From Bacteroidales bacterium (lineage in GTDB: Bacteria > Bacteroidota > Bacteroidia > Bacteroidales > VadinHA17): a DNA stretch of 64,000 bases. Each line of letters opens with the position of its first letter. Within the stretch, counting starts at the first letter, position 1. Made by a program: the position numbers and the translations under genes. The DNA is taken from assembly GCA_003141895.1 (NCBI GenBank), contig PLNT01000011.1:47112-111111 (forward strand), written 5' to 3'. Under the pieces are notes generated by a model. The model did no database searches. It saw only the letters and a program-made list of their open reading frames with translations, and had not been told where the DNA came from. This document shows positions 1 to 64,000 of the stretch, piece after piece.

Positions 1-381
1 ATCCCTGTGGATTATTTTGTAAATACTACGATTAAAATAATAGAGAATTGTTCCAATAATGGTATCTACCACCTGACTAACCCCTTTCGTACAACAATGA
101 AAATCGTTGCGAAGTATTACGAACAGCTTATGAAAGTAAGGGGAGTAGAAATTATTTACGGCCCAATGCCCGATGATTTATTAAGAAATCCGGCTGAAGA
201 ACTGTTCGATCGTTTTATTGAACCTTACCGGCCTTATTTATCTGATAACAGAGTTTTCGACAGAACAAATACCATTCTGGCAACGGATAATCTGATTCCT
301 CCGGAGTTTACTTATGATATATTTAAAACCTGCATGGAATATGCAATCAAAGTCAACTGGGGAACATCCATTTTTGCATAG
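1..381 (+). CDS. C-terminal end of an extended SDR / fatty acyl or thioester reductase-like protein (partial)
   Basis: The reading frame is open from base 1, so the gene begins outside the window and about 126 C-terminal residues remain. The segment GIYHLTNP followed by a helical tail resembles the end of extended short-chain dehydrogenases of the NAD_binding_4 type (thioester or fatty acyl reductases), where the YHLTN stretch closes the nucleotide-binding fold. The catalytic YxxxK and glycine-rich motifs lie upstream and cannot be checked, so the substrate is unknown. It is followed after 39 bases by a radical SAM gene on the same strand, which suggests one biosynthetic operon. A GTG at position 7 could be called as a start but is probably internal. 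Family assignment is moderate; exact function is open. Confidence 0.5.
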   Translation: MPVDYFVNTTIKIIENCSNNGIYHLTNPFRTTMKIVAKYYEQLMKVRGVEIIYGPMPDDLLRNPAEELFDRFIEPYRPYLSDNRVFDRTNTILATDNLIPPEFTYDIFKTCMEYAIKVNWGTSIFA

Positions 382-420
382 TTAAATAGAGAAACGCTGA
401 AACTCTTTTTAAGTTAAGTT

Positions 421-1950
421 ATGGCTAAGGTATTACTCATTAATTCGAACAGATTCAAACATCCCTGGCCAGTCATTCCATTCGGACTTTGTTATATCGC
501 AACTTCTCTGGAATTAAATGGAAATCACCAGGTCAGCTTTCTTGATCTCTGTTTTTCTAAAGATTGTGAACTTGATATCCGGAAATCTTTACAGGATTTT
601 GCCCCTGATGTGATAGGTATAAGCATAAGAAACATTGATGATACGGGAGGATTCAATGTGCATTTTTTGCTGGAAGATGTCAAAAATGATGTAATTGATT
701 TTTGTAAAAAAGAATTCCATGGCCCAATAGTTATTGGTGGACCGTCTGTTGGCATCAGCGGTATTGAGATGCTTGAATATTTTGATCTTGAATATGCTAT
801 CCGCGGAGATGGCGAAGCTGTAATGCCGGAATTTGTAAATCGTATTGAAAACAAGCAAGCCCTTGAGGGACTAGAAGGTCTTATCATTCGAAGAGGGAAA
901 AATATAATTCAGGATACAGAACCATTCCGTGTACAGAACCTTGATTCTCTGCCATTTCCCCAGCCTGTCCGTTTTATTAATCTTGAACGTTATCGTAGTT
1001 TTGGTTCACCACTGCACGTCCAGACCAAGCGAGGATGTGCCTTCAGGTGTTCATACTGCACTTACAACAACATAGAAGGCAAAAAATACCGGTTAAGGGA
1101 TCCCGAACTGGTTGCAAAGGAGATTGAAACCCTTGTAAAAGAGACTGGTATCCGTCACATTGAATTTACCGATAGTATTTTTAATGTGCCCCTCTCCCAC
1201 ACTAAAGAAGTATTAAGAGAAGTCATCAGAAAAAATCTGAGTCTCAGGCTTCACACAATGGGACTTTCACCTTCAGCAGTTGACGAAGAGCTGCTTGATT
1301 TAATGAAAATTGCTGGTTTTAATGAGGTTGATATAGGCGCCGAATCAATGTGTGATAAAATACTTGAAAGCCTGTCAAAAGACTTTAAATGTTCGGATAT
1401 TATTAAAACAGCTGAGCTTTTAAAAAGAAATAATATTCCTGTTACCTGGTTTATAATTCTGGGTTCAATTTCAGAAACGAGGGAAACAGTTCTTGAGACT
1501 CTGAATTCTATAGCCAAAGTTGCCTCCAAATGGGATCTGGTTTTTATATCAACAGGGATAAGAGTTTATAACGGGGCTCCACTAGCCGATCAGATGTTAA
1601 TAAATAATGCAAATTGCACTAGTGATAACTTTTTGCATCCTGTAAAAATTGAACCGGAAAAAATATCGCTAGAAGAGATTCACGATATCGGAAAAGACTT
1701 TTCTTTCCGGTTCCCAAATTTTTACTTTTATGAAAAGGAACATATTGTCCCCGGATGGCTTTTGATTACAGGCAATTTTTTATTAAAAGTTTTCCATTCC
1801 CGACAACCTGTCTGGCGTTTACTTATCATTATTAAGAATTTTGAGAAAGTTATGGGTCTGAGCTATCTGAAAAGAAGAATCTATACAAGGGAAAAGAAGT
1901 CAATTCGAATAAAAACTATAAAAGGGTTTACTCTTATCAGAAATAAATAA
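421..1950 (+). CDS. B12-binding domain radical SAM protein
   Basis: A protein of 509 residues with two recognisable parts. The N-terminal ~150 residues look like a cobalamin-binding fold: DVIGISIRNIDD, then IVIGGPSVG and AIRGDGE, as in BchE-like B12/radical SAM enzymes. The radical SAM core follows, with its 4Fe-4S motif CxxxCxxC at Cys206, Cys210 and Cys213. Enzymes of this family cleave S-adenosylmethionine and often methylate, cyclise or rearrange unreactive carbons. I do not see a DxHxxG cobalamin-ligand motif, so cobalamin may bind base-off or not at all. It lies 39 bases after a reductase fragment and 18 bases before a methyltransferase on the same strand. The product of the cluster is unknown. 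Confidence 0.8.
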   Translation: MAKVLLINSNRFKHPWPVIPFGLCYIATSLELNGNHQVSFLDLCFSKDCELDIRKSLQDFAPDVIGISIRNIDDTGGFNVHFLLEDVKNDVIDFCKKEFHGPIVIGGPSVGISGIEMLEYFDLEYAIRGDGEAVMPEFVNRIENKQALEGLEGLIIRRGKNIIQDTEPFRVQNLDSLPFPQPVRFINLERYRSFGSPLHVQTKRGCAFRCSYCTYNNIEGKKYRLRDPELVAKEIETLVKETGIRHIEFTDSIFNVPLSHTKEVLREVIRKNLSLRLHTMGLSPSAVDEELLDLMKIAGFNEVDIGAESMCDKILESLSKDFKCSDIIKTAELLKRNNIPVTWFIILGSISETRETVLETLNSIAKVASKWDLVFISTGIRVYNGAPLADQMLINNANCTSDNFLHPVKIEPEKISLEEIHDIGKDFSFRFPNFYFYEKEHIVPGWLLITGNFLLKVFHSRQPVWRLLIIIKNFEKVMGLSYLKRRIYTREKKSIRIKTIKGFTLIRNK

Positions 1951-1968
1951 CCTTCAGATAACAACCAG

Positions 1969-2772
1969 ATGCAAAAAATTCCTGAAGAAATATACAAAAG
2001 AATAAATAACAACCTATATGATGTTGAAGGCGACAGGTGGTGGAGTACAGATTTCTCCCTCAACCTTTTAAGAACATTATATAATCCATTCAGGGTTGGC
2101 TATGCAAAGAAGATAATTGAACACTTTATAAAAATTGAGACGGGGAAAATACGTGTCCTCGAAGTAGGTTGCGGCGGGGGTATATTATCAGAAGAGATAG
2201 CTAAATTGGGTTTTAACATAACTGGTATTGATCCGGCTATCTCGTCATTGAATGCTGCAATTCAACACTCAAAACAGGCAAATCTTGATATTAAATATGA
2301 GGTAGCTTCAGGTGAAAATCTGCCATTTCCATCAGGTTCGTTTGATGTAGTCCTTTGTTGCGATGTACTTGAGCATGTGCAGGATTTACCGGCGGTAGTT
2401 TCAGAGATTTCACGGATACTCAAAAATGGTGGTGTTTTTATTTATGACACCTTCAACAGAACATGTATGAGCAAAATAAGCGCAATAAAAATCTTACAGG
2501 AATGGAAAAGATGGGCCATTATGCCACCAAATCTTCATGTATGGGAAATGTTCATCAAACCTTCAGAAATGAAAGCTCTTCTGAAAGAGAATAATTTAAA
2601 ATGGAAAGAACATCTCGGACTAAAGCCTGACATTTCATATCTGCGCATGCTTGACATTCTTCACCAAAGGGCAATTGGGAAACTGACGTATGAAGAGTTT
2701 GGCAAAAAATTTCTTATGGTTGAAAGTTCAGGTACTCAAATTATGTATATGGGATATGCCGTAAAAGCATAG
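1969..2772 (+). CDS. class I SAM-dependent methyltransferase, UbiG-like
   Basis: 267 residues with a Rossmann-type methyltransferase core. Motif I is LEVGCGGG near residues 63-70, the acidic residue closing strand 2 lies in GIDPA, and the later motif is VLCCDVLEHV. The order and wording are closest to UbiG/Methyltransf_11 O-methyltransferases. Because the two genes upstream look biosynthetic rather than respiratory, it may well modify a small molecule or lipid instead of a quinone precursor. It starts 18 bases after the radical SAM gene and is probably co-transcribed. The next gene converges from the minus strand. Fold is secure, substrate is not. Confidence 0.75.
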   Translation: MQKIPEEIYKRINNNLYDVEGDRWWSTDFSLNLLRTLYNPFRVGYAKKIIEHFIKIETGKIRVLEVGCGGGILSEEIAKLGFNITGIDPAISSLNAAIQHSKQANLDIKYEVASGENLPFPSGSFDVVLCCDVLEHVQDLPAVVSEISRILKNGGVFIYDTFNRTCMSKISAIKILQEWKRWAIMPPNLHVWEMFIKPSEMKALLKENNLKWKEHLGLKPDISYLRMLDILHQRAIGKLTYEEFGKKFLMVESSGTQIMYMGYAVKA

Positions 2773-2849
2773 GAGCTTTTTCACCTACTCACCGATGCGC
2801 ACATGCTGGTTTTAAAAACGCTGATAAATAAATTTCGGATTGGATGCAG

Positions 2850-3572
2850 TTATCTTTTGATCCCTGCTAAATCGCGTATTACGACGGAAGCACATGCTAT
2901 TCCAAAACAGGCCGGCATATATGAAATGGTACCTACGATCGAAGCCTTATTCTGTTCTCCGTCAGTCGCCACTACGCTCTTTTTATCAACTGCCTCAGGA
3001 GAATAAACTGCCGTAAAGCCATCCCTGATTTCCAACCTGTGAAGTCGTTTTCGCAGGATTCTTGCAAGCGTGCAGTTAGTAGTTTCAGAAATGTCGCTGA
3101 TACTTACTTTAGTGGGATCGAATTTTCCTCCGGCACCCATTGAACTGACTAGCGGGATCTTCAATTTTACGGTATGGTAGATCAGAAATATTTTAGGAGA
3201 TAAAGTATCGATAGCATCAACTACATAATCAAAACCCTGCCCAATTACCTCTTCCATTCTTTCATCCTTGATATATTCATTGATAACCGTAAGCTTTATA
3301 TCAGGATTAATATCGAGAATTCTTTGACCCATAACTTCAGCCTTTGCTTTGCCCTCTGTGCTTTTAAGAGCCGGCAGCTGCCTGTTTCTGTTTGTGGCAT
3401 GTACTTTATCTCCATCAACGATTGTCATGGAACCCACTCCTGCCCTGCAAATCATCTCCGCAGCGTAAGCTCCTACACCACCAAGTCCAATAACGAGGAC
3501 ATTTGCATTTTTAAGCTTGCTTATTTTCTCTTCATCCAGGATTAGTTCTGTTCTGGTCAGCCAATTGGTCAT
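2850..3572 (-). CDS. tcdA: tRNA threonylcarbamoyladenosine dehydratase (TcdA/YgdL-type, ThiF family)
   Basis: 240 residues of the E1-like ThiF/MoeB fold. The family enzyme uses ATP to convert t6A37 in tRNA to cyclic ct6A. Visible features are the nucleotide motif GLGGVGAYAAE near residues 29-39, followed by VDGDKV and NRNRQLPA, which hold the adenylation arginine and asparagine residues typical of TcdA. The usual zinc CxxC pairs of MoeB are absent, which also fits TcdA. It is shorter than the E. coli protein (268 residues) at the C-terminus. Its ATG overlaps the stop of the TatD-like gene by four bases (ATGA), so the two are translationally coupled in the gltX-tatD-tcdA operon. A ThiF relative of other function is the main alternative. 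Confidence 0.85.
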   Translation of the reverse strand: MTNWLTRTELILDEEKISKLKNANVLVIGLGGVGAYAAEMICRAGVGSMTIVDGDKVHATNRNRQLPALKSTEGKAKAEVMGQRILDINPDIKLTVINEYIKDERMEEVIGQGFDYVVDAIDTLSPKIFLIYHTVKLKIPLVSSMGAGGKFDPTKVSISDISETTNCTLARILRKRLHRLEIRDGFTAVYSPEAVDKKSVVATDGEQNKASIVGTISYMPACFGIACASVVIRDLAGIKR

Positions 3573-4255
3573 AATGCTTTGTGGTTAAAAAAAGTATTAT
3601 AATTCTTTAGAATTGCTGTTTTCAACTCATCATCTGCCATGTTAAGATCATTTGCTACTTTTTTATATATATTTCTTATATCTACATCGGCCCCATCTGT
3701 TTCGAGAAATATCCTATCAGTGGGCAAAGCTCGTAAAAGTCCTGCAGATTCAGGTCTCAGGACAAATTCGAACCAGAATGAAAGATACATTCCCTTTAAT
3801 AACAACTGACCTGCAAGTTCAGGATTTCCTCTGAAACCATGAACCAGCCATGGCATTTTGGGTTTTAGTCTTTTTTGAACTGATAAAAGCTCATCCCATC
3901 CCCTTACACAATGAATAATAACTGGTTTCTTAATTTCTTCCGAAATCATTACCTGCTCTTCAAAAGTCATGCGCTGAAGCTCAGCAGAAGGTCCTCTGAG
4001 TCTGTCAAAACCAGCTTCCCCGACAGCTATTATGAAAGGAAGCCTGACTATCTTTTCTACAGAAAGAATATGTTTGTCGTGATTATCCTTATTAAGAAAC
4101 CAGGGATGAATACCAAAAGTATATGCGACTCCCGGTTTAACTGCAGGTAACTTTTCCTCATGTGCCATCAGGCTTTCGAGGATAAAAATTCCCTGATCTG
4201 GCTTGCCTCCGTGAACATGGATGTCAATATAATCTCCCGGTTGCGGCTGTTGCAT
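3569..4255 (-). CDS. TatD-family metal-dependent hydrolase
   Basis: 228 residues, a little shorter than typical TatD (~260). The metal-binding pattern of the family is visible: DIHVHG near the start (His-x-His), GEAGFDR carrying the bridging glutamate, PVIIHCVRG and WLVHGFRG with histidines, and LETDGAD with the late aspartate. TatD proteins are cytoplasmic metal-dependent nucleases or deoxyribonucleases. It sits one base after the gltX stop codon and overlaps tcdA by four bases, so it is the middle gene of a three-gene operon. Some loops are short compared with E. coli TatD. The exact substrate cannot be read from the sequence. Confidence 0.8.
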   Translation of the reverse strand: MQQPQPGDYIDIHVHGGKPDQGIFILESLMAHEEKLPAVKPGVAYTFGIHPWFLNKDNHDKHILSVEKIVRLPFIIAVGEAGFDRLRGPSAELQRMTFEEQVMISEEIKKPVIIHCVRGWDELLSVQKRLKPKMPWLVHGFRGNPELAGQLLLKGMYLSFWFEFVLRPESAGLLRALPTDRIFLETDGADVDIRNIYKKVANDLNMADDELKTAILKNYNTFFNHKAL

Positions 4256-4256
4256 T

Positions 4257-5768
4257 CTAATATTTACTTAACACTGTAATACCCTTATCAATCCGTTTCA
4301 GTGTTTCTTCCTTCCCGATCCATCCTATAATATCAAACAGATGAGGTCCCCTTAAAGAACCGACTATCACAAGTCTGAATGCATTCATTATTGCACCTGT
4401 ATTATAGCCGTTTTTTATAGTCCATTCATTAATAGCCTTTTCGGCAGAGGAGGCTGAAAAATCTAAAATATCCGTAAGTAACAACTTTAGTTCCATAAGT
4501 AATTTTGGGGAATCGTCTTTCCATCTTTTCTTTACTGCATCCTGATCGTAAGTGTCGGGAGCTTTGAAGAAGAAATCGGTTTGTGTCCATATATCTTTTA
4601 CAAAGCTGACCCTTTCTTTAACAAGTGCTACCAGCTTTTCAAGTTTTACAATGTCATCATGATATCCGCGCGTCCTTAATAAATCCCTGAATTCCAGGGC
4701 AAGTTCTGTATTGCTTCTATGTTGAAGATACTGGTGATTGAACCACCTGGCTTTTTCAGGATCAAACCTTGAACCCGATTTACCTACTCTGTCAATCGAG
4801 AAAGAATTAATAAGTTCATCCATTGAAAAAATCTCCTGCTCGGTTCCCGGATTCCACCCAAGCAATGCCAGCATATTAATGAAAGCATCGGGGAAATATC
4901 CATCTTCACGGTATCCCTTAGCGGTATCCCCATAGGGCCAGAAAAGCGGAAAAACAGGAAATCCCATCTTATCCCCATCGCGCTTACTTAACTTGCCTTT
5001 CCCATCCGGTTTAAGCAGCAGGGGCAGGTGAGCAAAAGCGGGAGGGTCCCAGCCGAATGAACGATAAAGCATTATATGAAGGGGCAATGAAGGAAGCCAT
5101 TCTTCACCACGGATAACATGACTTATCTCCATAATTTTATCGTCTACAATGTGTGCCAGATGATAGGTAGGCATTCCGTCAGATTTGAATAAAACCTTAT
5201 CATCGAGAGTTGAGGAATTTACCACTATCTGACCACGGATAAGGTCTTCAAAACTAATGTCTTCATTAGCAGGCATTTTATACCTGATAACATAAGGTTC
5301 TCCTTTATCAAGTTTATCTCTCCATTCAGCTTCCGGTAAAGAAAGGGAATTACTCATTCCATCCCGTTTCTCAGCATTATATATAAATGTCTTGCCAGCC
5401 TTTTCTGCTTCACTCCGTAGTGATTCTAGCTGTCCGGGTGTATCAAATGCATAATAGGCATCACCTTTATCCACAAGAATATCTGCATACTGCCGGAAAA
5501 TAGCCTTCTTGTCACTCTGACGATATGGTCCGAAATTGCCTCCCTCCCTAATACCCTCATCCACTACTATACCGCACCATTCAAGTGATTCCATTATATA
5601 TTCCTCGGCGCCCTCAACATATCTTGCCTGGTCAGTATCTTCAATTCGTAAAATAAATGTTCCTCCGTTCTTTCTGGCAAAAAGATAGTTGTAAAGAGCA
5701 GTCCTTACGCCTCCTATATGTAATGGGCCAGTAGGACTCGGGGCAAAACGCACTCGTACTTGTTTCAT
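4257..5768 (-). CDS. gltX: glutamate--tRNA ligase
   Basis: 503 residues, the usual length for class I glutamyl-tRNA synthetase. It charges tRNA-Glu with glutamate in the cytoplasm. The N-terminus reads RFAPSPTGPLHIGG, with the HIGH-type motif at residues 17-20. The KMSKS-type motif is KLSKRDG near residue 260. The anticodon-binding helical domain fills the C-terminal third. The ATG sits directly before the conserved VRVRFAPSP stretch, which fixes the start. It is first in an operon with tatD-like and tcdA genes. Whether the enzyme is discriminating or also charges tRNA-Gln cannot be told here. Confidence 0.96.
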   Translation of the reverse strand: MKQVRVRFAPSPTGPLHIGGVRTALYNYLFARKNGGTFILRIEDTDQARYVEGAEEYIMESLEWCGIVVDEGIREGGNFGPYRQSDKKAIFRQYADILVDKGDAYYAFDTPGQLESLRSEAEKAGKTFIYNAEKRDGMSNSLSLPEAEWRDKLDKGEPYVIRYKMPANEDISFEDLIRGQIVVNSSTLDDKVLFKSDGMPTYHLAHIVDDKIMEISHVIRGEEWLPSLPLHIMLYRSFGWDPPAFAHLPLLLKPDGKGKLSKRDGDKMGFPVFPLFWPYGDTAKGYREDGYFPDAFINMLALLGWNPGTEQEIFSMDELINSFSIDRVGKSGSRFDPEKARWFNHQYLQHRSNTELALEFRDLLRTRGYHDDIVKLEKLVALVKERVSFVKDIWTQTDFFFKAPDTYDQDAVKKRWKDDSPKLLMELKLLLTDILDFSASSAEKAINEWTIKNGYNTGAIMNAFRLVIVGSLRGPHLFDIIGWIGKEETLKRIDKGITVLSKY

Positions 5769-5896
5769 ACTATGGTTAAATCGGTTATTGTAATTGCAAA
5801 TATAGATAAACCCGATTACATATAAATACTATAACGAAAGTCAGGTTTTGAACCCCGGATTTGTATTAATTTAGCAGTGAAATAAAATACCTCTTT

Positions 5897-6931
5897 ATGA
5901 ATAAGATGAAAGCACTCGTTAAAGCCAGACCCGAAAAGGGTTTATGGATGCAGGAAGTCTCAATTCCGGAACCAGGCCTTAACGATGTAATTATTAAGGT
6001 TAAGAAGTCTGCCATTTGTGGGACCGATCTTCACATCTATGAGTGGGATGACTGGTCAAAAAAAACAATTCATACACCTATGATAATAGGCCACGAATAT
6101 ATGGGCCATATTGCAAAGATGGGGGCAGGAGTACCCAATCTTAAAATTGGTGAAAGAGTTACCGGTGAAGGCCATCTTGCATGCGGTCATTGCCGCAATT
6201 GTCGTCGCGGAAAAGAGCACGTATGTGAAAACACCGTTGGAATAGGTGTTCATATTGATGGTTCATTCGCGGAGTACGTAAAGGTACCTGCACAGAATGT
6301 AATCCCGCTCGACCACAGAATACCTGATGAATGGGCTGCTATTATGGACCCTTTTGGAAATGCAACCCATACTGCCCTTTCATTTCCTTTAATAGGAGAA
6401 GATGTCCTTATTACTGGTTCAGGACTTATAGGCAGTATGGCTGTAGCAATTGCTAAATACGCTGGTGCAAGATTTATTGTTGCAAGTGATCTGAGTGATT
6501 CACGGCTGGAAATTGCTAAAAAAATGGGAGCAACACTAACTGTGAATCCTTCGAAGGGTGAGAAAATTTCAGATGCAGTTGAAAAACTGGGGATGAGAGG
6601 TTTCGACATAGGACTTGAAATGTCCGGATCACCAATGGCCTTCGTGGAAATGCTCCAAAATATGTATAATGGTTCAAGCATTTCTTTACTGGGGATACTG
6701 CCCTCTAATTTTGAAGTCCCATGGAGTGATATTATTTTTAAGGCGATAACCTTAAAGGGTATCTATGGACGCGAGATGTGGGAAACATGGTACAAAATGG
6801 AGCAGATGATTATTGGAGGAATAGACCTGAATCCTGTTATTACACACCGTTTCCCCATTGATGATTTCCAGAAGGGATTTGATGAAATGGAAAAAGGGAA
6901 TTGCGGAAAAGTAATTCTCAACTGGTATTGA
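5897..6931 (+). CDS. tdh: L-threonine 3-dehydrogenase
   Basis: 344 residues of the zinc-dependent medium-chain dehydrogenase family. It oxidises L-threonine with NAD+ to 2-amino-3-ketobutyrate. Catalytic zinc ligands are Cys41 in ICGTDLH and His66-Glu67 in GHEYMG. The structural zinc site is complete: Cys96, Cys99, Cys102 and Cys110. The NAD-binding segment is VLITGSGLIGSMAV. An in-frame ATG at 5906 would give exactly the E. coli numbering (Cys38, His63), so the true start may be three codons later. The next gene encodes the partner enzyme Kbl, 172 bases downstream, which confirms the assignment over other sugar-alcohol dehydrogenases. Confidence 0.95.
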   Translation: MNKMKALVKARPEKGLWMQEVSIPEPGLNDVIIKVKKSAICGTDLHIYEWDDWSKKTIHTPMIIGHEYMGHIAKMGAGVPNLKIGERVTGEGHLACGHCRNCRRGKEHVCENTVGIGVHIDGSFAEYVKVPAQNVIPLDHRIPDEWAAIMDPFGNATHTALSFPLIGEDVLITGSGLIGSMAVAIAKYAGARFIVASDLSDSRLEIAKKMGATLTVNPSKGEKISDAVEKLGMRGFDIGLEMSGSPMAFVEMLQNMYNGSSISLLGILPSNFEVPWSDIIFKAITLKGIYGREMWETWYKMEQMIIGGIDLNPVITHRFPIDDFQKGFDEMEKGNCGKVILNWY

Positions 6932-6972
6932 TTATTAACCATGTGAAACTTTGTGCCTGAACAAAAAATATC

Positions 6973-7060
6973 GCCACCAAGACACTAAGGCACTAAGGAT
7001 TCACCAAAAATATTGAAGCAAAAACTTTGGTGTATCTTTGTGTCTTTACGCCCTGGTGGC
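6973..7060. repeat. imperfect inverted-repeat element between tdh and kbl
   Basis: The left arm (6973-7008) begins GCCACCAAGACACTAAGG and the right arm (7026-7060) ends GCCCTGGTGGC. They are imperfect reverse complements, about 35 bases each, around a 17-base loop. An RNA from this region would fold into a long hairpin. Similar wording (ctttgtgcctt, tctttgtgtcttt) recurs at 17240-17282, so it may be a dispersed palindromic element. It could damp or terminate read-through from tdh to kbl. Confidence 0.6.
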
Positions 7061-7103
7061 AAAAAGATTTAACACTAAGGATCACAAAGAAAAAAAATAG
7101 AGT

Positions 7104-8294
7104 ATGTATAGTAATTATCAAAATCATCTTATCAGGATCATAGACGAGATAAAGGAAACCGGATTATATAAGAATGAACGGGTAATTGTCTCGCCTCAGG
7201 GCGCTGAAATTGAGTTGAATACAGGCCAGAAAGTATTGAATTTCTGCGCCAATAATTACCTTGGACTTTCAAATAATGAATCTCTTATTGAGGCAGTGAA
7301 AGCTTCGCTTGATGATCATGGATATGGTATGTCGTCTGTAAGATTTATATGTGGAACGACGGATCTTCATAAGGAACTTGAGAGGAAGATTGCAGAATTT
7401 TTTGGTACTGAAGATACTCTCCTTTATGCAGCCTGTTTTGATGCAAACGGAGGAGTCTTCGAGCCACTTCTTGGCGAGGAAGATGCTATAATTTCAGATT
7501 CCCTCAACCATGCCTCCATTATTGACGGGGTCCGCCTCTGTAAAGCACAGCGCTTTCGGTACGAAAATGCCGATGTAGCAGATCTTGAAAAACAATTGCA
7601 GCTCGCCCACTCCAACCGGTTCAGACTCATAGTAACCGACGGAGTATTCTCAATGGATGGAAATGTTGCACCTCTTGACCGGATTGTGGAACTGGCTGAA
7701 AAATATGATGCGATGGTGATGGTTGATGAATCGCATTCGGCCGGAGTTGTTGGAAAAACGGGGAGGGGTGTAACTGAACTTTTTAACATTAAGGGACGTA
7801 TAGAAATCATAACAGGAACATTAGGGAAAGCCTTCGGAGGTGCAATTGGCGGGTTCACCACTGGTAGAAAAGAAATAATTGAAATACTCAGACAAAGATC
7901 GAGACCATACCTCTTCTCAAATTCCATCCCACCGATGGTCGCTGCAGCAGGCATCAGGATAATTAATATGATGACTGAAACCAATGTTTTACAGGATAAG
8001 CTGCATTTCAACGCAAATTATTTCATTACTTGCATGAAGAAACTTGGTTTCGATATAAAGCCTACTAAATCAGCAATTTGTGCAGTGATGCTTTATGAAG
8101 CCAGATTATCACAGGATTTTGCATCAAGGCTTCTTAAAGAAGGTGTATATGTGGTCGGATTTTATTTCCCGGTTGTTCCAAAAGGTCAGGCAAGGATAAG
8201 AGTGCAGCTATCCGCAGCTCACGAAAGAGAACATCTCGATAAAGCAGTAAATGCGTTTGAAAAAATCGGAAGGGAACTGGGAGTAATTAAATAG
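7104..8294 (+). CDS. kbl: glycine C-acetyltransferase (2-amino-3-ketobutyrate CoA ligase)
   Basis: 396 residues, the standard length for the alpha-oxoamine synthase family of PLP enzymes. It cleaves 2-amino-3-ketobutyrate with CoA to glycine and acetyl-CoA. The PLP lysine is Lys242 in TLGKAFGG. The cofactor aspartate and histidine lie in VDESHSAG, and SLNHASIIDG and NNYLGLSN match Kbl closely. It is preceded by tdh on the same strand, giving the complete two-step threonine-to-glycine route. The intervening 172 bases hold a hairpin-forming repeat, so co-transcription is likely but possibly attenuated. BioF or HemA are the family alternatives; the tdh neighbour argues against them. Confidence 0.95.
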   Translation: MYSNYQNHLIRIIDEIKETGLYKNERVIVSPQGAEIELNTGQKVLNFCANNYLGLSNNESLIEAVKASLDDHGYGMSSVRFICGTTDLHKELERKIAEFFGTEDTLLYAACFDANGGVFEPLLGEEDAIISDSLNHASIIDGVRLCKAQRFRYENADVADLEKQLQLAHSNRFRLIVTDGVFSMDGNVAPLDRIVELAEKYDAMVMVDESHSAGVVGKTGRGVTELFNIKGRIEIITGTLGKAFGGAIGGFTTGRKEIIEILRQRSRPYLFSNSIPPMVAAAGIRIINMMTETNVLQDKLHFNANYFITCMKKLGFDIKPTKSAICAVMLYEARLSQDFASRLLKEGVYVVGFYFPVVPKGQARIRVQLSAAHEREHLDKAVNAFEKIGRELGVIK

Positions 8295-8469
8295 ATCGTA
8301 TTTGAAATAACATGGTCTGAATTTCCCACATATTTCCTAAATGTAGGCAGATATAAAACGATTTCATATATTTGACCTTCTGCGACAATCAGCGAGATCA
8401 GAGTGAAACGAATAAAAAAGAGTCTGGCACATTATAGATAACCGAATCTTCAAACATAACATCTTGTTA

Positions 8470-9357
8470 ATGAATAATTTTCTCTTCCCGATATACCGTG
8501 TCCTTGTTCCCAAGCCACTGAGAACAATTATTCTGAAAAAGACTCTGCGTAAAAAGATCATTGCATATTTTAACTCTTTGCCTGACGGGCAAGTTAATAA
8601 TGATCAAAAAGAGATACTTAAATATCTTGAAAATAATGAAATAAGGATTTTTCCTTATCCGTTTCATAACAATTATTCTCCTGACAATATTGAAGTGTTT
8701 TATGATCAGGAACGAAGTATGAGATATGTTTTGCAGGATGGCAAACGGCTGTATTTTAAAAAACTATGGAAAGAAAAAAAGATCAAACAGGCTTACAGCG
8801 ATCTGATGCGGGAACAGGATATAAACAGTCCTCACAGGTATCTGGCAGATACATTTGCAGCAGAAAGCAATGATGTTGTAGCAGACATAGGTGCTGCAGA
8901 AGGCAATTTTTCACTGGCCATTATAGAAGAAGTAAAGAAAATTTATCTGTTTGAATATGATAATGAATGGATTGAAGCACTAAAAGCAACATTTGCTCCA
9001 TGGCCGGAAAAAGTTGAGATAATTAATAAGTACATCACTGATCACAATGATGATTCACATATAAGATTTGACACTTTTTTTGAAAGTAAACAGGATGTTA
9101 CCTTTCTGAAAATTGATGTTGATGGTGCTGAAGAAGTTGTTTTAAACAGCTGTAAAGGATTGTTCAGTATTCATCAGCCCTTAAAAATAGCATTGTGTAC
9201 TTATCATCAGAATGAAGATGAAAAGAAATTGACTTCGATACTGAAAGATTATGGTTTCCTTGTCACACCATCAAAAGGGTACATGATCAACTATTATGAC
9301 AAAAAAATGAAAGCCCCGTACCTGAGGAGAGGTTTAATCAGAGCGGTAAGATTATAA
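8470..9357 (+). CDS. FkbM-family methyltransferase
   Basis: About 295 residues. After a variable N-terminal region of ~140 residues comes a methyltransferase fold: VVADIGAAEGNFSL as motif I, YLFEYDNEW at the second strand, and FLKIDVDGAEEVVL. The last is the hallmark of FkbM-type SAM methyltransferases, which O-methylate sugars or natural products. The ATG at 8470 is preferred; a TTG six bases earlier is in the same frame. No operon partner is visible: it stands between kbl and the convergent ribonucleotide reductase gene. The substrate is unknown; glycan modification is a reasonable guess because many Bacteroidota FkbM proteins sit near glycan genes. Confidence 0.7.
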   Translation: MNNFLFPIYRVLVPKPLRTIILKKTLRKKIIAYFNSLPDGQVNNDQKEILKYLENNEIRIFPYPFHNNYSPDNIEVFYDQERSMRYVLQDGKRLYFKKLWKEKKIKQAYSDLMREQDINSPHRYLADTFAAESNDVVADIGAAEGNFSLAIIEEVKKIYLFEYDNEWIEALKATFAPWPEKVEIINKYITDHNDDSHIRFDTFFESKQDVTFLKIDVDGAEEVVLNSCKGLFSIHQPLKIALCTYHQNEDEKKLTSILKDYGFLVTPSKGYMINYYDKKMKAPYLRRGLIRAVRL

Positions 9358-9389
9358 AGATTAAGGTTAAGGTTAAGACTAATTCGATC

Positions 9390-12020
9390 TCAACCACATT
9401 TTGACGATCCGCAGTCTTTGCAGATCAGGCATCCTTCCTCGTAAACAAGGTTGTCGGAACCACATTCCCCGCATTTGCCTTTCGCTTTTGTTCCGTTTGG
9501 TATATATTTTTTCAAAGCTCTTTCAACTCCGTTTTTCCAGTTATTTATCGATTCGCTGTCAAGCTTTAATGAGGTAACCAGGTTAACAACATCCTGGATA
9601 GGCATTTCGTGCCGTAACACGCCTGAGATCAGTTTTGCATAATTCCAGAATTCAGGCTTGAACATATGAGACAGTCCTCCCATTGTTTTCTTATAGCCGT
9701 ATTTATCGGTATATTGAAAATCATAACGGGTATTACCATCATCATCCTTTATCTTTATTATTTTACCCTTAACGATGCTTTTTGGAATCGGGAAAACCTC
9801 GTCGTCTGCTATACCTGTGAAGATCTCATATGGACGGCTTTCCTTAAGCCCTACAAACGCTACCCACTTCTCTTCATTAATATTAAACCTGATCACATCA
9901 CAATCGAGCACTTTAGGACGTTTTGGTCTTTCCGGACGTACTTCAGTTTTTCCGGCAATAAGAACACCGTTCCTCGATCCGTCGCGGTAAACTGTAGCGC
10001 CTTTGCATCCCGACTTCCAGGCAGTAAGGTAGAGTTCGCTTACCAGCTCTTCTTTCGCATCAGCCGGAAGGTTTATTGTAACACTGATTGAGTGATCGAC
10101 CCATTTTTGAATTGCTCCCTGCATTTTGACCTTGGCGATCCAGTCAACATCATTTGCAGTGGCTTTATAGTATGGTGATTTTGCTATTATTGACTCAATT
10201 TCCTCATCTCTCATCCTGGTAACTTCATCGACATCGTAACCATTAAGCTTAAGCCAGTCAACAAACTTATGATGAAAGACATTAAATTCTTCCCACGAAT
10301 CACCTACCTCATCTTTGAATGTAACTTTTACATCCAGATCATTGGGGTTAACTTTTCTTCTTCTTTTATAGAACGTGGAAAATATAGGCTCAATTCCTGA
10401 TGTTGTCTGAGTCATAAGACTTGTTGTTCCTGTTGGAGCAATTGTCAGCAGAGCTATATTACGTCGGCCGAACTTAACCATATTATTATACATAATGGGA
10501 TCGGCTTCTTTCATTCTGAGGATAAAAGGATTATCCTTTTCCCTTTCAGCATTATAGATAGCAAATGCTCCTCTTTCTTTTGCCAGATATGTAGATGCTT
10601 TATATGCTTCGAGGGCAAGTGTTTTATGTACTTCAACAGAGAAATTTGTTGCCTCATCGCTGCCATATCTCATTCCAAGACCAGCAAGCATATCTCCTTC
10701 AGCTGTTATACCAATTCCGGTTCTTCTTCCTTCCTCTGATTTCTTCCTTATATTACTCCACAGATTTTTTTCGACATGTTTAATTTCTTCGATCTCAGGA
10801 TCAGCACTTATTTTAGCAAGAATTACATCAATCTTTTCAAGTTCAAGATCGATAATGTCATCCATCATACGTTGAGCTAATCCGACATGTTCTTTATAAA
10901 GTTCAAAATCAAAATCAGCCATTTTAGTAAATGGATTATTAACATAGCTGAACAGATTTATTGCCAGAAGTCGGCAGCTGTCATATGGACACAGTGGAAT
11001 TTCACCACATGGATTAGTTGAGACTGTTGCATATCCCAGGTCGCTGTAACAATCGGGAACGCTTTCTTTTATTATTGTATCCCAGAATAATACGCCAGGT
11101 TCGGCTGATTTCCATGCATTATGAATAATCTTACTCCACAGCTGAACTGCGTCAATATCCTTTGCAAATTTCGGATTGTCAGATTTTATTGGATATTGCT
11201 GTCTGAAAAGCGATTTGCTCTCAACAGCTTTCATGAAATCGTCGGTGAGTTTGACCGATACGTTGGCGCCGGTTACTTTCCCGCTCTCCAGCTTGGCATC
11301 TATGAATTTACCTGAGTCAGGATGCTTGATCGAGATAGAAAGCATAAGGGCTCCTCTCCTGCCATCCTGCGCTACTTCACGTGTTGAATTGGAATATCTT
11401 TCCATGAAGGGGACAACCCCGGTAGAAGTAAGTGCACTATTGAGTACAGGTGTTCCTTTGGGTCTGATATGCGACAGATCGTGACCTACTCCACCCCTGC
11501 GTTTCATAAGCTGCACCTGTTCCTGATCAATTTTCATAATCCCTCCGTACGAATCTGACGTTCCGTCATTACCAATCACAAAGCAATTCGACAATGATGC
11601 AATCTGATAATCATTACCGATGCCTGTCATCGGTCCCCCCTGTGGTACTATGTATTTGAAATCCTTCAGAATTCTGTAAATCAAATCTTCTGAAAGAGGA
11701 TTTTTGTATTTCAGTTCTACCCGATGAATTTCACGCGCTAGCCTGTGATGCATATCGTCAGGTGATTTTTCATACAGATTACCGAAAGAATCCTTTAAAG
11801 CATATTTATTCGCCCATACTCTTGCTGCAAGCTCATCGCCTTTAAAATATTGAATACTTGCCTCAACAGCTTCTTCATGAGAATAAACTACTTTTTCATT
11901 TCGGTTCTTATACTTTTCAATATTTTTTACACCATCTTTTCCCTGCATCTCCGATGCTGATTTTTCGTTTTTTGCTTTTTCAGTTGCAATAGCTGATTCC
12001 TGGACAAATAATTCTTCCAT
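9390..12020 (-). CDS. nrdJ: adenosylcobalamin-dependent (class II) ribonucleoside-diphosphate reductase
   Basis: 876 residues. It reduces ribonucleotides to deoxyribonucleotides using a radical generated from adenosylcobalamin, with or without oxygen. Diagnostic stretches are SLSNCFVIGND with one redox cysteine, STNPCGEIPL with the active-site Asn-x-Cys-x-Glu near residue 336, and APTGTTSLM. The protein ends in a cysteine-rich tail (CGECG, then CLICKDCG) that resembles a zinc ribbon and should carry the shuttling cysteines. There is no ATP-cone-like N-terminus that I can recognise. No partner subunit gene is nearby, as expected for class II. I looked for a cobalamin riboswitch upstream and found none. 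Gene assignment is very secure. Confidence 0.95.
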   Translation of the reverse strand: MEELFVQESAIATEKAKNEKSASEMQGKDGVKNIEKYKNRNEKVVYSHEEAVEASIQYFKGDELAARVWANKYALKDSFGNLYEKSPDDMHHRLAREIHRVELKYKNPLSEDLIYRILKDFKYIVPQGGPMTGIGNDYQIASLSNCFVIGNDGTSDSYGGIMKIDQEQVQLMKRRGGVGHDLSHIRPKGTPVLNSALTSTGVVPFMERYSNSTREVAQDGRRGALMLSISIKHPDSGKFIDAKLESGKVTGANVSVKLTDDFMKAVESKSLFRQQYPIKSDNPKFAKDIDAVQLWSKIIHNAWKSAEPGVLFWDTIIKESVPDCYSDLGYATVSTNPCGEIPLCPYDSCRLLAINLFSYVNNPFTKMADFDFELYKEHVGLAQRMMDDIIDLELEKIDVILAKISADPEIEEIKHVEKNLWSNIRKKSEEGRRTGIGITAEGDMLAGLGMRYGSDEATNFSVEVHKTLALEAYKASTYLAKERGAFAIYNAEREKDNPFILRMKEADPIMYNNMVKFGRRNIALLTIAPTGTTSLMTQTTSGIEPIFSTFYKRRRKVNPNDLDVKVTFKDEVGDSWEEFNVFHHKFVDWLKLNGYDVDEVTRMRDEEIESIIAKSPYYKATANDVDWIAKVKMQGAIQKWVDHSISVTINLPADAKEELVSELYLTAWKSGCKGATVYRDGSRNGVLIAGKTEVRPERPKRPKVLDCDVIRFNINEEKWVAFVGLKESRPYEIFTGIADDEVFPIPKSIVKGKIIKIKDDDGNTRYDFQYTDKYGYKKTMGGLSHMFKPEFWNYAKLISGVLRHEMPIQDVVNLVTSLKLDSESINNWKNGVERALKKYIPNGTKAKGKCGECGSDNLVYEEGCLICKDCGSSKCG

Positions 12021-12315
12021 AGTTTTTGGTTATTCTCTGATTTTAATGAGATTAAACGGCCACTGATTTCTAAAGCGGGTAATTGCTAAATTAAACAAGC
12101 ATACGGCTGAATGCAAGTCTAAAATTTTAAGTTTATTAACATTTGATAACATAGTTATTAACTATTATATATATGCCTGATTATAAGTCTGTTGATAATT
12201 AAAGGATTTAATCTTTAGAAACAATTCAGTTAAGCAAAGGTTCACACGTATTGAAATAAGAAAGGAACCGTATGTTGTGAAAAACTTATTAATTCTGTTC
12301 ATTTACTAAACAAAA
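12021..12315. other. intergenic region upstream of nrdJ, no gene seen
   Basis: About 300 AT-rich bases between the nrdJ start and the terminator of the TonB receptor gene. It must contain the nrdJ promoter. I see no open frame of note, no tRNA, and no cobalamin riboswitch hallmarks on the minus strand. Confidence 0.5.
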
Positions 12316-12342
12316 AGAGGCTGTCAGAATCTGACAGCCTCT
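12316..12342 (-). terminator. rho-independent terminator of the TonB receptor gene
   Basis: A perfect 12-bp stem (AGAGGCTGTCAG) with a three-base loop is followed on the minus strand by a T-rich run (TTTTTGTTT). It lies about 20 bases after the stop of the TonB-dependent receptor gene and is one of the clearest terminators in the window. Confidence 0.88.
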
Positions 12343-12362
12343 GATTTTATGGATGAAAATTT

Positions 12363-15300
12363 TTAGTTGAAGATATAACGTATGCCAAATTGCATCGAGT
12401 AGGTTGATGCATATCCAACGGTGTTGCTGAAAGTTTTGTTCAACATTGCGTTATTATAAGGATTAAGTCTGAAGGTAGGCTTAACTGCACCACCTGAAAC
12501 AACAGCAGCGTTGTTTGTCATAACAAGGATATTGCTCTGGTTGTAGAATGGAACAACACCCCAATCGCTGTTAATAAGATTTCCGAAATTGAGTATATCG
12601 AGACTAAGTTGGAGGGTATTACGTTTCCCGGCAACATTTATAAAGAAATCCTGTTTAAGCTGAACGTCAAACCTGTTAACCCATGGATATATTGCACCGT
12701 TACGTTCAGCATACTTGCCCATTCTTGTTTTAAGATATTTGTCCTGTGCAACATATGCGAAGAATGCGTCACTTTGTTCCTGAGCGCTCCATGTAGTTGG
12801 GGCAGTAGCTCCTGTAGGAGTAAATGTATAAGGTACAAATGTGATTTCAGATGGATCTTTCGGAACATAAATCAGGTTGTTAGAACCTGCGCCATCACGT
12901 ACTATATTGCTTGAATAGACATAAGAGAATCGTCCTGCTGCTTCTCCGTCATAGAACAATGATACTGATGTACCCAGGAATTTAAGATACTCAATTCTAT
13001 AAGAAACTGAAGCAATCAAATGATTAGGCATTACATAATTTGTATAGCTGAGTTCCGGACTGTTTGCCCCATTTACGTTTGCATTACCGTTCCATGCTGA
13101 AGCTGCCTGATCACCGGCTCCGTCAACAAGGTTTTTAGCTACAGAGTGAGTATAGGCAATCATCCCTGAAATTCCGTTTGTGAAAGACTTCTCCAATTTT
13201 GCAGTCAGAGAATAATAGTAACCCCCTTTCCTGTTTTCAAGAACAATCGGTGATACACCGTTACCCGTTCCTGCAGTAGTTGTTACAATACCGGCAGCAT
13301 TAATAAGCTGATAATACTTAGCCACGTTTGTTGTAGGATAGATAATTCTGTTGTCAGGATATCCAGTTATATTCATGTTGTCGGCTCCCTGAAGACCTTC
13401 GTTTACAAAGAAGGCAGTATTAATGTCTTTATTATACACGCCTTCAAGGGTACCTTTTAATCCCCATGGAAGTTTTGCGTCCAATGCTAAGCTGCTTTTC
13501 CAGGTTTGTGGCATTTTGAAATCCGAAGAGATAACTGTAAAGCTACCCGGAACGATTGTTCCTGCAGCCGGCTGGGTTGTTGGATAGTATGCATTTACTG
13601 CGGGATTAAATGGTCCTGGTACGTTAGCTCCGGATAAAGCCTGAGTTGTCTGAACCATTCCGGCATCTCCAACCTGACCAACAATCCATACAAATGGAAC
13701 ACGTCCTGTAAAGATACCTGTTCCGCCGCGTAGAACTAAAGAACGGTCTTCCTTCAGATCAAGGTTAAATCCGATTCTGGGGGAAGCCATTATTCTTGAT
13801 TTTGGTAAAGTTGATGTGTGATAAGTATTTCCGCCAAAATCAAGTGAAGCGATAATTGGATGATCAACACCTGCTGTTGGATATGACGGACGGTCAAGAC
13901 GAAGACCGCCTACAACTTTTAAACGGCTGCTAACATTAAGTTCATCCTGAATATACCCTGCGATCTGGTTGAACTCGAATGATGGAAATGCCTGAGCATA
14001 ACCTGGTGTATTTGAGAATGTAACTCCATAGTTGTTGGGAAGTCCTCCGCTTACGAATGTATTCCAGTCCTTAAATACGTAAAAACTTGAACCGAAACGC
14101 ATGAAACCATTCTTTGTGTTATCATGTTCGTAGTTAATTCCAGCAGTCATATTATTTTTCCCCCAAGTCCAGGTAACGTCGTCATTTAAAGTGGTAGTTG
14201 CTACCTGACGAAGGTTTCCATACGAGAAAAGCTCTGTACCAAAAGATACATAAGGGATACCAGCCTGAAGAATATCAACAAATGGGAAAAGTTTGCCTTC
14301 GGTACTGCGTGGTTCGTTCTGATAGGAGTAAGTTCCGCGAAGTGTATTCAGCACTTTACCACCAAACAATGTTGAGTTTAATTCAGCTGACCATGAACTG
14401 AAGTTATTTTGCTGATAATATCCTGAATTCTGATACCACATAGCATCCATAGCCTGCCTGTTGTTAGTATAAATTCCGGAGAATGGAGATGTAGAAGTAC
14501 TTGGGGCAGTTGGAGATTTACTTGCCTGATAGCTATAACGGACATTAAACTTGTTATTGTTATTTATGTTCCAGTCAACTCTTGCAAGAAATTTTTTACC
14601 GGGACTTTCCTGTGAATAACCCTGATACGGACCTGTAACGTAACCATAAGTATCCTTCAGATAAGCGCTCATCATGTCCATGTCAGCAACTGTTGGCCGT
14701 GCAATGTTATTGGCATAATCGGCAGGTGCATCAGGAGTTGAAGCAACTCTCTGAGGTCCCGGAACAGTATTTTTTTCTGTTTCAGCATTTAAGAAAAAGA
14801 ACAATTTATTTTTAATAATCGGACCTCCAAGGCGGAATCCCTGCATGCTGTAACTGGCTTGGTTCCGAATAAATGTTGCGTCTCCTACTTTATTACCTTT
14901 ATAATTCTGGTTATTCATGTAGGTATATACAGATCCGGAAAACTCGTTGGTCCCTGAACGGGTTACAGCATTAACTGAGGCACCAATAAATCCACTCTGA
15001 CGTACATCATACGGTGTGATATTAACAGATATCTGATCGATAGCATCAAGAGAAATTGGAGTACCATTTCCCGGAAGGTTAGTTCCTATACCAAACGCAT
15101 TATTGAATTGTGCACCGTCAACCGTAATAAAGTTCTGACGATAGTTACCACCGCCTATCTGGTTACCATTTGCCTGAGGTGTAAGACGGGTAATGTCATT
15201 TATACTTCTGCTAACAGTAGGCATTAATGTTAATTGCCTGTTATTGATATTTATTGAAGTACCATTCTTTTCAGAATTAAACTCTGGTGTTTTTGCGCCT

Positions 15301-15671
15301 ACCACAACCACTTCAGCCAATGCTGCAGCACTTTCATCCAAGGAGGTGTTTACAGTAAATTTTTCACCAAGGTTAAGGGTGATACCAGTCAATGTCTTCT
15401 TTGAATATCCAATAAAGGAAATTTCAACAGTATATGGACCACCCGGTCTCATACCCTGAATAAGAAAGAGTCCATCATTATTTGCCAGAGCACCATATTG
15501 TGTTCCGGAAGGAACGTGAACAGCTACAATAGTTGCACCCGGCAATGTTTTACCGTCTTTATCAACTATTTTGCCGCTCATAGAAGATGTCGTCGATCCC
15601 TGCCCGAACATCAGAATACTGATGAACAGGAAGATCAACATCATAAACAAAAGTTTAAGTTGCTTCATCAT
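12363..15671 (-). CDS. TonB-dependent receptor, Oar-like, with carboxypeptidase-regulatory-like N-terminal domain
   Basis: 1102 residues. A signal peptide (hydrophobic LLFMMLIFLFISILMFG, then GQGS) is followed by a CarboxypepD_reg-like beta-sandwich at ~30-115 (GKIVDKDGKTLPGATI). A plug domain comes next, containing VVVGAKTPEF and an NDITRLTPQANG segment. The rest is a long outer-membrane barrel of aromatic, asparagine-rich strands ending in YSMQFGIRYIFN, with a terminal aromatic residue as barrel proteins need. The plug and barrel wording is closer to Oar/OmpA-related receptors than to SusC, and no SusD partner lies beside it. The ligand is unknown. Upstream on the minus strand there is a TAACCTTG box close to the Bacteroidota -7 consensus. 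Confidence 0.88.
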   Translation of the reverse strand: MMKQLKLLFMMLIFLFISILMFGQGSTTSSMSGKIVDKDGKTLPGATIVAVHVPSGTQYGALANNDGLFLIQGMRPGGPYTVEISFIGYSKKTLTGITLNLGEKFTVNTSLDESAAALAEVVVVGAKTPEFNSEKNGTSININNRQLTLMPTVSRSINDITRLTPQANGNQIGGGNYRQNFITVDGAQFNNAFGIGTNLPGNGTPISLDAIDQISVNITPYDVRQSGFIGASVNAVTRSGTNEFSGSVYTYMNNQNYKGNKVGDATFIRNQASYSMQGFRLGGPIIKNKLFFFLNAETEKNTVPGPQRVASTPDAPADYANNIARPTVADMDMMSAYLKDTYGYVTGPYQGYSQESPGKKFLARVDWNINNNNKFNVRYSYQASKSPTAPSTSTSPFSGIYTNNRQAMDAMWYQNSGYYQQNNFSSWSAELNSTLFGGKVLNTLRGTYSYQNEPRSTEGKLFPFVDILQAGIPYVSFGTELFSYGNLRQVATTTLNDDVTWTWGKNNMTAGINYEHDNTKNGFMRFGSSFYVFKDWNTFVSGGLPNNYGVTFSNTPGYAQAFPSFEFNQIAGYIQDELNVSSRLKVVGGLRLDRPSYPTAGVDHPIIASLDFGGNTYHTSTLPKSRIMASPRIGFNLDLKEDRSLVLRGGTGIFTGRVPFVWIVGQVGDAGMVQTTQALSGANVPGPFNPAVNAYYPTTQPAAGTIVPGSFTVISSDFKMPQTWKSSLALDAKLPWGLKGTLEGVYNKDINTAFFVNEGLQGADNMNITGYPDNRIIYPTTNVAKYYQLINAAGIVTTTAGTGNGVSPIVLENRKGGYYYSLTAKLEKSFTNGISGMIAYTHSVAKNLVDGAGDQAASAWNGNANVNGANSPELSYTNYVMPNHLIASVSYRIEYLKFLGTSVSLFYDGEAAGRFSYVYSSNIVRDGAGSNNLIYVPKDPSEITFVPYTFTPTGATAPTTWSAQEQSDAFFAYVAQDKYLKTRMGKYAERNGAIYPWVNRFDVQLKQDFFINVAGKRNTLQLSLDILNFGNLINSDWGVVPFYNQSNILVMTNNAAVVSGGAVKPTFRLNPYNNAMLNKTFSNTVGYASTYSMQFGIRYIFN

Positions 15672-15826
15672 AAATTTAGGATTAAGGATTAAAAAATTTA
15701 TACAAGGTTATAGTAAGTGCTTGACAATTAGGTTAAAATGGGATTAATAAATTGTTAAATCAGGTGCAACAATTTACGTCACTTTCAGTGAACCGATGAA
15801 TTTAGAAAAGATTAGTTTTTAACAAA

Positions 15827-17101
15827 TTATGAGTGCTCCCTGTTAATATCTTTCCCCCTAATTTCTTGGATTATAATTTCTGTAGCTCCGGTATTTTTTT
15901 TCACATAATCTGATGCCAATCGGGCTGAATTTGTATAGATTTTCTCATCAGAAAGCCATAAATCTAAAATTTCTTTAAATTCATTAAATGTGCCGAATGA
16001 CCTGGCACTTCCTGAACTTATAAGATCTACTGCTTCTTTAAAATTCTCATACCTGGGACCAAATACAACCGGTATTCCCCAGCATGCAGGTTCAAGAATG
16101 TTGTGAATACCCTTTCCGAACCCTCCTCCAATCGCTGCAATATATGCATAACCGTAAGCGGAAGAAAGCATTCCGATATTGTCAATAATAAGTACCCTGG
16201 AGTCAGCAAATGCCTCATTGAATTTTGAATATCTTATATATTTAACTTTAAGAAGCTTCTCAAGCCTTAAAATATTGGACTCATCAATTTCATGTGGGGC
16301 GAAGACCCATTTCATGACTGAAGGAAACCGGTTAATATATTCTGTTATTATCTCTTCATCCTGTTTCCAGCTGCTCCCGGCCAAAAAAAGCTTTTCCTTT
16401 CCCCTGAATTGTTCAAGTGCCGGGATCTCCCTGGCTATTGACGCAATTTGTACCACCCTGTCGAATCTTGTATCTCCTGCAATAGAGACCCTTTCTATTC
16501 CAATATCTTCCAGAAGTTCACGCGATTGCTGATCCTGCACATATATCCGTTCAAATTTGCCCAGCATCTTTCTGAAAAAGGATCCGTACCATTTAAAAAA
16601 GTGCTGGCCAGGACGAAAAATTCCTGATATCAGATAAAGAGGAATATTATTTGAATAAATTGCTGAGATATAATTATTCCAGAATTCATATTTCACAAAT
16701 ATTACAAATTCAGGTTTAACCAGATTTATAAATTTCGCGGCATTCCCGGGAGTATCAGCAGGGAGATAACAAATACAATCCGCATTATTGTAATTCTTTC
16801 TTACTTCATACCCTGAAGGAGAAAAAAATGTAATCAAAACTTTAAATTGTGGAAGGTCTTTTTTTATAGCTTCAATAACTGGTCTTCCCTGCTCAAATTC
16901 ACCAAGTGATGCACAATGTATCCATATTACCCTGTCGCCCGGCTTAATCTTATCTGCAATTCCCCCTGTCCAGTTTTTTCTCCCCCTCACCCACAATGAA
17001 GCCCTTGAGTTAAAATGAGAAGCAAGTTGAGCAAGTGCTGAAAAAATCCAGATTCCCAGATTGTATAAAAATTTCATGTATTCAGGTTTTCGAAGTGCCA
17101 A
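15827..17101 (-). CDS. waaA: 3-deoxy-D-manno-octulosonic acid (Kdo) transferase
   Basis: 424 residues of the GT30 family. The enzyme transfers Kdo from CMP-Kdo to lipid A precursor at the inner membrane. An N-terminal membrane anchor (LYNLGIWIFSALAQLAS) precedes the conserved HCASLGEFEQGRP, which carries the catalytic glutamate. FVKYEFWNNYI and AGSSWKQDEE follow, and the C-terminal GGGFGKGIHNILEPA motif binds the nucleotide. Length and motif order match WaaA/KdtA. It implies that this organism makes Kdo-containing lipopolysaccharide or lipooligosaccharide. No other lipopolysaccharide core genes are adjacent. Confidence 0.93.
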   Translation of the reverse strand: MALRKPEYMKFLYNLGIWIFSALAQLASHFNSRASLWVRGRKNWTGGIADKIKPGDRVIWIHCASLGEFEQGRPVIEAIKKDLPQFKVLITFFSPSGYEVRKNYNNADCICYLPADTPGNAAKFINLVKPEFVIFVKYEFWNNYISAIYSNNIPLYLISGIFRPGQHFFKWYGSFFRKMLGKFERIYVQDQQSRELLEDIGIERVSIAGDTRFDRVVQIASIAREIPALEQFRGKEKLFLAGSSWKQDEEIITEYINRFPSVMKWVFAPHEIDESNILRLEKLLKVKYIRYSKFNEAFADSRVLIIDNIGMLSSAYGYAYIAAIGGGFGKGIHNILEPACWGIPVVFGPRYENFKEAVDLISSGSARSFGTFNEFKEILDLWLSDEKIYTNSARLASDYVKKNTGATEIIIQEIRGKDINREHS

Positions 17102-17130
17102 AGATAGTAAAAAAGGCTTAACGGAGTAAA

Positions 17131-17236
17131 CCTCATCCCCCTACCCCTTCTCCCAAGAGAGAAGGGGAGTAGATTAGTTATTATTAATTAGTTAAGTCCC
17201 TTCCCCCTGGGGGAGGGATTTAGGGAGAGGCCCCTT
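17131..17236. repeat. C/G-tract palindromic repeat (family A copy 1)
   Basis: Two hairpin modules, CCCCTTCTCCCAAGAGAGAAGGGG near the left end and CCCTTCCCCCTGGGGGAGGG near the right, flank an AT-rich core. It is one of at least nine related intergenic elements in this window. It lies between divergently transcribed waaA and the histidine kinase gene. Confidence 0.7.
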
Positions 17237-17270
17237 ATAACCTTTAACTCTTTATGCCTTTGTGCCTTAA

Positions 17271-17303
17271 TTTGTGATTTAGTTAAATTATCTCCTATTT
17301 TTG
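17271..17303 (+). promoter_or_regulatory. putative Bacteroidota-type promoter for the histidine kinase operon
   Basis: TTTG at 17271-17274 and TATTTTTG at 17296-17303 are 21 bases apart, matching the Bacteroidota -33/-7 pattern TTTG-N19-23-TAnnTTTG. The predicted start of transcription falls about 10 bases upstream of the ATG at 17322. Confidence 0.5.
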
Positions 17304-17321
17304 TGAAATATAAAGTTATTC

Positions 17322-18269
17322 ATGGTTCGACTCGTTGCTCTAATTATATCAATTATTCTTCAAATCATTGCCGCATCAATAGCATTGAGATTTATGAAGC
17401 TTACAAAATACCGGCTTTCATGGATATTGCTTTCACTTTCGTTTGCACTAATGGCTGTCTTAAAAATCATCCAGCTCATTGAATATTTTAATGGGCCTCC
17501 GAAATATACATGGCAGATGATAGATGAATGGATCGGTGTTATAATTTCAGTTATGATAATTGTGGGTGTAATTTTGATCCGCGAATTATTTATTTCTCTA
17601 AAAAGGGCTGAGACTGACAGATTGCGATCTGAAAAAAGGGTAATAAATGCCATTATTAACACTGAGGAAAACGAACGAAAAAGATTTGCGAAAGATCTCC
17701 ACGACGGTCTCGGTCCTCTTTTATCAACTGTTAAAATGTCTATTTCCGCACTTACTGACAGAATAAAGGATAACTCAGGGTCAATTATACTAAGTAATAC
17801 AAATCATCTTGTAAATGAAGCAATTAGTACTATTAAAGATATTTCGAATAATCTCAGTCCTCATGTTCTGTCAAATTTTGGTCTGGCAAGTGCAATAAGT
17901 GCTTTTACAACAAAGATTAACCAGACAAAAGCCATTGAAATTGAATTTAAAACAAATATGGAAGCCCAACGTCTCGATAATGATAAGGAGGTTGTTGTTT
18001 ACAGGGCTGTCTGTGAGCTTATTAATAACTCAATATTGCATTCCGGAGCATCGAAGATCGAGATCGAACTAAACAAACACGAAAAATTCGTTACCTTGCA
18101 GTTTTATGATAATGGTCGTGGTTTTGATACGTCTTCTTTAACAAAAGAGGATATTAAAGGAATGGGGATATCAAACATTGAGACCCGTGTAAAGACTGTC
18201 GAAGGAGTTTTTATTCTTGAAAGCACGCCCGGGAAAGGAACAAGCGCCCTTATCAAATTGATTGAATGA
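17322..18269 (+). CDS. sensor histidine kinase, NarL/HisKA_3 type
   Basis: 315 residues. Three hydrophobic segments fill residues 1-85 (LVALIISIILQIIAASIAL, WILLSLSFALMAVLKII and IGVIISVMIIVGVILI), with almost no extracytoplasmic sensor. A coiled linker leads to the HisKA_3 dimerisation helix with the phospho-accepting His127 in KDLHDGLGPLL. The ATPase domain shows the N box (CELINNSILHS) and the G boxes (DNGRGFD and GMGISNIETR). It ends at the base before a response-regulator gene begins. The small membrane part suggests it senses something in the bilayer or relies on partners. The signal is unknown. Confidence 0.88.
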   Translation: MVRLVALIISIILQIIAASIALRFMKLTKYRLSWILLSLSFALMAVLKIIQLIEYFNGPPKYTWQMIDEWIGVIISVMIIVGVILIRELFISLKRAETDRLRSEKRVINAIINTEENERKRFAKDLHDGLGPLLSTVKMSISALTDRIKDNSGSIILSNTNHLVNEAISTIKDISNNLSPHVLSNFGLASAISAFTTKINQTKAIEIEFKTNMEAQRLDNDKEVVVYRAVCELINNSILHSGASKIEIELNKHEKFVTLQFYDNGRGFDTSSLTKEDIKGMGISNIETRVKTVEGVFILESTPGKGTSALIKLIE

Positions 18270-18284
18270 TTGCTATTTGCTGAA

Positions 18285-18926
18285 ATGGAAAAAATAAGGA
18301 TAATAATTGCAGACGATCACCAGCTGTTTCGTAACGGTTTAAAGATACTTCTTAATGCATTCCCTGAATTTGAAGTGATTGCCGAAGCTTCCAACGGCGA
18401 GGAATTTCTTAAAATCCTGAAGAATACAGAAGCTGATGTTGCTCTAATGGACATAAATATGCCTGAAATGGATGGCATAGAAGCAACAAGAAAGGGTCTG
18501 AAAATTTGTCCGGGAATTGACATTATAGCTCTTTCTATGTATGGCGAAGAGGAGTATTATTATAAGATGGTTGATGCTGGTGCGAAAGGATTTCTTCTGA
18601 AAGATTCTGATATTTCAGAGGTTAAAGAAGCAATTCTCACGATCAGGAAAGGAGGCAGTTATTTTTCACAGGAACTGCTTTATCATGTGATTCAGAAAAT
18701 CAAATACCGGGAACAGGAGAGTAAATCAGCCAATCTGTCAAAAAGAGAGAAAGAAATCCTGTTTAAGATCTGTGAAGGATTTTCAAATCAGGAAATAGCT
18801 GAAACCCTGTTTATAAGTAAGAGAACTGTCGACAAGCACCGGGCTAACCTCCTCGGAAAAACAAACTCTAAAAACACCGCAAGCCTTATTTTATTTGCTA
18901 TTAGAAATAAACTTATTCAGATATAG
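18285..18926 (+). CDS. response regulator, NarL/LuxR family
   Basis: 213 residues from the ATG at 18285. A TTG at 18270 is in frame but would add only five non-conserved residues. The receiver domain has the acidic pair in IIADDHQ, the phospho-accepting Asp56 in LMDINMP, and the Lys of LLKDSD. The LuxR-type helix-turn-helix follows: LSKREKEILFKICEG, then ISKRTVDKHRANLL. It is encoded 15 bases after its cognate histidine kinase, so the two form a standard pair. Target genes are unknown. Confidence 0.92.
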   Translation: MEKIRIIIADDHQLFRNGLKILLNAFPEFEVIAEASNGEEFLKILKNTEADVALMDINMPEMDGIEATRKGLKICPGIDIIALSMYGEEEYYYKMVDAGAKGFLLKDSDISEVKEAILTIRKGGSYFSQELLYHVIQKIKYREQESKSANLSKREKEILFKICEGFSNQEIAETLFISKRTVDKHRANLLGKTNSKNTASLILFAIRNKLIQI

Positions 18927-18954
18927 TTGGTGTAGAATAATTTAAAAAATGAAA

Positions 18955-19090
18955 TCCCCTTATTGAAAAGGTTTTACCCCCCAAACCCCCAAGGGGGGCT
19001 ATTCGTCTCTATATGCGTGTGGGATCTTCTATAAAATAAAGGTATAGTCCCCATTTAGGGGGACAGCCGCGAAGCGGCAGGGGGGTTGCG
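18955..19090. repeat. C/G-tract palindromic repeat (family A copy 2)
   Basis: The left arm contains CCCCCCAAACCCCCAAGGGG. The right arm contains CCCCATTTAGGGGGA followed by the hairpin GCCGCGAAGCGGC and a G run. A ~60-base AT-rich core separates them. The arms are roughly inverted copies of each other, as in copy 3 at 32325. Confidence 0.72.
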
Positions 19091-19123
19091 CTGTTAAATG
19101 AATCTCTATCAACACTTTTAAAT

Positions 19124-19489
19124 ATGGCAGAATCGCATAATCTGGGACAAAAAGGTGAAGACCTCGCAGCAGATCATCTGAAAAAGGCAGGTTACAAAAT
19201 CCTCTTTCGAAACTGGAAATGGGGTAATAAGGAAATCGATATCATTGCAGAAAATCAGGAATTTATCGTATTCGCCGAAGTAAAAACCAGGAGCGAAGAT
19301 TTTCTGATGGCGCCCGTTACTGCAATTACCAGAGAAAAACGAAGAACGCTGATCTTAGCTGCCAACGGATATCTTCAAAGATACGGAATTGATAAAGAAA
19401 GCCGGTTTGATATAATTACAGTTATCCAGACTGCTGATTCTTATAAGCTTGATCATATTGAAGGGGCATTTTATCCGACACTGAGGTAA
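19124..19489 (+). CDS. YraN family protein (UPF0102, endonuclease-like fold)
   Basis: 121 residues, the typical size. The pattern GQKGEDLAADHLKKAGY, then WGNKEIDIIA and FAEVKTR, is the family signature. It corresponds to the PD-(D/E)xK nuclease core with Glu, Asp and the ExK triad. The cellular role of the family is not well established; a DNA-processing function is inferred from the fold. A palindromic repeat precedes it, and a YjbR-like gene follows 125 bases later. Confidence 0.88.
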   Translation: MAESHNLGQKGEDLAADHLKKAGYKILFRNWKWGNKEIDIIAENQEFIVFAEVKTRSEDFLMAPVTAITREKRRTLILAANGYLQRYGIDKESRFDIITVIQTADSYKLDHIEGAFYPTLR

Positions 19490-19494
19490 AAGTT

Positions 19495-19590
19495 TAGAGT
19501 GCCTAAAGTTTGGAATGCCTAAAGTTAAAAAAACATCCAAACCATATTTAATCACTCTAGGCACTTTAGACACTCTAGACACTTATTTTA
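19495..19590. repeat. short inverted repeat between yraN and yjbR-like genes
   Basis: Two left modules (GAGTGCCTAAAGTTT and AATGCCTAAAGTT) face right modules (CTAGGCACTTTAG and ACACTCTAGACACTT). RNA from either strand could fold into a hairpin. It resembles a transcription pause or a small dispersed palindrome. Confidence 0.45.
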
Positions 19591-19614
19591 AATAATTGAT
19601 TAAAATTAATTTCA

Positions 19615-19935
19615 ATGGACATAGTAACACTCAGGGACTATTGTATCTCAAAAAAAGGATCTACCGAATCCTTTCCATTTGGTGATGACACACTCGTTTT
19701 TAAAGTTAACGGGAAAATATTTGCCCTTGTAAACCTTGATGGTGATCTTAGTATAAACCTTAAATGTGATCCTTCTCTGGCAATTGAACTCAGGGAGAGA
19801 TATTCTTCGGTTACACCCGGATACCATATGAATAAGACGCACTGGAATACTGTTTTAATCGATGGCTCAGTTCCGGATAAAGAAGTGCTTTCGTGGGTTG
19901 ATCATTCTTATGACCTGATTGTAGGGAAGCATTGA
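19615..19935 (+). CDS. MmcQ/YjbR family DNA-binding-like protein
   Basis: 106 residues of the YjbR fold. Visible family features are GSTESFPFGDDTLVFKVNGK, a central NLKCDPSLAIELRE, and the C-terminal PGYHMNKTHWNTV with VPDKEVLSWVDHSYDLI. The family has a CyaY-like fold and is annotated as DNA-binding; its biological role is unclear. The last 35 codons are present again as a detached, diverged copy at 22491-22598, about 2.6 kb downstream, with foreign-looking genes in between. This gene itself looks intact. Confidence 0.85.
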   Translation: MDIVTLRDYCISKKGSTESFPFGDDTLVFKVNGKIFALVNLDGDLSINLKCDPSLAIELRERYSSVTPGYHMNKTHWNTVLIDGSVPDKEVLSWVDHSYDLIVGKH

Positions 19936-20091
19936 ATTCCCAGGTTTCTTTCTTCAAAGAATCAAATTAATAATTACTCTGTTAGTCAAAATAAGGCCAT
20001 GTTGGATAACTTTCTGAGGGTTACTCATTTTATAACCTTCTACCCATGGAAATAATATAGTGTATTATTTAATTGTATTTATGGACCTTTC

Positions 20092-20135
20092 TTCGGATTT
20101 GGGTGGTCAATTTAATCCGGCCAGGTTTGCCCAAG
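20092..20135. repeat. 44-base direct repeat, left copy (insertion-sequence-end-like)
   Basis: Begins TTCGGATTTGGGTGGTCAAT. It aligns without gaps to 21837-21880, in the same orientation, at about 32 of 44 positions by hand count. The GGTGGTCAATTT...CCGG wording resembles the multiple terminal repeats of IS21-family elements; that link is from memory and is inference. The two copies bracket the STAS/ATPase gene. Confidence 0.55.
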
Positions 20136-20207
20136 GTTGTTGGCTCTTCCAATTTAGTGCTACTTATAGTGATTCAAATAGAGTTACAAGTGCTAATAAA
20201 AAAAGAA

Positions 20208-20231
20208 GGACTCCTGTAAATCCAAGAGTCC
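20208..20231 (-). terminator. probable rho-independent terminator
   Basis: A six-base stem (GGACTC/GAGTCC) around a 12-base loop is followed by T-rich sequence on both strands. It most likely ends transcription of the minus-strand gene whose stop is at 20361, about 130 bases upstream of the hairpin. Confidence 0.5.
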
Positions 20232-20360
20232 GTTTTATTATTGTCACGTCTTTAAAAACTAGTTTAAAGACTAAAGAAATTCATCTTAATGGTGCAAATG
20301 TAATATTTCCTAGTTAATTACACAATAAAGGTACCACTTATTTCTTAATTATATCTATAA

Positions 20361-21623
20361 TTAGATGTTCCCAAGTCTTTTTTTTAAAGAAGATTCAAAA
20401 ATGAGCTGAATACTTTTATTCATATTAACAATTTGGAAAATGGATTGGAATTGATAAAACCCAATTTCATCGATTAATTTTCCTATCAATTCATCCGCAA
20501 ATGAGGAAGAAATTATCCCGACATCAGCAAAATCAATGAAAATTTTGGACTTATTAGCATTGTAAATATTTATTAGTTCATTTTTCATAAGTAATCCGGA
20601 TTCTCTTGTTCCCGTGCCTGAGCCAACATCCGCAATTCTATAAATTATTTCCCCGAAATCTCCTATCATGTTTTCAATGAACATGTCAGTTACATAGTTC
20701 CCGTGTAAGGCATCTTTTAAGGAAATTTCTTTGTCCAAGTTTAAGCTAAAGGAAATGGTTGTGGATTGGTTGATCCTATTCAAAATAACAATTTCATTAC
20801 TTGTTTTGGCAATTTTCCCATGCTTTGAGAAGAATACACCCCCCTTTGCCGATATGATAGATAGATTGCCTTCATTTTGTGAAGTAATATTAAAAAGCCC
20901 CCAAAGCCCATTACCTTGTCCAATCTTTTTATCTCTTGTAACACCTTCCTTTATACAAAGAGCAATAGCATCTACTGCTGATTTAGGTTTGAAAGTTGAT
21001 TTTAAAAGCGTTTTGTAGATACCATAGCCATAATCATATATACAAACATTTAAACGATTACTTTTTTTATCAAGTTGGGCCAAGACAAAACCCTTACCCA
21101 TACCAGAGTGTTGAATTACGTTATCCATTACCTCGTTAGTGGCCCAAATAACACCGTTAATAACCCCCTCTTTACAGACAATAGTTCTTCTTAAAGAAGA
21201 GGTAAAAGATGTTACTAACTGGTTAATCTCATCAGAATTAGAGAATGTCCAAATTTTATCTAGAGTATTTGTTAAACGACCAATACTTGCATCAGATACC
21301 TGTTTGGGGCTGTTGAAATTTGAGTGCCTGAGATAACTATTAAGATTCATAAACTTAAATTGAACACCTTCTTTCTCCTTAAAATAATTGATTACCCCTA
21401 CTATAGGTACTGTTGGGATTGGACTTACATGTCTTACATTGGAACAATCAATAATTATTTCTTTATGATTGAATTTGTAAACCAACCTTTGAATTGAAGT
21501 AATGAATTCAAGTACCAAATGTTGGTTGGTAAGATTACCAGGTATAATAATATTGTCCTCAATAATTGAATTGAATTTCTTAATATAATTTCTCTTGGAA
21601 TCTTGTGGTTCATTTGAAACCAT
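20361..21623 (-). CDS. STAS-like / GHKL ATPase / STAS-like (DUF4325) fusion protein
   Basis: 420 residues. Residues ~30-95 look like a STAS-type fold (HKEIIIDCSNVRHVSP). Residues ~150-270 form a GHKL ATP-binding domain with an N box (ATNEVMDNVIQHSG), a G1 box (IYDYGYGIY) and a G2-like GQGNGLWGLF. Residues ~300-420 match the STAS-like DUF4325 pattern, with FIDFADVGIISSSFADELIG. There is no His-phosphorylation helix, receiver or transmembrane segment, so it is not a standard histidine kinase. It is more like an anti-sigma-factor-type kinase joined to its own STAS partner domains. It stands alone between two 44-base direct repeats and has AT-rich, foreign-looking codon use. The function is unknown. 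Confidence 0.7.
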   Translation of the reverse strand: MVSNEPQDSKRNYIKKFNSIIEDNIIIPGNLTNQHLVLEFITSIQRLVYKFNHKEIIIDCSNVRHVSPIPTVPIVGVINYFKEKEGVQFKFMNLNSYLRHSNFNSPKQVSDASIGRLTNTLDKIWTFSNSDEINQLVTSFTSSLRRTIVCKEGVINGVIWATNEVMDNVIQHSGMGKGFVLAQLDKKSNRLNVCIYDYGYGIYKTLLKSTFKPKSAVDAIALCIKEGVTRDKKIGQGNGLWGLFNITSQNEGNLSIISAKGGVFFSKHGKIAKTSNEIVILNRINQSTTISFSLNLDKEISLKDALHGNYVTDMFIENMIGDFGEIIYRIADVGSGTGTRESGLLMKNELINIYNANKSKIFIDFADVGIISSSFADELIGKLIDEIGFYQFQSIFQIVNMNKSIQLIFESSLKKRLGNI

Positions 21624-21993
21624 AATATGGACTAATTTGATATTATTTCAATCATACAAGTAGTTTAGTAATCTATGTTCATCAAATATACATAAGAAAG
21701 TTAAGGCTGACAAAGCGAACTATATAAGAGTAAGAACTGGGGTTAAAATTAGCTCTTGGATAATTAACCCTAAACTCTTAACCAATAGAAGGTCATCCCA
21801 CAATTAAAATGTGTGATTAAACGTCAAGTATTTTATTTCGGATTTTGGTAGTCAATTTACATTGGCCAACTATTGTCAAGCCCAATGTTTTTTCTTCATT
21901 ATGATTATTGTGTTTTAGAGTAAAGTATAGGTGTATATTTGAGATCTTTATAATAAATAAACTTTCATGTTGAAAATTAAAAAATTAAATTTT
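21624..21993. other. AT-rich spacer with repeat copy and promoter-like box
   Basis: It contains the start region of the minus-strand STAS gene, the right copy of the 44-base direct repeat (21837-21880), and TATATTTG at 21934-21941, which fits a Bacteroidota -7 box for the small HTH gene downstream. No gene is seen. Confidence 0.5.
21837..21880. repeat. 44-base direct repeat, right copy (insertion-sequence-end-like)
   Basis: Begins TTCGGATTTTGGTAGTCAAT. It matches the left copy at 20092-20135 without gaps at about 73% of positions; the first 9 bases are identical. The two copies are about 1.7 kb apart with the STAS/ATPase gene between them. Confidence 0.55.
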
Positions 21994-22221
21994 ATGAATA
22001 AAGCAGAGGAAAAGGAGGAGCTAACGCTACAGACTGTCCCCAAAGCAGTGAATTATCTAATAAATGAGATTGCAGAAATGCGTGTTTTGCTTGAGCGTGT
22101 CGAATCACAACTTGGACTTGGTGTCGACAAACACCGCCCTATTGGGATTGAAGATGCATGCAGAATATTAATTCAAACAAAAAATGGGCTCAATAAAATG
22201 ATCCGAAATAATTCAGCCTGA
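21994..22221 (+). CDS. small HTH_17/excisionase-like protein, apparently truncated
   Basis: 75 residues from the ATG at 21994; an in-frame ATG at 21967 would add nine lysine-rich residues. The layout matches Bacteroidota excisionase/MerR-type HTH proteins: LQTVPKAVNYLINEIAEM, then a coiled ERVESQL linker, then IGIEDACRILIQTKNGLNKM as the helix-turn-helix. In full-length relatives the recognition helix is followed by a beta wing of the type IPyykrGkklyF. Here the frame stops just after the helix, so the wing is missing. A promoter-like TATATTTG lies 53 bases upstream. It may be a decayed excisionase left by a mobile element. Confidence 0.5.
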   Translation: MNKAEEKEELTLQTVPKAVNYLINEIAEMRVLLERVESQLGLGVDKHRPIGIEDACRILIQTKNGLNKMIRNNSA

Positions 22222-22490
22222 ATGTCCTAAGAAAAATACTTGGGATTATTCAAATTATTCGAGTACTCCTCAGCCTTCATTTTGGTCAAATCCATACCGC
22301 AAATGGAGACAATGAAAGAAAGATCTATATTTGGGACTATTATTACAAAAGTGGACTCCTATTCGCCTTGACTTTGGTTCTGATTATTTGATTTACGAGC
22401 TATATAAAAATAATAAAACTACTTTTATTAATCTAATTTGTAATTATCTTCCTGAATTTCAAATATTTATATAGTATAGTTAAATATTAC
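22222..22490. other. AT-rich spacer, no gene recognised
   Basis: All frames are broken by stops. Fragments such as TTTTGGTCAAATCCATACCG at 22283-22302 faintly recall the 44-base repeats but the match is weak. It is probably decayed sequence at the edge of the scar region. Confidence 0.4.
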
Positions 22491-22598
22491 ATGAATAAGA
22501 AACATTGGAATACAATAAATCTTGATGGCAAAGTGCCTGATAAAGAGGTGTTTTCGTGGATCGATCATTCTTATGAACTAATTAAAGCAAGAAAGTAG
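22491..22598 (+). pseudogene. detached 3' fragment of a YjbR/MmcQ-like gene
   Basis: The 35-codon frame MNKKHWNT...VPDKEVFSWIDHSYEL followed by TAG aligns without gaps to the last 35 codons of the intact yjbR-like gene (19828-19935). By hand count about 77 of 108 bases and 23 of 35 residues are identical. The upstream two-thirds of the gene is absent. In intact family members this segment is the C-terminal end and the methionine is internal, so this is a remnant and not a small gene. It shows that the 2.5 kb between the two copies was inserted, duplicated or recombined. Confidence 0.8.
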
Positions 22599-22684
22599 CC
22601 TAAAGAATCAGAACTATTGAACTTCGAACAAAAATTCAAAATTCTTAATCTATTTGTCCAAATGTTCTTACTTCAAAAAACATC

Positions 22685-23506
22685 TTAAAAGGTCATCCCT
22701 ATCCGGAATGATAACAATTTCTGTGTGATCACATTCGATGGCTGATTTCCATTATCTGTGGTAACATCAAATAAGTTATTTTCAAATCCAATACCAACAA
22801 TAAAGTTATTATTACCTGCGAGTGGATATTCCATTCCAGCCATTAAATGGAACGAAAGGTTGAATGTATTCAGTTCAGGCAAAGCATTACCTCCTTTTAT
22901 GTTGAGTAATGGTATGTCTGCCCTGCCTCCAACTACAATTTTTGGAGCGAATCCAACATCTGTAAAAAATCTCCCGTAACCGATCTGGTTTGTCTGGAGT
23001 TTTATTCCCAGAGGTATGGAGAGATAGGTTATTCTATATGTAATTGCTTCTCCGGGCGGGACGGTAAGAATCGAACCGCTGTAATCTTTCAGCTCGAAAT
23101 GGGTGGTCTCTCTGTTGATAAGTCTTCCGCCGGCTTTAATAATATCTATCCCTGAAGAAAAGGAATAGTTGGGACTAAAATACCTGTTATATGAAATGCC
23201 GAAATTAAATCCGGGAACTACGCCATCATTGCGTGTATCATAACTGTCGGTTGAAAACCAGCTGATCAGAGGATCAAAATGAAGACTGAAGCTTATGAAA
23301 GGATGAAAGCCGTCCGTGGGAATATTTGGGTTATAACCTTGACGATAACCTGGTGAAGGAGGAACCGGAACAATGACTGAACGATAAGGTGGCATACGCA
23401 ACCAGGGAGTATAACCTTGCTGGGCATTTATATTCCGGCACATTAATATCAAAAAAACAGCAATTATTGCTTTAATCGTTCTGGTTGCATGTATATTGCA
23501 TTTCAT
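22685..23506 (-). CDS. outer-membrane beta-barrel protein of unknown function
   Basis: 273 residues. An N-terminal signal peptide (IKAIIAVFLILMCRNINAQ) precedes a short proline-rich segment (PWLRMPPYRS). About eight amphipathic strands of the PorT/OMP_b-brl type follow, ending in LLSFRIGMTF with a terminal aromatic residue. Phrases such as GFNFGISYNRYFSP and YLSIPLGIKLQTNQIG are typical of small Bacteroidota barrels. It has no close operon partner: the next gene upstream on this strand ends about 360 bases away, and a pseudogene lies between. The role cannot be inferred beyond an outer-membrane location. Confidence 0.65.
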   Translation of the reverse strand: MKCNIHATRTIKAIIAVFLILMCRNINAQQGYTPWLRMPPYRSVIVPVPPSPGYRQGYNPNIPTDGFHPFISFSLHFDPLISWFSTDSYDTRNDGVVPGFNFGISYNRYFSPNYSFSSGIDIIKAGGRLINRETTHFELKDYSGSILTVPPGEAITYRITYLSIPLGIKLQTNQIGYGRFFTDVGFAPKIVVGGRADIPLLNIKGGNALPELNTFNLSFHLMAGMEYPLAGNNNFIVGIGFENNLFDVTTDNGNQPSNVITQKLLSFRIGMTF

Positions 23507-23734
23507 TGTTTAAAAGATTAGTCAAATCATCAGTTAAAACCTGGCAGACCTATTAGTAATGGCAAATACCATACCAAGTTTTAGTGTTGATTAAATAGTG
23601 AACCCTTTCGATCCCAAATTAAAAGTTAAATGGGTAAATTAATCAATATTGTTTTCCGTTAATTTTTCTGGTTTAGCATTTAAAATTTCTTAAACATTTA
23701 ATTCCCCAAAACAATATCAATAAACTTTAATGTT

Positions 23735-23865
23735 ATGAAAAGCCGTATAGTACTGGTCTTTATCCTGTCACTGGTCATTGCGCCATCGTTTTCGCAAAAA
23801 AAATCGCCATTATGATCAATAAAAACTCACTTCCTTCGTCAATAAAGACAAAACTCGGATTATAA
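23735..23865 (+). pseudogene. frameshifted, truncated secreted-protein remnant
   Basis: A good signal peptide, MKSRIVLVFILSLVIAPSFS, is followed by QKKSPL and a stop at 23815. The shift occurs in a run of eight A bases. One extra A would continue the frame as QKKIAIMINKNSL... to a stop at 23863-23865. The phrase IAIMINKNS resembles the mature N-terminus of phosphate-binding-protein-like (PstS-type) proteins, but the rest of such a protein is absent. I read it as a decayed gene start; a short secreted peptide is a less likely alternative. Confidence 0.45.
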
Positions 23866-23869
23866 CCTC

Positions 23870-24868
23870 CTATTCAACCAGAAGGTTACATCCTCTAATA
23901 TCAGAATTATCGAATCTCCCCAGAACTTCAAACCCACCATCCTCATGAAGTTTTCCCAGATCACCGGTCGCAATGAAAGAACATGAGTTAAAATTCGCCA
24001 GGTCTATTATATTAATTCCTCCTGTGTTAGCAGGCTCTTTATAGAGTGTAAGCGGATCCAGAGGATCTCGGATAAATATCTTTAACCATGCAGGACAATA
24101 AAATATCCCATCCCTTTTTGAGTAAGCCTGACTTAATAATTCAGTCATGCCATATTCTGAATGAATAAATGGCACATTCAGTCTTTCTTTAAGTATGGAA
24201 TGAAGTTCAACGCGCGTCAATTCTTTTCTTCTTCCTTTCATTCCCCCTGTCTCCATCACAATCACTTCTGAAAAATCCGGTGAATATTTTTCTGCAAGAT
24301 CAAGTAAAGCAAAACTTACACCTAACAAAAGAATTTTCTGTTTTTCAGATTTTGCCCTAATTATTGTAGCTATTAAATCTTCTACGTTATTCCTATAGAA
24401 TCCACTTAAAGAATTCTTGCTTTTGTTGATCAGATATTCAGTCATATAAACAAGAGATGAGCCCTCTCTCTCTACATATGAGGGAAGAAGAGCTGCTATA
24501 AGATATTCTTCAGGATTGCCATAAAACATTTTGAAAGTTCTCAGGAAACTCTCTTCATACAGATAAAGATCATTAATATAATGTTTCGCCCTGGTTGTGG
24601 CCGTTGTTCCGCTACTTTCAAAAATCTTTACAAGAGGTAAATTGCCTGTTATTATTTTATGTCTCTTAAAAAATTCAACAGGAAGGAATGGGATGTCATA
24701 AAGAGTGTTTATATCAGAACGATCTTTGCGGAGACTATTTACAAAATTCTTATAGACAGAATTATTATTATATTGATAATCAAAGATATCAAGAGCCGTT
24801 TCACAAAAATCTTCTTGATTTTTAATATTGAATACCCGCTTTTGCAGATCCTGCAAATCCAACATCAT
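23870..24868 (-). CDS. LuxE-like acyl-protein synthetase / acyltransferase
   Basis: 332 residues. The adenylate-forming-like core has a phosphate-binding FESSGTTATTRAKH. VVMETGGMKGRRKELTR and IHSEYGMTELLSQAY follow, with TGDLGKLHEDGGFEVLGRFDN near the end. This is the LuxE/acyl-protein synthetase family pattern, in which the enzyme activates an acyl group and passes it to a protein or thiol carrier. No lux genes are present, so light production is not implied. Its start overlaps the stop of the upstream lipoprotein gene by four bases, so the two are coupled. Related proteins in Bacteroidota often stand alone and their substrate is unsettled. Confidence 0.8.
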   Translation of the reverse strand: MMLDLQDLQKRVFNIKNQEDFCETALDIFDYQYNNNSVYKNFVNSLRKDRSDINTLYDIPFLPVEFFKRHKIITGNLPLVKIFESSGTTATTRAKHYINDLYLYEESFLRTFKMFYGNPEEYLIAALLPSYVEREGSSLVYMTEYLINKSKNSLSGFYRNNVEDLIATIIRAKSEKQKILLLGVSFALLDLAEKYSPDFSEVIVMETGGMKGRRKELTRVELHSILKERLNVPFIHSEYGMTELLSQAYSKRDGIFYCPAWLKIFIRDPLDPLTLYKEPANTGGINIIDLANFNSCSFIATGDLGKLHEDGGFEVLGRFDNSDIRGCNLLVE

Positions 24869-25392
24869 TTAGGAAAGGTTGAAGAGCCATCAGGCTGATA
24901 GACCCATTGAAAAGTACATTCTCCATAAGCAATGCTTGACCTGGTCTCATTCACAGTACTAACAATCCTTATTTTTGTATAGTTCCCGGTTCCTGATTTA
25001 TATATCCACACCTGGTTATCATTAATAGGATCTGCCATATCCTGCCATTGGGTCACAGTGACTGTTTTCAGATCATCAAAAGCAGATTGAGCACCAGCTG
25101 CATCGGTAAAAACTCCTACTTTGTAAAATGATGGGGTAAGATTATTAGACTGAAGTGTTAAACGCGGTGTAACATTATCAATATTAACATAGAGAGTAAT
25201 GTCTGGTCCAGTACCCGGGTAAGTCTTAACCAGCTTTGCACCCGAAAATAAAAATCCATAATTATAATACGTTGTACCGAAATAAGTAATGTTATCAATT
25301 GTATCTATTCCGGAAGTCCGGGTTGCTTCTTTTTTAGTACACCCAGAAAGAATTGAAATTATTGCCAGAAAAAGGACTAAATGTCTTTTCAT
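24865..25392 (-). CDS. lipoprotein of unknown function
   Basis: 175 residues. A lipoprotein signal peptide (MKRHLVLFLAIISILSGC) places the lipidated cysteine at residue 18. The mature part has beta-rich, tyrosine-rich stretches (ITYFGTTYYNYGFLFSGA) and a C-terminal GECTFQWVYQPDGSS. I recognise no family. It overlaps the start of the LuxE-like gene by four bases, which is unusual for an envelope lipoprotein next to a cytoplasmic acyl-activating enzyme. The lipoprotein call is firm, the function is unknown. Confidence 0.7.
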   Translation of the reverse strand: MKRHLVLFLAIISILSGCTKKEATRTSGIDTIDNITYFGTTYYNYGFLFSGAKLVKTYPGTGPDITLYVNIDNVTPRLTLQSNNLTPSFYKVGVFTDAAGAQSAFDDLKTVTVTQWQDMADPINDNQVWIYKSGTGNYTKIRIVSTVNETRSSIAYGECTFQWVYQPDGSSTFPK

Positions 25393-25657
25393 AATGCAAA
25401 GATAGTGCTTTTGAAATATTTCCAGAATAGAGTATGTTAAGTTTTATTGCTTAAAAAAATTTCATTAGTTCTTGTTCCGGTTTCCCTTTTCAGATATTAA
25501 TGTATTTCATACACTAATTATGTATTTTCATTCTGGGATTTGTTCATTTAATCAAAAAACATCATCTCGTTAAAGGTTAAAGATTTGCATATCTCATTTA
25601 TTATTTCCATTTTTAACTATTAACCTGATTCTATTCATTGCAATTTTTTTTCTACTG
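25393..25657. other. AT-rich divergent intergenic region, no gene seen
   Basis: It separates the minus-strand lipoprotein gene from the plus-strand caspase operon and must hold promoters for both. No single box is convincing. No RNA gene is visible. Confidence 0.4.
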
Positions 25658-26413
25658 ATGAAAAAAACAACATTTTGTTGCATTTTTACATTAATTTTTT
25701 CAGGATGCTGTGCCCAGGGGACATACCTGATTTCCCGACCCGAGCTTTCTTTAAGTAATAACATCCTGACAATAAAATATGATATCTCTGGATGTGGCAG
25801 AGGTGAATATGTCGATATTTCTCTGATCCTTGTTACCTCCAAAGGAGATACTTTAAGACCAAGATATATTACCGGAGATATTGGAAACATGATTTCATGC
25901 GGTCTTCGCAAAAGCATTCAATGGAATCTTGAAAAAGATAAGGTGGTGATCAATGAAGATATTGAAGCATTTATCAGAGGAGTAAAGTCAGCCCCTGTTA
26001 ATATGAGTTTACCTGGACCTAAAAAGATATCCAGGGGAAATGTGATATTATCTTCAGTTTTCGTTCCGGGTCTTGGTCAGATGAAGGCTTCAGGGAACCC
26101 TATTCATCTGGTTTTTAGTGGTATCGTATATGGTAGCCTGGTAGGCTCTTTATACTTTACTTTAAAAGCAAATGATTTCAAGAAGAAGTACAACAATGCC
26201 AGCGGGAAAGTACGGGATGATATGTTTAACAAATGGCAAAATAGTTATGATTTGTCAAAGGACCTGATTTATTGTTCTGCTGGGGCATGGGTTGCCAATT
26301 TAATATGGTCGGCGGTTATCCCAATCAGGACAACTACGGTTAAAAATCTGAAAGTAAGTATTTTACCATCTTTTCACAATAACCTTCTAGTTTCAGCAAA
26401 ATGGACTTTTTAA
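25658..26413 (+). CDS. secreted beta-sandwich protein with C-terminal membrane segments, first gene of the caspase operon
   Basis: 251 residues. A signal peptide (KKTTFCCIFTLIFSGCCAQ) is followed by a ~90-residue beta-sandwich. Its layout (NNILTIKYDISG, VDISLILVTSKGDTL, YITGDIGNMISCGLRKSIQWN) matches a domain often found in front of Bacteroidota caspase or FISUMP proteins. The C-terminal half holds FVPGLGQMKASGNP and hydrophobic stretches (LVFSGIVYGSLVGSLYF and YCSAGAWVANLIWSAVIP), similar to DUF5683-type membrane proteins. A cysteine pair in FSGCC could be a lipobox instead of a plain signal cleavage site. The next gene starts one base after the stop, so they form one operon. No catalytic residues are recognised. 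Confidence 0.6.
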   Translation: MKKTTFCCIFTLIFSGCCAQGTYLISRPELSLSNNILTIKYDISGCGRGEYVDISLILVTSKGDTLRPRYITGDIGNMISCGLRKSIQWNLEKDKVVINEDIEAFIRGVKSAPVNMSLPGPKKISRGNVILSSVFVPGLGQMKASGNPIHLVFSGIVYGSLVGSLYFTLKANDFKKKYNNASGKVRDDMFNKWQNSYDLSKDLIYCSAGAWVANLIWSAVIPIRTTTVKNLKVSILPSFHNNLLVSAKWTF

Positions 26414-26414
26414 A

Positions 26415-27575
26415 ATGCGTCTCATGAAAAAACTCTTTCTTCTTTTTCCAGTAATGATGATATTATGTCCAATATCATTCCAGGACTGTTTCTCCCAGAC
26501 TGTTATCAGCGAAAAAGCTGTTTTTCATCTTAATAATAGCAAGATAAAAACACCAGAAGTAAAAATAATTCAGCCAATACTCTTGACGGATAAAACTAAC
26601 ACGTTTGAAGTTGATGTACTGAAATTGTTTGGTAAGCTTGTAAATGGAACCGGAAAACAGAAAATTATGGTAAATAAGAAACCGGCTACAATATTTTCTG
26701 ATAGTTTATTTTACGCAGATGTTTCGCTTTTGCCTGGTTCTAACAATCTTACAATAGATGTTATTTCAGATGATCGGATTGTCAATTATTCATTCTTCAA
26801 TGTTTACCGGATAGTAAGCCAGGTTAATCTGGCTATCCCATCAATTAATTATGGCAAATATTATGCCCTCATTATCGGAATTAATCACTATAGTGATCCA
26901 TCAATAAATTCCCTTGAGAAACCGGTTAAAGACGCCACAGAACTATATGATGTCCTAACCTCAAAATATGTATTTGAAAAAGAAAATGTCACTCTTTTAC
27001 CAAATCCGACCAGAAGAGAAATAATAGGAGAACTTGATAAACTTTCAAAGAAAGTTATGAGTGAAGATAATCTTTTGATCTTTTATGCCGGACATGGAAC
27101 ATATGAAGCCACTGCAAATATAGGGTATTGGTTAGCTTCTGACGCTTCTAAAGAGAGTACAGCTGAATGGTTTAGTAACAGTACTTTAACAGACGAGCTT
27201 AAGCGAATAAAATCTAAACATACTCTGGTAGTTTCAGATGCTTGTTTTTCAGGTTCAATTTTTGTCTCAAGGTCAGCTTTTGTTGATGCATCGCAAACAA
27301 TCGAGAAGGCTTACGCTCTCAAAAGCCGCCAGGCAATGACAAGTGGTTCGCTCTATGAAGTACCAGATAACAGCGTATTTCTTTATTACTTACTGGACAG
27401 ATTAAGAAATAACAAAGATAAATACATGACAGCAGAACAATTATTTATAAATATTAAAACTGCTGTTCAAAATAACGGCCAGGTTGAAGCAAAATTCGGT
27501 GACATTCAGGGAGTTGGTCATGAAGGGGGGGATTTTGTATTTATAATGAAAAAAAATGATACGGAAATAAAATAA
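26415..27575 (+). CDS. secreted caspase-family (C14) cysteine peptidase
   Basis: 386 residues. Signal peptide: LFLLFPVMMILCPISFQDCFS. Residues ~45-140 form an Ig-like beta domain (LPGSNNLTIDVISDD). The caspase p20-like domain begins at YYALIIGINHY. The catalytic dyad is visible: His227 in FYAGHGTYE and Cys277 in VSDACFSGS. Both residues are intact, so it should be an active peptidase of the metacaspase/paracaspase kind. The signal peptide puts it in the periplasm or outside. It lies one base after the beta-sandwich gene and 27 bases before a giant FnIII/FISUMP lipoprotein, which could be its partner or substrate. Substrates are unknown. Confidence 0.85.
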   Translation: MRLMKKLFLLFPVMMILCPISFQDCFSQTVISEKAVFHLNNSKIKTPEVKIIQPILLTDKTNTFEVDVLKLFGKLVNGTGKQKIMVNKKPATIFSDSLFYADVSLLPGSNNLTIDVISDDRIVNYSFFNVYRIVSQVNLAIPSINYGKYYALIIGINHYSDPSINSLEKPVKDATELYDVLTSKYVFEKENVTLLPNPTRREIIGELDKLSKKVMSEDNLLIFYAGHGTYEATANIGYWLASDASKESTAEWFSNSTLTDELKRIKSKHTLVVSDACFSGSIFVSRSAFVDASQTIEKAYALKSRQAMTSGSLYEVPDNSVFLYYLLDRLRNNKDKYMTAEQLFINIKTAVQNNGQVEAKFGDIQGVGHEGGDFVFIMKKNDTEIK

Positions 27576-27602
27576 ACTCTGACCGGAATAAGAAGGTATG
27601 CC

Positions 27603-30600
27603 ATGAGTCAAAAACTTAAATTTTACAATAAGAAGATTAATAATTTGATCTTGTTTTTTGTTTTTCTGATATCAATTTTGTTTATCGTTTCATGTGAGAA
27701 GCCGGAACGTCAGATTAAACTTATTACTCTGGAAATCCCTCTTGAAGATATTTCTTATACATCGGCAAATCTAAAGGGAGAAATAATCGACGTGGGATCA
27801 AAACCAATTGAGGATCATGGCTTTCTCATTTCTGATAATCCCACACCCCGGATTGGCAATGCAAGAGTGGAATCTATTGGTGAAACTGTGTCCAAAGGAG
27901 TATTTCAGGTAAAAGTCACAGGCCTGATAAAAAATACGACTTATTACTTCCGTGGGTATGCCACTGTCGACGGGGCAGATTTAAATTCTGAAAAGATATG
28001 TAAATTCACAACTAAAGATACGCAGGCTCCAACAGTAAAAGCAGATTCCATTACAGGTGTAAATATGAACTCAGCTTCGCTGAACGGTGGAGTAACGTCA
28101 GATGGTGGAGAACCTGTCGTAATAAGAGGTCTTTGCTGGGGTTTATCTGCAAGTCCTACAATCACGAGTTGCATCGATACTACTATTAACGGTTCAGGGA
28201 TTGGTAAGTTTATCGGAAAGATGACAGGACTAACCCCAGGAACTCAATATTATGCCAGAACATATGCCTCAAATGCAAAAGGTGTTGCCTACGATAGTGT
28301 TGACATTATTTTCAAAACACATAATTTGCCAAGTGTCACAACTACAATTGTTACCGGAATATCAAATACTGGTGCCATTTCGGGCGGTAACGTAACTGAT
28401 GACGGGGGAGCCAATATAACGGCAAAGGGGATATGCTGGGGAACATCTTCAAATCCTACAATTGCTTTAACGACCAAAACTTCTGAGGGAACCGGCAAAG
28501 GTATTTTTACAAGCACAATAGCAGGGCTTACACCTCTTACAACATATTACTTAAGAGCCTATGCAACAAATCAATATGGGACTAGCTATGGCAATGAACT
28601 CACTCTCACGGCTACAAAAGCTCCTATTGTAATAACAAATGCCGCCTCATCAATACTGAACACATCAGCTGTTTTAAACGGGACCGTGAATGCAAACAGT
28701 TTCTCATCAACAGTGACTTTTGAATATGGACTTACAACATCCTACGGATCAGTAATTAATGCCATGCCAGTCACAGTTACAGGAACTAGTGCAACAAGTG
28801 TTCTGGCAAATATAGGCTCTCTCAATCCTGGTATCACCTATCATTTCAGGATTAAAGCTGTAAATGAGGGTGGCATTGCATATGGAGATGATCACTCTTT
28901 CACTACACTTCAACCTCCATCCGCTTCAACAAATTCTGCAAGCGGTATTTCCTCAACCACAGCGACCCTTAATGGTTCTGTAAATGCAAATAACTACTCG
29001 TCCATTGTAACTTTTGAATACGGTATAACAGCTTCGTATGGCTCAACTACAACAGCTGTTGAGAGTCCGGTGACAGGAAATACTCCTTTGGCGGTTAATG
29101 CAAATATTACAGGATTAACACCATCGACAACATATCATTACAGGGTAAAAGCAGTAAGTACAACCGGAACTTCTTTGGGAAATGATGATTCATTCACTAC
29201 GTCGGCACCTCCAACTACAGTTACTGATATTGATGGGAACATTTATAACATAGTTAGAATCGGAACCCAGACCTGGATGAATGAAAATCTGAAAACTACT
29301 TTGTATAATAATGGTGACCCAATACCAAGTATCACCGACAATCTGACCTGGGCAGGATCACATTCTGAGGCCTATTGTTGGTATAACAATAATGAAGCTT
29401 CCAATAAAAATATTTATGGAGCATTGTATACCATTTATGCGGCCGGTGATGTAAGGAACATTTGTCCAACTGGCTGGCATACTGGAAGTGATGAAGATTG
29501 GACAACATTAACTGATTTTTTATCAGGAGTAACCGTTGCCGGAGGAAAACTCAAAGAATCAGGGACCACCCATTGGGGAGATCCTAATACTGGCGCTACC
29601 AACAGTAGTGGCATGACAATTCAGCCTGGAGGAAATCGCAGTACTGCCTGGGGAACTTTTTCAGGGTTAAATATCTGGGCTGGTATTTGGTTTTCTCAAA
29701 ATGAATCAAACACTATCGCAGGTTTTCAGAATTTGAATAATACTTCTGAAGAAATATATAGGATTATGAGTGTTGCTGGGGGGGAAATGGGAATGTCTGT
29801 CAGATGTATAAAAAGAGAATTACCCCTTACAGAAACAGTTGCAGCCTCGGCTATCGCTTCAACAACCGTAACTTTAAACGGTAAAGTCAATCCTAATGGG
29901 GTATTTACAACTGTTACATTTGAGTATGGAATAACATCGTCATATGGTTCATCTGTTGATGTAATCCAAAGTCCAGCGTCAGGCAATACGCCTGTTAATG
30001 TAAATGCAACCGTTACAAGTATAAATCCGGGATCTACATATCATTTCAGAATTAAGGCAGTTAATTCAGGTGGCACTTCTTATGGAAGTGATATGACATT
30101 TACTGCACCTTCAACTCTGATTGATGCCGATGGTAATGTATATAATGCAGTTCTGATTGGGACACAGATTTGGATGAAAGAGAACCTTAAGACCTTGAAG
30201 TATTCTGATGGGTCAGTTATTTCCGGAGTCTGGGCTTTCGATAATAATGAGTCATTGGTACCTGTTTATGGACGTTTATATGTATGGAACGTTTTAAATT
30301 CAGCATATAATGGGGGAAAGAATGTGTGTCCCCTAGGCTGGCATGTATCCACTATTGAAGATTTTAACATACTCGGATCGTATCTTGGAGATAACGTTGG
30401 TGGTAAAATAAAAGAAGAAGGCACATCACATTGGCTGAGTCCGAATACAGGTGCAACGAATGAAACTGGATTTTCAGCACTCCCAAGTGGAGTTTATGCA
30501 ACCTGGACTGGTACATTCATGGGCGCCGATACCTGGGGAACCTGGGGAGGATGGTGGACTTCCAACGACTTAGGTCCAGGGACCGCTTATGAAGTTACTC

Positions 30601-30680
30601 TTTATAGCTATTCTGGGCTGATTTTAGGAGGAAACGTAAATAATCTAATTGCCTGTCCTGTTCGCTGTGTTAAAGATTAA
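27603..30680 (+). CDS. giant lipoprotein with six FnIII-like repeats and two FISUMP domains
   Basis: 1025 residues. A lipoprotein signal (LFFVFLISILFIVSCEKPE) leads into repeated beta-sandwich units of ~95 residues. Five FnIII-like units fill ~40-535 (each with a phrase such as GLTPGTQYYARTYASNAKG), and a sixth fills ~738-835. FISUMP (Fibrobacter succinogenes major paralogous) domains occupy ~537-735 and ~837-1025; each begins D(I/A)DGN(I/V)Y and carries GTQ(T/I)WM(N/K)ENLKT, CPxGWH and W..PNTGATN. It is third in the caspase operon. FISUMP domains are common in large surface proteins of this phylum; their ligand is unknown. There is no C-terminal type IX sorting domain. Surface anchoring by lipid is inferred. 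Confidence 0.85.
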   Translation: MSQKLKFYNKKINNLILFFVFLISILFIVSCEKPERQIKLITLEIPLEDISYTSANLKGEIIDVGSKPIEDHGFLISDNPTPRIGNARVESIGETVSKGVFQVKVTGLIKNTTYYFRGYATVDGADLNSEKICKFTTKDTQAPTVKADSITGVNMNSASLNGGVTSDGGEPVVIRGLCWGLSASPTITSCIDTTINGSGIGKFIGKMTGLTPGTQYYARTYASNAKGVAYDSVDIIFKTHNLPSVTTTIVTGISNTGAISGGNVTDDGGANITAKGICWGTSSNPTIALTTKTSEGTGKGIFTSTIAGLTPLTTYYLRAYATNQYGTSYGNELTLTATKAPIVITNAASSILNTSAVLNGTVNANSFSSTVTFEYGLTTSYGSVINAMPVTVTGTSATSVLANIGSLNPGITYHFRIKAVNEGGIAYGDDHSFTTLQPPSASTNSASGISSTTATLNGSVNANNYSSIVTFEYGITASYGSTTTAVESPVTGNTPLAVNANITGLTPSTTYHYRVKAVSTTGTSLGNDDSFTTSAPPTTVTDIDGNIYNIVRIGTQTWMNENLKTTLYNNGDPIPSITDNLTWAGSHSEAYCWYNNNEASNKNIYGALYTIYAAGDVRNICPTGWHTGSDEDWTTLTDFLSGVTVAGGKLKESGTTHWGDPNTGATNSSGMTIQPGGNRSTAWGTFSGLNIWAGIWFSQNESNTIAGFQNLNNTSEEIYRIMSVAGGEMGMSVRCIKRELPLTETVAASAIASTTVTLNGKVNPNGVFTTVTFEYGITSSYGSSVDVIQSPASGNTPVNVNATVTSINPGSTYHFRIKAVNSGGTSYGSDMTFTAPSTLIDADGNVYNAVLIGTQIWMKENLKTLKYSDGSVISGVWAFDNNESLVPVYGRLYVWNVLNSAYNGGKNVCPLGWHVSTIEDFNILGSYLGDNVGGKIKEEGTSHWLSPNTGATNETGFSALPSGVYATWTGTFMGADTWGTWGGWWTSNDLGPGTAYEVTLYSYSGLILGGNVNNLIACPVRCVKD

Positions 30681-30722
30681 TTTAATCATGATCCAAACTA
30701 TTTTCCTTTTTTTGCATTATGT

Positions 30723-30755
30723 AATTCACAAAATGTAAATTACATATTGTGAATT
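30723..30755. repeat. 33-bp near-perfect palindrome downstream of the FISUMP gene
   Basis: AATTCACAA and ATGTAA arms face TTACAT and TTGTGAATT around a single central A, with one A/A mismatch between arms. Folded RNA would give a 16-bp stem. It lies 43 bases after the stop codon. It could be a transcript-end hairpin or a protein-binding operator. Confidence 0.6.
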
Positions 30756-30773
30756 TCATTGTCACATATAACA

Positions 30774-30803
30774 AAAAAGGCCACACCTGAATGCAGCCTT
30801 TTT
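30774..30803. terminator. bidirectional terminator-like hairpin
   Basis: AAAAAGGC and GCCTTTTT arms surround a 14-base loop, giving a T run on either strand. It is positioned to stop the caspase/FISUMP operon and would also act on read-through from pgk. Confidence 0.55.
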
Positions 30804-30891
30804 ATTTCGGATTGTGGATTTCGGATTTTCTCTTTATCTCCCCCTCTCCTCTTCTCCCAGTCTCTTTGTCTATAAGTCTTGGAATTCCACC

Positions 30892-30959
30892 GTCATTGCG
30901 AGCGCAGTTAACTGTGAACTTATTATTTCCATAGTCATTGCGAGCGAAGCGAAGCAATC
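30892..30959. repeat. GTCATTGCGAG-type repeats (family B), abutting the pgk stop
   Basis: Two copies are present: GTCATTGCGAGCGCAG at 30892 and the fuller GTCATTGCGAGCGAAGCGAA... at 30934-30959. The TAG stop codon of pgk overlaps the end of the second copy by one base. The same family is at 45470-45622 and 63478-63699. Confidence 0.75.
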
Positions 30960-32221
30960 TACTCTCCTCTGATTGCAGTAATCCCTGGTAATTTCTTACC
31001 TTCCATATATTCCAGCATTGCACCACCACCAGTTGATACGTAACTTACTTTGTCGGCAAGACCATTCTTATTGATTGCAGAAACAGAATCTCCACCACCG
31101 ATAAGACTGTATGCTCCTTTTGATGTAGCCGCAGCTATTGCTTTGGCAACTGCTGTCGTGCCCTTTGAAAATTTTTCCATCTCAAAAACGCCCATTGGAC
31201 CATTCCAGAGAATAGTTTTTGAATTTTCAATCACGTCAGAAAATTCCTTAATGGTTTTCTCAGCTATATCCAGACCCAGCCATCCGTCATCAACTGCATC
31301 AACAGCAGTTACCTTAGTGTTGGCATCATTATCAAATTTATCAGCATTGAGGCTATCAACAGGGAGGTATAGATTAACTTTCTTCTCTTTTGCTTTTTCA
31401 ATGAGTTTCAGGGCAAGATCAAGTTTGTCTTCCTCACAAAGTGATTTACCAATTTTACCACCCATTGCTTTTACGAATGTATAGGTCATCCCGCCACCTA
31501 TTATCAGATTATCAACCCTGTTAAGGAGGTTCTCGATCAGCATTATCTTATCTGAAACTTTAGCGCCTCCCATTATGGCTGTAAACGGACGTTGCGGATC
31601 TTTCAGAACCTTGTCCATTGCAATAAGCTCACTATTTATGAGGAATCCGAACATTCTTTTGTCAGTTGGGAAAAAATCGGCAATAACAGCCGTAGTTGCA
31701 TGAGCGCGATGGGCAGTACCAAATGCATCATTAACATAAATTTCAGCATACCCTGCCAGTTTTTTTGCCATTTCCTTCTGTTTGATCTTCATCTCAGCTT
31801 TAGCAGCCTTTTTCACTTCTTCCGTCACACCCTCAGGCAGAATTGGTTTTCCTTCTTCTTCAGGATAAAAACGAACATTTTCAAGCAAAAGGATCTCCCC
31901 GGGTTTTAGTGCGGCTGACATTTTCACAGCAGATTCTCCAAGACAATCATCAGCAAAGAGAACTTTCTTCCCGAGAAGTTTCTCGAGAACCGGAAGTACA
32001 GGCTTGAGAGAATATTTCTCCATCCGTCCTTCCGGTCTTCCAAGATGGGACATCAGGATCAGACATCCGCCATCGTTAAGGATTTTATTTATTGTCAGTA
32101 ATGCTCCCCTGATACGGGTGTCATCAGTTACTGTAAAAGTCTTTTTGTCGAGGGGTACGTTGAAATCGACCCTGACTATTGCTTTCTTTCCTTTGAAGTT
32201 GAAGTCCTGAATCATTTTCAT
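30959..32221 (-). CDS. pgk: phosphoglycerate kinase
   Basis: 420 residues, slightly longer than E. coli Pgk (387). It interconverts 1,3-bisphosphoglycerate and 3-phosphoglycerate with ATP formation in glycolysis. The substrate motif VRVDFNVPL is near the N-terminus, followed by [21 protein letters not shown] and [12 protein letters not shown]. The hinge and nucleotide region has [11 protein letters not shown], and the C-terminal lobe has [10 protein letters not shown] and SLIGGGDSV. All expected motifs are present. It stands alone on the minus strand, with palindromic repeats on both sides. Confidence 0.96.
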
Positions 32222-32324
32222 AGATCAAAATATTTTTATTTAACACAAGAAATTCTTAATTACAAACCTACATTTTTTTTTGGAAATATTCCTCTGAATA
32301 AAATCCTCAAAAAATAGAAATCAA

Positions 32325-32436
32325 CCCCACCTGCCCCCCTAAAAGGGGATTAATACCTACAAATTTAGGGTAATTTCGTTGATGGGTCAGAATTATTCCC
32401 CCTTTAGGGGGATCCCGCGAAGCGGGAGGGGGTGCC
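32325..32436. repeat. C/G-tract palindromic repeat (family A copy 3, best example)
   Basis: The left arm CCCCCCTAAAAGGGGATTAA and the right arm CCCCCTTTAGGGGGA are inverted copies. The right arm continues into the hairpin TCCCGCGAAGCGGGA and a G run. The AT-rich core is about 60 bases. It lies between divergent pgk and holB. Confidence 0.78.
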
Positions 32437-32502
32437 TTCTTTGTAGTACATTGTGGTTAAAAATAATTAAATTTGGCAGGAGTAACAAAGGAATAACCGC
32501 AC

Positions 32503-33630
32503 ATGAACTTCTCTCAGATACCCGGTCATAAAATAATTAAAGAAAGGCTTATCCGTTCAGTAAAGGAAGAAAGAGTGAGCCATGCCCAGATTTTTGCCGG
32601 ACCTGAAGGATGTGGAGGGATGGCTCTTGCTTTGGCTTATGCGAGGTATGTAAGCTGTGAAAACAGGACCGAACACGACTCGTGCGGAATATGCAAATCG
32701 TGCGTTAAATATGAAAAGCTCATTCATCCCGATCTTCATTTTGTCTTCCCGGTTATTAAAGGCAAAAAAACTACTGACCCCGTAAGTGACACATACATAG
32801 AAGAGTGGAGAGAATTTGTAAAAATATCGCCCTATTTTAACCTTAATAACTGGATGGATTTCATAGAAGTCGGAAACTCACAGGGTATGATATTTGCTTC
32901 AGAAGCATCGGAAATAATAAAAAAACTCAGTCTTAAGACTTTTGAATCTGACTTCAAGATAATGATAATATGGCTGCCTGAAAAAATGCATCAGGCAACT
33001 GCCAACAAGCTTTTGAAAATGATTGAGGAGCCTCCTGAAAAAACTCTTTTTCTTCTCGTTTCAGAAGAACCCGATAAGGTTATCCCAACAATCCTTTCAA
33101 GGTGTCAGCTGATTAAAATTTCTTCCTTTCTAACCCGCGACATTGAAAAATATCTTACTGAATCATTAAAGGTACCAGTTGAAAAAGCAATAGATATATC
33201 CCGAGTTTCAAACGGTAATATAACCAGGGCTATTGAACTTTGCGAGAATGAAGATTCTTTTCTGGCAAACCTTGAAAGATTCAAAAGCCTGATGAGGTTT
33301 GCCTGGAAGCGTGATGTGATTTCTATCGTAAACTGGTCGGAGGAGATTTCAGCAACCGGAAGGGAAGCTCAAAAAAACTTTGTTTCTTTTGCTCTGCGAT
33401 TACTCCGTGAGAACTTTATGTTATCTCTCGATCAGTTTAAAAACAGTCTGGTGTATCTGACAGGTGAAGAGGCATCTTTCTCTGGAAAGTTCCACCCATC
33501 TATAAATCAGAACAATATATATCCTCTTGTTGAAGAGTTCGATCTTGTCTATTCCCATATTGAATCAAACGGAAATCCAAAAATAGTCTTTCTCGATCTG
33601 GGACTCAAAGTAATCAGGCTTATCCGCTGA
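32503..33630 (+). CDS. holB: DNA polymerase III subunit delta prime
   Basis: 375 residues of the clamp-loader AAA+ family. The first segment (FSQIPGHKIIKERLIRSV, VSHAQIFAGPEGCGG) has a degenerate P-loop, as expected of the non-ATPase delta' subunit. A zinc-module pattern with CENRTEHDSCGICKSCVKYE follows. The sensor region KMIEEPPEKTLFLL and the SRC of ILSRCQLI are visible. It acts in loading the sliding clamp during replication. It is longer than many delta' proteins because of a C-terminal domain of ~150 residues. DnaX was considered, but the P-loop is not intact and the length is short. Confidence 0.85.
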   Translation: MNFSQIPGHKIIKERLIRSVKEERVSHAQIFAGPEGCGGMALALAYARYVSCENRTEHDSCGICKSCVKYEKLIHPDLHFVFPVIKGKKTTDPVSDTYIEEWREFVKISPYFNLNNWMDFIEVGNSQGMIFASEASEIIKKLSLKTFESDFKIMIIWLPEKMHQATANKLLKMIEEPPEKTLFLLVSEEPDKVIPTILSRCQLIKISSFLTRDIEKYLTESLKVPVEKAIDISRVSNGNITRAIELCENEDSFLANLERFKSLMRFAWKRDVISIVNWSEEISATGREAQKNFVSFALRLLRENFMLSLDQFKNSLVYLTGEEASFSGKFHPSINQNNIYPLVEEFDLVYSHIESNGNPKIVFLDLGLKVIRLIR

Positions 33631-33642
33631 TAAGACACCATT

Positions 33643-33674
33643 ATTGAAAATGATTCATAAATTCACTACTTTTG
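33643..33674 (+). promoter_or_regulatory. putative Bacteroidota-type promoter of ricT
   Basis: A weak ATTG element at 33643-33646 and TACTTTTG at 33667-33674 are about 20 bases apart. The ricT ATG at 33704 lies 30 bases after the -7 box. Confidence 0.42.
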
Positions 33675-33703
33675 CAGAGTAATTTCTGAATCTAAAAGTT
33701 TCT

Positions 33704-34852
33704 ATGACAGAAAATGAAGATATTCAAGGGCAGACCGGGGACGATATCCGGATGCCTGATATAACATATAAGCCCGGATATAATAAACTTGATTCTTTCA
33801 ACTGGCTGAATGACTTACCGGAAACTCCCGATATGAAAGATATTGTGGAGATACGGTTCAAGAATACGCGTAAGGGATTTTTTAAGAATGTCAACGGACT
33901 GAGACTTGAGATAGGTGATGTTGTAGCAGTAGAGGCTTCTCCTGGTCATGACATAGGCAGGGTTTCGATGGTCGGACACCTGGTTGAAGAACAATTGAAA
34001 AGGCTTAAGGTACATCCCTCTCCTGATGATCTGAAAAAAGTATACCGGAAGGCAAAAGCTGTCGATATCCAGAAATGGGAAGAGGCTAAAAAGATGGAAA
34101 ACCCTACAATGTTGCGCTCAAGAAAGATCTCTGAGGAACTGCAGCTTAACATGAAAATCGGAGATGTGGAATATCAGGGCGATAAGACAAAAGCAATATT
34201 CTACTATATCGCTGATGAGAGAGTTGATTTCCGACAGCTTATAAAGGTTCTTGCAGATGAATTCAGGGTACGTATAGAGATGCGGCAGATAGGCGCCCGT
34301 CAGGAAGCTGGCAGAATTGGAGGTATCGCATCATGTGGCAGAGAGTTATGTTGTGCCACCCACATCACAAATTTTATTTCCATTACAACAACACACGCAA
34401 AATACCAGGAGCTTTCTCTTAATCCTCAGAAACTTGCCGGCCAGTGCAGCAAGCTAAAGTGCTGTCTTCATTTTGAACTTGATTGTTATGTTGACGCACA
34501 GCGTTCTTTCCCTCCAAAAGATGTTCCGCTTGAAGCACTTGACTGTACTGCATATTTCCAGAAACTGGAAGTTCATAAAGGTCTTTACTGGTATTCAACC
34601 GACCCTCACTCAAATGCAAATCTTATTGCTCTTCCTGTTCTGAGAGTAAAGGAGATTCAGGCCATTAACAGAAAAGGAATAAAAGTTGACAAGCTTAAGC
34701 TTGTAGATGAAGCGTGGGAAGTAACACCAGTTTCACAGGACCTGCTTAAAAATAACAGTCTGACGAGATTTGATCCACCTGAAAAAAATACAGAAAACAA
34801 GAATCCACACAAGAAAAAAAACAGAAGATTCAATGATAAAAGGGTCAAATAG
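33704..34852 (+). CDS. ricT: PSP1/RicT family regulatory protein
   Basis: 382 residues. The PSP1 domain spans about 45-270. Key phrases are RKGFFKNVNG, VVAVEASPGHDIGRVSMVGH, IRMRQIGARQEAGRIGGI and the cysteine-rich CGRELCC...QCSKLKCCLHFELDCY. In Bacillus subtilis RicT (YaaT) is an iron-sulfur-containing member of the RicA-F-T complex controlling RNA maturation. In Bacteroidota it is conserved upstream of gldH, as here, but its own role is little studied. The C-terminal ~40 residues are lysine- and asparagine-rich. Its end overlaps the start of gldH by 20 bases. Confidence 0.85.
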   Translation: MTENEDIQGQTGDDIRMPDITYKPGYNKLDSFNWLNDLPETPDMKDIVEIRFKNTRKGFFKNVNGLRLEIGDVVAVEASPGHDIGRVSMVGHLVEEQLKRLKVHPSPDDLKKVYRKAKAVDIQKWEEAKKMENPTMLRSRKISEELQLNMKIGDVEYQGDKTKAIFYYIADERVDFRQLIKVLADEFRVRIEMRQIGARQEAGRIGGIASCGRELCCATHITNFISITTTHAKYQELSLNPQKLAGQCSKLKCCLHFELDCYVDAQRSFPPKDVPLEALDCTAYFQKLEVHKGLYWYSTDPHSNANLIALPVLRVKEIQAINRKGIKVDKLKLVDEAWEVTPVSQDLLKNNSLTRFDPPEKNTENKNPHKKKNRRFNDKRVK

Positions 34853-35315
34853 AATTCCATTTTCTATAACATTGATTTTCTTATTATTACTCTCTTCGTG
34901 TAACAGCAGTGTAGTTTATACAAGTTCCACTTCAATGGGGCAGGAAACCTGGAAACTGATGGACATCGCAACATTCAAAGTTCCTGTAACCGATACTATT
35001 AACAGTAACAATGTCATTTTTACTATACGAAGCGGTACCGCTTATCCTTTTCGGAATATCTTTCTTTTTGTAACAACTTTATCTCCTGACGGGAAAAAGA
35101 TTACTGATACCCTCCAGTACAACCTTGCAGATGAAAAAGGGAAATGGTATGGCAAAGGTTTTGGTGATATACATGAGCTCAACCTGCCCTATAAATCAAA
35201 TATATACTTCCCTGTAAAAGGCATATATGAATTCAAAATTCAGCACGGTATGCGCGTTGAAAATCTGAAAGGTGTTTATGATTTCGGGTTGAGAATAGAA
35301 AAAATCAGAAAATAA
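34833..35315 (+). CDS. gldH: gliding motility lipoprotein GldH
   Basis: 160 residues from the ATG at 34833, which gives a clean lipoprotein signal: SITLIFLLLLSSC. Longer upstream starts would run into charged residues from inside ricT. The mature protein has GldH-like beta strands (ATFKVPVTDTINSNNVIFTI, FPVKGIYEFKIQHGM). GldH is an outer-membrane-associated lipoprotein needed for gliding in Flavobacterium; many non-gliding Bacteroidota also keep it. The order ricT-gldH is conserved in the phylum, which supports the call. It overlaps ricT by 20 bases, implying coupled translation. Confidence 0.85.
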   Translation: MIKGSNRIPFSITLIFLLLLSSCNSSVVYTSSTSMGQETWKLMDIATFKVPVTDTINSNNVIFTIRSGTAYPFRNIFLFVTTLSPDGKKITDTLQYNLADEKGKWYGKGFGDIHELNLPYKSNIYFPVKGIYEFKIQHGMRVENLKGVYDFGLRIEKIRK

Positions 35316-35324
35316 AATCAAGAG

Positions 35325-36080
35325 GTGGGAAAGAATAAACTTGCCAGATGGACTGAATTGGGGTCGTATGACAATGTAATTCAACCACTTATCGGAGATA
35401 TTTTAGCTAAAGATCACCCCCTCAAGGGGAAATGGAATCAGCAGCTTTTCAAAAACATGGATCCTATTGTCCTTGAACTTGGTTGCGGCAAAGGAGAATA
35501 TACGATTGGCCTGGCAAAAGCTTTTCCTCAAAATAATTATATCGGAATTGACATTAAGGGAGCAAGGATGTGGAGGGGCGCCAAAACAGCCAACGAACAG
35601 AATCTGCCAAATGTTGCTTTTTTGAGAACAAGAATTGAATTTATAAATTCATTCTTTTCTGAAGATGAGGTTGATGAGATCTGGATCACCTTTCCCGATC
35701 CTCATCCAGGAGGAAGAAACTCGAATAAGAGATTGACTTCACCATGGTTCCTTAACTCTTACCGCCATTTCCTTAAGAATAAAGGGTTGATTCATCTTAA
35801 AACCGACAACAAGGAGCTTTACGATTTTACTACCAGGGTTTTATCCGATAATAACCTTGAAACAATCTTTACTACAAATGATCTGTATTCTGAACCCATC
35901 ACAGATCTGCCATCTGAAAATTCCGGAAGCAGCTATTCATTTTATGATGATATCCTTTCTATCAGAACTCATTATGAAAATATTTTTCTGGAAACAGGTT
36001 TAAGAATCAATTATCTCTCGTTCAGACTTGATAAAAGCAAAATTATCCAGGATGCCATCTCCAAAGAAAAAAGTGAATGA
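35325..36080 (+). CDS. trmB: tRNA (guanine-N7-)-methyltransferase
   Basis: 251 residues starting at a GTG eight bases after the gldH stop. The enzyme makes m7G46 in tRNA. Motif I is VLELGCGKGEY near residue 50. IGIDIKGARMW, WITFPDPHPGGRN and the LKTDN segment are all TrmB signatures. The GTG is preferred because the conserved KLARWTELGSYDNV begins at once and no in-frame ATG precedes it. The gene overlaps the following alkyltransferase-like gene by 29 bases. Confidence 0.93.
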   Translation: MGKNKLARWTELGSYDNVIQPLIGDILAKDHPLKGKWNQQLFKNMDPIVLELGCGKGEYTIGLAKAFPQNNYIGIDIKGARMWRGAKTANEQNLPNVAFLRTRIEFINSFFSEDEVDEIWITFPDPHPGGRNSNKRLTSPWFLNSYRHFLKNKGLIHLKTDNKELYDFTTRVLSDNNLETIFTTNDLYSEPITDLPSENSGSSYSFYDDILSIRTHYENIFLETGLRINYLSFRLDKSKIIQDAISKEKSE

Positions 36081-36402
36081 CGACTTCTTCTCCAGGGTAT
36101 ATGAGGTTACAAAGAATATCCCTTACGGAAGAATAACTTCATACGGTGCAATTGCACGGTATCTGGGGTCGGGCAAATCAGCACGAATGGTCGGCTGGGC
36201 GCTTAATGTCAGTCATAACGATCGTGAATTCATACCAGCCCATCGAGTTGTAAACCGGAAAGGACTTCTAACAGGTAAATATCATTTCGGTAATTCAACA
36301 ACCATGGCGCAGCTTCTGCAGAATGAGGGCATCATTATTGAAAATGATCAGATTCTCAATTTTGAGGAAAAGTTCTGGGATCCTGCGAAAGAACTAGTTT
36401 AG
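36052..36402 (+). CDS. alkyltransferase-like protein (MGMT family without the cysteine)
   Basis: 116 residues from the ATG at 36052. The MGMT C-terminal DNA-binding domain is present (VYEVTKNIPYGRITSYGAIA, SARMVGWALN). The active-site PCHR motif reads IPAHRVV, with Ala63 where the methyl-accepting cysteine would be. This is the signature of alkyltransferase-like (ATL) proteins, which bind O6-alkylguanine and hand the lesion to nucleotide-excision repair. It starts inside trmB, overlapping 29 bases. A catalytically dead O6-methylguanine methyltransferase is the same thing stated differently; direct repair activity is not expected. Confidence 0.88.
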   Translation: MPSPKKKVNDDFFSRVYEVTKNIPYGRITSYGAIARYLGSGKSARMVGWALNVSHNDREFIPAHRVVNRKGLLTGKYHFGNSTTMAQLLQNEGIIIENDQILNFEEKFWDPAKELV

Positions 36403-36495
36403 GTCTCTGATTGAGAAAACTACTCCTTATGACGACTTTTATGGAAACTGCACATTATCTGATTAATACGTTTTAGATTACAGACTGAACCATTG

Positions 36496-36653
36496 GAGAT
36501 CCCTCACTTCGTTCGGGATGACAGTTCGTTGAGGTAATAAATGGAGGAAAGGTTGGCGATTTGCTGAGCAAATCGCCAACCTTTCCTCCTATACTCTCAT
36601 CAGATACACTTGTCATTCCGAATGAAGCGTAGCAAATGAGGAATCTCCCGAAG
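36496..36653. repeat. nested palindromic element (MITE/REPIN-like)
   Basis: Outer arms (36496-36522 GAGATCCCTCACTTCGTTCG... and 36612-36648 GTCATTCCGAATGAAGCG...) are inverted copies with mismatches. Nested inside is a perfect 47-base palindrome at 36543-36589: two 23-base arms beginning GGAGGAAAGGTTGGCGATTT around one central G. The whole 158 bases would fold into a very stable structure. No coding frame. It separates the ATL gene from mrp. Confidence 0.85.
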
Positions 36654-36767
36654 TTGTCATGAAGTTTTGGAGTGGTTAACTTTTACCATTTATATTTTGC
36701 ATTTCCCTAAAAAACTGGTAAACTTGCATTGTTTATATTTAAATCAAATAAAAATAAGGTATCCCAA

Positions 36768-37871
36768 ATGTTCCCGAAAGATCAGATATTAAACGCTCTT
36801 ACAAAAGTCATTCACCCCGATAAGAAGAAAGATATTGTAACACTAGGGATGATTTCTGAAATAGAATCAAAAGAAAATGGTATTTCTCTGACCCTTACCC
36901 CTGAAAAATCAAACGATCCTTTTATTTCATCTATTAAAAGCACAATCGTCAGAACCTTAAAAAATGCGCTTGGTCCAGATGTTATCATTAACGAAATAAA
37001 AGTGCAGCCTAAGGTTATTGTAGGGAAAAAAGAGGAGAAACCATCTGAGGTCTTGCCCGGTGTATCGAATATAGTTGCTGTAGCTTCAGGAAAAGGAGGT
37101 GTGGGAAAAACAACTATAGCCGTAAACCTTGCAATTTCTCTTGCCCGGTTGGGATACAAAGTAGGGCTGCTTGATGCCGATATCTTCGGACCATCAGTTC
37201 CGAAAATGTTCAACGAAGAAAAGTACAGACCGGAAGTAACAAGAGATGGAAATGGTGATCACATTATACCATTAAATAAATTCGGAGTCAAAGTGCTTTC
37301 TACCGGTTTTTTTGTTGATCCGGCTGATGCAGTCATCTGGAGAGGTCCCATGGCATCCAATTTCCTGAAACAATTGATTGTTCAGGGCGACTGGGGACAA
37401 CTCGATTATTTGCTTTTTGACCTGCCTCCAGGTACGAGTGATATCCATCTGACCCTTGTTCAGGAAGTTTCTGTTACAGGAGCTATTATCATCAGCACAC
37501 CACAGGAAGTTGCCCTGGCTGATGCAATAAAAGGTATCGCTATGTTCAGGAGTGATAAAATAAATGTCCCTGTACTCGGATTGGTAGAAAACATGTCATG
37601 GTTTACTCCTGCCGAGCTTCCTGAAAACCGGTATTACATATTCGGAAAAGAAGGCTGCAGGAAACTTGCTGAAAAAATGGATGTACCTCTGCTGGGACAA
37701 ATTCCGCTGGTTCAAAGCATCTGTGAAGGCAGCGATAATGGTAAGCCTGTTGCTTTGGATGATTCTATTACCGGAAATGCCTTTCTTGCTTTGGCAGAGG
37801 AGCTTGTAAAAAGAGTTGAAATAAGAAATAAGGAAACCAGGCCAACTGTTAAATTGCAGATAACGAAGTAA
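36768..37871 (+). CDS. mrp: Mrp/NBP35-family P-loop ATPase, iron-sulfur cluster carrier
   Basis: 367 residues from the ATG at 36768; a TTG 39 bases earlier would add a lysine-rich, poorly conserved start. The first ~95 residues are a FeS-assembly (DUF59-like) domain. The Walker A motif GKGGVGKTT is at ~108-116, followed by LLDADIFGPSVP and the Walker B-like DYLLFDLPPGTSD. Mrp proteins carry 4Fe-4S clusters between scaffolds and targets. The usual CxxC near the end is absent: the matching stretch is MSWFTPAELPENRYYIFG, with only single cysteines after it. An Nfu gene follows 121 bases later. Cluster binding by this protein is therefore uncertain. Confidence 0.9.
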   Translation: MFPKDQILNALTKVIHPDKKKDIVTLGMISEIESKENGISLTLTPEKSNDPFISSIKSTIVRTLKNALGPDVIINEIKVQPKVIVGKKEEKPSEVLPGVSNIVAVASGKGGVGKTTIAVNLAISLARLGYKVGLLDADIFGPSVPKMFNEEKYRPEVTRDGNGDHIIPLNKFGVKVLSTGFFVDPADAVIWRGPMASNFLKQLIVQGDWGQLDYLLFDLPPGTSDIHLTLVQEVSVTGAIIISTPQEVALADAIKGIAMFRSDKINVPVLGLVENMSWFTPAELPENRYYIFGKEGCRKLAEKMDVPLLGQIPLVQSICEGSDNGKPVALDDSITGNAFLALAEELVKRVEIRNKETRPTVKLQITK

Positions 37872-37879
37872 CCTAGAAC

Positions 37880-37914
37880 CTACCCCTTTCCCCTGGGAAA
37901 AGGGGTAGGGGGAT
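37880..37914. repeat. C/G-tract hairpin (family A copy 4, short form)
   Basis: TACCCCTTTCCCCTGGGAAAAGGGGTAGGGGG forms one hairpin of about 12 bp with a single bulge. It lies just after the mrp stop and may also act as a transcript-end structure. Confidence 0.6.
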
Positions 37915-37992
37915 GAGGTAAAAAAAACAAATGAAGGGTGAAACTAAAGGAAGCAAAAAAAATTATAGTAAAATTTATAAATAATTAATGAA

Positions 37993-38232
37993 ATGAACGA
38001 AACCAAAAGTATTAAAGAACGCGTGTTGAAAGCGCTTGAAAGGGTGAGACCATATCTTCAGTCTGATGGTGGTGATATTGAGTTTATTGATGTTACCGAT
38101 GATATGACTGTGAAAGTGAAACTTACAGGTGCATGTCACGGATGTCCATACAGCATGCAGACTTTAAAAGCAGGAGTTGAACAGGCTATCATGAAAGAAG
38201 TGCCCGAAATAAAGAGAGTTATTGCTGCCTGA
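37993..38232 (+). CDS. NifU-like C-terminal (Nfu) iron-sulfur protein
   Basis: 79 residues, a stand-alone Nfu domain. LQSDGGDIEFIDV begins the fold, and the cluster-binding CxxC is in GACHGCPYSMQTL. Nfu proteins accept and deliver 4Fe-4S clusters. It follows the Mrp ATPase gene on the same strand, which fits a shared role in cluster delivery. The start ATG is preceded by AAATAATTAATGAA. Domain assignment is firm; client proteins are unknown. Confidence 0.92.
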   Translation: MNETKSIKERVLKALERVRPYLQSDGGDIEFIDVTDDMTVKVKLTGACHGCPYSMQTLKAGVEQAIMKEVPEIKRVIAA

Positions 38233-38312
38233 AAAAGTTTAACGACTCAATTTTAATTACCTTTGAAATACTATACACAAAATTAGTCAGTTATAGTATT
38301 AAAAGTCAGTTA

Positions 38313-40976
38313 TTGGCTTCATATAAGACACTATATAAATATCTGTTTATATTAGGGTTAACCCTGGTATTAACTTACTGTTCGGTAGAAAAAAACACGG
38401 GTTCCAGCAGATTTTATCAGGGCATGACTGCCAAATACAACATCTATTTTAATGGTTATGAGAGCTTTAAGGCCGGCCTGGTTAAAATATCCAGAGGCTA
38501 CAAGGACGACTATGGAGAATTACTGAGAGTATTTGATTATAGTGATCCATCCACAGCTTCACTTTGCTCCTCCGACATGGAAAGAGCAATACAGAAAGCT
38601 TCAAAATTAATTTCCCTGAAGTCCATAACCGCAAAACCAGGTATAAAAGATACACCTGAATTATCAGAGAAAGACAGAAAATTCCTTGAGAGAAAAGAAT
38701 ACAATGAGTGGGTTGACGATAGCTATCTATTAATCGGCAAGGCCAGGTTTTACAAACATGAATATAATGACGCAACTTCCGTTTTAAAATATTGCATAAC
38801 TGATGCCAATGATCCTGAAATCCGGAAAGAAGCTGCCCTCTGGCTAGCCCGAATCTATAACGAGACAGGTGATTACAGCGAGTCATTGAGACTCATCAAC
38901 GGCATGGATATTACAAAGGATTTTTCAAAGTATTTAAAATCCATGTACTTCACCACTCTGGCTGATCTATCCATAAAACAAAAAAAATATCAGGAAGCAA
39001 TAGATCCCCTGGGAAAGTCAATTGCACTGGCTTCGGGTAAAAGGGTAAAGTACAGACTTACTTATCTCCTTGCTCAATTATGTGAAAAAACTGGTGATGC
39101 AGCACGCGCTACTTCACTTTATCATGAGGTTGTAAGGCTTAATCCTCCATATGACGTTGAATTTAATGCGAGGATAAATATTGCAGGTGTCTTTGATGTA
39201 AATTCCGGTAATCCCCAGGAAATAACAAAAGAACTTCAACGAATGCTGAACGACTCGAAGAACAAGGACTATCTCGATCAGATATACTTTGCTTTAGGGA
39301 ATATTACTATGAAAGAAGGTAATGAGGCTGAGGCTCTGAGGTATTTCAGGAAATCGGCTATTGCTAAATCACAAAATCAGAATCAAAAAGGAAGATCTTA
39401 TCTCGCACTTGCAGGATATTACTTTAAAAAACCCGATTATATGAAGTCGGGAACTTATTACGATAGTGCAATCTTTTTCCTTGATCAAAAATATCCCGAT
39501 TATCAGGCAATAAAAATGAAATCACAAGGGCTGAACTCACTGGTTACCCAGCTATCTATTATTCAACGTGAGGATAGTCTGCAAAGGGTTGCAAAGATGT
39601 CTGAGTCTGAGCGAAGTGCTCTTATCTCATCAATAATAGCTAGGCTTGTTAAAGATGAGAGTGAAGGAAAAACCAACGCGAATGCTGACAGGTATAATCT
39701 TGGACAATATTATGAAAATGAAAGACGCTTCCAGGGGAACATAGATCAGGAAGGTAAGTGGTATTTTTATAATCAGGCGGCACTGACATTTGGGCGGACT
39801 GAATTCCGTAAACGTTGGGGAGACAGAAAATTAGAAGATAACTGGAGAAGGTCAGACAAAACAAGAGTAAGTAATACACAATTTACAACCAATCCAAATG
39901 AAGTATCTCCACGTGTTACAGATACTCTTGCTGCTGTGACAAATAATAAGATGCCGGCATTCTATCTTAAGAATCTGCCTCTAAGCGATTCATTGCTAAT
40001 GATATCCAATGAGAGAATTGCTAATGCCATGCTTAATGCCGGTAAAGCATATGCCGAACGTATTCCAGATATTCCAAAAGCAACTGAAACCTTCGAGTTG
40101 CTGATTAACCGGTTTCCCTCAAGTGAACTGATACCGGAATCCCTGTATTCACTTTATAATATTAATAAGGACGCAAATAGTGTAAAATCCGAGGCATACA
40201 GACAACGGTTGCTTCAAAAATATCCCGATAATGAATTTGCCAAAATACTTTCAGATCCGGCTTACTATGAGAAAAAATTAGCAGAATTGAAATTAGCAGA
40301 AAAAAATTATAATGACGCTTATTCTGCTTATAAAAATGAAAATTTTAAAGTCGCAATTTCAATCTGCGATGATGCAATTAAAACATATCCTCAGGCTCAG
40401 CTGATTCCTAAATTCTTACTTCTCAGGGCTTACTCGATCGGGAGAACAAGTGAGGAGAGAACTTTCAAGGAACAATTAAGCAATCTGGTTAAATTATGGC
40501 CGGGGACAACTGAGAGTAAAAGAGCGGAAGAGATGATTGCATATCTCAACAAGAAAACTCCTGAACTTAAGGTTGAAGAAGATAAGAAAATTGCTGGGGA
40601 GATCTATTCAATGGCAGACACAACTGCTAAACATGTATTTATACTGATTATTTCGGATCCATCCTTCAATTTGAATCAGGGATCTTTTGATGTTATTAGC
40701 TACAATATCGATAATTACACAAATAAAAATTTCAAAACGGAGGGAACCCTGGTTGATAATAAATTTGTACAAATAGTTGTCTCCGGATTTTCTGATTTTA
40801 CCCGGGCAATGAATTATTACAGTTCTTTCAAAGCTGAAAAATCTGTAAGAAATCCTTCAGGTGCCAAAATGATGACTTTTATAATAAGTGACGCAAACTT
40901 CAAAGTTTTCAAAAACGATAAAAACCCGGATCGTTATCTCCTCTTCTTCAAAGATAATTATCTAAAAAAAGAATAA
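38313..40976 (+). CDS. porW: PorW/SprE-like TPR lipoprotein of type IX secretion
   Basis: 887 residues from a TTG start; no ATG is available before the lipoprotein signal. A signal (YLFILGLTLVLTYCSVEK) gives a lipidated cysteine near residue 23. RFYQGMTAKYNIYFNGYESFK follows, the conserved opening of PorW/SprE. The remainder is TPR helices (AALWLARIYNETGDYSESLRL, YFALGNITMKEGNEAEALRYF) with a C-terminal region of ~300 residues. PorW/SprE is a periplasmic lipoprotein needed for type IX secretion and gliding. A TACCTTTG box at 38258-38265 may be its -7 element. The porX gene follows 19 bases after the stop, which strengthens the call. Confidence 0.85.
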   Translation: MASYKTLYKYLFILGLTLVLTYCSVEKNTGSSRFYQGMTAKYNIYFNGYESFKAGLVKISRGYKDDYGELLRVFDYSDPSTASLCSSDMERAIQKASKLISLKSITAKPGIKDTPELSEKDRKFLERKEYNEWVDDSYLLIGKARFYKHEYNDATSVLKYCITDANDPEIRKEAALWLARIYNETGDYSESLRLINGMDITKDFSKYLKSMYFTTLADLSIKQKKYQEAIDPLGKSIALASGKRVKYRLTYLLAQLCEKTGDAARATSLYHEVVRLNPPYDVEFNARINIAGVFDVNSGNPQEITKELQRMLNDSKNKDYLDQIYFALGNITMKEGNEAEALRYFRKSAIAKSQNQNQKGRSYLALAGYYFKKPDYMKSGTYYDSAIFFLDQKYPDYQAIKMKSQGLNSLVTQLSIIQREDSLQRVAKMSESERSALISSIIARLVKDESEGKTNANADRYNLGQYYENERRFQGNIDQEGKWYFYNQAALTFGRTEFRKRWGDRKLEDNWRRSDKTRVSNTQFTTNPNEVSPRVTDTLAAVTNNKMPAFYLKNLPLSDSLLMISNERIANAMLNAGKAYAERIPDIPKATETFELLINRFPSSELIPESLYSLYNINKDANSVKSEAYRQRLLQKYPDNEFAKILSDPAYYEKKLAELKLAEKNYNDAYSAYKNENFKVAISICDDAIKTYPQAQLIPKFLLLRAYSIGRTSEERTFKEQLSNLVKLWPGTTESKRAEEMIAYLNKKTPELKVEEDKKIAGEIYSMADTTAKHVFILIISDPSFNLNQGSFDVISYNIDNYTNKNFKTEGTLVDNKFVQIVVSGFSDFTRAMNYYSSFKAEKSVRNPSGAKMMTFIISDANFKVFKNDKNPDRYLLFFKDNYLKKE

Positions 40977-40995
40977 TAAAAAGAAGCTATCACGA

Positions 40996-42549
40996 ATGAG
41001 GAAAATAAAAATACTATGGACAGACGATGAGGTTGAAGCGTTAAAACCCCATATTTTCTTCCTCCAGGAAAAAGGCTATGAGATCGATACATGTTCAAAT
41101 GGTAATGATACAATTGATCTTGTGCGGCAGAACCGCTATGATCTGATTTTTCTCGATGAAAATATGCCCGGTTTAAGCGGAATTGAAACATTAAAACTAA
41201 TCAGGGAGGTAAGAACCGACATACCTGTTGTGATGATCACTAAAAGTGACGAGGAAGATCTAATGGAAACTGCCATAGGGTCTGAGATAGCCGATTATCT
41301 TATTAAACCGGTAAAGCCCAAGCAGGTGCTGTTGGCCATAAAAAAAATTCTCGATCAGCGAAGACTTGTAACTGAAAAAACGACAACCGATTACCGGCAG
41401 GAATTCAACCATATTAGCGGAATGATCTCATCAGCCTCAACGTTCAATGACTGGTCGGAATTATACAAGAAAATAGTTTTCTGGGAATCTGAACTTGAAA
41501 AATCAACAGATCCCGGTATGAATGATATCCTTAAATTGCAGCAGAATGAAGCAAACAATTCATTCTCGAAATTCATTATAAGCAACTATCTTGATTGGTT
41601 AAAGCCTGAAAATAAAAATAAGCCGCTCCTTTCCCCTGCCCTCTTTTCGCAAAAAATTTTTCCGAACATTAATCAAAACAGACCGTTATTCTTTATTTTA
41701 ATTGATAATATGAGGTATGATCAGTGGAAAACTATTTCTGCTGAACTGTCTGGGATATACAGAGTTATTGAAGAGGAATTATATTACAGCATTTTGCCAA
41801 CTTCTACCCAATTCAGCAGGAATTCAATTTTTGCAGGTCAGATGCCATCAGCTATAGCAGAGCTTCTGCCCGATTTATGGATAAATGATGACGAAGAATT
41901 AGGCAAAAATAATTTTGAGGAGGAGCTTTTTGCAGATCAACTAAAGCGTAAAGGATTGAAATACAAATGGTCATATAATAAAATAAGCAGCAACCTCGAA
42001 GGGAAGAAAGTTAACGAAAAAGCAAAGTCGCTGCTTCAAAATGACATTAATATACTTGTATTCAATTTCGTTGATATGCTGTCTCATGCAAGAACTGAGA
42101 TTAGCATGATACGCGATCTTGCAAATGATGAGCCTGCATACAGAAGCCTTACAAGGTCGTGGTTTATGCACTCATCCCTGTTTGAATTGCTGAAAACGCT
42201 GGCTGCATTTCCTGTTAAAGTAATTTTCAGTACCGATCATGGGACAATACGGGTACAGAATCCGATAAAGATTATCGGAGACAGAAAAACATCTCCTAAT
42301 CTCAGGTATAAGATGGGAAGAAACCTTGATTACGATCCAAAAAAAGTCTTTGAACTCACTAACCCTGAAAAGGCTATGCTCCCCAAATCCAATTTAAGTT
42401 CAAGATATATTTTTGCGCTGAACCAGGATTTTCTGATCTATCAAAACAATTATAATCATTTCGCCAGCTATTTTAAGGATACATTTCAGCATGGAGGGAT
42501 CTCAATGCAGGAGATACTCATTCCTGTAGCTATACTTGAACCGGTTTAG
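40996..42549 (+). CDS. porX: PorX: response regulator with PglZ-type phosphodiesterase/phosphatase domain
   Basis: 517 residues. The receiver domain (1-~120) has the acidic pair in WTDDEV, the phospho-accepting Asp54 in FLDENMPG, and the lysine of YLIKPVKP. After a helical linker the second half is a PglZ domain of the alkaline-phosphatase superfamily: FILIDNMRYDQW, ILPTSTQFSRNSIFAGQMP, NFVDMLSHART and STDHGTIRV carry the metal ligands. This is the PorX architecture, which with PorY controls type IX secretion genes. There is no DNA-binding domain, so output is through the enzyme domain or protein contacts. It follows porW by 19 bases. No porY kinase is in the window. Confidence 0.93.
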   Translation: MRKIKILWTDDEVEALKPHIFFLQEKGYEIDTCSNGNDTIDLVRQNRYDLIFLDENMPGLSGIETLKLIREVRTDIPVVMITKSDEEDLMETAIGSEIADYLIKPVKPKQVLLAIKKILDQRRLVTEKTTTDYRQEFNHISGMISSASTFNDWSELYKKIVFWESELEKSTDPGMNDILKLQQNEANNSFSKFIISNYLDWLKPENKNKPLLSPALFSQKIFPNINQNRPLFFILIDNMRYDQWKTISAELSGIYRVIEEELYYSILPTSTQFSRNSIFAGQMPSAIAELLPDLWINDDEELGKNNFEEELFADQLKRKGLKYKWSYNKISSNLEGKKVNEKAKSLLQNDINILVFNFVDMLSHARTEISMIRDLANDEPAYRSLTRSWFMHSSLFELLKTLAAFPVKVIFSTDHGTIRVQNPIKIIGDRKTSPNLRYKMGRNLDYDPKKVFELTNPEKAMLPKSNLSSRYIFALNQDFLIYQNNYNHFASYFKDTFQHGGISMQEILIPVAILEPV

Positions 42550-42566
42550 AGTACATCTCACATTCT

Positions 42567-42648
42567 TACCCCCTTCCCTGCCTTCCCCCAGGGGGGAAGG
42601 AGTAAAATCAAACCTTTCCCCTGTGGGGGAAATAAGAAAGGGGGTAAT
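42567..42648. repeat. C/G-tract palindromic repeat (family A copy 5)
   Basis: TACCCCCTTCCCTGCCTTCC ... AAGAAAGGGGGTAA forms the outer arms. Inner hairpins are CCTTCCCCCAGGGGGGAAGG and TTTCCCCTGTGGGGGAAA. It lies between porX and tsaE. Confidence 0.7.
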
Positions 42649-42687
42649 TTTATTAAAGATAGTATCGATTTATTTGTGACCTATATT

Positions 42688-43101
42688 ATGGAAATTCTTA
42701 TTAAAGATAAAAGACATTTACCTGCAGCTGCCAGAGAACTTCTGAATCATTCGGCTGATAAGAAAATTTTTGCCTTTTATGGTTCAATGGGTGCCGGAAA
42801 AACGACAATAATCAAAGCCCTGTGCAAAAACCTCGGGGCAATTGACATTGTCAGCAGTCCTACATTCACTCTTGTAAACGAATACAAAACGTCAGGAGGA
42901 GAGTCATTATTTCATATAGATTTCTACAGAATTAAAAAACAGGAAGAGGTATATGATTTTGGCCTGGAGGAGTATCTTACAGGCGATTCATATTGCTTTA
43001 TGGAGTGGCCTGAGCTGGTTGAAGAATTACTTCCGGAAGAGACAGTGCGTGTGAGAATTATAGTTGATAACGATGAGCAGAGAGTACTGTCATTGCCCTG
43101 A
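42688..43101 (+). CDS. tsaE: tRNA threonylcarbamoyladenosine biosynthesis ATPase TsaE
   Basis: 137 residues from the ATG at 42688; a GTG 12 bases upstream is in frame but less likely. Walker A is GSMGAGKTT at 32-40. Family phrases SSPTFTLVNEY, FHIDFYRI and GLEEYL...CFMEWPE follow. TsaE is the ATPase of the TsaB-TsaD-TsaE complex that makes t6A37 in tRNA. TcdA, which further modifies t6A, is encoded elsewhere in this window, so both steps are present in the organism. TsaB and TsaD are not in the window. Confidence 0.93.
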   Translation: MEILIKDKRHLPAAARELLNHSADKKIFAFYGSMGAGKTTIIKALCKNLGAIDIVSSPTFTLVNEYKTSGGESLFHIDFYRIKKQEEVYDFGLEEYLTGDSYCFMEWPELVEELLPEETVRVRIIVDNDEQRVLSLP

Positions 43102-43112
43102 AAACAACTGAT

Positions 43113-43143
43113 TTTGCTCTCTGTTGCAAATTATTTACCTTTG
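43113..43143 (+). promoter_or_regulatory. putative Bacteroidota-type promoter of ald
   Basis: TTTG at 43113-43116 and TACCTTTG at 43136-43143 with a 19-base spacer match the phylum consensus exactly. The ATG at 43166 lies 23 bases downstream. It is the best promoter match found in the window. Confidence 0.6.
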
Positions 43144-43165
43144 AAGAAATATCATCGTGACAAAT

Positions 43166-44386
43166 ATGAACAGCAAGACTAAGAGTGGAAAAGTCAGTTT
43201 TGAGAATACGGTTTTCATGCCAAAAGAGGAACATCTCGAAACTGCTGTTAAAAACCGTCAGATTTCAATCGGTATTCCCTCTGACTCAAAAGATGATGAA
43301 AAAAGAGTCGCGCTTACACCTGAAGCTGTTTGTTTGCTCGTAGAAAGTGACAATGAAGTTATTGTTCAGGAAGGTGCAGGACTGGGAGCTAATTATACAG
43401 ATAAAGATTACAGCGAAAACGGAGCAATTATTACCGACTCTCCTGCAAGAGTATATAGTGCCGATGCCGTAATAAAAGTAGCGCCCTTCTCAGAGAAGGA
43501 TACTGAATATCTCAAAGGCAACCAGGTAATCTTTTCTTACCTTAATGTTCTGAAGTTAAGCGAAGAGACCCTCAATAAACTTATCAGAAAAAAAGTAACT
43601 GCCATAGCATTTGAAAAGATCCGCGACGGTAATGGTGAGATGCCTGTTGTGGAATCGATGAGTGAAATTTCAGGTATCACATCTCTCCTGATTGCCTCCG
43701 AATACCTCAGTAATATGCATGGAGGTAAAGGTGTTATGCTTGGCGGTATAACCGGTGTAACCCCCACAGAGGTCGTTATCCTGGGAGCAAATACGGCCGG
43801 GGAATATGCAGCCCGGGCTGCTATAGGCCTTGGATCAACAGTAAAAATTTTCGACAACTCCGTACAACGCCTGAGAAGGTTTCAAAATAAGCTTGGTGAA
43901 CGGATGCAGACCTCCGTATTGCACCCCCAGGTATTAAAGAAAGCATTGAAATCTGCTGATGTACTTATTGGCGCAATTGAGCTTGAAGATCTCAAACCGT
44001 GGTACTATATAACTGAAGATATGGTACGCAATATGAAGAAAGGTGCAGTGATCGTAGACCTTAGCATAGACCGTGGAGGTTGTATTGAGACAACTGAATG
44101 CCGTGCAATGAAAGATCCTGCTTATGAAAAGTTTGGAGTTATACATTTTTCAGCATGGAACCTTCCGTCACAGGTAGCCCGCACCGCATCAATAGCTCTC
44201 AGTAATATCTTCACACCTCTGCTACAGAGTATGGCCGACGCAGGCAGTATCACACATCTTATGAAAATTGATCAGGGAGTCAGGAGCGGTGCATATTTGT
44301 ATAATGGTATGCTAACAAATGAAACACTTGGTCAGAAATTTGGAATTATATCAAAAGATCTCGATCTGCTAATTTCTGCCCTGTAA
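43166..44386 (+). CDS. ald: alanine dehydrogenase
   Basis: 406 residues from the ATG at 43166; a GTG nine bases earlier is the alternative. The fold is that of AlaDH/PNT: ISIGIPSDSKDDEKRVALTP at the start of the substrate domain, EGAGLGANYTD, and the NAD-binding TEVVILGANTAGEYAARAA. It catalyses reversible oxidative deamination of L-alanine to pyruvate and ammonia. An extra ~35 residues precede the core compared with the Bacillus enzyme (378 residues). Transhydrogenase alpha subunit was considered; the absence of a partner beta gene and of a membrane domain argues against it. A strong promoter match lies directly upstream. Confidence 0.88.
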   Translation: MNSKTKSGKVSFENTVFMPKEEHLETAVKNRQISIGIPSDSKDDEKRVALTPEAVCLLVESDNEVIVQEGAGLGANYTDKDYSENGAIITDSPARVYSADAVIKVAPFSEKDTEYLKGNQVIFSYLNVLKLSEETLNKLIRKKVTAIAFEKIRDGNGEMPVVESMSEISGITSLLIASEYLSNMHGGKGVMLGGITGVTPTEVVILGANTAGEYAARAAIGLGSTVKIFDNSVQRLRRFQNKLGERMQTSVLHPQVLKKALKSADVLIGAIELEDLKPWYYITEDMVRNMKKGAVIVDLSIDRGGCIETTECRAMKDPAYEKFGVIHFSAWNLPSQVARTASIALSNIFTPLLQSMADAGSITHLMKIDQGVRSGAYLYNGMLTNETLGQKFGIISKDLDLLISAL

Positions 44387-44490
44387 CCCCCTCACGCTTC
44401 GCGCGTGTCCCCCTAAAGGGGACTAATTCAGTATACTTAATGAATTATTTACAATCCCGAGAATTAATCCCCCAAAAACGAGCAGGGGGC
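44387..44490. repeat. C/G-tract palindromic repeat (family A copy 6)
   Basis: The left arm has CCCCCTCACGCTTCGCGCGT, then TCCCCCTAAAGGGGA. The right arm has CCCCCAAAAACGAGCAGGGG. It begins right after the ald stop, between convergent ald and the LD-carboxypeptidase gene. Confidence 0.72.
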
Positions 44491-44498
44491 AATAAAAT

Positions 44499-45413
44499 TT
44501 ATAAATATTGAAGGCGGGCCTTGTTTCCTGTAATTTCAATTTTTGCCACTCTCCCTATATAAAAAGCCCTGTTGTCCGGAATATGTCCTGCAGGGAAATT
44601 AAACAGTACGGGATAACCATAATCCTTCACAATATCAAAAATTGTTTCCTCAACATTCCTTCCCCAGGGAATTTTCGTTTCTTCAATTTTATTCATTCCT
44701 CCTATAATCAAAGCTGAAAGATTTTTAAGTTTTCCTGTTAGCTTAAGAGATGTGAGCATTCTGTCGATATGATAAATATTTTCAGAAATATCTTCAATAA
44801 ACAATATTTTCCCATTTGTTACGGAATCGGCTTTAGTTCCTGAAAGACTGTTAAGCAAAGAAAGGTTCCCTCCCGTAATTTCTCCCGTAACTTTTCCCTG
44901 ATTATAAAAGTTCCCTGTCCATTCATGATAAAGGTTATCACCGAATAATGCCTTTTTCAAAGAGCTAAATGTGTCGGCTGTCTTTTCTGTATTATTGAAG
45001 TTCAAAGGCATTTCTCCATGTATTGACATTATCCCGCATACTTCATTTAACCATATATGCAGAACTGTTATATCGCTGAATCCCGAATACCATTTTGGAT
45101 TTTTGTTCAAAACAGAAAAATCGATCCTGTCGATTATTTTTGAGAGACCATATCCTCCTCTGGAACAAAAGACGGCTTTAATTTCACTATCATCTGTCAT
45201 TTCCTGGATATCGAACAGTCGTTCTTCATCACTCCCTGCAAAGGGACCTTTTCTTTTTGCTGCGTTTCTTCCTACCCTTACTCTTAAATCCCATTTTTCA
45301 AGATATTGTACAGCTTCAAGCAGTAACTTTTCATCAATACAGAAAGAGGGGGAGACTATTCCCACTTCATCTCCATTTTTAAGGAATGGAGGTTGTATCT
45401 TCTTTGATGTCAT
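44499..45413 (-). CDS. LD-carboxypeptidase (S66 family)
   Basis: 304 residues. The S66 family trims the terminal D-alanine from tetrapeptides during cell-wall recycling. N-terminal PPFLKNGDEVGIVSPS and FCSRGGYGLSKII are present. The nucleophile serine is in SGFSDITVLHIW near residue 114. The glutamate is in LFIEDISENIYHIDRML and the histidine in FPAGHIPDNR, so the Ser-Glu-His triad is complete. Length matches LdcA (~305). It has no operon partner; repeats flank it on both sides. Microcin-immunity MccF proteins share the fold and cannot be fully excluded. Confidence 0.88.
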   Translation of the reverse strand: MTSKKIQPPFLKNGDEVGIVSPSFCIDEKLLLEAVQYLEKWDLRVRVGRNAAKRKGPFAGSDEERLFDIQEMTDDSEIKAVFCSRGGYGLSKIIDRIDFSVLNKNPKWYSGFSDITVLHIWLNEVCGIMSIHGEMPLNFNNTEKTADTFSSLKKALFGDNLYHEWTGNFYNQGKVTGEITGGNLSLLNSLSGTKADSVTNGKILFIEDISENIYHIDRMLTSLKLTGKLKNLSALIIGGMNKIEETKIPWGRNVEETIFDIVKDYGYPVLFNFPAGHIPDNRAFYIGRVAKIEITGNKARLQYL

Positions 45414-45469
45414 AGTGAAATCTTAATATGTAAAAGTAATTGTATTTGATTCGTTTTACAACTCTGTAA

Positions 45470-45622
45470 GATTGCTTCGTCGCTTCGCTCCTAGCAATGA
45501 CAGGCTGAGTTGATTTTGAAAATGGTCGTATTGGATTGCTTCTCCCGCTTCGCGGGATCGCAATGACGCGTACATTATTAAGTTGGTGGTCATTGCGAGG
45601 AGTGAAACGACGAAGCAATCCC
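45470..45622. repeat. three GTCATTGCGAGG-type repeats (family B)
   Basis: Copies at 45470-45501 (GATTGCTTCGTCGCTTCGCT..., inverted), 45534-45567 (inverted, with CCCGCTTCGCGGG hairpin) and 45589-45620 (direct, GTCATTGCGAGGAGTGAAAC...). The first and third form a large inverted pair. This wording is a widespread bacterial palindromic repeat type. Confidence 0.8.
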
Positions 45623-45655
45623 CAAATCTCATTACGAAATAAACTAACAGAGTAG

Positions 45656-45689
45656 TTGGGGAAAAAAACACATATATTTATTATCTTTG
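45656..45689 (+). promoter_or_regulatory. putative Bacteroidota-type promoter of metG
   Basis: TTG at 45656-45658 and TATCTTTG at 45682-45689 are about 23 bases apart. The metG ATG at 45729 lies 39 bases downstream of the -7 box. Confidence 0.45.
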
Positions 45690-45728
45690 GTCGATTTAAT
45701 AAAAAGCTAATACCTCATTATCAGTCCT

Positions 45729-47762
45729 ATGAAGAATTTCAAAAGATATCTTGTTACATCGGCTCTTCCTTATGCTAACGGGCCTATACATATTGGTCAT
45801 CTGGCTGGAGTTTATATTCCTTCAGACATATATACAAGATACCTGAGAATGAAAGGAGTGGATGTGATCTCTGTCTGCGGATCTGATGAGCACGGAGTTC
45901 CAATCACGCTCAAAGCCCGTAAGGAAGGGGTTACTCCCCAGGAAATTGTTGACCGGTATCATTCACTGAATAAAAAGGCATTTGAAGATTTTGGTATTGC
46001 ATTTGACATATATTCGAGAACATCAAATAAAGTACATTACGAAGTTGCTTCAGGATTCTTCAAGACTCTTTATGACAGGGGTGAATTCACTGAAAAAATA
46101 ACCGAACAGTATTATGATGAGGAAGCCGGATGTTTTCTGGCAGACAGGTATATTATGGGAACTTGTCCAAACTGCGGTAATGAAAATGCATATGGCGACC
46201 AGTGTGAAAAATGTGGAAGCTCTCTCAGTCCAAATGAACTGATCAATCCTCATTCAACTATTAGCGGAAATTTGCCGGTGCTCCGCGAAACACTTCACTG
46301 GTATCTGCCGCTCGACAAGTACGAACCATGGCTTAAAAAATGGATCCTTGAAGAGCATAAAGAGTGGAAACCGAATGTTTACGGGCAATGTAAATCATGG
46401 CTTGATCAGGGGTTACAGCCAAGAGCAGTTAGTCGTGATCTGGACTGGGGTGTACCGGTACCTGTTGAAGGAGCGAAAGGGAAAGTATTATATGTGTGGT
46501 TTGATGCCCCAATCGGATATATATCTGCAACGAAAGAACTTACGCCGGACTGGGAAAAATACTGGAAGGATAAGGAAACAAAAATGGTCCACTTCATTGG
46601 AAAAGATAATATCGTATTTCATTGTATTATCTTCCCTGCTATGCTAAAAGCAGAGGGTAGTTACATCCTTCCCGAAAATGTACCTGCCAATGAATTTCTT
46701 AATCTTGAAAATGATAAAATTTCAACGTCGAGAAACTGGGCGGTATGGCTTCATGAATACCTTGAAGATTTCCCCGGGAAACAGGATGTCCTCCGGTATT
46801 CACTTTGCGCCAATGCTCCTGAAACAAAAGATAATGATTTCACATGGAAGGATTTTCAGGCACGTAATAATAATGAACTGGTTGCCATTCTTGGCAATTT
46901 CGTAAATCGCACGCTTGTGCTTACCAATAATTATTATGAAGGGAAAGTGCCGGAGAGGGGCAGGACTGATGCCAATGATGATTCTGTACTAAAGAATATT
47001 TCAGGTTTTAAGGAAAATGTTGAATCGTGTCTGGAAAATTTTAAATTCCGGGAAGCTCTGAAAGAAGCAATGAATCTTGCCAGACTTGGAAATAAATATC
47101 TTGCAGATGCAGAGCCATGGAAAGTGATAAAAACCGATCCGGAAAGAGTAAAAACAATTATGAATATTGCCCTTCAGATCACTGCAAATCTGACAATTAT
47201 CTGTGAACCTTTTCTCCCCTTCTCAATGAAAAAATTACGGGGCTGGATTAATCTGGATGAATTGAAATGGGAAAATGCCGGTAAAACAGATTTGCTTACT
47301 CCCGGACATATAATCAGCAGACCTGATTTGCTTTTTGAGAAAATAGAAGATGAAGAAATAACACGACAGGTTAATAAGCTTCTTTTAACAAAGAAAGTGA
47401 ATGAGGAAGCCGGAGCAAAAACCACTCCCGGAAAGGAATCTGTAACATTTGATGATTTCTGCAGGCTGGATATAAGAACAGCAACTATCCTGGAAGCCGA
47501 GAAAGTTCCCAAGACAAATAAACTGCTCAAACTTAAAATCGATACAGGTCTGGATATAAGGACAATAGTCTCAGGTATAGCTGAATATTATGATCCATCT
47601 GCCATTATAGGTAAACAGATTTCAATTGTTGCTAATCTTGAACCCAGGATGATCAAAGGAATTGAATCGAAAGGGATGATCCTGATGGCAGAAGATAAAA
47701 ACGGTAACCTGGTAATGGTTACTCCGGTGGAAAAAGTGAGTAACGGGAGTATGATAAAATAA
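45729..47762 (+). CDS. metG: methionine--tRNA ligase
   Basis: 677 residues, the long dimeric form. The class I HIGH motif is in [15 protein letters not shown] zinc knuckle has [18 protein letters not shown]. The KMSKS position reads [11 protein letters not shown], a variant common in this phylum. After the anticodon-binding helical domain, the C-terminal ~110 residues form a tRNA-binding (EMAP II/OB-fold) domain, [20 protein letters not shown]. It is convergent with the HU/SPOR gene, the two stops being two bases apart. Assignment is certain. Confidence 0.96.
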
Positions 47763-47763
47763 A

Positions 47764-48735
47764 TTATATCTTTCTTGAAATCCAGCTTCCGGGAAATTTA
47801 TTGGTAATGCTGTCTTTTTTTGTCAGAGCTGTATGCAGATCACTGCACATTATTGCACATACTCTGTAAAAACCGTTATCTGTAGAAACAATCTCGGGTG
47901 AAAAACCCTCTTCTTTCAATTTATCAACCTGAGAGAGAGCATTCTCTCTGGATTTAAAACTTCCTGTAATAACAAAATATCCGTTTGTTTCCTTGACTAC
48001 AGCGCTAACGATAATTGGTCCTGCTGATTTATCAGAGGTTGGTTCAGTATTTGCAGGCGTAATTTCTTCAGTTTTAGGCAATTCATTGGCACCTTCATCA
48101 ACGGCTTTCTTGTTATTTTCAAATTCGGCTGTTACGAGGGGATTCAAAGTTGTAGTTTCAACCTTCGATTTGAAGAGATCTGTTTTCAATGGGACAATTA
48201 CAAGGAGAGAAAGCAAAGGAACAATTACTGCGGCTCTCCATAGTATTTTTCTTAATGATACCTGAGCAACGGGGTCCTTATCTTTTTGTTTGATAATCCG
48301 CTTCCTTACATCATACCCCACGAGAGGCACACATTGAAAAGACTCAAGTCCATAGGAATCGAGGTAATAATTTACATCCCTGTCAGGTTCAAACTGTATA
48401 TTACCTTCGTGATTATTTATGAAGCTCCCTATATTATCAAAAACAACTTTTTCACCTTTTTCAAGCTTTCTCCGGACACCTGAAACAAATTCTTCAACAA
48501 TATTTCTTGCATCTCCGTAATTCAATCCGGATGAACTCGATATCCTCCCAATCAGGAGGCCGTCATTGTGATTCAGGTTCCTGTTAAAAGATATTTGCTT
48601 TAAAGGCGGATAAAATGTACTTGTACTTTTATCGATTCTGGCTGGTGTATAATTTCCAATGAACCCACCAAAGCCAGGAACAATAACACAATCATGCCCA
48701 AATAACAATTCTCTTATAAAAGCACTTACATCCAC
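47764..48735 (-). CDS. HU/CCDC81-like domain protein with C-terminal SPOR domain
   Basis: 323 residues. The N-terminal ~140 residues match the HU-CCDC81 bacterial domains (LLFGHDCVIVPGFGGFIGNY, FDNIGSFINNHEGNIQFEPD). A single membrane segment (ILWRAAVIVPLLSLLVIVP) follows at ~165-185, then a low-complexity linker. The C-terminal ~75 residues are a SPOR domain (YFVITGSFKSRENALSQVDKL). SPOR domains bind denuded peptidoglycan at division sites. The topology implies a cytoplasmic HU-like part tied through the membrane to the septal cell wall. The family is conserved in Bacteroidota; its function is little studied. Confidence 0.85.
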   Translation of the reverse strand: MDVSAFIRELLFGHDCVIVPGFGGFIGNYTPARIDKSTSTFYPPLKQISFNRNLNHNDGLLIGRISSSSGLNYGDARNIVEEFVSGVRRKLEKGEKVVFDNIGSFINNHEGNIQFEPDRDVNYYLDSYGLESFQCVPLVGYDVRKRIIKQKDKDPVAQVSLRKILWRAAVIVPLLSLLVIVPLKTDLFKSKVETTTLNPLVTAEFENNKKAVDEGANELPKTEEITPANTEPTSDKSAGPIIVSAVVKETNGYFVITGSFKSRENALSQVDKLKEEGFSPEIVSTDNGFYRVCAIMCSDLHTALTKKDSITNKFPGSWISRKI

Positions 48736-49092
48736 TACCGATCTTTCTTTTGTTAATTACAAATCTAATAAAAAATAATCAGTCAGGAAAATGTATTTTT
48801 ATTCAAATCTAAATACTTTGCCTATAAATTCAGCTTTTCGTTTTCCATTTACCCCCTTTCATTTTCCCCCAAGGGGAAAAGGTTTTGTTACGCCTTCCCC
48901 CTTGGGGGAAGTCCCGATGGCTATCGGGAGGGAAGGGGGTAAAAAAACTTAAAAAGTATAATTATCAATAGCGTTAAAAATATTGTTGCCTAAATTGTGA
49001 AGAATTACACTACCGGCTGGCAGGCATATGGGGGGTTGAGGTGTTTTTCAATATAAATTTATTATCTTCACACTTCCAAATTACTTCACAGG
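48736..49092. other. divergent intergenic region upstream of the sugar-nucleotide operon
   Basis: Apart from the repeat at 48850-48941 no gene is seen. TATCTTCA at 49064-49071 may be a -7 box for the operon beginning at 49093. A GGCTGGCAGGCATATGGGGG stretch near 49016 was checked as a JUMPStart/ops-like element but does not match well. Confidence 0.45.
48850..48941. repeat. C/G-tract palindromic repeat (family A copy 7)
   Basis: TACCCCCTTTCATTTTCCCC and GGAGGGAAGGGGGTA form the outer arms. Inner hairpins are TTTTCCCCCAAGGGGAAAA and CTTCCCCCTTGGGGGAAG, plus TCCCGATGGCTATCGGGA. Confidence 0.72.
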
Positions 49093-50223
49093 ATGAGAGA
49101 GATACAAATGGTCGATCTGAATGCTCAATATGAGAAGATAGGGCATGAAATTGACGGTGCAATAAAATCTATACTTCTTTCAACAGCATTCATCAAAGGG
49201 CCCGATGTAAGGTTATTCGAAAATGAACTTCAGGAGTACATGGGTGTAAAAAATGTGGTATCATGTGCCAATGGAACCGATGCCCTCCAGCTTGCCATGA
49301 GAGTACTCAATCTGAAACCAGGTGATGAAGTTATTACAACTGACTTCACGTTCATTGCAACTGTTGAAGTGGTTGCTTTGCTAGGTCTTAAACTGGTAAT
49401 TGTGGACCCTGAACCCGGTACCTATAATATTTCAGCAGAAGCTGTGAGAAAAGCAATTACGCCCAAAACAAAGGTAATTGTTCCTGTTCATTTATTTGGA
49501 CAATGTGCTGATATGGAAAGTCTTATGGATCTGGCAAAAAAAAATAAACTTTTTGTCATTGAAGATGCTGCCCAGGCAACAGGGGCTGATTATTTATTTA
49601 AAAATGGAACATATAAAAAAGCCGGAACGATAGGGCACATTGGAACAACATCATTTTTCCCGTCAAAAAATCTGGGTTGTTACGGTGATGGTGGAGCATT
49701 ATATACAAATGATGATGATCTGGCTAAAAAGCTCAGGAGTATAGCCAACCATGGCATGAAAATAAGATATCATTATGATGATATTGGTATTAATTCAAGA
49801 TTGGATACCATTCAGGCAGCAATTTTAAGAGTAAAACTTAAACATCTTACTGAATTCAATAAAGCGCGCGCTGCTGTTGCTGCTAAATATGATAAAGCAT
49901 TTTCAACATGTCAGTTTATATCCGTACCTCAAAGAGTTACCTATTCTTCACACATATTTCATCAATATACAATAAGAGTTAAAAATGGAAAAAGAGATGC
50001 TTTGAAGTCTTTTCTGGAATCAAGGAAAATACCATCAATGATCTATTATCCCGGACCTATCCATATGCAGGAAGCCTATGGTTTTCTTGGTTATAGTGAA
50101 AATGACTTTCCTGTAACGACTTCTCTATGCAAAGAGGTATTGTCATTACCAATGCACCCTGAGATGGAACAGGAGCAAATTGATTATATCATATCAGCTA
50201 TCCTTGAGTTTTTCAAGAAATAA
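49093..50223 (+). CDS. DegT/DnrJ/EryC1/StrS aminotransferase (WbpE-like)
   Basis: 376 residues of the sugar aminotransferase family, PLP dependent. Family stretches are MVDLNAQY, SCANGTDALQLAMRVL, GDEVITTDFTFIATVEV and EDAAQATGADY. The PLP lysine is in SFFPSKNLGCYGDGGA, and DIGINSRLDTIQAAIL follows. The next three genes encode an acetyltransferase, an oxidoreductase and a UDP-sugar dehydrogenase in the same operon. That set is the route to UDP-2,3-diacetamido-2,3-dideoxy-glucuronate, in which WbpE aminates the 3-keto sugar. I therefore infer a WbpE role; other amino sugars are possible. Confidence 0.85.
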   Translation: MREIQMVDLNAQYEKIGHEIDGAIKSILLSTAFIKGPDVRLFENELQEYMGVKNVVSCANGTDALQLAMRVLNLKPGDEVITTDFTFIATVEVVALLGLKLVIVDPEPGTYNISAEAVRKAITPKTKVIVPVHLFGQCADMESLMDLAKKNKLFVIEDAAQATGADYLFKNGTYKKAGTIGHIGTTSFFPSKNLGCYGDGGALYTNDDDLAKKLRSIANHGMKIRYHYDDIGINSRLDTIQAAILRVKLKHLTEFNKARAAVAAKYDKAFSTCQFISVPQRVTYSSHIFHQYTIRVKNGKRDALKSFLESRKIPSMIYYPGPIHMQEAYGFLGYSENDFPVTTSLCKEVLSLPMHPEMEQEQIDYIISAILEFFKK

Positions 50224-50228
50224 ATATA

Positions 50229-50807
50229 ATGGAGAAGGAATATTTTGTACATGATACAGCCATCATTGATGAAGGTTGTAAAATTGGAAAAGGCACAAAA
50301 ATCTGGCATTTCAGTCATATCATGTCCGGTTCGGAAATTGGAGAAAACTGCAATATCGGTCAGAATGTTGTTGTATCGCCGGGTGTAAAACTCGGAAAGA
50401 ATGTAAAAGTCCAGAATAACGTCTCAATTTATACCGGTGTGATTTGTGAAGATGATGTTTTCCTGGGACCGTCAATGGTATTCACAAACGTAATTAATCC
50501 GCGCAGCGCTATTATCCGTAAAAACAGCTATAATACCACGGTTGTGGAAAAAGGTGCATCAATTGGAGCTAATTCTACTATTGTCTGCGGGAACAAAATA
50601 GGAACTTATGCGTTCATAGGTGCAGGTGCCGTTGTTACTAAAGATGTTAAACCTTTTGCCCTGGTTGTGGGTAATCCGGCCCGGCAAACAGGCTGGATGA
50701 GTGAATATGGCCATAAACTTATGTTTGATAAATCCGGTTTTGCGTCATGCCCCGAAAGTGATCAGAGATACAAAATTGAGGATGGCAGGGTTTCCAGAAT
50801 ATATTAG
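50229..50807 (+). CDS. left-handed beta-helix N-acetyltransferase (WbpD-like)
   Basis: 192 residues of hexapeptide repeats: VHDTAIIDEGCKIGKGTKIW, then GSEIGENCNIGQNVVVSPG, then the GASIGANSTIVCG...GAGAVVTKDV end-cap typical of sugar 3-N-acetyltransferases. In the proposed route it acetylates UDP-GlcNAc(3NH2)A with acetyl-CoA. It starts six bases after the aminotransferase stop, implying co-translation. The last ~30 residues (FASCPESDQRYKIEDGRVSRIY) form a short tail with a cysteine. Fold is certain; substrate follows from neighbours. Confidence 0.85.
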   Translation: MEKEYFVHDTAIIDEGCKIGKGTKIWHFSHIMSGSEIGENCNIGQNVVVSPGVKLGKNVKVQNNVSIYTGVICEDDVFLGPSMVFTNVINPRSAIIRKNSYNTTVVEKGASIGANSTIVCGNKIGTYAFIGAGAVVTKDVKPFALVVGNPARQTGWMSEYGHKLMFDKSGFASCPESDQRYKIEDGRVSRIY

Positions 50808-50837
50808 TATTTTTGTGCATCTTTTTAGTAAATTTGA

Positions 50838-51791
50838 ATGACAGTTACTCCAAAAAATTTCGGAATTATAGGTGTTGCCGGCTACATTGCTGTCAGACAT
50901 CTTCATGCCATAAAAGAGACAGGAAACAATCTCCTGGCAAGTCTTGATAAGTTTGACAGTGTAGGGCGGATAGATAGTTATTTCCCTGAAAGTGATTTTT
51001 TTGTAGAATTCGAAAGGTTCGACAGGCATTTTGATAAATTGAAACGAACCGGAACCAAGATTGATTATGTTAGTATCTGTTCTCCTAATTATCTGCACGA
51101 TTCACATATCAGATTTGCCCTGCGCCATCAGGCTGAAGCTATATGTGAAAAACCAATTGTGCTGAATCCATGGAATATAGATGCCTTGCAGGAAATTGAA
51201 AATGAGACTGGTCACAAAATATATACTGTTCTGCAGCTTCGTCTCCACCCCAAAATACTTGAACTCCGCGACAAAATCATGAATGGACCAAAAGGAAAGA
51301 TTTATGACATTGACATGACTTATGTAACCAGCCGCGGTAACTGGTATTCAATATCGTGGAAGGGAGATATTCAGAAATCAGGAGGAATTGCTACAAATAT
51401 AGGTATCCATTTCTTCGACATGTTGAGCTGGATTTTTGGCGATACAAGGAAAAATGTAGTTCACTTATCAGAACCCCACAAGGCTGCAGGATATCTGGAA
51501 CTTGAAAACGCAAGAGTAAGATGGTTTTTGAGTGTCGATTATAACGATATTCCCTCTTCTGTAAAGGAAAAAGGACAAAGGACATACAGATCTATTACGG
51601 TTAATGGTGAAGAGATAGAATTCAGTGAAGGCTTCACCGATCTTCATACAATGACGTACAAGGAAATTCTTGCAGGAAAAGGATTTGGTCTGAAAGAAGC
51701 ACGCCAATCTGTGGAGACTGCATATACAATAAGAAATTCAACTCCTGTCGGAATCAAAGGAGACTATCATCCCATACTAAAAACAAAATAA
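50838..51791 (+). CDS. Gfo/Idh/MocA-family oxidoreductase (WbpB/WlbA-like)
   Basis: 317 residues. The Rossmann opening is FGIIGVAGYIAVRHLHAI, slightly unusual because GxGxxG is replaced by GVAGYI. SICSPNYLHDSHI and the family lysine in ICEKPIVLNPWN follow. The catalytic C-terminal domain shows SRGNWYSISWKGD, IATNIGIHFFDML and a final GIKGDYHPIL. WbpB/WlbA oxidises C3 of UDP-GlcNAcA before transamination. Starting 30 bases after the acetyltransferase and just before the dehydrogenase, it completes the four-enzyme set. Match to the WlbA subgroup is by wording and context, not by a search. Confidence 0.85.
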   Translation: MTVTPKNFGIIGVAGYIAVRHLHAIKETGNNLLASLDKFDSVGRIDSYFPESDFFVEFERFDRHFDKLKRTGTKIDYVSICSPNYLHDSHIRFALRHQAEAICEKPIVLNPWNIDALQEIENETGHKIYTVLQLRLHPKILELRDKIMNGPKGKIYDIDMTYVTSRGNWYSISWKGDIQKSGGIATNIGIHFFDMLSWIFGDTRKNVVHLSEPHKAAGYLELENARVRWFLSVDYNDIPSSVKEKGQRTYRSITVNGEEIEFSEGFTDLHTMTYKEILAGKGFGLKEARQSVETAYTIRNSTPVGIKGDYHPILKTK

Positions 51792-51795
51792 TCCA

Positions 51796-53091
51796 ATGAA
51801 TATGTTCAATAAACTTGTCAAAAAAGAGACTAAACTTTCAGTCATTGGCCTCGGATATGTAGGTCTTCCTATCGCTCTGGAGTTTGCAAAACAGATAAAA
51901 GTTGTTGGTTTTGATATAAAACCAGAAAGGATTGATCTGATGAAAAAAGGAATCGATCCAAGTAAAGAACTTACATCTGATGCTTTTAAGAGTGCGGATA
52001 TTGTTTTTACCAGCGATCCCTCCGAATTAAAGAGTGCTTCTTTTCATATTATTGCAGTTCCCACGCCTACCACTAAAAATAACCTTCCCGATCTTACGCC
52101 GGTTCTGAAAGCCTCCGAGACTGTAGGCAGGATATTAAAGAAAGGCGATTACGTCGTTTATGAATCGACAGTGTACCCCGGATGTACGGAGGATGATTGT
52201 ATTCCTGTTCTCGAAAGATATTCGGAACTAAAATGCGGTAAGGATTTTAAAGTAGGATTTTCTCCTGAAAGAATTAATCCTGGCGACATAAATCATACGC
52301 TTACTAAAATTGTAAAAGTTACCAGCGGCTGTGATGCTGAATCTGCCGAAAATATTGCAAAAATCTATGAACTTATAATAAAAGCAGGAGTTCACCGTGC
52401 CAGCTCAATAAAAGTAGCGGAATCGGCAAAAATCATCGAGAACACTCAACGCGATATAAATATTGCGTTCATGAATGAGCTTTCAATTATATTTAACAGG
52501 CTGGGGGTTAATACTTACGAAGTACTTGAAGCTGCGGGCACTAAATGGAACTTTCTCAAATTTTATCCCGGTCTGGTTGGGGGACATTGTATTGGCGTGG
52601 ATCCTTATTATCTCTCATTTAAAGCAAAGGCCCTCGGTTATCATCCTCAAATGATTGACTCAGGTAGATTCGTAAATGACAGTATGGGAGGATACATTGG
52701 TAAACAAACTGTCAAAAAAATAATCGCCTGCGGAAAAAATCTGAAGGGATGTCGGGTCCTTATTATGGGGATCACCTTCAAAGAAGATGTTACAGATATC
52801 CGGAATTCTAAAGTTATGGATATCGTAAATGAACTTAAAGATTTCGGAATTTCAGTTGATGTTATTGATCCCGGAGCTGGAAAACATGAGGTCAAAGAGG
52901 AATATCAGATTGATCTTAAGGATAAACCTTCAGGTAAATACGATGCGGTGATTCTTGCTGTATCTCATAAAGAATACTTAAAGCTTGATGAGTCATATTT
53001 CACGCCTCTTTTAAATAAGGATGGCCTTGTAGTAGATGTTAAAGGTGTACTTCGCGGAAAGATCAAAAATAATCCATACTGGAGCCTGTAA
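51796..53091 (+). CDS. nucleotide sugar (UDP-HexNAc) 6-dehydrogenase, WbpA/WbpO/TviB-like
   Basis: 431 residues. The NAD motif is VIGLGYVGLPIALEFAK near residue 15. The substrate region has YESTVYPGCTEDDCIP and GFSPERINPGD. The catalytic cysteine is in GLVGGHCIGVDPYYLSFKA. The C-terminal UDP-sugar binding domain has GITFKEDVTDIRNSKV. It performs the four-electron oxidation of the C6 hydroxyl to a carboxylate, giving a UDP-HexNAc uronic acid. UDP-GlcNAc is the likely substrate because of the neighbouring 3-amino and acetyl steps. It lies four bases after the oxidoreductase stop. Confidence 0.88.
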   Translation: MNMFNKLVKKETKLSVIGLGYVGLPIALEFAKQIKVVGFDIKPERIDLMKKGIDPSKELTSDAFKSADIVFTSDPSELKSASFHIIAVPTPTTKNNLPDLTPVLKASETVGRILKKGDYVVYESTVYPGCTEDDCIPVLERYSELKCGKDFKVGFSPERINPGDINHTLTKIVKVTSGCDAESAENIAKIYELIIKAGVHRASSIKVAESAKIIENTQRDINIAFMNELSIIFNRLGVNTYEVLEAAGTKWNFLKFYPGLVGGHCIGVDPYYLSFKAKALGYHPQMIDSGRFVNDSMGGYIGKQTVKKIIACGKNLKGCRVLIMGITFKEDVTDIRNSKVMDIVNELKDFGISVDVIDPGAGKHEVKEEYQIDLKDKPSGKYDAVILAVSHKEYLKLDESYFTPLLNKDGLVVDVKGVLRGKIKNNPYWSL

Positions 53092-53094
53092 ATA

Positions 53095-54123
53095 ATGAAG
53101 AACATTCTGGTTACCGGAGGAACCGGATATATCGGTTCTCATACCACTGTCGAACTGATCGGACAGGGATTCGAAGTGATCATTATTGATAACCTTTACA
53201 ATTCCGAAGCAGAAGTAATAGACCGGATACACAAGATAACCGGAATCAGACCTCATCTTGAGGTACTTGATCTTTGCAACCAGGAAAAACTCGACGCATT
53301 CATAAAAAAGCACAAAGATATTTCTGCAATTATTCATTTTGCAGCCTATAAAGCTGTAGGTGAATCAGTAAATGAACCACTGAAGTACTACAGGAATAAT
53401 CTCTTGTCGTTGATCAATATCCTTGGGGTGATGAAACTCTATGGCATACCTAACCTGGTATTTTCATCATCATGCACAGTCTACGGCCAGCCCGAAAAGC
53501 TCCCCGTAACTGAAGATTCTCCATTACAACCTGCCACATCTCCTTATGGAAATACCAAACAGATAGGAGAAGTGATAATAAAGGATACAACTCACTCTAA
53601 CGAGAATATCAAAGCAATTTCATTAAGATATTTTAACCCTATCGGTGCCCATCCTTCGTCATTAATCGGAGAACTTCCCCGAGGTGTGCCGGAAAACCTT
53701 GTTCCCTATCTGACACAGACCGGATATGGTATAAGAGAAGAACTCAAAGTTTTCGGAAATGATTATGATACCCCTGACGGCTCATGCATAAGGGATTATC
53801 TTCATGTAGTTGACCTTGCTAAAGCTCATGTTGTTGCTGTTAAAAGACTTATTGAAAATAAGAACAAGAAAAATTATGAAGTTTTTAACCTGGGAACTGG
53901 AAATGGTGTTTCAGTTCTGGAGGCAATAAGATCCTTCGAACGTGTTTCAGGGGTAAAGTTGAAATACAGGATAGTTGGAAGAAGACCTGGCGATATTGAA
54001 AAGATATGGGCCGATCCTTCATTTGCTAATTCAGAATTGGGATGGAAAACGTTAAGTTCTCTTGATGAAGCAATGAAAACTGCATGGGAATGGGAAAAAG
54101 TTGTCAGGAGTAATAAGTTATAG
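53095..54123 (+). CDS. galE: UDP-glucose 4-epimerase
   Basis: 342 residues, extended SDR. NAD motif VTGGTGYIGSHTTVELI at the N-terminus, catalytic serine in FSSSCTVYG, and the YxxxK dyad in SPYGNTKQIGE. NPIGAHPSSLIGE and GTGNGVSVLEAI match GalE. It interconverts UDP-glucose and UDP-galactose, or the N-acetyl forms. It starts three bases after the dehydrogenase stop and ends two bases before rfbB, so all six genes behave as one operon for sugar-nucleotide precursors. Confidence 0.93.
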   Translation: MKNILVTGGTGYIGSHTTVELIGQGFEVIIIDNLYNSEAEVIDRIHKITGIRPHLEVLDLCNQEKLDAFIKKHKDISAIIHFAAYKAVGESVNEPLKYYRNNLLSLINILGVMKLYGIPNLVFSSSCTVYGQPEKLPVTEDSPLQPATSPYGNTKQIGEVIIKDTTHSNENIKAISLRYFNPIGAHPSSLIGELPRGVPENLVPYLTQTGYGIREELKVFGNDYDTPDGSCIRDYLHVVDLAKAHVVAVKRLIENKNKKNYEVFNLGTGNGVSVLEAIRSFERVSGVKLKYRIVGRRPGDIEKIWADPSFANSELGWKTLSSLDEAMKTAWEWEKVVRSNKL

Positions 54124-54125
54124 AA

Positions 54126-55181
54126 ATGAAAAGAACAATTCTTATAACAGGAGGAGCTGGATTTATTGGATCGCATGTAGTAAAAAGATTTGTCCGGAAA
54201 TATTCAAGCTATCTGATTGTAAATGGAGATAAGCTTACTTATGCAGGAAATCTGGAAAACCTTACAGATATCGAAAAAGAAAAAAACTATAAATTTGAAA
54301 AAACCGATATAATTGAAAAACAAGCTGTTCTGGATCTTTTCGAAAAATATGATTTCGATGCAGTAATCCATCTGGCAGCTGAATCTCATGTTGATCGCTC
54401 AATAACTGATCCCGATGCATTTGTGTTTACAAATATCATTGGGACCGTAAATCTCCTTAATGCTTCTCTTAATAAATGGAAAAACGATTTTGAAAGAAAG
54501 CTTTTCTATCATATTTCTACCGATGAAGTATATGGTTCTCTTGGAAAAGAAGGGCAATTTACCGAGAAAACATCATACGATCCGAAAAGCCCCTATTCAG
54601 CTTCAAAGGCAAGTTCGGATCATATGGTAAGAGCCTATAGTCATACCTTCGGACTTCCTGCAATAATTTCAAATTGCTCTAACAATTACGGTCCAAACCA
54701 GTTTCCGGAAAAACTTATTCCACTTGCAATAAATAATATCAAAAATAATAAGCCAATTCCTGTCTACGGAAAGGGAGAGAATATCCGCGACTGGATTTAC
54801 GTTGAAGATCATGCTTCGGCAATAGATCTTATTTTTCATGGAGGAAAGATTGGCGAAACCTATAACATAGGTGGAAATAATGAGTGGAAAAATCTTGATC
54901 TGATTTTGCTGCTTTGCAGAATTATGGATAAGAAACTCAACAGGGCTGCAGGTACTTCCGAAAAACTTATTACTTATGTGAAGGACAGGCCCGGCCACGA
55001 TCTTAGATATGCTATTGACTCTTCTAAGTTGCAGACCGAACTGGGATGGTCACCTATCCCTGAATTTGCTCAGGGTCTGGAGAAAACTGTCGATTGGTAT
55101 CTGGCAAATACAAAATGGCTTGAGAGGATTATTTCAGGCGATTATAGCAAGTACTACGATAAGATGTACTCAGGGAGATAA
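54126..55181 (+). CDS. rfbB: dTDP-glucose 4,6-dehydratase
   Basis: 351 residues, extended SDR. Opening ITGGAGFIGSHVVKRFV, then HLAAESHVDRSITDPDAF. The catalytic Thr-Asp-Glu is in ISTDEVYGSLG, and YxxxK in YSASKASSDH. The substrate loop SNCSNNYGPNQFPEKLIPL is typical of RmlB/RfbB. It makes dTDP-4-keto-6-deoxyglucose, precursor of rhamnose, fucosamine-type and other deoxy sugars. RmlA, RmlC and RmlD are not next to it, so the final sugar is unknown. It is the last gene of the operon and converges with glmS. Confidence 0.93.
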   Translation: MKRTILITGGAGFIGSHVVKRFVRKYSSYLIVNGDKLTYAGNLENLTDIEKEKNYKFEKTDIIEKQAVLDLFEKYDFDAVIHLAAESHVDRSITDPDAFVFTNIIGTVNLLNASLNKWKNDFERKLFYHISTDEVYGSLGKEGQFTEKTSYDPKSPYSASKASSDHMVRAYSHTFGLPAIISNCSNNYGPNQFPEKLIPLAINNIKNNKPIPVYGKGENIRDWIYVEDHASAIDLIFHGGKIGETYNIGGNNEWKNLDLILLLCRIMDKKLNRAAGTSEKLITYVKDRPGHDLRYAIDSSKLQTELGWSPIPEFAQGLEKTVDWYLANTKWLERIISGDYSKYYDKMYSGR

Positions 55182-55203
55182 CACCCCCTCACGCTTCGCG
55201 TGG
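55182..55203. repeat. short hairpin (truncated family A copy 8) between rfbB and glmS
   Basis: CACCCCCTCACGCTTCGCGTGG matches one arm of copy 6. The CACGC/GCGTG stem has a TTC loop. It lies in the 28 bases between two convergent stops and may help terminate either transcript. Confidence 0.5.
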
Positions 55204-55209
55204 TCTGTG

Positions 55210-57045
55210 TTATTCTACTGTAACAGATTTAGCCAGATTCCTGGGCTGATCAACATTGCATCCTCTTAATACTGCAATATGGTATGAAAGTAATTGAAGG
55301 GGGATAACAGCCAGAAGTCCGGAAAAGATAGGAAGCGTTTCCGGAACTTCAAGAACATAATCAGCCATTTTACTTATTATCTCATCACCCTCCGTTACGA
55401 TCGCTACTACTTTTCCCTTTCTTGCCTTAATTTCCTGAATGTTACTGACAATTTTATCATAGGTGTCATCTTTTGTTGCCACAACTACTACAGGCATGTT
55501 TTCATCAATAAGAGCAATAGGACCATGTTTCATTTCTGCAGCAGGATAACCCTCGGCATGGATATACGAAATTTCCTTAAGTTTCAGAGCTCCCTCCAAT
55601 GCAACCGGGAACAGATAACCCCTTCCTAAGTAAAGAGCATTGTGAGTATTTTTGAATATTTTTGAAAGCTCAAGGGCCTGATCATTTACTTTTAGTGCTC
55701 TCTCAATTTTACCCGGAATTGCAACCAGTTCCTTTATCAATACCTTATAGTTCAGATCAGAGATAATTCCTTTTTTATGACCGATTTCAAATGCAATCAT
55801 GGCCAGAACCAAAACCTGTGTTGTGAAGGCTTTTGTTGAGGCGACCCCTATTTCCGGTCCGGCATGTGTATAAACACCTGCATCCGTTTCACGGGGAATG
55901 CTACTCCCTACAACATTACAAATTCCTATAACTTTAGCACCTCTGCTTTTGGCCAGCTTAACCGCTGCCAGTGTGTCTGCCGTTTCACCACTCTGACTTA
56001 TTGCAATTACAAAATCGCCTTTTTTTATAATCGGATTTCTATATCTGAATTCAGATGCATATTCCACCTCAACGGGAATCCGGGTATATTCTTCAAAAAT
56101 ATATTCTCCAACTAATCCGGCATGCCACGAAGTGCCGCAGGCTATAATAATTATTCTTTCAGCCTGGGTCATAGGTTCCATTACACTATGCAAACCCCCG
56201 AGCATAACACTTGAGTTATCAGGTAAAATCCTTCCCCTGAAGGTATCGTGTATGGCTCTGGGTTGTTCAAAAATCTCTTTCAGCATAAAGTGATCAAACC
56301 CTTCTTTATCAATTTCTCCGATTTTCAGGTCTATTTTCTTCACCTCAGGCTGGAACTTTTCTGTTTTGATTGATTTTAGAATGAGCTCATCTTTTTTTAC
56401 TATAGCAAGATCGTCATCTTTCAGATAGATAACACGTTGTGTATATTGAACTATAGGTGTTGCATCGGAAGCAATAAAATTTTCACCTTCACCCACCCCG
56501 ATAACGAGCGGGCTTCCTTTTTTGGCTGCAAATAATCTGTCCGGCTCTTTAGTGCAAATTATTACAAGACCGTATGCGCCTTCAACTCTGTTAAGTGCCA
56601 GGGTGATTGCCTGTTCGGCAGTAAGATCACCTTCGAGGTACATGTGTTCTATAAGATTTGCAAGAACTTCAGTATCAGTCTGGCTCGAAAATTTCACTCC
56701 CCTGCTCTCAAGGTGTTTTTTCAGTCGCGCATAATTCTCGATAATGCCGTTATGAACAACAACAAAATTGCCTTTATATGATACTTGCGGATGTGCATTA
56801 AGTTCATTGGGTTCACCATGTGTGGCCCACCTTGTATGGCCCATTCCTGTTGTTCCGTCGAAGCTGGTTTTATTAACCATATCTTCAAGGTCTTTTACCC
56901 GGCCCGCACATTTGAAAATTTTTGTTTCGCCATTCACAAGAGCCATCCCGGCCGAATCATATCCACGGTATTCGAGCCTTTTCAGACCACTAATGATGAT
57001 TTCCCGGGCATGTTTTGTCCCAATATATCCAATGATACCACACAT
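55210..57045 (-). CDS. glmS: glutamine--fructose-6-phosphate aminotransferase (isomerizing)
   Basis: 611 residues, the standard length. It makes glucosamine-6-phosphate from fructose-6-phosphate and glutamine. The class II amidotransferase nucleophile is Cys2 in MCGIIGYIG; GHTRWATHGEPNELNAHP is also present. Two SIS domains follow, with IIACGTSWHAGLVGEY and AISQSGETADT. The C-terminus ends QPRNLAKSVTVE, the conserved tail. It supplies UDP-GlcNAc for peptidoglycan and for the opposing sugar-nucleotide operon. It is the last of three minus-strand genes (GT5-like, DUF4270, glmS), an order seen in other Bacteroidota. Confidence 0.97.
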   Translation of the reverse strand: MCGIIGYIGTKHAREIIISGLKRLEYRGYDSAGMALVNGETKIFKCAGRVKDLEDMVNKTSFDGTTGMGHTRWATHGEPNELNAHPQVSYKGNFVVVHNGIIENYARLKKHLESRGVKFSSQTDTEVLANLIEHMYLEGDLTAEQAITLALNRVEGAYGLVIICTKEPDRLFAAKKGSPLVIGVGEGENFIASDATPIVQYTQRVIYLKDDDLAIVKKDELILKSIKTEKFQPEVKKIDLKIGEIDKEGFDHFMLKEIFEQPRAIHDTFRGRILPDNSSVMLGGLHSVMEPMTQAERIIIIACGTSWHAGLVGEYIFEEYTRIPVEVEYASEFRYRNPIIKKGDFVIAISQSGETADTLAAVKLAKSRGAKVIGICNVVGSSIPRETDAGVYTHAGPEIGVASTKAFTTQVLVLAMIAFEIGHKKGIISDLNYKVLIKELVAIPGKIERALKVNDQALELSKIFKNTHNALYLGRGYLFPVALEGALKLKEISYIHAEGYPAAEMKHGPIALIDENMPVVVVATKDDTYDKIVSNIQEIKARKGKVVAIVTEGDEIISKMADYVLEVPETLPIFSGLLAVIPLQLLSYHIAVLRGCNVDQPRNLAKSVTVE

Positions 57046-57097
57046 AATTAATCGTTTTAGTATGTAAACACAAAAGTATTACTTTGGTTCACAAAAT

Positions 57098-58507
57098 CTA
57101 GAACTTAGTGTAGGTAAATACAAATTTAACAGGGGTTTTGCTTTTATTTGTGTAAAAGATAACGTTCCCGTGAGTCTCCATGCTACTCTGCGATTGCGCT
57201 GCATTACTCTCGAAAACCTCCACTTCAGGCTTCAATGCGTCGGTAGCATCATTCAGGTACAACTGTACGTAAGCCGGAATATTGAAATTATAGACTTTGT
57301 TTACTGAATCCAGTGTCCCGTCAAAGAAGGCATGATTCAAATCATTTGCTGACATCGAATAATCAGGAACTACATACTTTGTACCGTTACTTGCTTTATA
57401 TCTCAGGTATAAATTAGCTGGCAATGATTTTGATATATATTTCGTATTGTTTTCACTATCGAATTTTACGGGAATGACTAGCTTGGCTCTGTTAACTGCA
57501 ATTTTTCCAAAGGATGGGTCATTTTTTACTTTTTCAAGTCCGGGCAGTTCTATTTTTGTGTAAACTCCATTAAGAGACTGCAGGTATGACAGAGTATCTT
57601 TATAAGTTGTATTACGGTGAATCATTTTATCTCCTGTCGTCGCCGTTGTGAAATCATGTTTGAAAACATTAAATGAAGAATTTATATTCTTTGCATCCAG
57701 ATTGAAAGCATATTCAACAATTGCGCCCGTATCATCATGTCCGTACAGAGTAAAATAATTATAATATTTTAGCTGATCATAAATAAGACTTAATGAAATC
57801 ATTAATGGATCGGAACTTGGATCCATTTGGAAATATAATCCTTTGAAATATGCTCTGAAATCGGCTTTATTATTATTGTAAAACAGTTGCGTAGTGTCAC
57901 GTATTAAATAATTCCCAAATTCTATCCCATTCGGCAGTTTGAGCGCTATGTCATTTATTGTATCAGCTCTCAATGCAGGAAGAGGAATATTAGCAACCTT
58001 AAAACCGGTAAGAGGGATAGGTGAAGATGAATAATACGCTGAATCAGTATAGATCTGATTACTTATCTCATATACGCTTATCGAATGTGTAGCGCCCGAT
58101 GCTACTCCCTTTACAGATAGTATATGCAGGATCAATGACATGGAATCGACAGTAAATGGAACTGCATCCCATGAGGGATTGAGCCTTATCTGAGTAACAA
58201 AACCTGCATTCGTCGTCCCAAAATAGGGACTGTATTCCTGCCCGAGATAAGAAACATGGGGATTATCGGTCCTTACGGAATCATCATACCTCGTATAAGA
58301 AACCGGATGTAAAGTATCAATGCTACTAATTGATACAAAATCGCTATTTGGAAGCAGATCACCCCCCTGTTTTAATATTCCTTTTTCACATGAACCGGCA
58401 AGTACCATCACTAAAGTAATGAGAGAAAGGCGAAAAATGTATTTTATAGGTTTAAGAACAGAAATAATTCTGTGAGTATGTCGGAGCGTATTATAATATC
58501 TTATCAT
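57098..58507 (-). CDS. DUF4270 domain lipoprotein
   Basis: About 469 residues. The hydrophobic segment FRLSLITLVMVLAGSC provides a lipobox cysteine after a long basic leader, and the DUF4270 body follows (GGDLLPNSDFVSISSIDT, SYLGQEYSPYFGTTNAGFVTQI, repeated beta strands to FVFTYTKF). The start is uncertain: an ATG at 58507 is taken, but in-frame ATGs extend to 58555. All overlap the upstream GT5-like gene, which ends at 58491. DUF4270 proteins are Bacteroidota-specific, surface-exposed or periplasmic, and of unknown function. It lies 52 bases upstream of glmS on the same strand. Confidence 0.82.
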   Translation of the reverse strand: MIRYYNTLRHTHRIISVLKPIKYIFRLSLITLVMVLAGSCEKGILKQGGDLLPNSDFVSISSIDTLHPVSYTRYDDSVRTDNPHVSYLGQEYSPYFGTTNAGFVTQIRLNPSWDAVPFTVDSMSLILHILSVKGVASGATHSISVYEISNQIYTDSAYYSSSPIPLTGFKVANIPLPALRADTINDIALKLPNGIEFGNYLIRDTTQLFYNNNKADFRAYFKGLYFQMDPSSDPLMISLSLIYDQLKYYNYFTLYGHDDTGAIVEYAFNLDAKNINSSFNVFKHDFTTATTGDKMIHRNTTYKDTLSYLQSLNGVYTKIELPGLEKVKNDPSFGKIAVNRAKLVIPVKFDSENNTKYISKSLPANLYLRYKASNGTKYVVPDYSMSANDLNHAFFDGTLDSVNKVYNFNIPAYVQLYLNDATDALKPEVEVFESNAAQSQSSMETHGNVIFYTNKSKTPVKFVFTYTKF

Positions 58508-59294
58508 AAAAATCATTATAGGCATCAATATATTCCGATTCATCCTTAAATTCAAGAACCGGTTTGTTAACTGTAATCAGATATTTCTTCAGATCTTCGT
58601 TTATGTCTTCGCTCCCGATAATAATTCCATCAGAATATTTGATAGCTAGTTTAGACACATTAACAAAATCGGGTTTCTTAACCATTTTAAGATTTTCCCC
58701 ATCTATTCCGTCAAATCGCAGTTTATCAGCGAATGTTGATCTAAACGGCGTTTTAAAATCATTATTGTAAATGGAATAGATTATTTTGTAGTTGTGAAAA
58801 AGCGGATCATCATTATAAATACTTCTCAGATAAACCGGGACCAGAGCTGACATCCATCCGTGACAATGAACAATATCAGGGGCCCATCGAAGTTTTTTAA
58901 CAGTTTCAATTACACCACGGGCAAAAAAAAGTGCACGTTCATCATTATCCTCAAATTCCCTGCCTGATGCATCGCTGATTATATGTTTCCGCTGAAAATA
59001 GTCATCATTATCAATAAAGTAGACTTGCATCCTGGCAGACTGGATAGACGCAACTTTAATTATAAGAGGATGGTCAGTATCGTCAATTATCAGATTCATC
59101 CCTGAAAGCCGGATCACTTCATGAAGCTGATTCCTTCTTTCGTTGATACAACCATACCTCGGCATAAAAGTACGGATCTCTTTGCCTCTTTCCTGAATGC
59201 CCTGTGGAAGAAACCGTCCGATCTTCGACAACTTTGTCTCACCTAAGTAAGGAGTGATTTCCTGTGAAATGAATAATACCTTCCTGCTTTCCAT
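58491..59294 (-). CDS. stand-alone glycogen/starch synthase N-terminal domain (GT5-like)
   Basis: 267 residues, about half of a normal glycogen synthase. The sequence follows the GT5 N-terminal domain: VLFISQEITPYLGETKLSKI, IRTFMPRYGCINERRNQLHE, DDYFQRK, ALFFARG and the conserved PDIVHCHGWMSALVPVYL. The C-terminal nucleotide-binding domain is missing: the protein ends in YDAYNDFYDKIL-like helices. The K-x-G-G-L motif that binds ADP-glucose reads TKLSKIGRFLP here, so glucan synthesis is doubtful. The form is conserved in Bacteroidota next to panC, as here. It may be regulatory, or it may use another sugar nucleotide with a partner. Confidence 0.8.
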   Translation of the reverse strand: MESRKVLFISQEITPYLGETKLSKIGRFLPQGIQERGKEIRTFMPRYGCINERRNQLHEVIRLSGMNLIIDDTDHPLIIKVASIQSARMQVYFIDNDDYFQRKHIISDASGREFEDNDERALFFARGVIETVKKLRWAPDIVHCHGWMSALVPVYLRSIYNDDPLFHNYKIIYSIYNNDFKTPFRSTFADKLRFDGIDGENLKMVKKPDFVNVSKLAIKYSDGIIIGSEDINEDLKKYLITVNKPVLEFKDESEYIDAYNDFYDKIL

Positions 59295-59481
59295 TTTCCT
59301 GCCTGATATACCATTTCGATTTAAGGTGCAAAGATAGTAAAAAAATATAACATTATAAATATGACCTTATTCATCAGGAACCGAATATAAGACCAAATGA
59401 AGCTCCATTTTTAATAAGATGTTTATCTTCGTACTGAAAAATCACCTAATAACATGTGTCAGATAATAAATTTCATCTATA

Positions 59482-60339
59482 ATGAAAGTCGTTAGTACTG
59501 TAAATGAACTGCAATATCTTCTGAAAGAATTAAATCTTTCCCCGGTTGGTTTTGTACCCACAATGGGAGCTCTTCACGAAGGACATATGTCGCTTGTCGT
59601 CAATGGAATACAGAGATGCCCGATAGTCGTTGTGAGTATTTTTGTAAATCCTACCCAGTTCAATGATAAAAATGATCTGAGAAATTATCCCAGCACTCCT
59701 GAAGCCGATCTCGGGCTTCTTCAGAAAATCATGAGAGAGAAAGATATTGTATTTATTCCCACGGTGCAAGAAATTTACCCTGAAGAAGATAAGAGAAAAT
59801 TTCTTTTTGAGAATCTTGATAATGTAATGGAAGCACTTCACCGACCGGGACATTTTAACGGGGTTGCCCAGGTTGTAACCCGGTTATTTGATATTGTTAA
59901 GCCCGATATTGCTGTCTTCGGGATGAAAGATTTTCAGCAGCTTGCAATTGTTAAAGCCTTAGTAAAACAAACAGGCAATAAGGTGAAAATAATCACCAGT
60001 CCTATAATCAGGGAAAATGACGGATTGGCAATGAGCAGCCGTAACAGGCTTCTTGAGCCAGAGATACGAAAACATGTTCCGGTAATCTATAAAACTATTT
60101 CAGCGGCTGCTGAAATGATAAATGATAACGACATATCTAAAATAAAATCATTTGTTTCAGACCGTATAAACAAAGAACCTGGATTAAAACTTGAATATTT
60201 TGAGATTGTGGATGATATTGAACTCATTCCGCTACGAAAAAAATCTGAAATGAAGCGTGACAGACACTATGTTGGATGCATTGCAGTAACCGCAGGAAAT
60301 ATTCGCCTGATAGATAATATTGAAATTGGATTGGTCTGA
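59482..60339 (+). CDS. panC: pantothenate synthetase
   Basis: 285 residues. It joins pantoate and beta-alanine with ATP. The ATP-binding HIGH-like motif is in FVPTMGALHEGHMSLV near residues 24-39. VSIFVNPTQF, GHFNGVAQVV, VFGMKDFQQLAIV and the KMSKS-like GLAMSSRN complete the pattern. It is divergent from the GT5-like gene and followed 51 bases later by panD, so both terminal steps of pantothenate synthesis are adjacent. A TATCTTCG box at 59424-59431 could be its -7 element. Confidence 0.96.
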   Translation: MKVVSTVNELQYLLKELNLSPVGFVPTMGALHEGHMSLVVNGIQRCPIVVVSIFVNPTQFNDKNDLRNYPSTPEADLGLLQKIMREKDIVFIPTVQEIYPEEDKRKFLFENLDNVMEALHRPGHFNGVAQVVTRLFDIVKPDIAVFGMKDFQQLAIVKALVKQTGNKVKIITSPIIRENDGLAMSSRNRLLEPEIRKHVPVIYKTISAAAEMINDNDISKIKSFVSDRINKEPGLKLEYFEIVDDIELIPLRKKSEMKRDRHYVGCIAVTAGNIRLIDNIEIGLV

Positions 60340-60390
60340 ACCAAAAGGTTAATTAACTTTGCAATTATTAAGATCAACACAATTTCAATA

Positions 60391-60741
60391 ATGTTAGTAG
60401 AAGTAATCAAATCAAAGATTCATAAGGTTACAGTTACCGAAGCAAACCTGCAATACATTGGAAGTATTACAATTGATGAAGACCTTATGGATGCCGCGAA
60501 CCTGATTGAAAATGAAAAAGTTCATGTTTTGAACCTTAATAACGGAGAGCGTCTGGTGACCTATATAATAAAAGGAGCCCGCGGTTCCGGAGATATTTGC
60601 ATTAATGGAGCTGCGGCAAGAAAGGTCATTGTCGGCGATATTGTTATTATAATGTCATTCGGATTGCTCGATTTTCAGGAAGCTAAATCATTCAAACCTG
60701 TCATTGTTTTCCCCGATACCAAAACCAACAAACTGATCTGA
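60391..60741 (+). CDS. panD: aspartate 1-decarboxylase proenzyme
   Basis: 116 residues, pyruvoyl enzyme. It makes beta-alanine from aspartate. The self-cleavage site Gly24-Ser25 lies in YIGSITID, Lys9 and His11 are in KSKIHKVTV, and [13 protein letters not shown] matches the family. It follows panC directly and supplies its beta-alanine. The next gene starts two bases after its stop. Confidence 0.96.
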
Positions 60742-60743
60742 AG

Positions 60744-61781
60744 TTGAGAAAAGGCCTGTTACAGACTCTTAAGTTTATTGCTTTCCTAGCTATCGGAATA
60801 GTCCTTCTTTGGCTGGCATTCAGGAATGTAAACTTTGCAAAACTCACAGATTTACTGAAAGAGGCAGATTATTCATGGTTGATTCTATCCGTTTTATTCG
60901 GGCTGTTTGCTCTTGTAAGCCGGGCCAGAAGATGGGTGTTGCTTGTTAATTCACTTGGATTCAAATCTTCAACAAGAAACGCTTTTTATGCTCTGATGAC
61001 CGGTTATCTGGCTAATCTCGCCTTACCACGTATAGGAGAAATTACACGTTGCCTGGCACTGGGTAAAAAAGAAAAAATTCCTGTCGATCAGTTAATAGGT
61101 ACGGTTGTGATTGAGAGAACGATCGATTTTTTCTCACTTCTGACAATAATGATGATCCTGATATTTACAAGCGGAGATCAGATAAACCAGTTTCTAAAAG
61201 AAAGTATTCTCATACCAGTACAGCAAAAAATATTCAGTATTTTTGGTAATACATGTATCCTTTGGGTGGTGCTCTTTCTGGTTGGGGTTACCTCCCTTTA
61301 CCTGATTATCAGACACAAAAAAAGGCTTCGTAAAATCCGTTTTTTTTCAAAATTCTTCGACGTTGCGAAAGGAATAATCAGCGGCCTTAAAACCATAACT
61401 AAGCTCAAGAGAAAAGGAGAATTCATTTTACATACTGTTTTCATCTGGCTTAACTACGCTCTCATGACATGGGTAGTGGTCTTCTCCCTTGAAAGCACTT
61501 CACACCTGACTTTTGGAAATAGTATTTTTATATTAGTAATAGGTGGTCTGGCAATGTCAGCACCTGTTCCGAGTGGCCTTGGTGCATTTCATTATATAGT
61601 ATCGCGCGGACTGCTTTTTGTTAACGGTATTCCTATTGAGGACGGCCTTGCCTATGCGTTGCTTTCTCATGAATCGCAATTGATTTTTATAGCTATCGTC
61701 GGAGCTATATCTTTCTTTATAATTTTCAGGAAAGAGAAAATAGCTTTTCCTCCTTTGGTTCAACCTCCCAACCCTGCCTGA
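60744..61781 (+). CDS. UPF0104 / lysylphosphatidylglycerol synthase TM-domain family protein
   Basis: 345 residues from a TTG start two bases after panD. About eight hydrophobic helices are visible, including FIAFLAIGIVLLWLAF, LILSVLFGLFALVS, LLTIMMILIFTSG and ILVIGGLAMSAPVPSGLGAF. PRIGEITRCLALGKK is the family signature in the first cytoplasmic loop. The family comprises the flippase-like half of MprF without the aminoacyl transferase part, and likely moves or shields lipids. It is probably co-transcribed with panCD though unrelated in function. No substrate can be named. Confidence 0.82.
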   Translation: MRKGLLQTLKFIAFLAIGIVLLWLAFRNVNFAKLTDLLKEADYSWLILSVLFGLFALVSRARRWVLLVNSLGFKSSTRNAFYALMTGYLANLALPRIGEITRCLALGKKEKIPVDQLIGTVVIERTIDFFSLLTIMMILIFTSGDQINQFLKESILIPVQQKIFSIFGNTCILWVVLFLVGVTSLYLIIRHKKRLRKIRFFSKFFDVAKGIISGLKTITKLKRKGEFILHTVFIWLNYALMTWVVVFSLESTSHLTFGNSIFILVIGGLAMSAPVPSGLGAFHYIVSRGLLFVNGIPIEDGLAYALLSHESQLIFIAIVGAISFFIIFRKEKIAFPPLVQPPNPA

Positions 61782-62096
61782 TTTATTTGACCATCTTCCC
61801 AATATTTTATCCGGCCTGGGCCCCCTGCCCCCCTAAAGGGGGGTTAATACTCTAATTATTTGAAGATTACTTTTTGTATAGTAAAAATGAACCCATTCTG
61901 CAGTACTGTTTGGCTCAGTATCCTTTATATTCTACTAACTGAAAACACTTTTCATACCAGCCATAGTTAGATTTTATTAAGTAAATTTAGGTAGTTTTAT
62001 ATCCATCTTTATATAATTGAAATATTAATAAATTAATAGCCGTTTTTACCCCCCTTTAGGGTGGAAGGGGGGCAAAGCACAATGGGGGTTAAAATT
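61782..62096. repeat. intergenic region with inverted C/G-tract arms (family A copy 9)
   Basis: The left arm (61819-61850, CCCCCCTAAAGGGGGGTTAA) and the right arm (62047-62080, CCCCCCTTTAGGGTGGAAGG) are inverted and about 200 bases apart. This is a wider spacing than in the other copies. The AT-rich core has no gene. An in-frame ATG for radA occurs within the right arm at 62061 but the family start is at 62097. Confidence 0.6.
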
Positions 62097-63458
62097 ATGG
62101 CCAAGTCCAAAACAATATTTGTATGCCAGAACTGCGGAGTTGAATCTGCAAAGTGGATCGGACGATGTCCTTCATGTAAAGAATGGAATACCTATCATGA
62201 AGAAATAATTGCTCCTGCATCTTCGAGGGAATCGTCATTCATTATGAACCAGGAAAAAAGGAAGCCTGAACTCCTCGATAGTATCAAGGCTGATGAGTAC
62301 GGCCGTCAAAAGACAGGCATATCGGAACTCGACCGTATCCTTGGCGGGGGCATTGTTGGTGGTTCGCTTATTCTTCTTGGGGGAGAACCAGGTGTAGGCA
62401 AATCAACCCTGGCTCTCCAACTGGCCCTGGCACTGAAAGGGAAAAATATACTGTATGTGTCAGGAGAAGAAAGTGAAGAACAAATAAGTCTCAGGGCACG
62501 AAGGATGAAAAACACAAATCCATTATGTTATATTCTCAGTGAAACTGATCTTGAAAGTATTCTCACGCATGCTGAAAATATAAAACCGGGATTAATAATA
62601 ATTGACTCAATCCAGACTATAAACAATTCACTGTTGGAATCTTCTGCCGGTTCAGTAACACAGGTCAGAGAATGCGCTGCCCAGCTTCTGAAATACTCAA
62701 AGATTACAGGGATACCTGTTTTCCTGATCGGTCATATTACAAAGGATGGAACACTTGCAGGTCCAAAAGTTCTTGAGCACATAGTAGATGTGGTTCTCTA
62801 CTTTGAAGGTGATAACAATTATGTCTACAGGATTCTCCGTTCAGTAAAAAACAGGTTCGGATCAACATCTGAGCTGGGTATTTTTGAAATGGTCGAAACC
62901 GGATTGAGAGAGGTTGATAATCCTTCTGAAATGTTTATCAATCAGCACGATGAAGCTCTGAGTGGAATCTCGATTGCTGCAACTGTCGATGGACTGAGGC
63001 CCTTTCTTATAGAGACCCAGGCTTTAGTCAGCAGCGCCGTTTATGGAACGCCGCAAAGAAGCTCAACCGGGTTTGATATAAGAAGACTTAATATGTTGCT
63101 TGCGGTTCTTGAAAAAAGAGCTGGTTTTAAATTAGGTGTTAAAGATGTATTCCTGAATATAGCAGGAGGCATCAAGGTAAATGATCCGGCGATAGATATG
63201 GCGATAATGAGTTCTGTGCTTTCGTCAAATCTTGATATACCGATAGGACGTGAAACCTGTTTTGCAGGAGAAGCTGGACTTTCGGGAGAAATAAGACCTG
63301 TCTCCCGGATTGAACAAAGAATAAGGGAAGCTTCAAAAATGGGTTTCAACAAAATATATATATCCAAATATCACAGGAATATCTCCCTCAAGGATCTTAG
63401 CATAGAAGTTATACAGGTAGGGAAGATAGAGAATCTGATAAGGGGGCTGTTTAGCTAG
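62097..63458 (+). CDS. radA: DNA repair protein RadA
   Basis: 453 residues from the ATG at 62097, directly before the conserved AKSKTIFVCQNCG. The N-terminal zinc finger is C-x2-C...C-x2-C (CQNCGVESAKWIGRCPSC). The RecA-like ATPase has GGEPGVGKST at ~97-106, and the RadA-specific KNRFG motif is in SVKNRFGSTSE. The C-terminal third is the Lon-protease-like domain (ISIAATVDGLRPFLIETQAL, AGEAGLSGEIRPV). RadA promotes branch migration in recombination. An upstream in-frame ATG at 62061 lies in a palindromic repeat and would add 12 unconserved residues. Confidence 0.95.
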   Translation: MAKSKTIFVCQNCGVESAKWIGRCPSCKEWNTYHEEIIAPASSRESSFIMNQEKRKPELLDSIKADEYGRQKTGISELDRILGGGIVGGSLILLGGEPGVGKSTLALQLALALKGKNILYVSGEESEEQISLRARRMKNTNPLCYILSETDLESILTHAENIKPGLIIIDSIQTINNSLLESSAGSVTQVRECAAQLLKYSKITGIPVFLIGHITKDGTLAGPKVLEHIVDVVLYFEGDNNYVYRILRSVKNRFGSTSELGIFEMVETGLREVDNPSEMFINQHDEALSGISIAATVDGLRPFLIETQALVSSAVYGTPQRSSTGFDIRRLNMLLAVLEKRAGFKLGVKDVFLNIAGGIKVNDPAIDMAIMSSVLSSNLDIPIGRETCFAGEAGLSGEIRPVSRIEQRIREASKMGFNKIYISKYHRNISLKDLSIEVIQVGKIENLIRGLFS

Positions 63459-63477
63459 TATGTTTATGGGATTATAA

Positions 63478-63699
63478 GATTGCTTCGTCGCGTTGCTCCT
63501 CGCAATGACCCGTCGTTCTATAATGTTCCTGTCTTGATACCAAAACAAATTTAAATAGTTTGGTCCGTCATTGCGAGAAACGAAGTGACGAAGCAATCCC
63601 CCAATGACCCGTTGTTTTATAATGTACTGTCCTGATCCCAAAGTAAATTTAAATGGTTTGGTCCGTCATTGCAGGAACGAAGTGACGAAGCAATCCCCG
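63478..63699. repeat. family B repeats with a ~99-base tandem duplication
   Basis: An inverted copy (GATTGCTTCGTCGCGTTGCT...) is at 63478-63508. Two tandem units follow at about 63503-63601 and 63602-63699. Each runs from AATGACCCGT through AAATTTAAAT and TTTGGTCCGTCATTGC to GACGAAGCAATCCCC. The units differ at several positions, so the duplication is not recent. Confidence 0.8.
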
Positions 63700-63732
63700 T
63701 TGCACCTTTACGTCATTATACCTTTACGCCTT

Positions 63733-64000
63733 TTAGTATCTTGTTCTTCTCGAATTATCGCTCCGTGAACTATTCTTCTTAACCTTATTACAGTCGAGTT
63801 CCATGTTAAAATTCGACGGGACTTCAAATTCATCGGTTTGCATGCTGCTGAATTGTGGATCAGCATATACTTTTGTGAGAAAGTGGCCCATTATCGGAAG
63901 TGCCATATTTGCTCCCGATCCTTCTCCCAATGCTTCAAAATGAATAGCCTGATCTTCCCAACCGCTCCAGACTCCGCCCACAAGGTGAGGAGTTACAGCC
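63733..64000 (-). CDS. class A penicillin-binding protein, C-terminal end (partial)
   Basis: The frame is open to the end of the window and about 88 residues are visible. AVTPHLVGGVWSGWEDQAIH, then GSGANMALPIMGHFLTKVYAD, is the characteristic end of the transpeptidase domain of PBP1A-type enzymes in Bacteroidota. A polar tail ends NSSRSDNSRRTRY. The preceding glycosyltransferase and transpeptidase domains lie off the right end. These bifunctional enzymes polymerise and cross-link peptidoglycan. Identity is good from the tail alone, but the active site cannot be inspected. Confidence 0.82.
   Translation of the reverse strand, partial: AVTPHLVGGVWSGWEDQAIHFEALGEGSGANMALPIMGHFLTKVYADPQFSSMQTDEFEVPSNFNMELDCNKVKKNSSRSDNSRRTRY

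Follow-up and report, generated by a model that had tools for sequence, protein, structure and literature searches.

A detached yjbR 3′ end as the probable attachment-site scar of an old phage-type element in a Bacteroidales genome

The yjbR locus and the DNA between its two 3′ ends

The window, by which we mean the whole 64-kb stretch of DNA that was analysed (64,000 nucleotides), carries on its plus strand a full-length yjbR gene for 106 amino acids (19615–19935; Pfam PF04237) with an intact, attB-like core at about codons 70–75, and this gene shares 68–90% identity with 34 other full-length matches in the genus. Its last 35 codons (19828–19935) recur at 22491–22598 with 77 of 108 bases (71%) and 23 of 35 residues (66%) identical, exactly the figures that the initial annotation had counted by hand. 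As an ungapped repeat in the same orientation, the resemblance covers 100 nt at 76% identity (19821–19920 versus 22484–22583; spacing 2663). The full gene (8e-34) and the 35-residue piece (7.5e-10) both passed the curated cut-off of PF04237, and since these two were the only matches at E ≤0.001 in the 4.01-Mb genome, a chance resemblance is excluded. The detached 3′ end proper (22500–22598, plus strand), delimited by the repeat, by Pfam and by half-site analysis, has its own stop and represents the B′ half of the putative attR. It is followed by an intergenic stretch (22599–22684) that is 76–77% similar to the DNA between yjbR and the barrel gene in the relatives G019 and G005, and that is also a repeat present downstream of yjbR in G063, G020 and G009.

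The initial annotation had described a STAS/ATPase gene, a truncated HTH gene and direct repeats between the two ends, all of which were found. The left part of the insert (19936–20360) gave no match at E 0.05 in a sequence search of 44 fetched loci. Next to it, on the minus strand, lies a cargo gene (20361–21623) for a 420-aa protein that combines a STAS-like DUF4325 domain (Pfam, 4.2e-11) with a histidine-kinase-type ATPase; the protein also matches PADLOC DrmA (5.7e-29, covering 287 of 1750 model positions) and phrog_3364 (8.8e-28), and the gene is flanked by a 32-nt direct repeat (20092–20123 and 21837–21868). The truncated HTH gene follows on the plus strand (21967–22221), encoding 84 aa versus 111 in the relative G020, with DNA 90% identical over 252 bp. 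Joined to it out of frame are the last codons of a gene of about 402 aa (22209–22324, plus strand), a remnant about 1.2 kb shorter than in G020, which aligns to G020 at 71% over 125 columns (blastn) and whose translation (…SFWSNPYRKWR) shows 64% over 47 aa. The HTH gene, the end of the ~402-aa gene and attR stand in the same order in the window and in G020, and the STAS/ATPase gene is missing from the G020 insert; apart from this gene, what the window carries as cargo most likely descends, in decayed form, from an insert related to that of G020. The names LuxE, lipo, resp, HK and C1 peptidase stand for presumed gene identities.

Half-site and core next to the detached piece

Immediately upstream of the detached end lies a sequence with the features of a serine integrase P half-site (right arm), namely AGTATA, 17 bp and then the core (22473–22495, plus strand), followed by a TAAG core (22496–22499, plus strand). 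The stretch shared by the two yjbR ends starts at the core ATGAATAAG, which is common to the phage-side and gene-side halves. A hybrid site, in which the P half-site is joined to the gene half at the core, is present at 22473–22598, and judging from the 23+4+23 layout of the phage sites the crossover, and with it the boundary of the foreign DNA, probably falls inside TAAG at 22496–22499. The ATG at 22491 lies within the overlap of half-site and core.

The window half-site had been noticed ahead of testing, and the ranking by a matrix, built from integrase-bearing elements only and including no scar, is the sole test free of that bias. On both strands of the window, this matrix placed 22473–22495 first, with 15.3 bits versus 11.2 for the runner-up, and it likewise put the scars of G020, G009 and G024 and the second G065 piece first in their loci; the margin is modest, as the loci of two of nine piece-free relatives also contain high-scoring sites (13.3 and 13.7 bits), the one in G077 about 100 bp from its yjbR stop. 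The motif [AG]GTAT[AT] occurs exactly 27 bp upstream of AARCAYTGG in all seven pieces found in the genus, and their positions −40 to −10 share 62% pairwise identity versus 37% in shuffles, a value reached by none of 1000 shuffles. Within 60 bp before the core of the 35 full yjbR genes, the half-site motif was not found once.

A matching attL, with a P′ half at the opposite end, was not found in the inserts of the window, G020, G009 or G024, each of which contains only a single half-site scoring more than 9 bits; G075 and G065, in contrast, do have an attL. The left part of the window insert yielded no left integrase arm, and no integrase gene is left in the insert, the best integrase match of the window genome being 32% identical and located on another contig. 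The window element is a remnant, not an intact element.

Probable scars, empty sites and integrase-bearing relatives in the genus

Among the 62 genomes of the genus, six contain yjbR 3′ pieces, seven in total, with a break near codon 70 and with varying cargo upstream. This count leaves out the contig-end matches G020 C5 and G028 C184, which were rejected as extra pieces because the former overlaps C202 by 141 identical bases and the latter is a yjbR with an internal deletion. Broken yjbR genes in G079 (two frames) and G001 (codons 1–46 only), as well as the proximal copy in G020 (internal deletion), were likewise not counted as scars. In G042, the arm is 18 bp (not 17) from the core by eye and scores 6.2, yet it is the top site of its locus. 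Relatives without the insert, which the initial annotation had suggested looking for, do exist: in G031, G019, G005 and G062 the barrel gene comes immediately after yjbR, and yraN, yjbR and the barrel gene lie together on one contig in G019 and G062.

The same genomes bear on a tandem duplication of yjbR with decay of the second copy. Such a history would account for two copies in the same orientation, full paralogues are known in other genera, the two 3′ ends of G020 are nearly identical, and in G031 the start of another yjbR (codons 1–55) runs into a contig end. However, no tandem pair of full yjbR genes was found among the 62 genomes, many of which are fragmented drafts, all pieces share one break codon, preceded by a conserved motif that is absent from the full genes, and the two ends are not sisters in the window and in G024; we regard a duplication as extremely improbable. 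An order-wide search returned several yjbR matches in at least 23 genomes, and 21 of them (excluding the window genome and G042) gave mostly full-length paralogues on re-searching, together with two partial matches (G412, 49–104; G091, 2–57). An independent conserved small protein is equally improbable: the window, G020, G009 and G024 do keep an open frame of 32–35 codons that runs from an ATG to a stop, but two of the seven pieces (G065 piece 1 and G075) have no ATG and one of the seven has an in-frame TAA.

The integrase itself is found at yjbR in two of the 62 genomes, G075 and G065. In G075, yjbR is interrupted by a prophage that has genes for head, portal and terminase; codons 1–74 are directly followed by a palindrome arm and, about 60 bp further on, by a 564-aa integrase with Resolvase, Recombinase and Zn-ribbon domains (Pfam) and a PHROG integrase match, and the 3′ half of the gene lies on a second contig beside the head, portal and terminase genes. 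Break and arm are the same in G065, where an integrase of 63% identity is located 1.6 kb further on, separated from the break by an unsplit attP and a complete copy of yjbR. Both are draft genomes in which the two ends of the element sit on separate contigs. An integrase alignment search of genome contigs had both genomes among the matches listed; at E 1e-60, none of 393 genomes of the order gave an integrase, a negative that shows little because the search had no positive control.

The attP has two inverted half-sites about a short core, with 18 of 23 arm positions matching in the phage loci L113 and L195 and 16 of 23 in G065, and the same geometry was read by eye from attL and attR of G075. 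The pattern AGTATA-17-TAAA-17-TATACT was present in 47 stretches of viral contigs, three of which have an integrase of 37–45% identity starting 44–45 bp away, while the other 44 have no such integrase adjacent; as one of the three was already known from integrase similarity, two phage loci are new. L165 and L172 also contain the pattern, but their recombinase matches are weak (E ≤2e-4), lie at distances of about 1.4 and 7 kb, and were not counted. The YjbR proteins on viral contigs L114 and L115 were rejected as close relatives at 41–42% identity.

Owing to the recurrent break, the G075 prophage with its integrase, the half-site at a fixed distance and the matrix rank, the detached yjbR 3′ end is very probably an attR left by an old phage-type element, which a large serine integrase inserted at about codon 70 of yjbR. 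The insertion scar proposed in the initial annotation is backed by insert-free relatives, by a half-site of serine integrase type and by a prophage at the same joint. Since a virus, or in other relatives a mixture of remnant genes, is attached to yjbR at this very position, the joint is likely a natural docking site for mobile DNA.

Origin of the two 3′ ends and comparison with known systems

A large serine integrase would join DNA within yjbR at the core ATGAATAAR|AARCAYTGG. Most of the element, including its integrase and left arm, would have been lost later, leaving the decayed HTH and ~402-aa gene remnants, and the STAS/ATPase gene may have arrived separately. Plain serine integration, as in G075, splits the gene and brings no new 3′ end, so a complete proximal yjbR is not its expected product. 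Homologous recombination may have restored the broken left half, the partner being either an intact yjbR or an element-borne copy such as G065 carries, or the scarred segment may have recombined in next to an intact yjbR.

The initial annotation had favoured an element that brought a replacement 3′ end and left the native end on the far side, a reading that we consider possible but less likely than not. The attachment site of such an element would be half phage arm and half yjbR 3′ end. The reading draws on G024, whose left-flank genes and 5′ half are nearest to G064 and whose distal piece also groups with G064 (95/84), whereas its proximal 3′ half groups with G060, the element-borne copy of G065 and G065 piece 1 (98/93); its right-flank gene, however, is at 0.61 to G064 versus 0.67 to G062, so that G064 is not closest. 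In G020, the distal piece differs from the empty site of G017 at 3 of 108 positions and the agreement extends over 27 further bases, but the proximal 3′ end likewise matches G017 (0.99). For the window, the two 3′ ends fall into separate supported pairs (G077; G031), and the DNA after the piece resembles the yjbR-barrel intergenic region. On the other hand, the proximal end is nearer to that of the closest relatives G062/G034 (0.84/0.85 versus 0.79/0.76 for the distal end), it tracks the flank genes better (rho.63–.68 versus.42–.48), its stop region resembles G031 by eye, and a grouping of G077 with the 5′ half of the window gene was not rejected by the AU test (p 0.33). The underlying trees, built on 96 and 213 nt, have weak resolution. 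An attP of the hybrid form was not seen, and serine integrases are reported not to recombine pairings besides attP × attB (PMC3783163), which makes a direct site-specific swap of the 3′ end less likely. Of the replacement proposal, the G024 trees remain in favour, both G020 ends look native, and the window evidence is mixed.

Of similar, slightly lower probability, in our view, is that homologous recombination set a scarred donor segment, consisting of cargo, attR and a foreign piece, beside an intact native yjbR, the piece never having been native. The nearness of the window proximal 3′ end to that of the closest relatives would agree with such an event, for which the repeat downstream of yjbR in five relatives offers homology, but the DNA after the piece resembles the yjbR-barrel intergenic region, though this stretch is the repeat, and the distal piece of G024 appears native.

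It seems distinctly improbable that codon 70 of yjbR acts as a cassette dock at which small elements without an integrase move in trans via the half-sites of a phage integrase; element-borne yjbR copies or 3′ ends would then repair the gene and renew attB for the next arrival. Candidate cassettes are a nucleotidyltransferase/HepT pair, an IS200-like transposase and the HTH plus ~402-aa pair. One hint is the order in G065, where a short stretch containing a complete yjbR separates attL from the unsplit attP next to the integrase, and a second is a row of five yjbR copies or pieces in G042.

With the detached end read as an attR scar, as we prefer, the genus gains a probable hotspot of integration that can be recognised by its half-site AGTATA, set 17 bp from the core, which permits a sequence-only search for old scars and for the cargo of lost phages. 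A serine integrase family with deducible attP, attB, attL and attR could become a genetic tool in a little-studied group, and the G065 element seems to bring a spare whole copy of the gene that it breaks.

In the accessible portions of the literature on yjbR/MmcQ with integration site, integrase or prophage, no report of yjbR as an integration target was found; the kind of event is already known. Prophages with large serine integrases split protein genes, as in A118/comK, SPbeta/spsM and skin/sigK, and the system described here shares with them the integrase domains, an attP of two inverted half-sites about a short core, a gene split once and an intact gene in relatives, but its target is yjbR, and the window keeps the right scar alone and a whole gene. 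Elements of the e14/icd type enter the 3′ end of a gene by means of a tyrosine integrase and carry a replacement end; as in those, a whole gene lies on one side, a detached 3′ end on the far side and cargo in between, whereas here the integrase is of the serine type and attP is without long homology to the gene. Grounded prophages are presented as hotspots of gene renewal in PMC6379469, and a decayed prophage end and cargo changing at one locus are common to both cases, although the present evidence consists mainly of attachment-site scars. Mobile and defence genes cluster near a YjbR-domain gene in the system reported in PMC7641849; that hotspot is adjacent to the gene and a transposon-type mechanism is implied, whereas here the recombination point lies inside a stand-alone yjbR.

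The repeated yjbR 3' end and the uninterrupted locus

Comparison of 19828-19935, the 3' end of the full yjbR gene (19615-19935), with 22491-22598 gave 77/108 identical bases and 23/35 identical residues, in agreement with the initial annotation, which had described a second yjbR 3' end of about 71% identity in bases and 66% in residues. The 35-residue distal piece matched the YjbR profile with an E value of 7.5e-10, and at E 0.001 the window's genome contained one full yjbR and this piece, with no further YjbR match. The gap between yraN and yjbR (19489-19600) holds repeats of the type GGCACTTTAGGCACTC, as it does in several relatives.

Relatives without the intervening DNA, as envisaged in the same annotation, were indeed found: the barrel gene beyond the piece directly follows yjbR in G031, G019, G005 and G062, all genomes of the same genus. 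A single contig carries yraN, yjbR and the barrel gene in G019 and G062, while yraN and yjbR are separated by a different 2.4-kb stretch in G005. Among these sites, G031 gives the weakest case, as its contig with yjbR starts only 185 bp upstream of that gene and yraN lies at the end of another contig together with a second yjbR start (codons 1-55). The two yjbR starts of this genome (L069 1-166, L070 1-503) differ, one standing beside yraN and cut at codon 55, the other being whole and adjoining the barrel gene. Window positions 23735-23815 contain a gene cut down to 26 codons plus a stop, the following gene being only a short distance away; relatives have a long version, presumably papain-like as judged by eye. 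In G083, that following gene stands directly after yjbR.

Serine integrases and attachment sites

YjbR matches were detected in 39 of the 62 genomes of the genus, a sample of drafts and bins, and seven detached 3' pieces starting near codon 70 occurred in six of them (two in G065 and one each in the window's genome, G009, G024, G020 and G075). An integrase at yjbR was present in two of the 62. In G075, yjbR breaks off after codon 74 and runs into a palindromic arm, next to which lies the gene for a large serine integrase of 564 aa; a second contig carries the 3' half, with genes for head, portal and terminase proteins adjoining it. As the genes that normally adjoin the locus are found on the outer sides of both contigs, the arrangement reads as a prophage inside yjbR, for which the two contigs would have to be joined. 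G065, rated 6% contaminated, shows the same break; beyond it come a complete yjbR copy in inverted orientation, an attP that is not split and, beside this attP, an integrase 63% identical to that of G075. In this region (L084 10265-11022 and 11494-11543), a 146-aa ORF that gave no Pfam match lies together with the inverted yjbR between an attL and the attP.

The deduced attP consists of AGTATA, 17 bp, TAAA, 17 bp and TATACT, the middle of the unsplit G065 site being TTGA. The same layout precedes the integrase of L113, a viral contig picked up by integrase similarity. Scanning viral contigs with the pattern returned 47 stretches, three of which (in L161, L187 and L195, the first being the phage also represented by L113) lie 44-45 bp from the start of a related integrase (37-45%); no related integrase adjoins the other 44, which are presumably chance matches. 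A further viral contig, L114, carries a YjbR-like gene (1215-1553, 41%) among phage-like genes.

Upstream of all seven pieces, [AG]GTAT[AT] occurs exactly 27 bp before AARCAYTGG; it is found in the 60 bp before the core in 0/35 full yjbR genes, and positions -40 to -10 upstream of the pieces exceeded all 1000 shuffles. Because the motif had been seen before being tested, the matrix was restricted to 10 half-sites of integrase-bearing elements. It placed 22473 first in the window by a modest margin (15.3 bits versus 11.2 for the next) and also gave the top rank within their own loci to the scars of G020, G009 and G024; the two G065 pieces, one of which is part of the matrix, came first and second. 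Among nine relatives without a piece, two reached 13.3 and 13.7 bits and the rest at most 10.4. Window 22464-22486 is 96% identical to the unsplit G065 attP over 23 bases, and we take 22473-22598 to be a putative attR.

Cargo at the shared break point

The cargo between full gene and piece varies among genomes: G009 has a nucleotidyltransferase/HepT pair, G024 an IS200-like transposase and G020 a set of four genes, among them an HTH gene and a gene of ~402 aa. The window and the right end of the G020 insert share the order of HTH gene (90% identical DNA), end of the ~402-aa gene (71% over the last codons) and attR plus piece (83%), and by these identities the window cargo appears to be a decayed relative of that right end. 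The HTH and ~402-aa genes are also paired elsewhere, in G081 and G018. In G042, from another family, two full yjbR genes enclose three 5' pieces, with cargo separating the copies (L083 6938-16512); two of the three 5' pieces break after codons HFNK and are followed by an inverted arm.

The DUF4325/ATPase (STAS/ATPase) protein of the window (20361-21623, minus strand) matched the PADLOC DrmA model at 5.7e-29 over 287 of 1750 positions, which points to a possible relationship with one portion of a defence protein. Its gene is flanked by 32-nt direct repeats (20092-20123 and 21837-21868, 81%), which we take to resemble IS21-family end repeats; a loose pattern of them occurs at seven places in the window's genome versus two for a reversed control.

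The native 3' end and the origin of the scar

Lines of evidence on which 3' end is native disagree, and the stretches compared are short. In G024, G064 is the partner of the distal piece as well as of the left flank and the 5' half, while the proximal 3' half groups with G060, the element-borne copy of G065 and G065 piece 1; for the right-flank gene, however, G064 is not the closest relative. The G020 distal piece and its next 27 bases show three mismatches to the empty site of G017, which the proximal end also matches until its last codons. In the window, comparison with those relatives that are nearest in their flank genes speaks for the proximal end, whereas the DNA downstream of the piece has a native look, though it is a repeat. 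A simple recent local duplication was rejected for the window, as G077 is the partner of its proximal 3' half (98/88) and G031 that of its distal piece (97/80), both over short stretches.

The break point, the half-site, the integrase in relatives, the insert-free locus and the repeated scars were all observed in the sequences. We consider it highly probable that the window piece is the attR scar of a serine-integrase element, of predicted activity, that has lost its integrase and left arm, our confidence being tempered by the modest matrix margin and the state of G031. Such an element would have entered yjbR and later lost its left arm and integrase, a further copy of the gene would have restored yjbR by recombination, and the cargo would have decayed. 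A limited literature search found no report of integration targeting yjbR. To explain the restoration of yjbR, homologous recombination seems to us more likely than a direct site-specific swap, since serine integrases reportedly do not recombine att sites in pairings other than attP x attB (PMC3783163).
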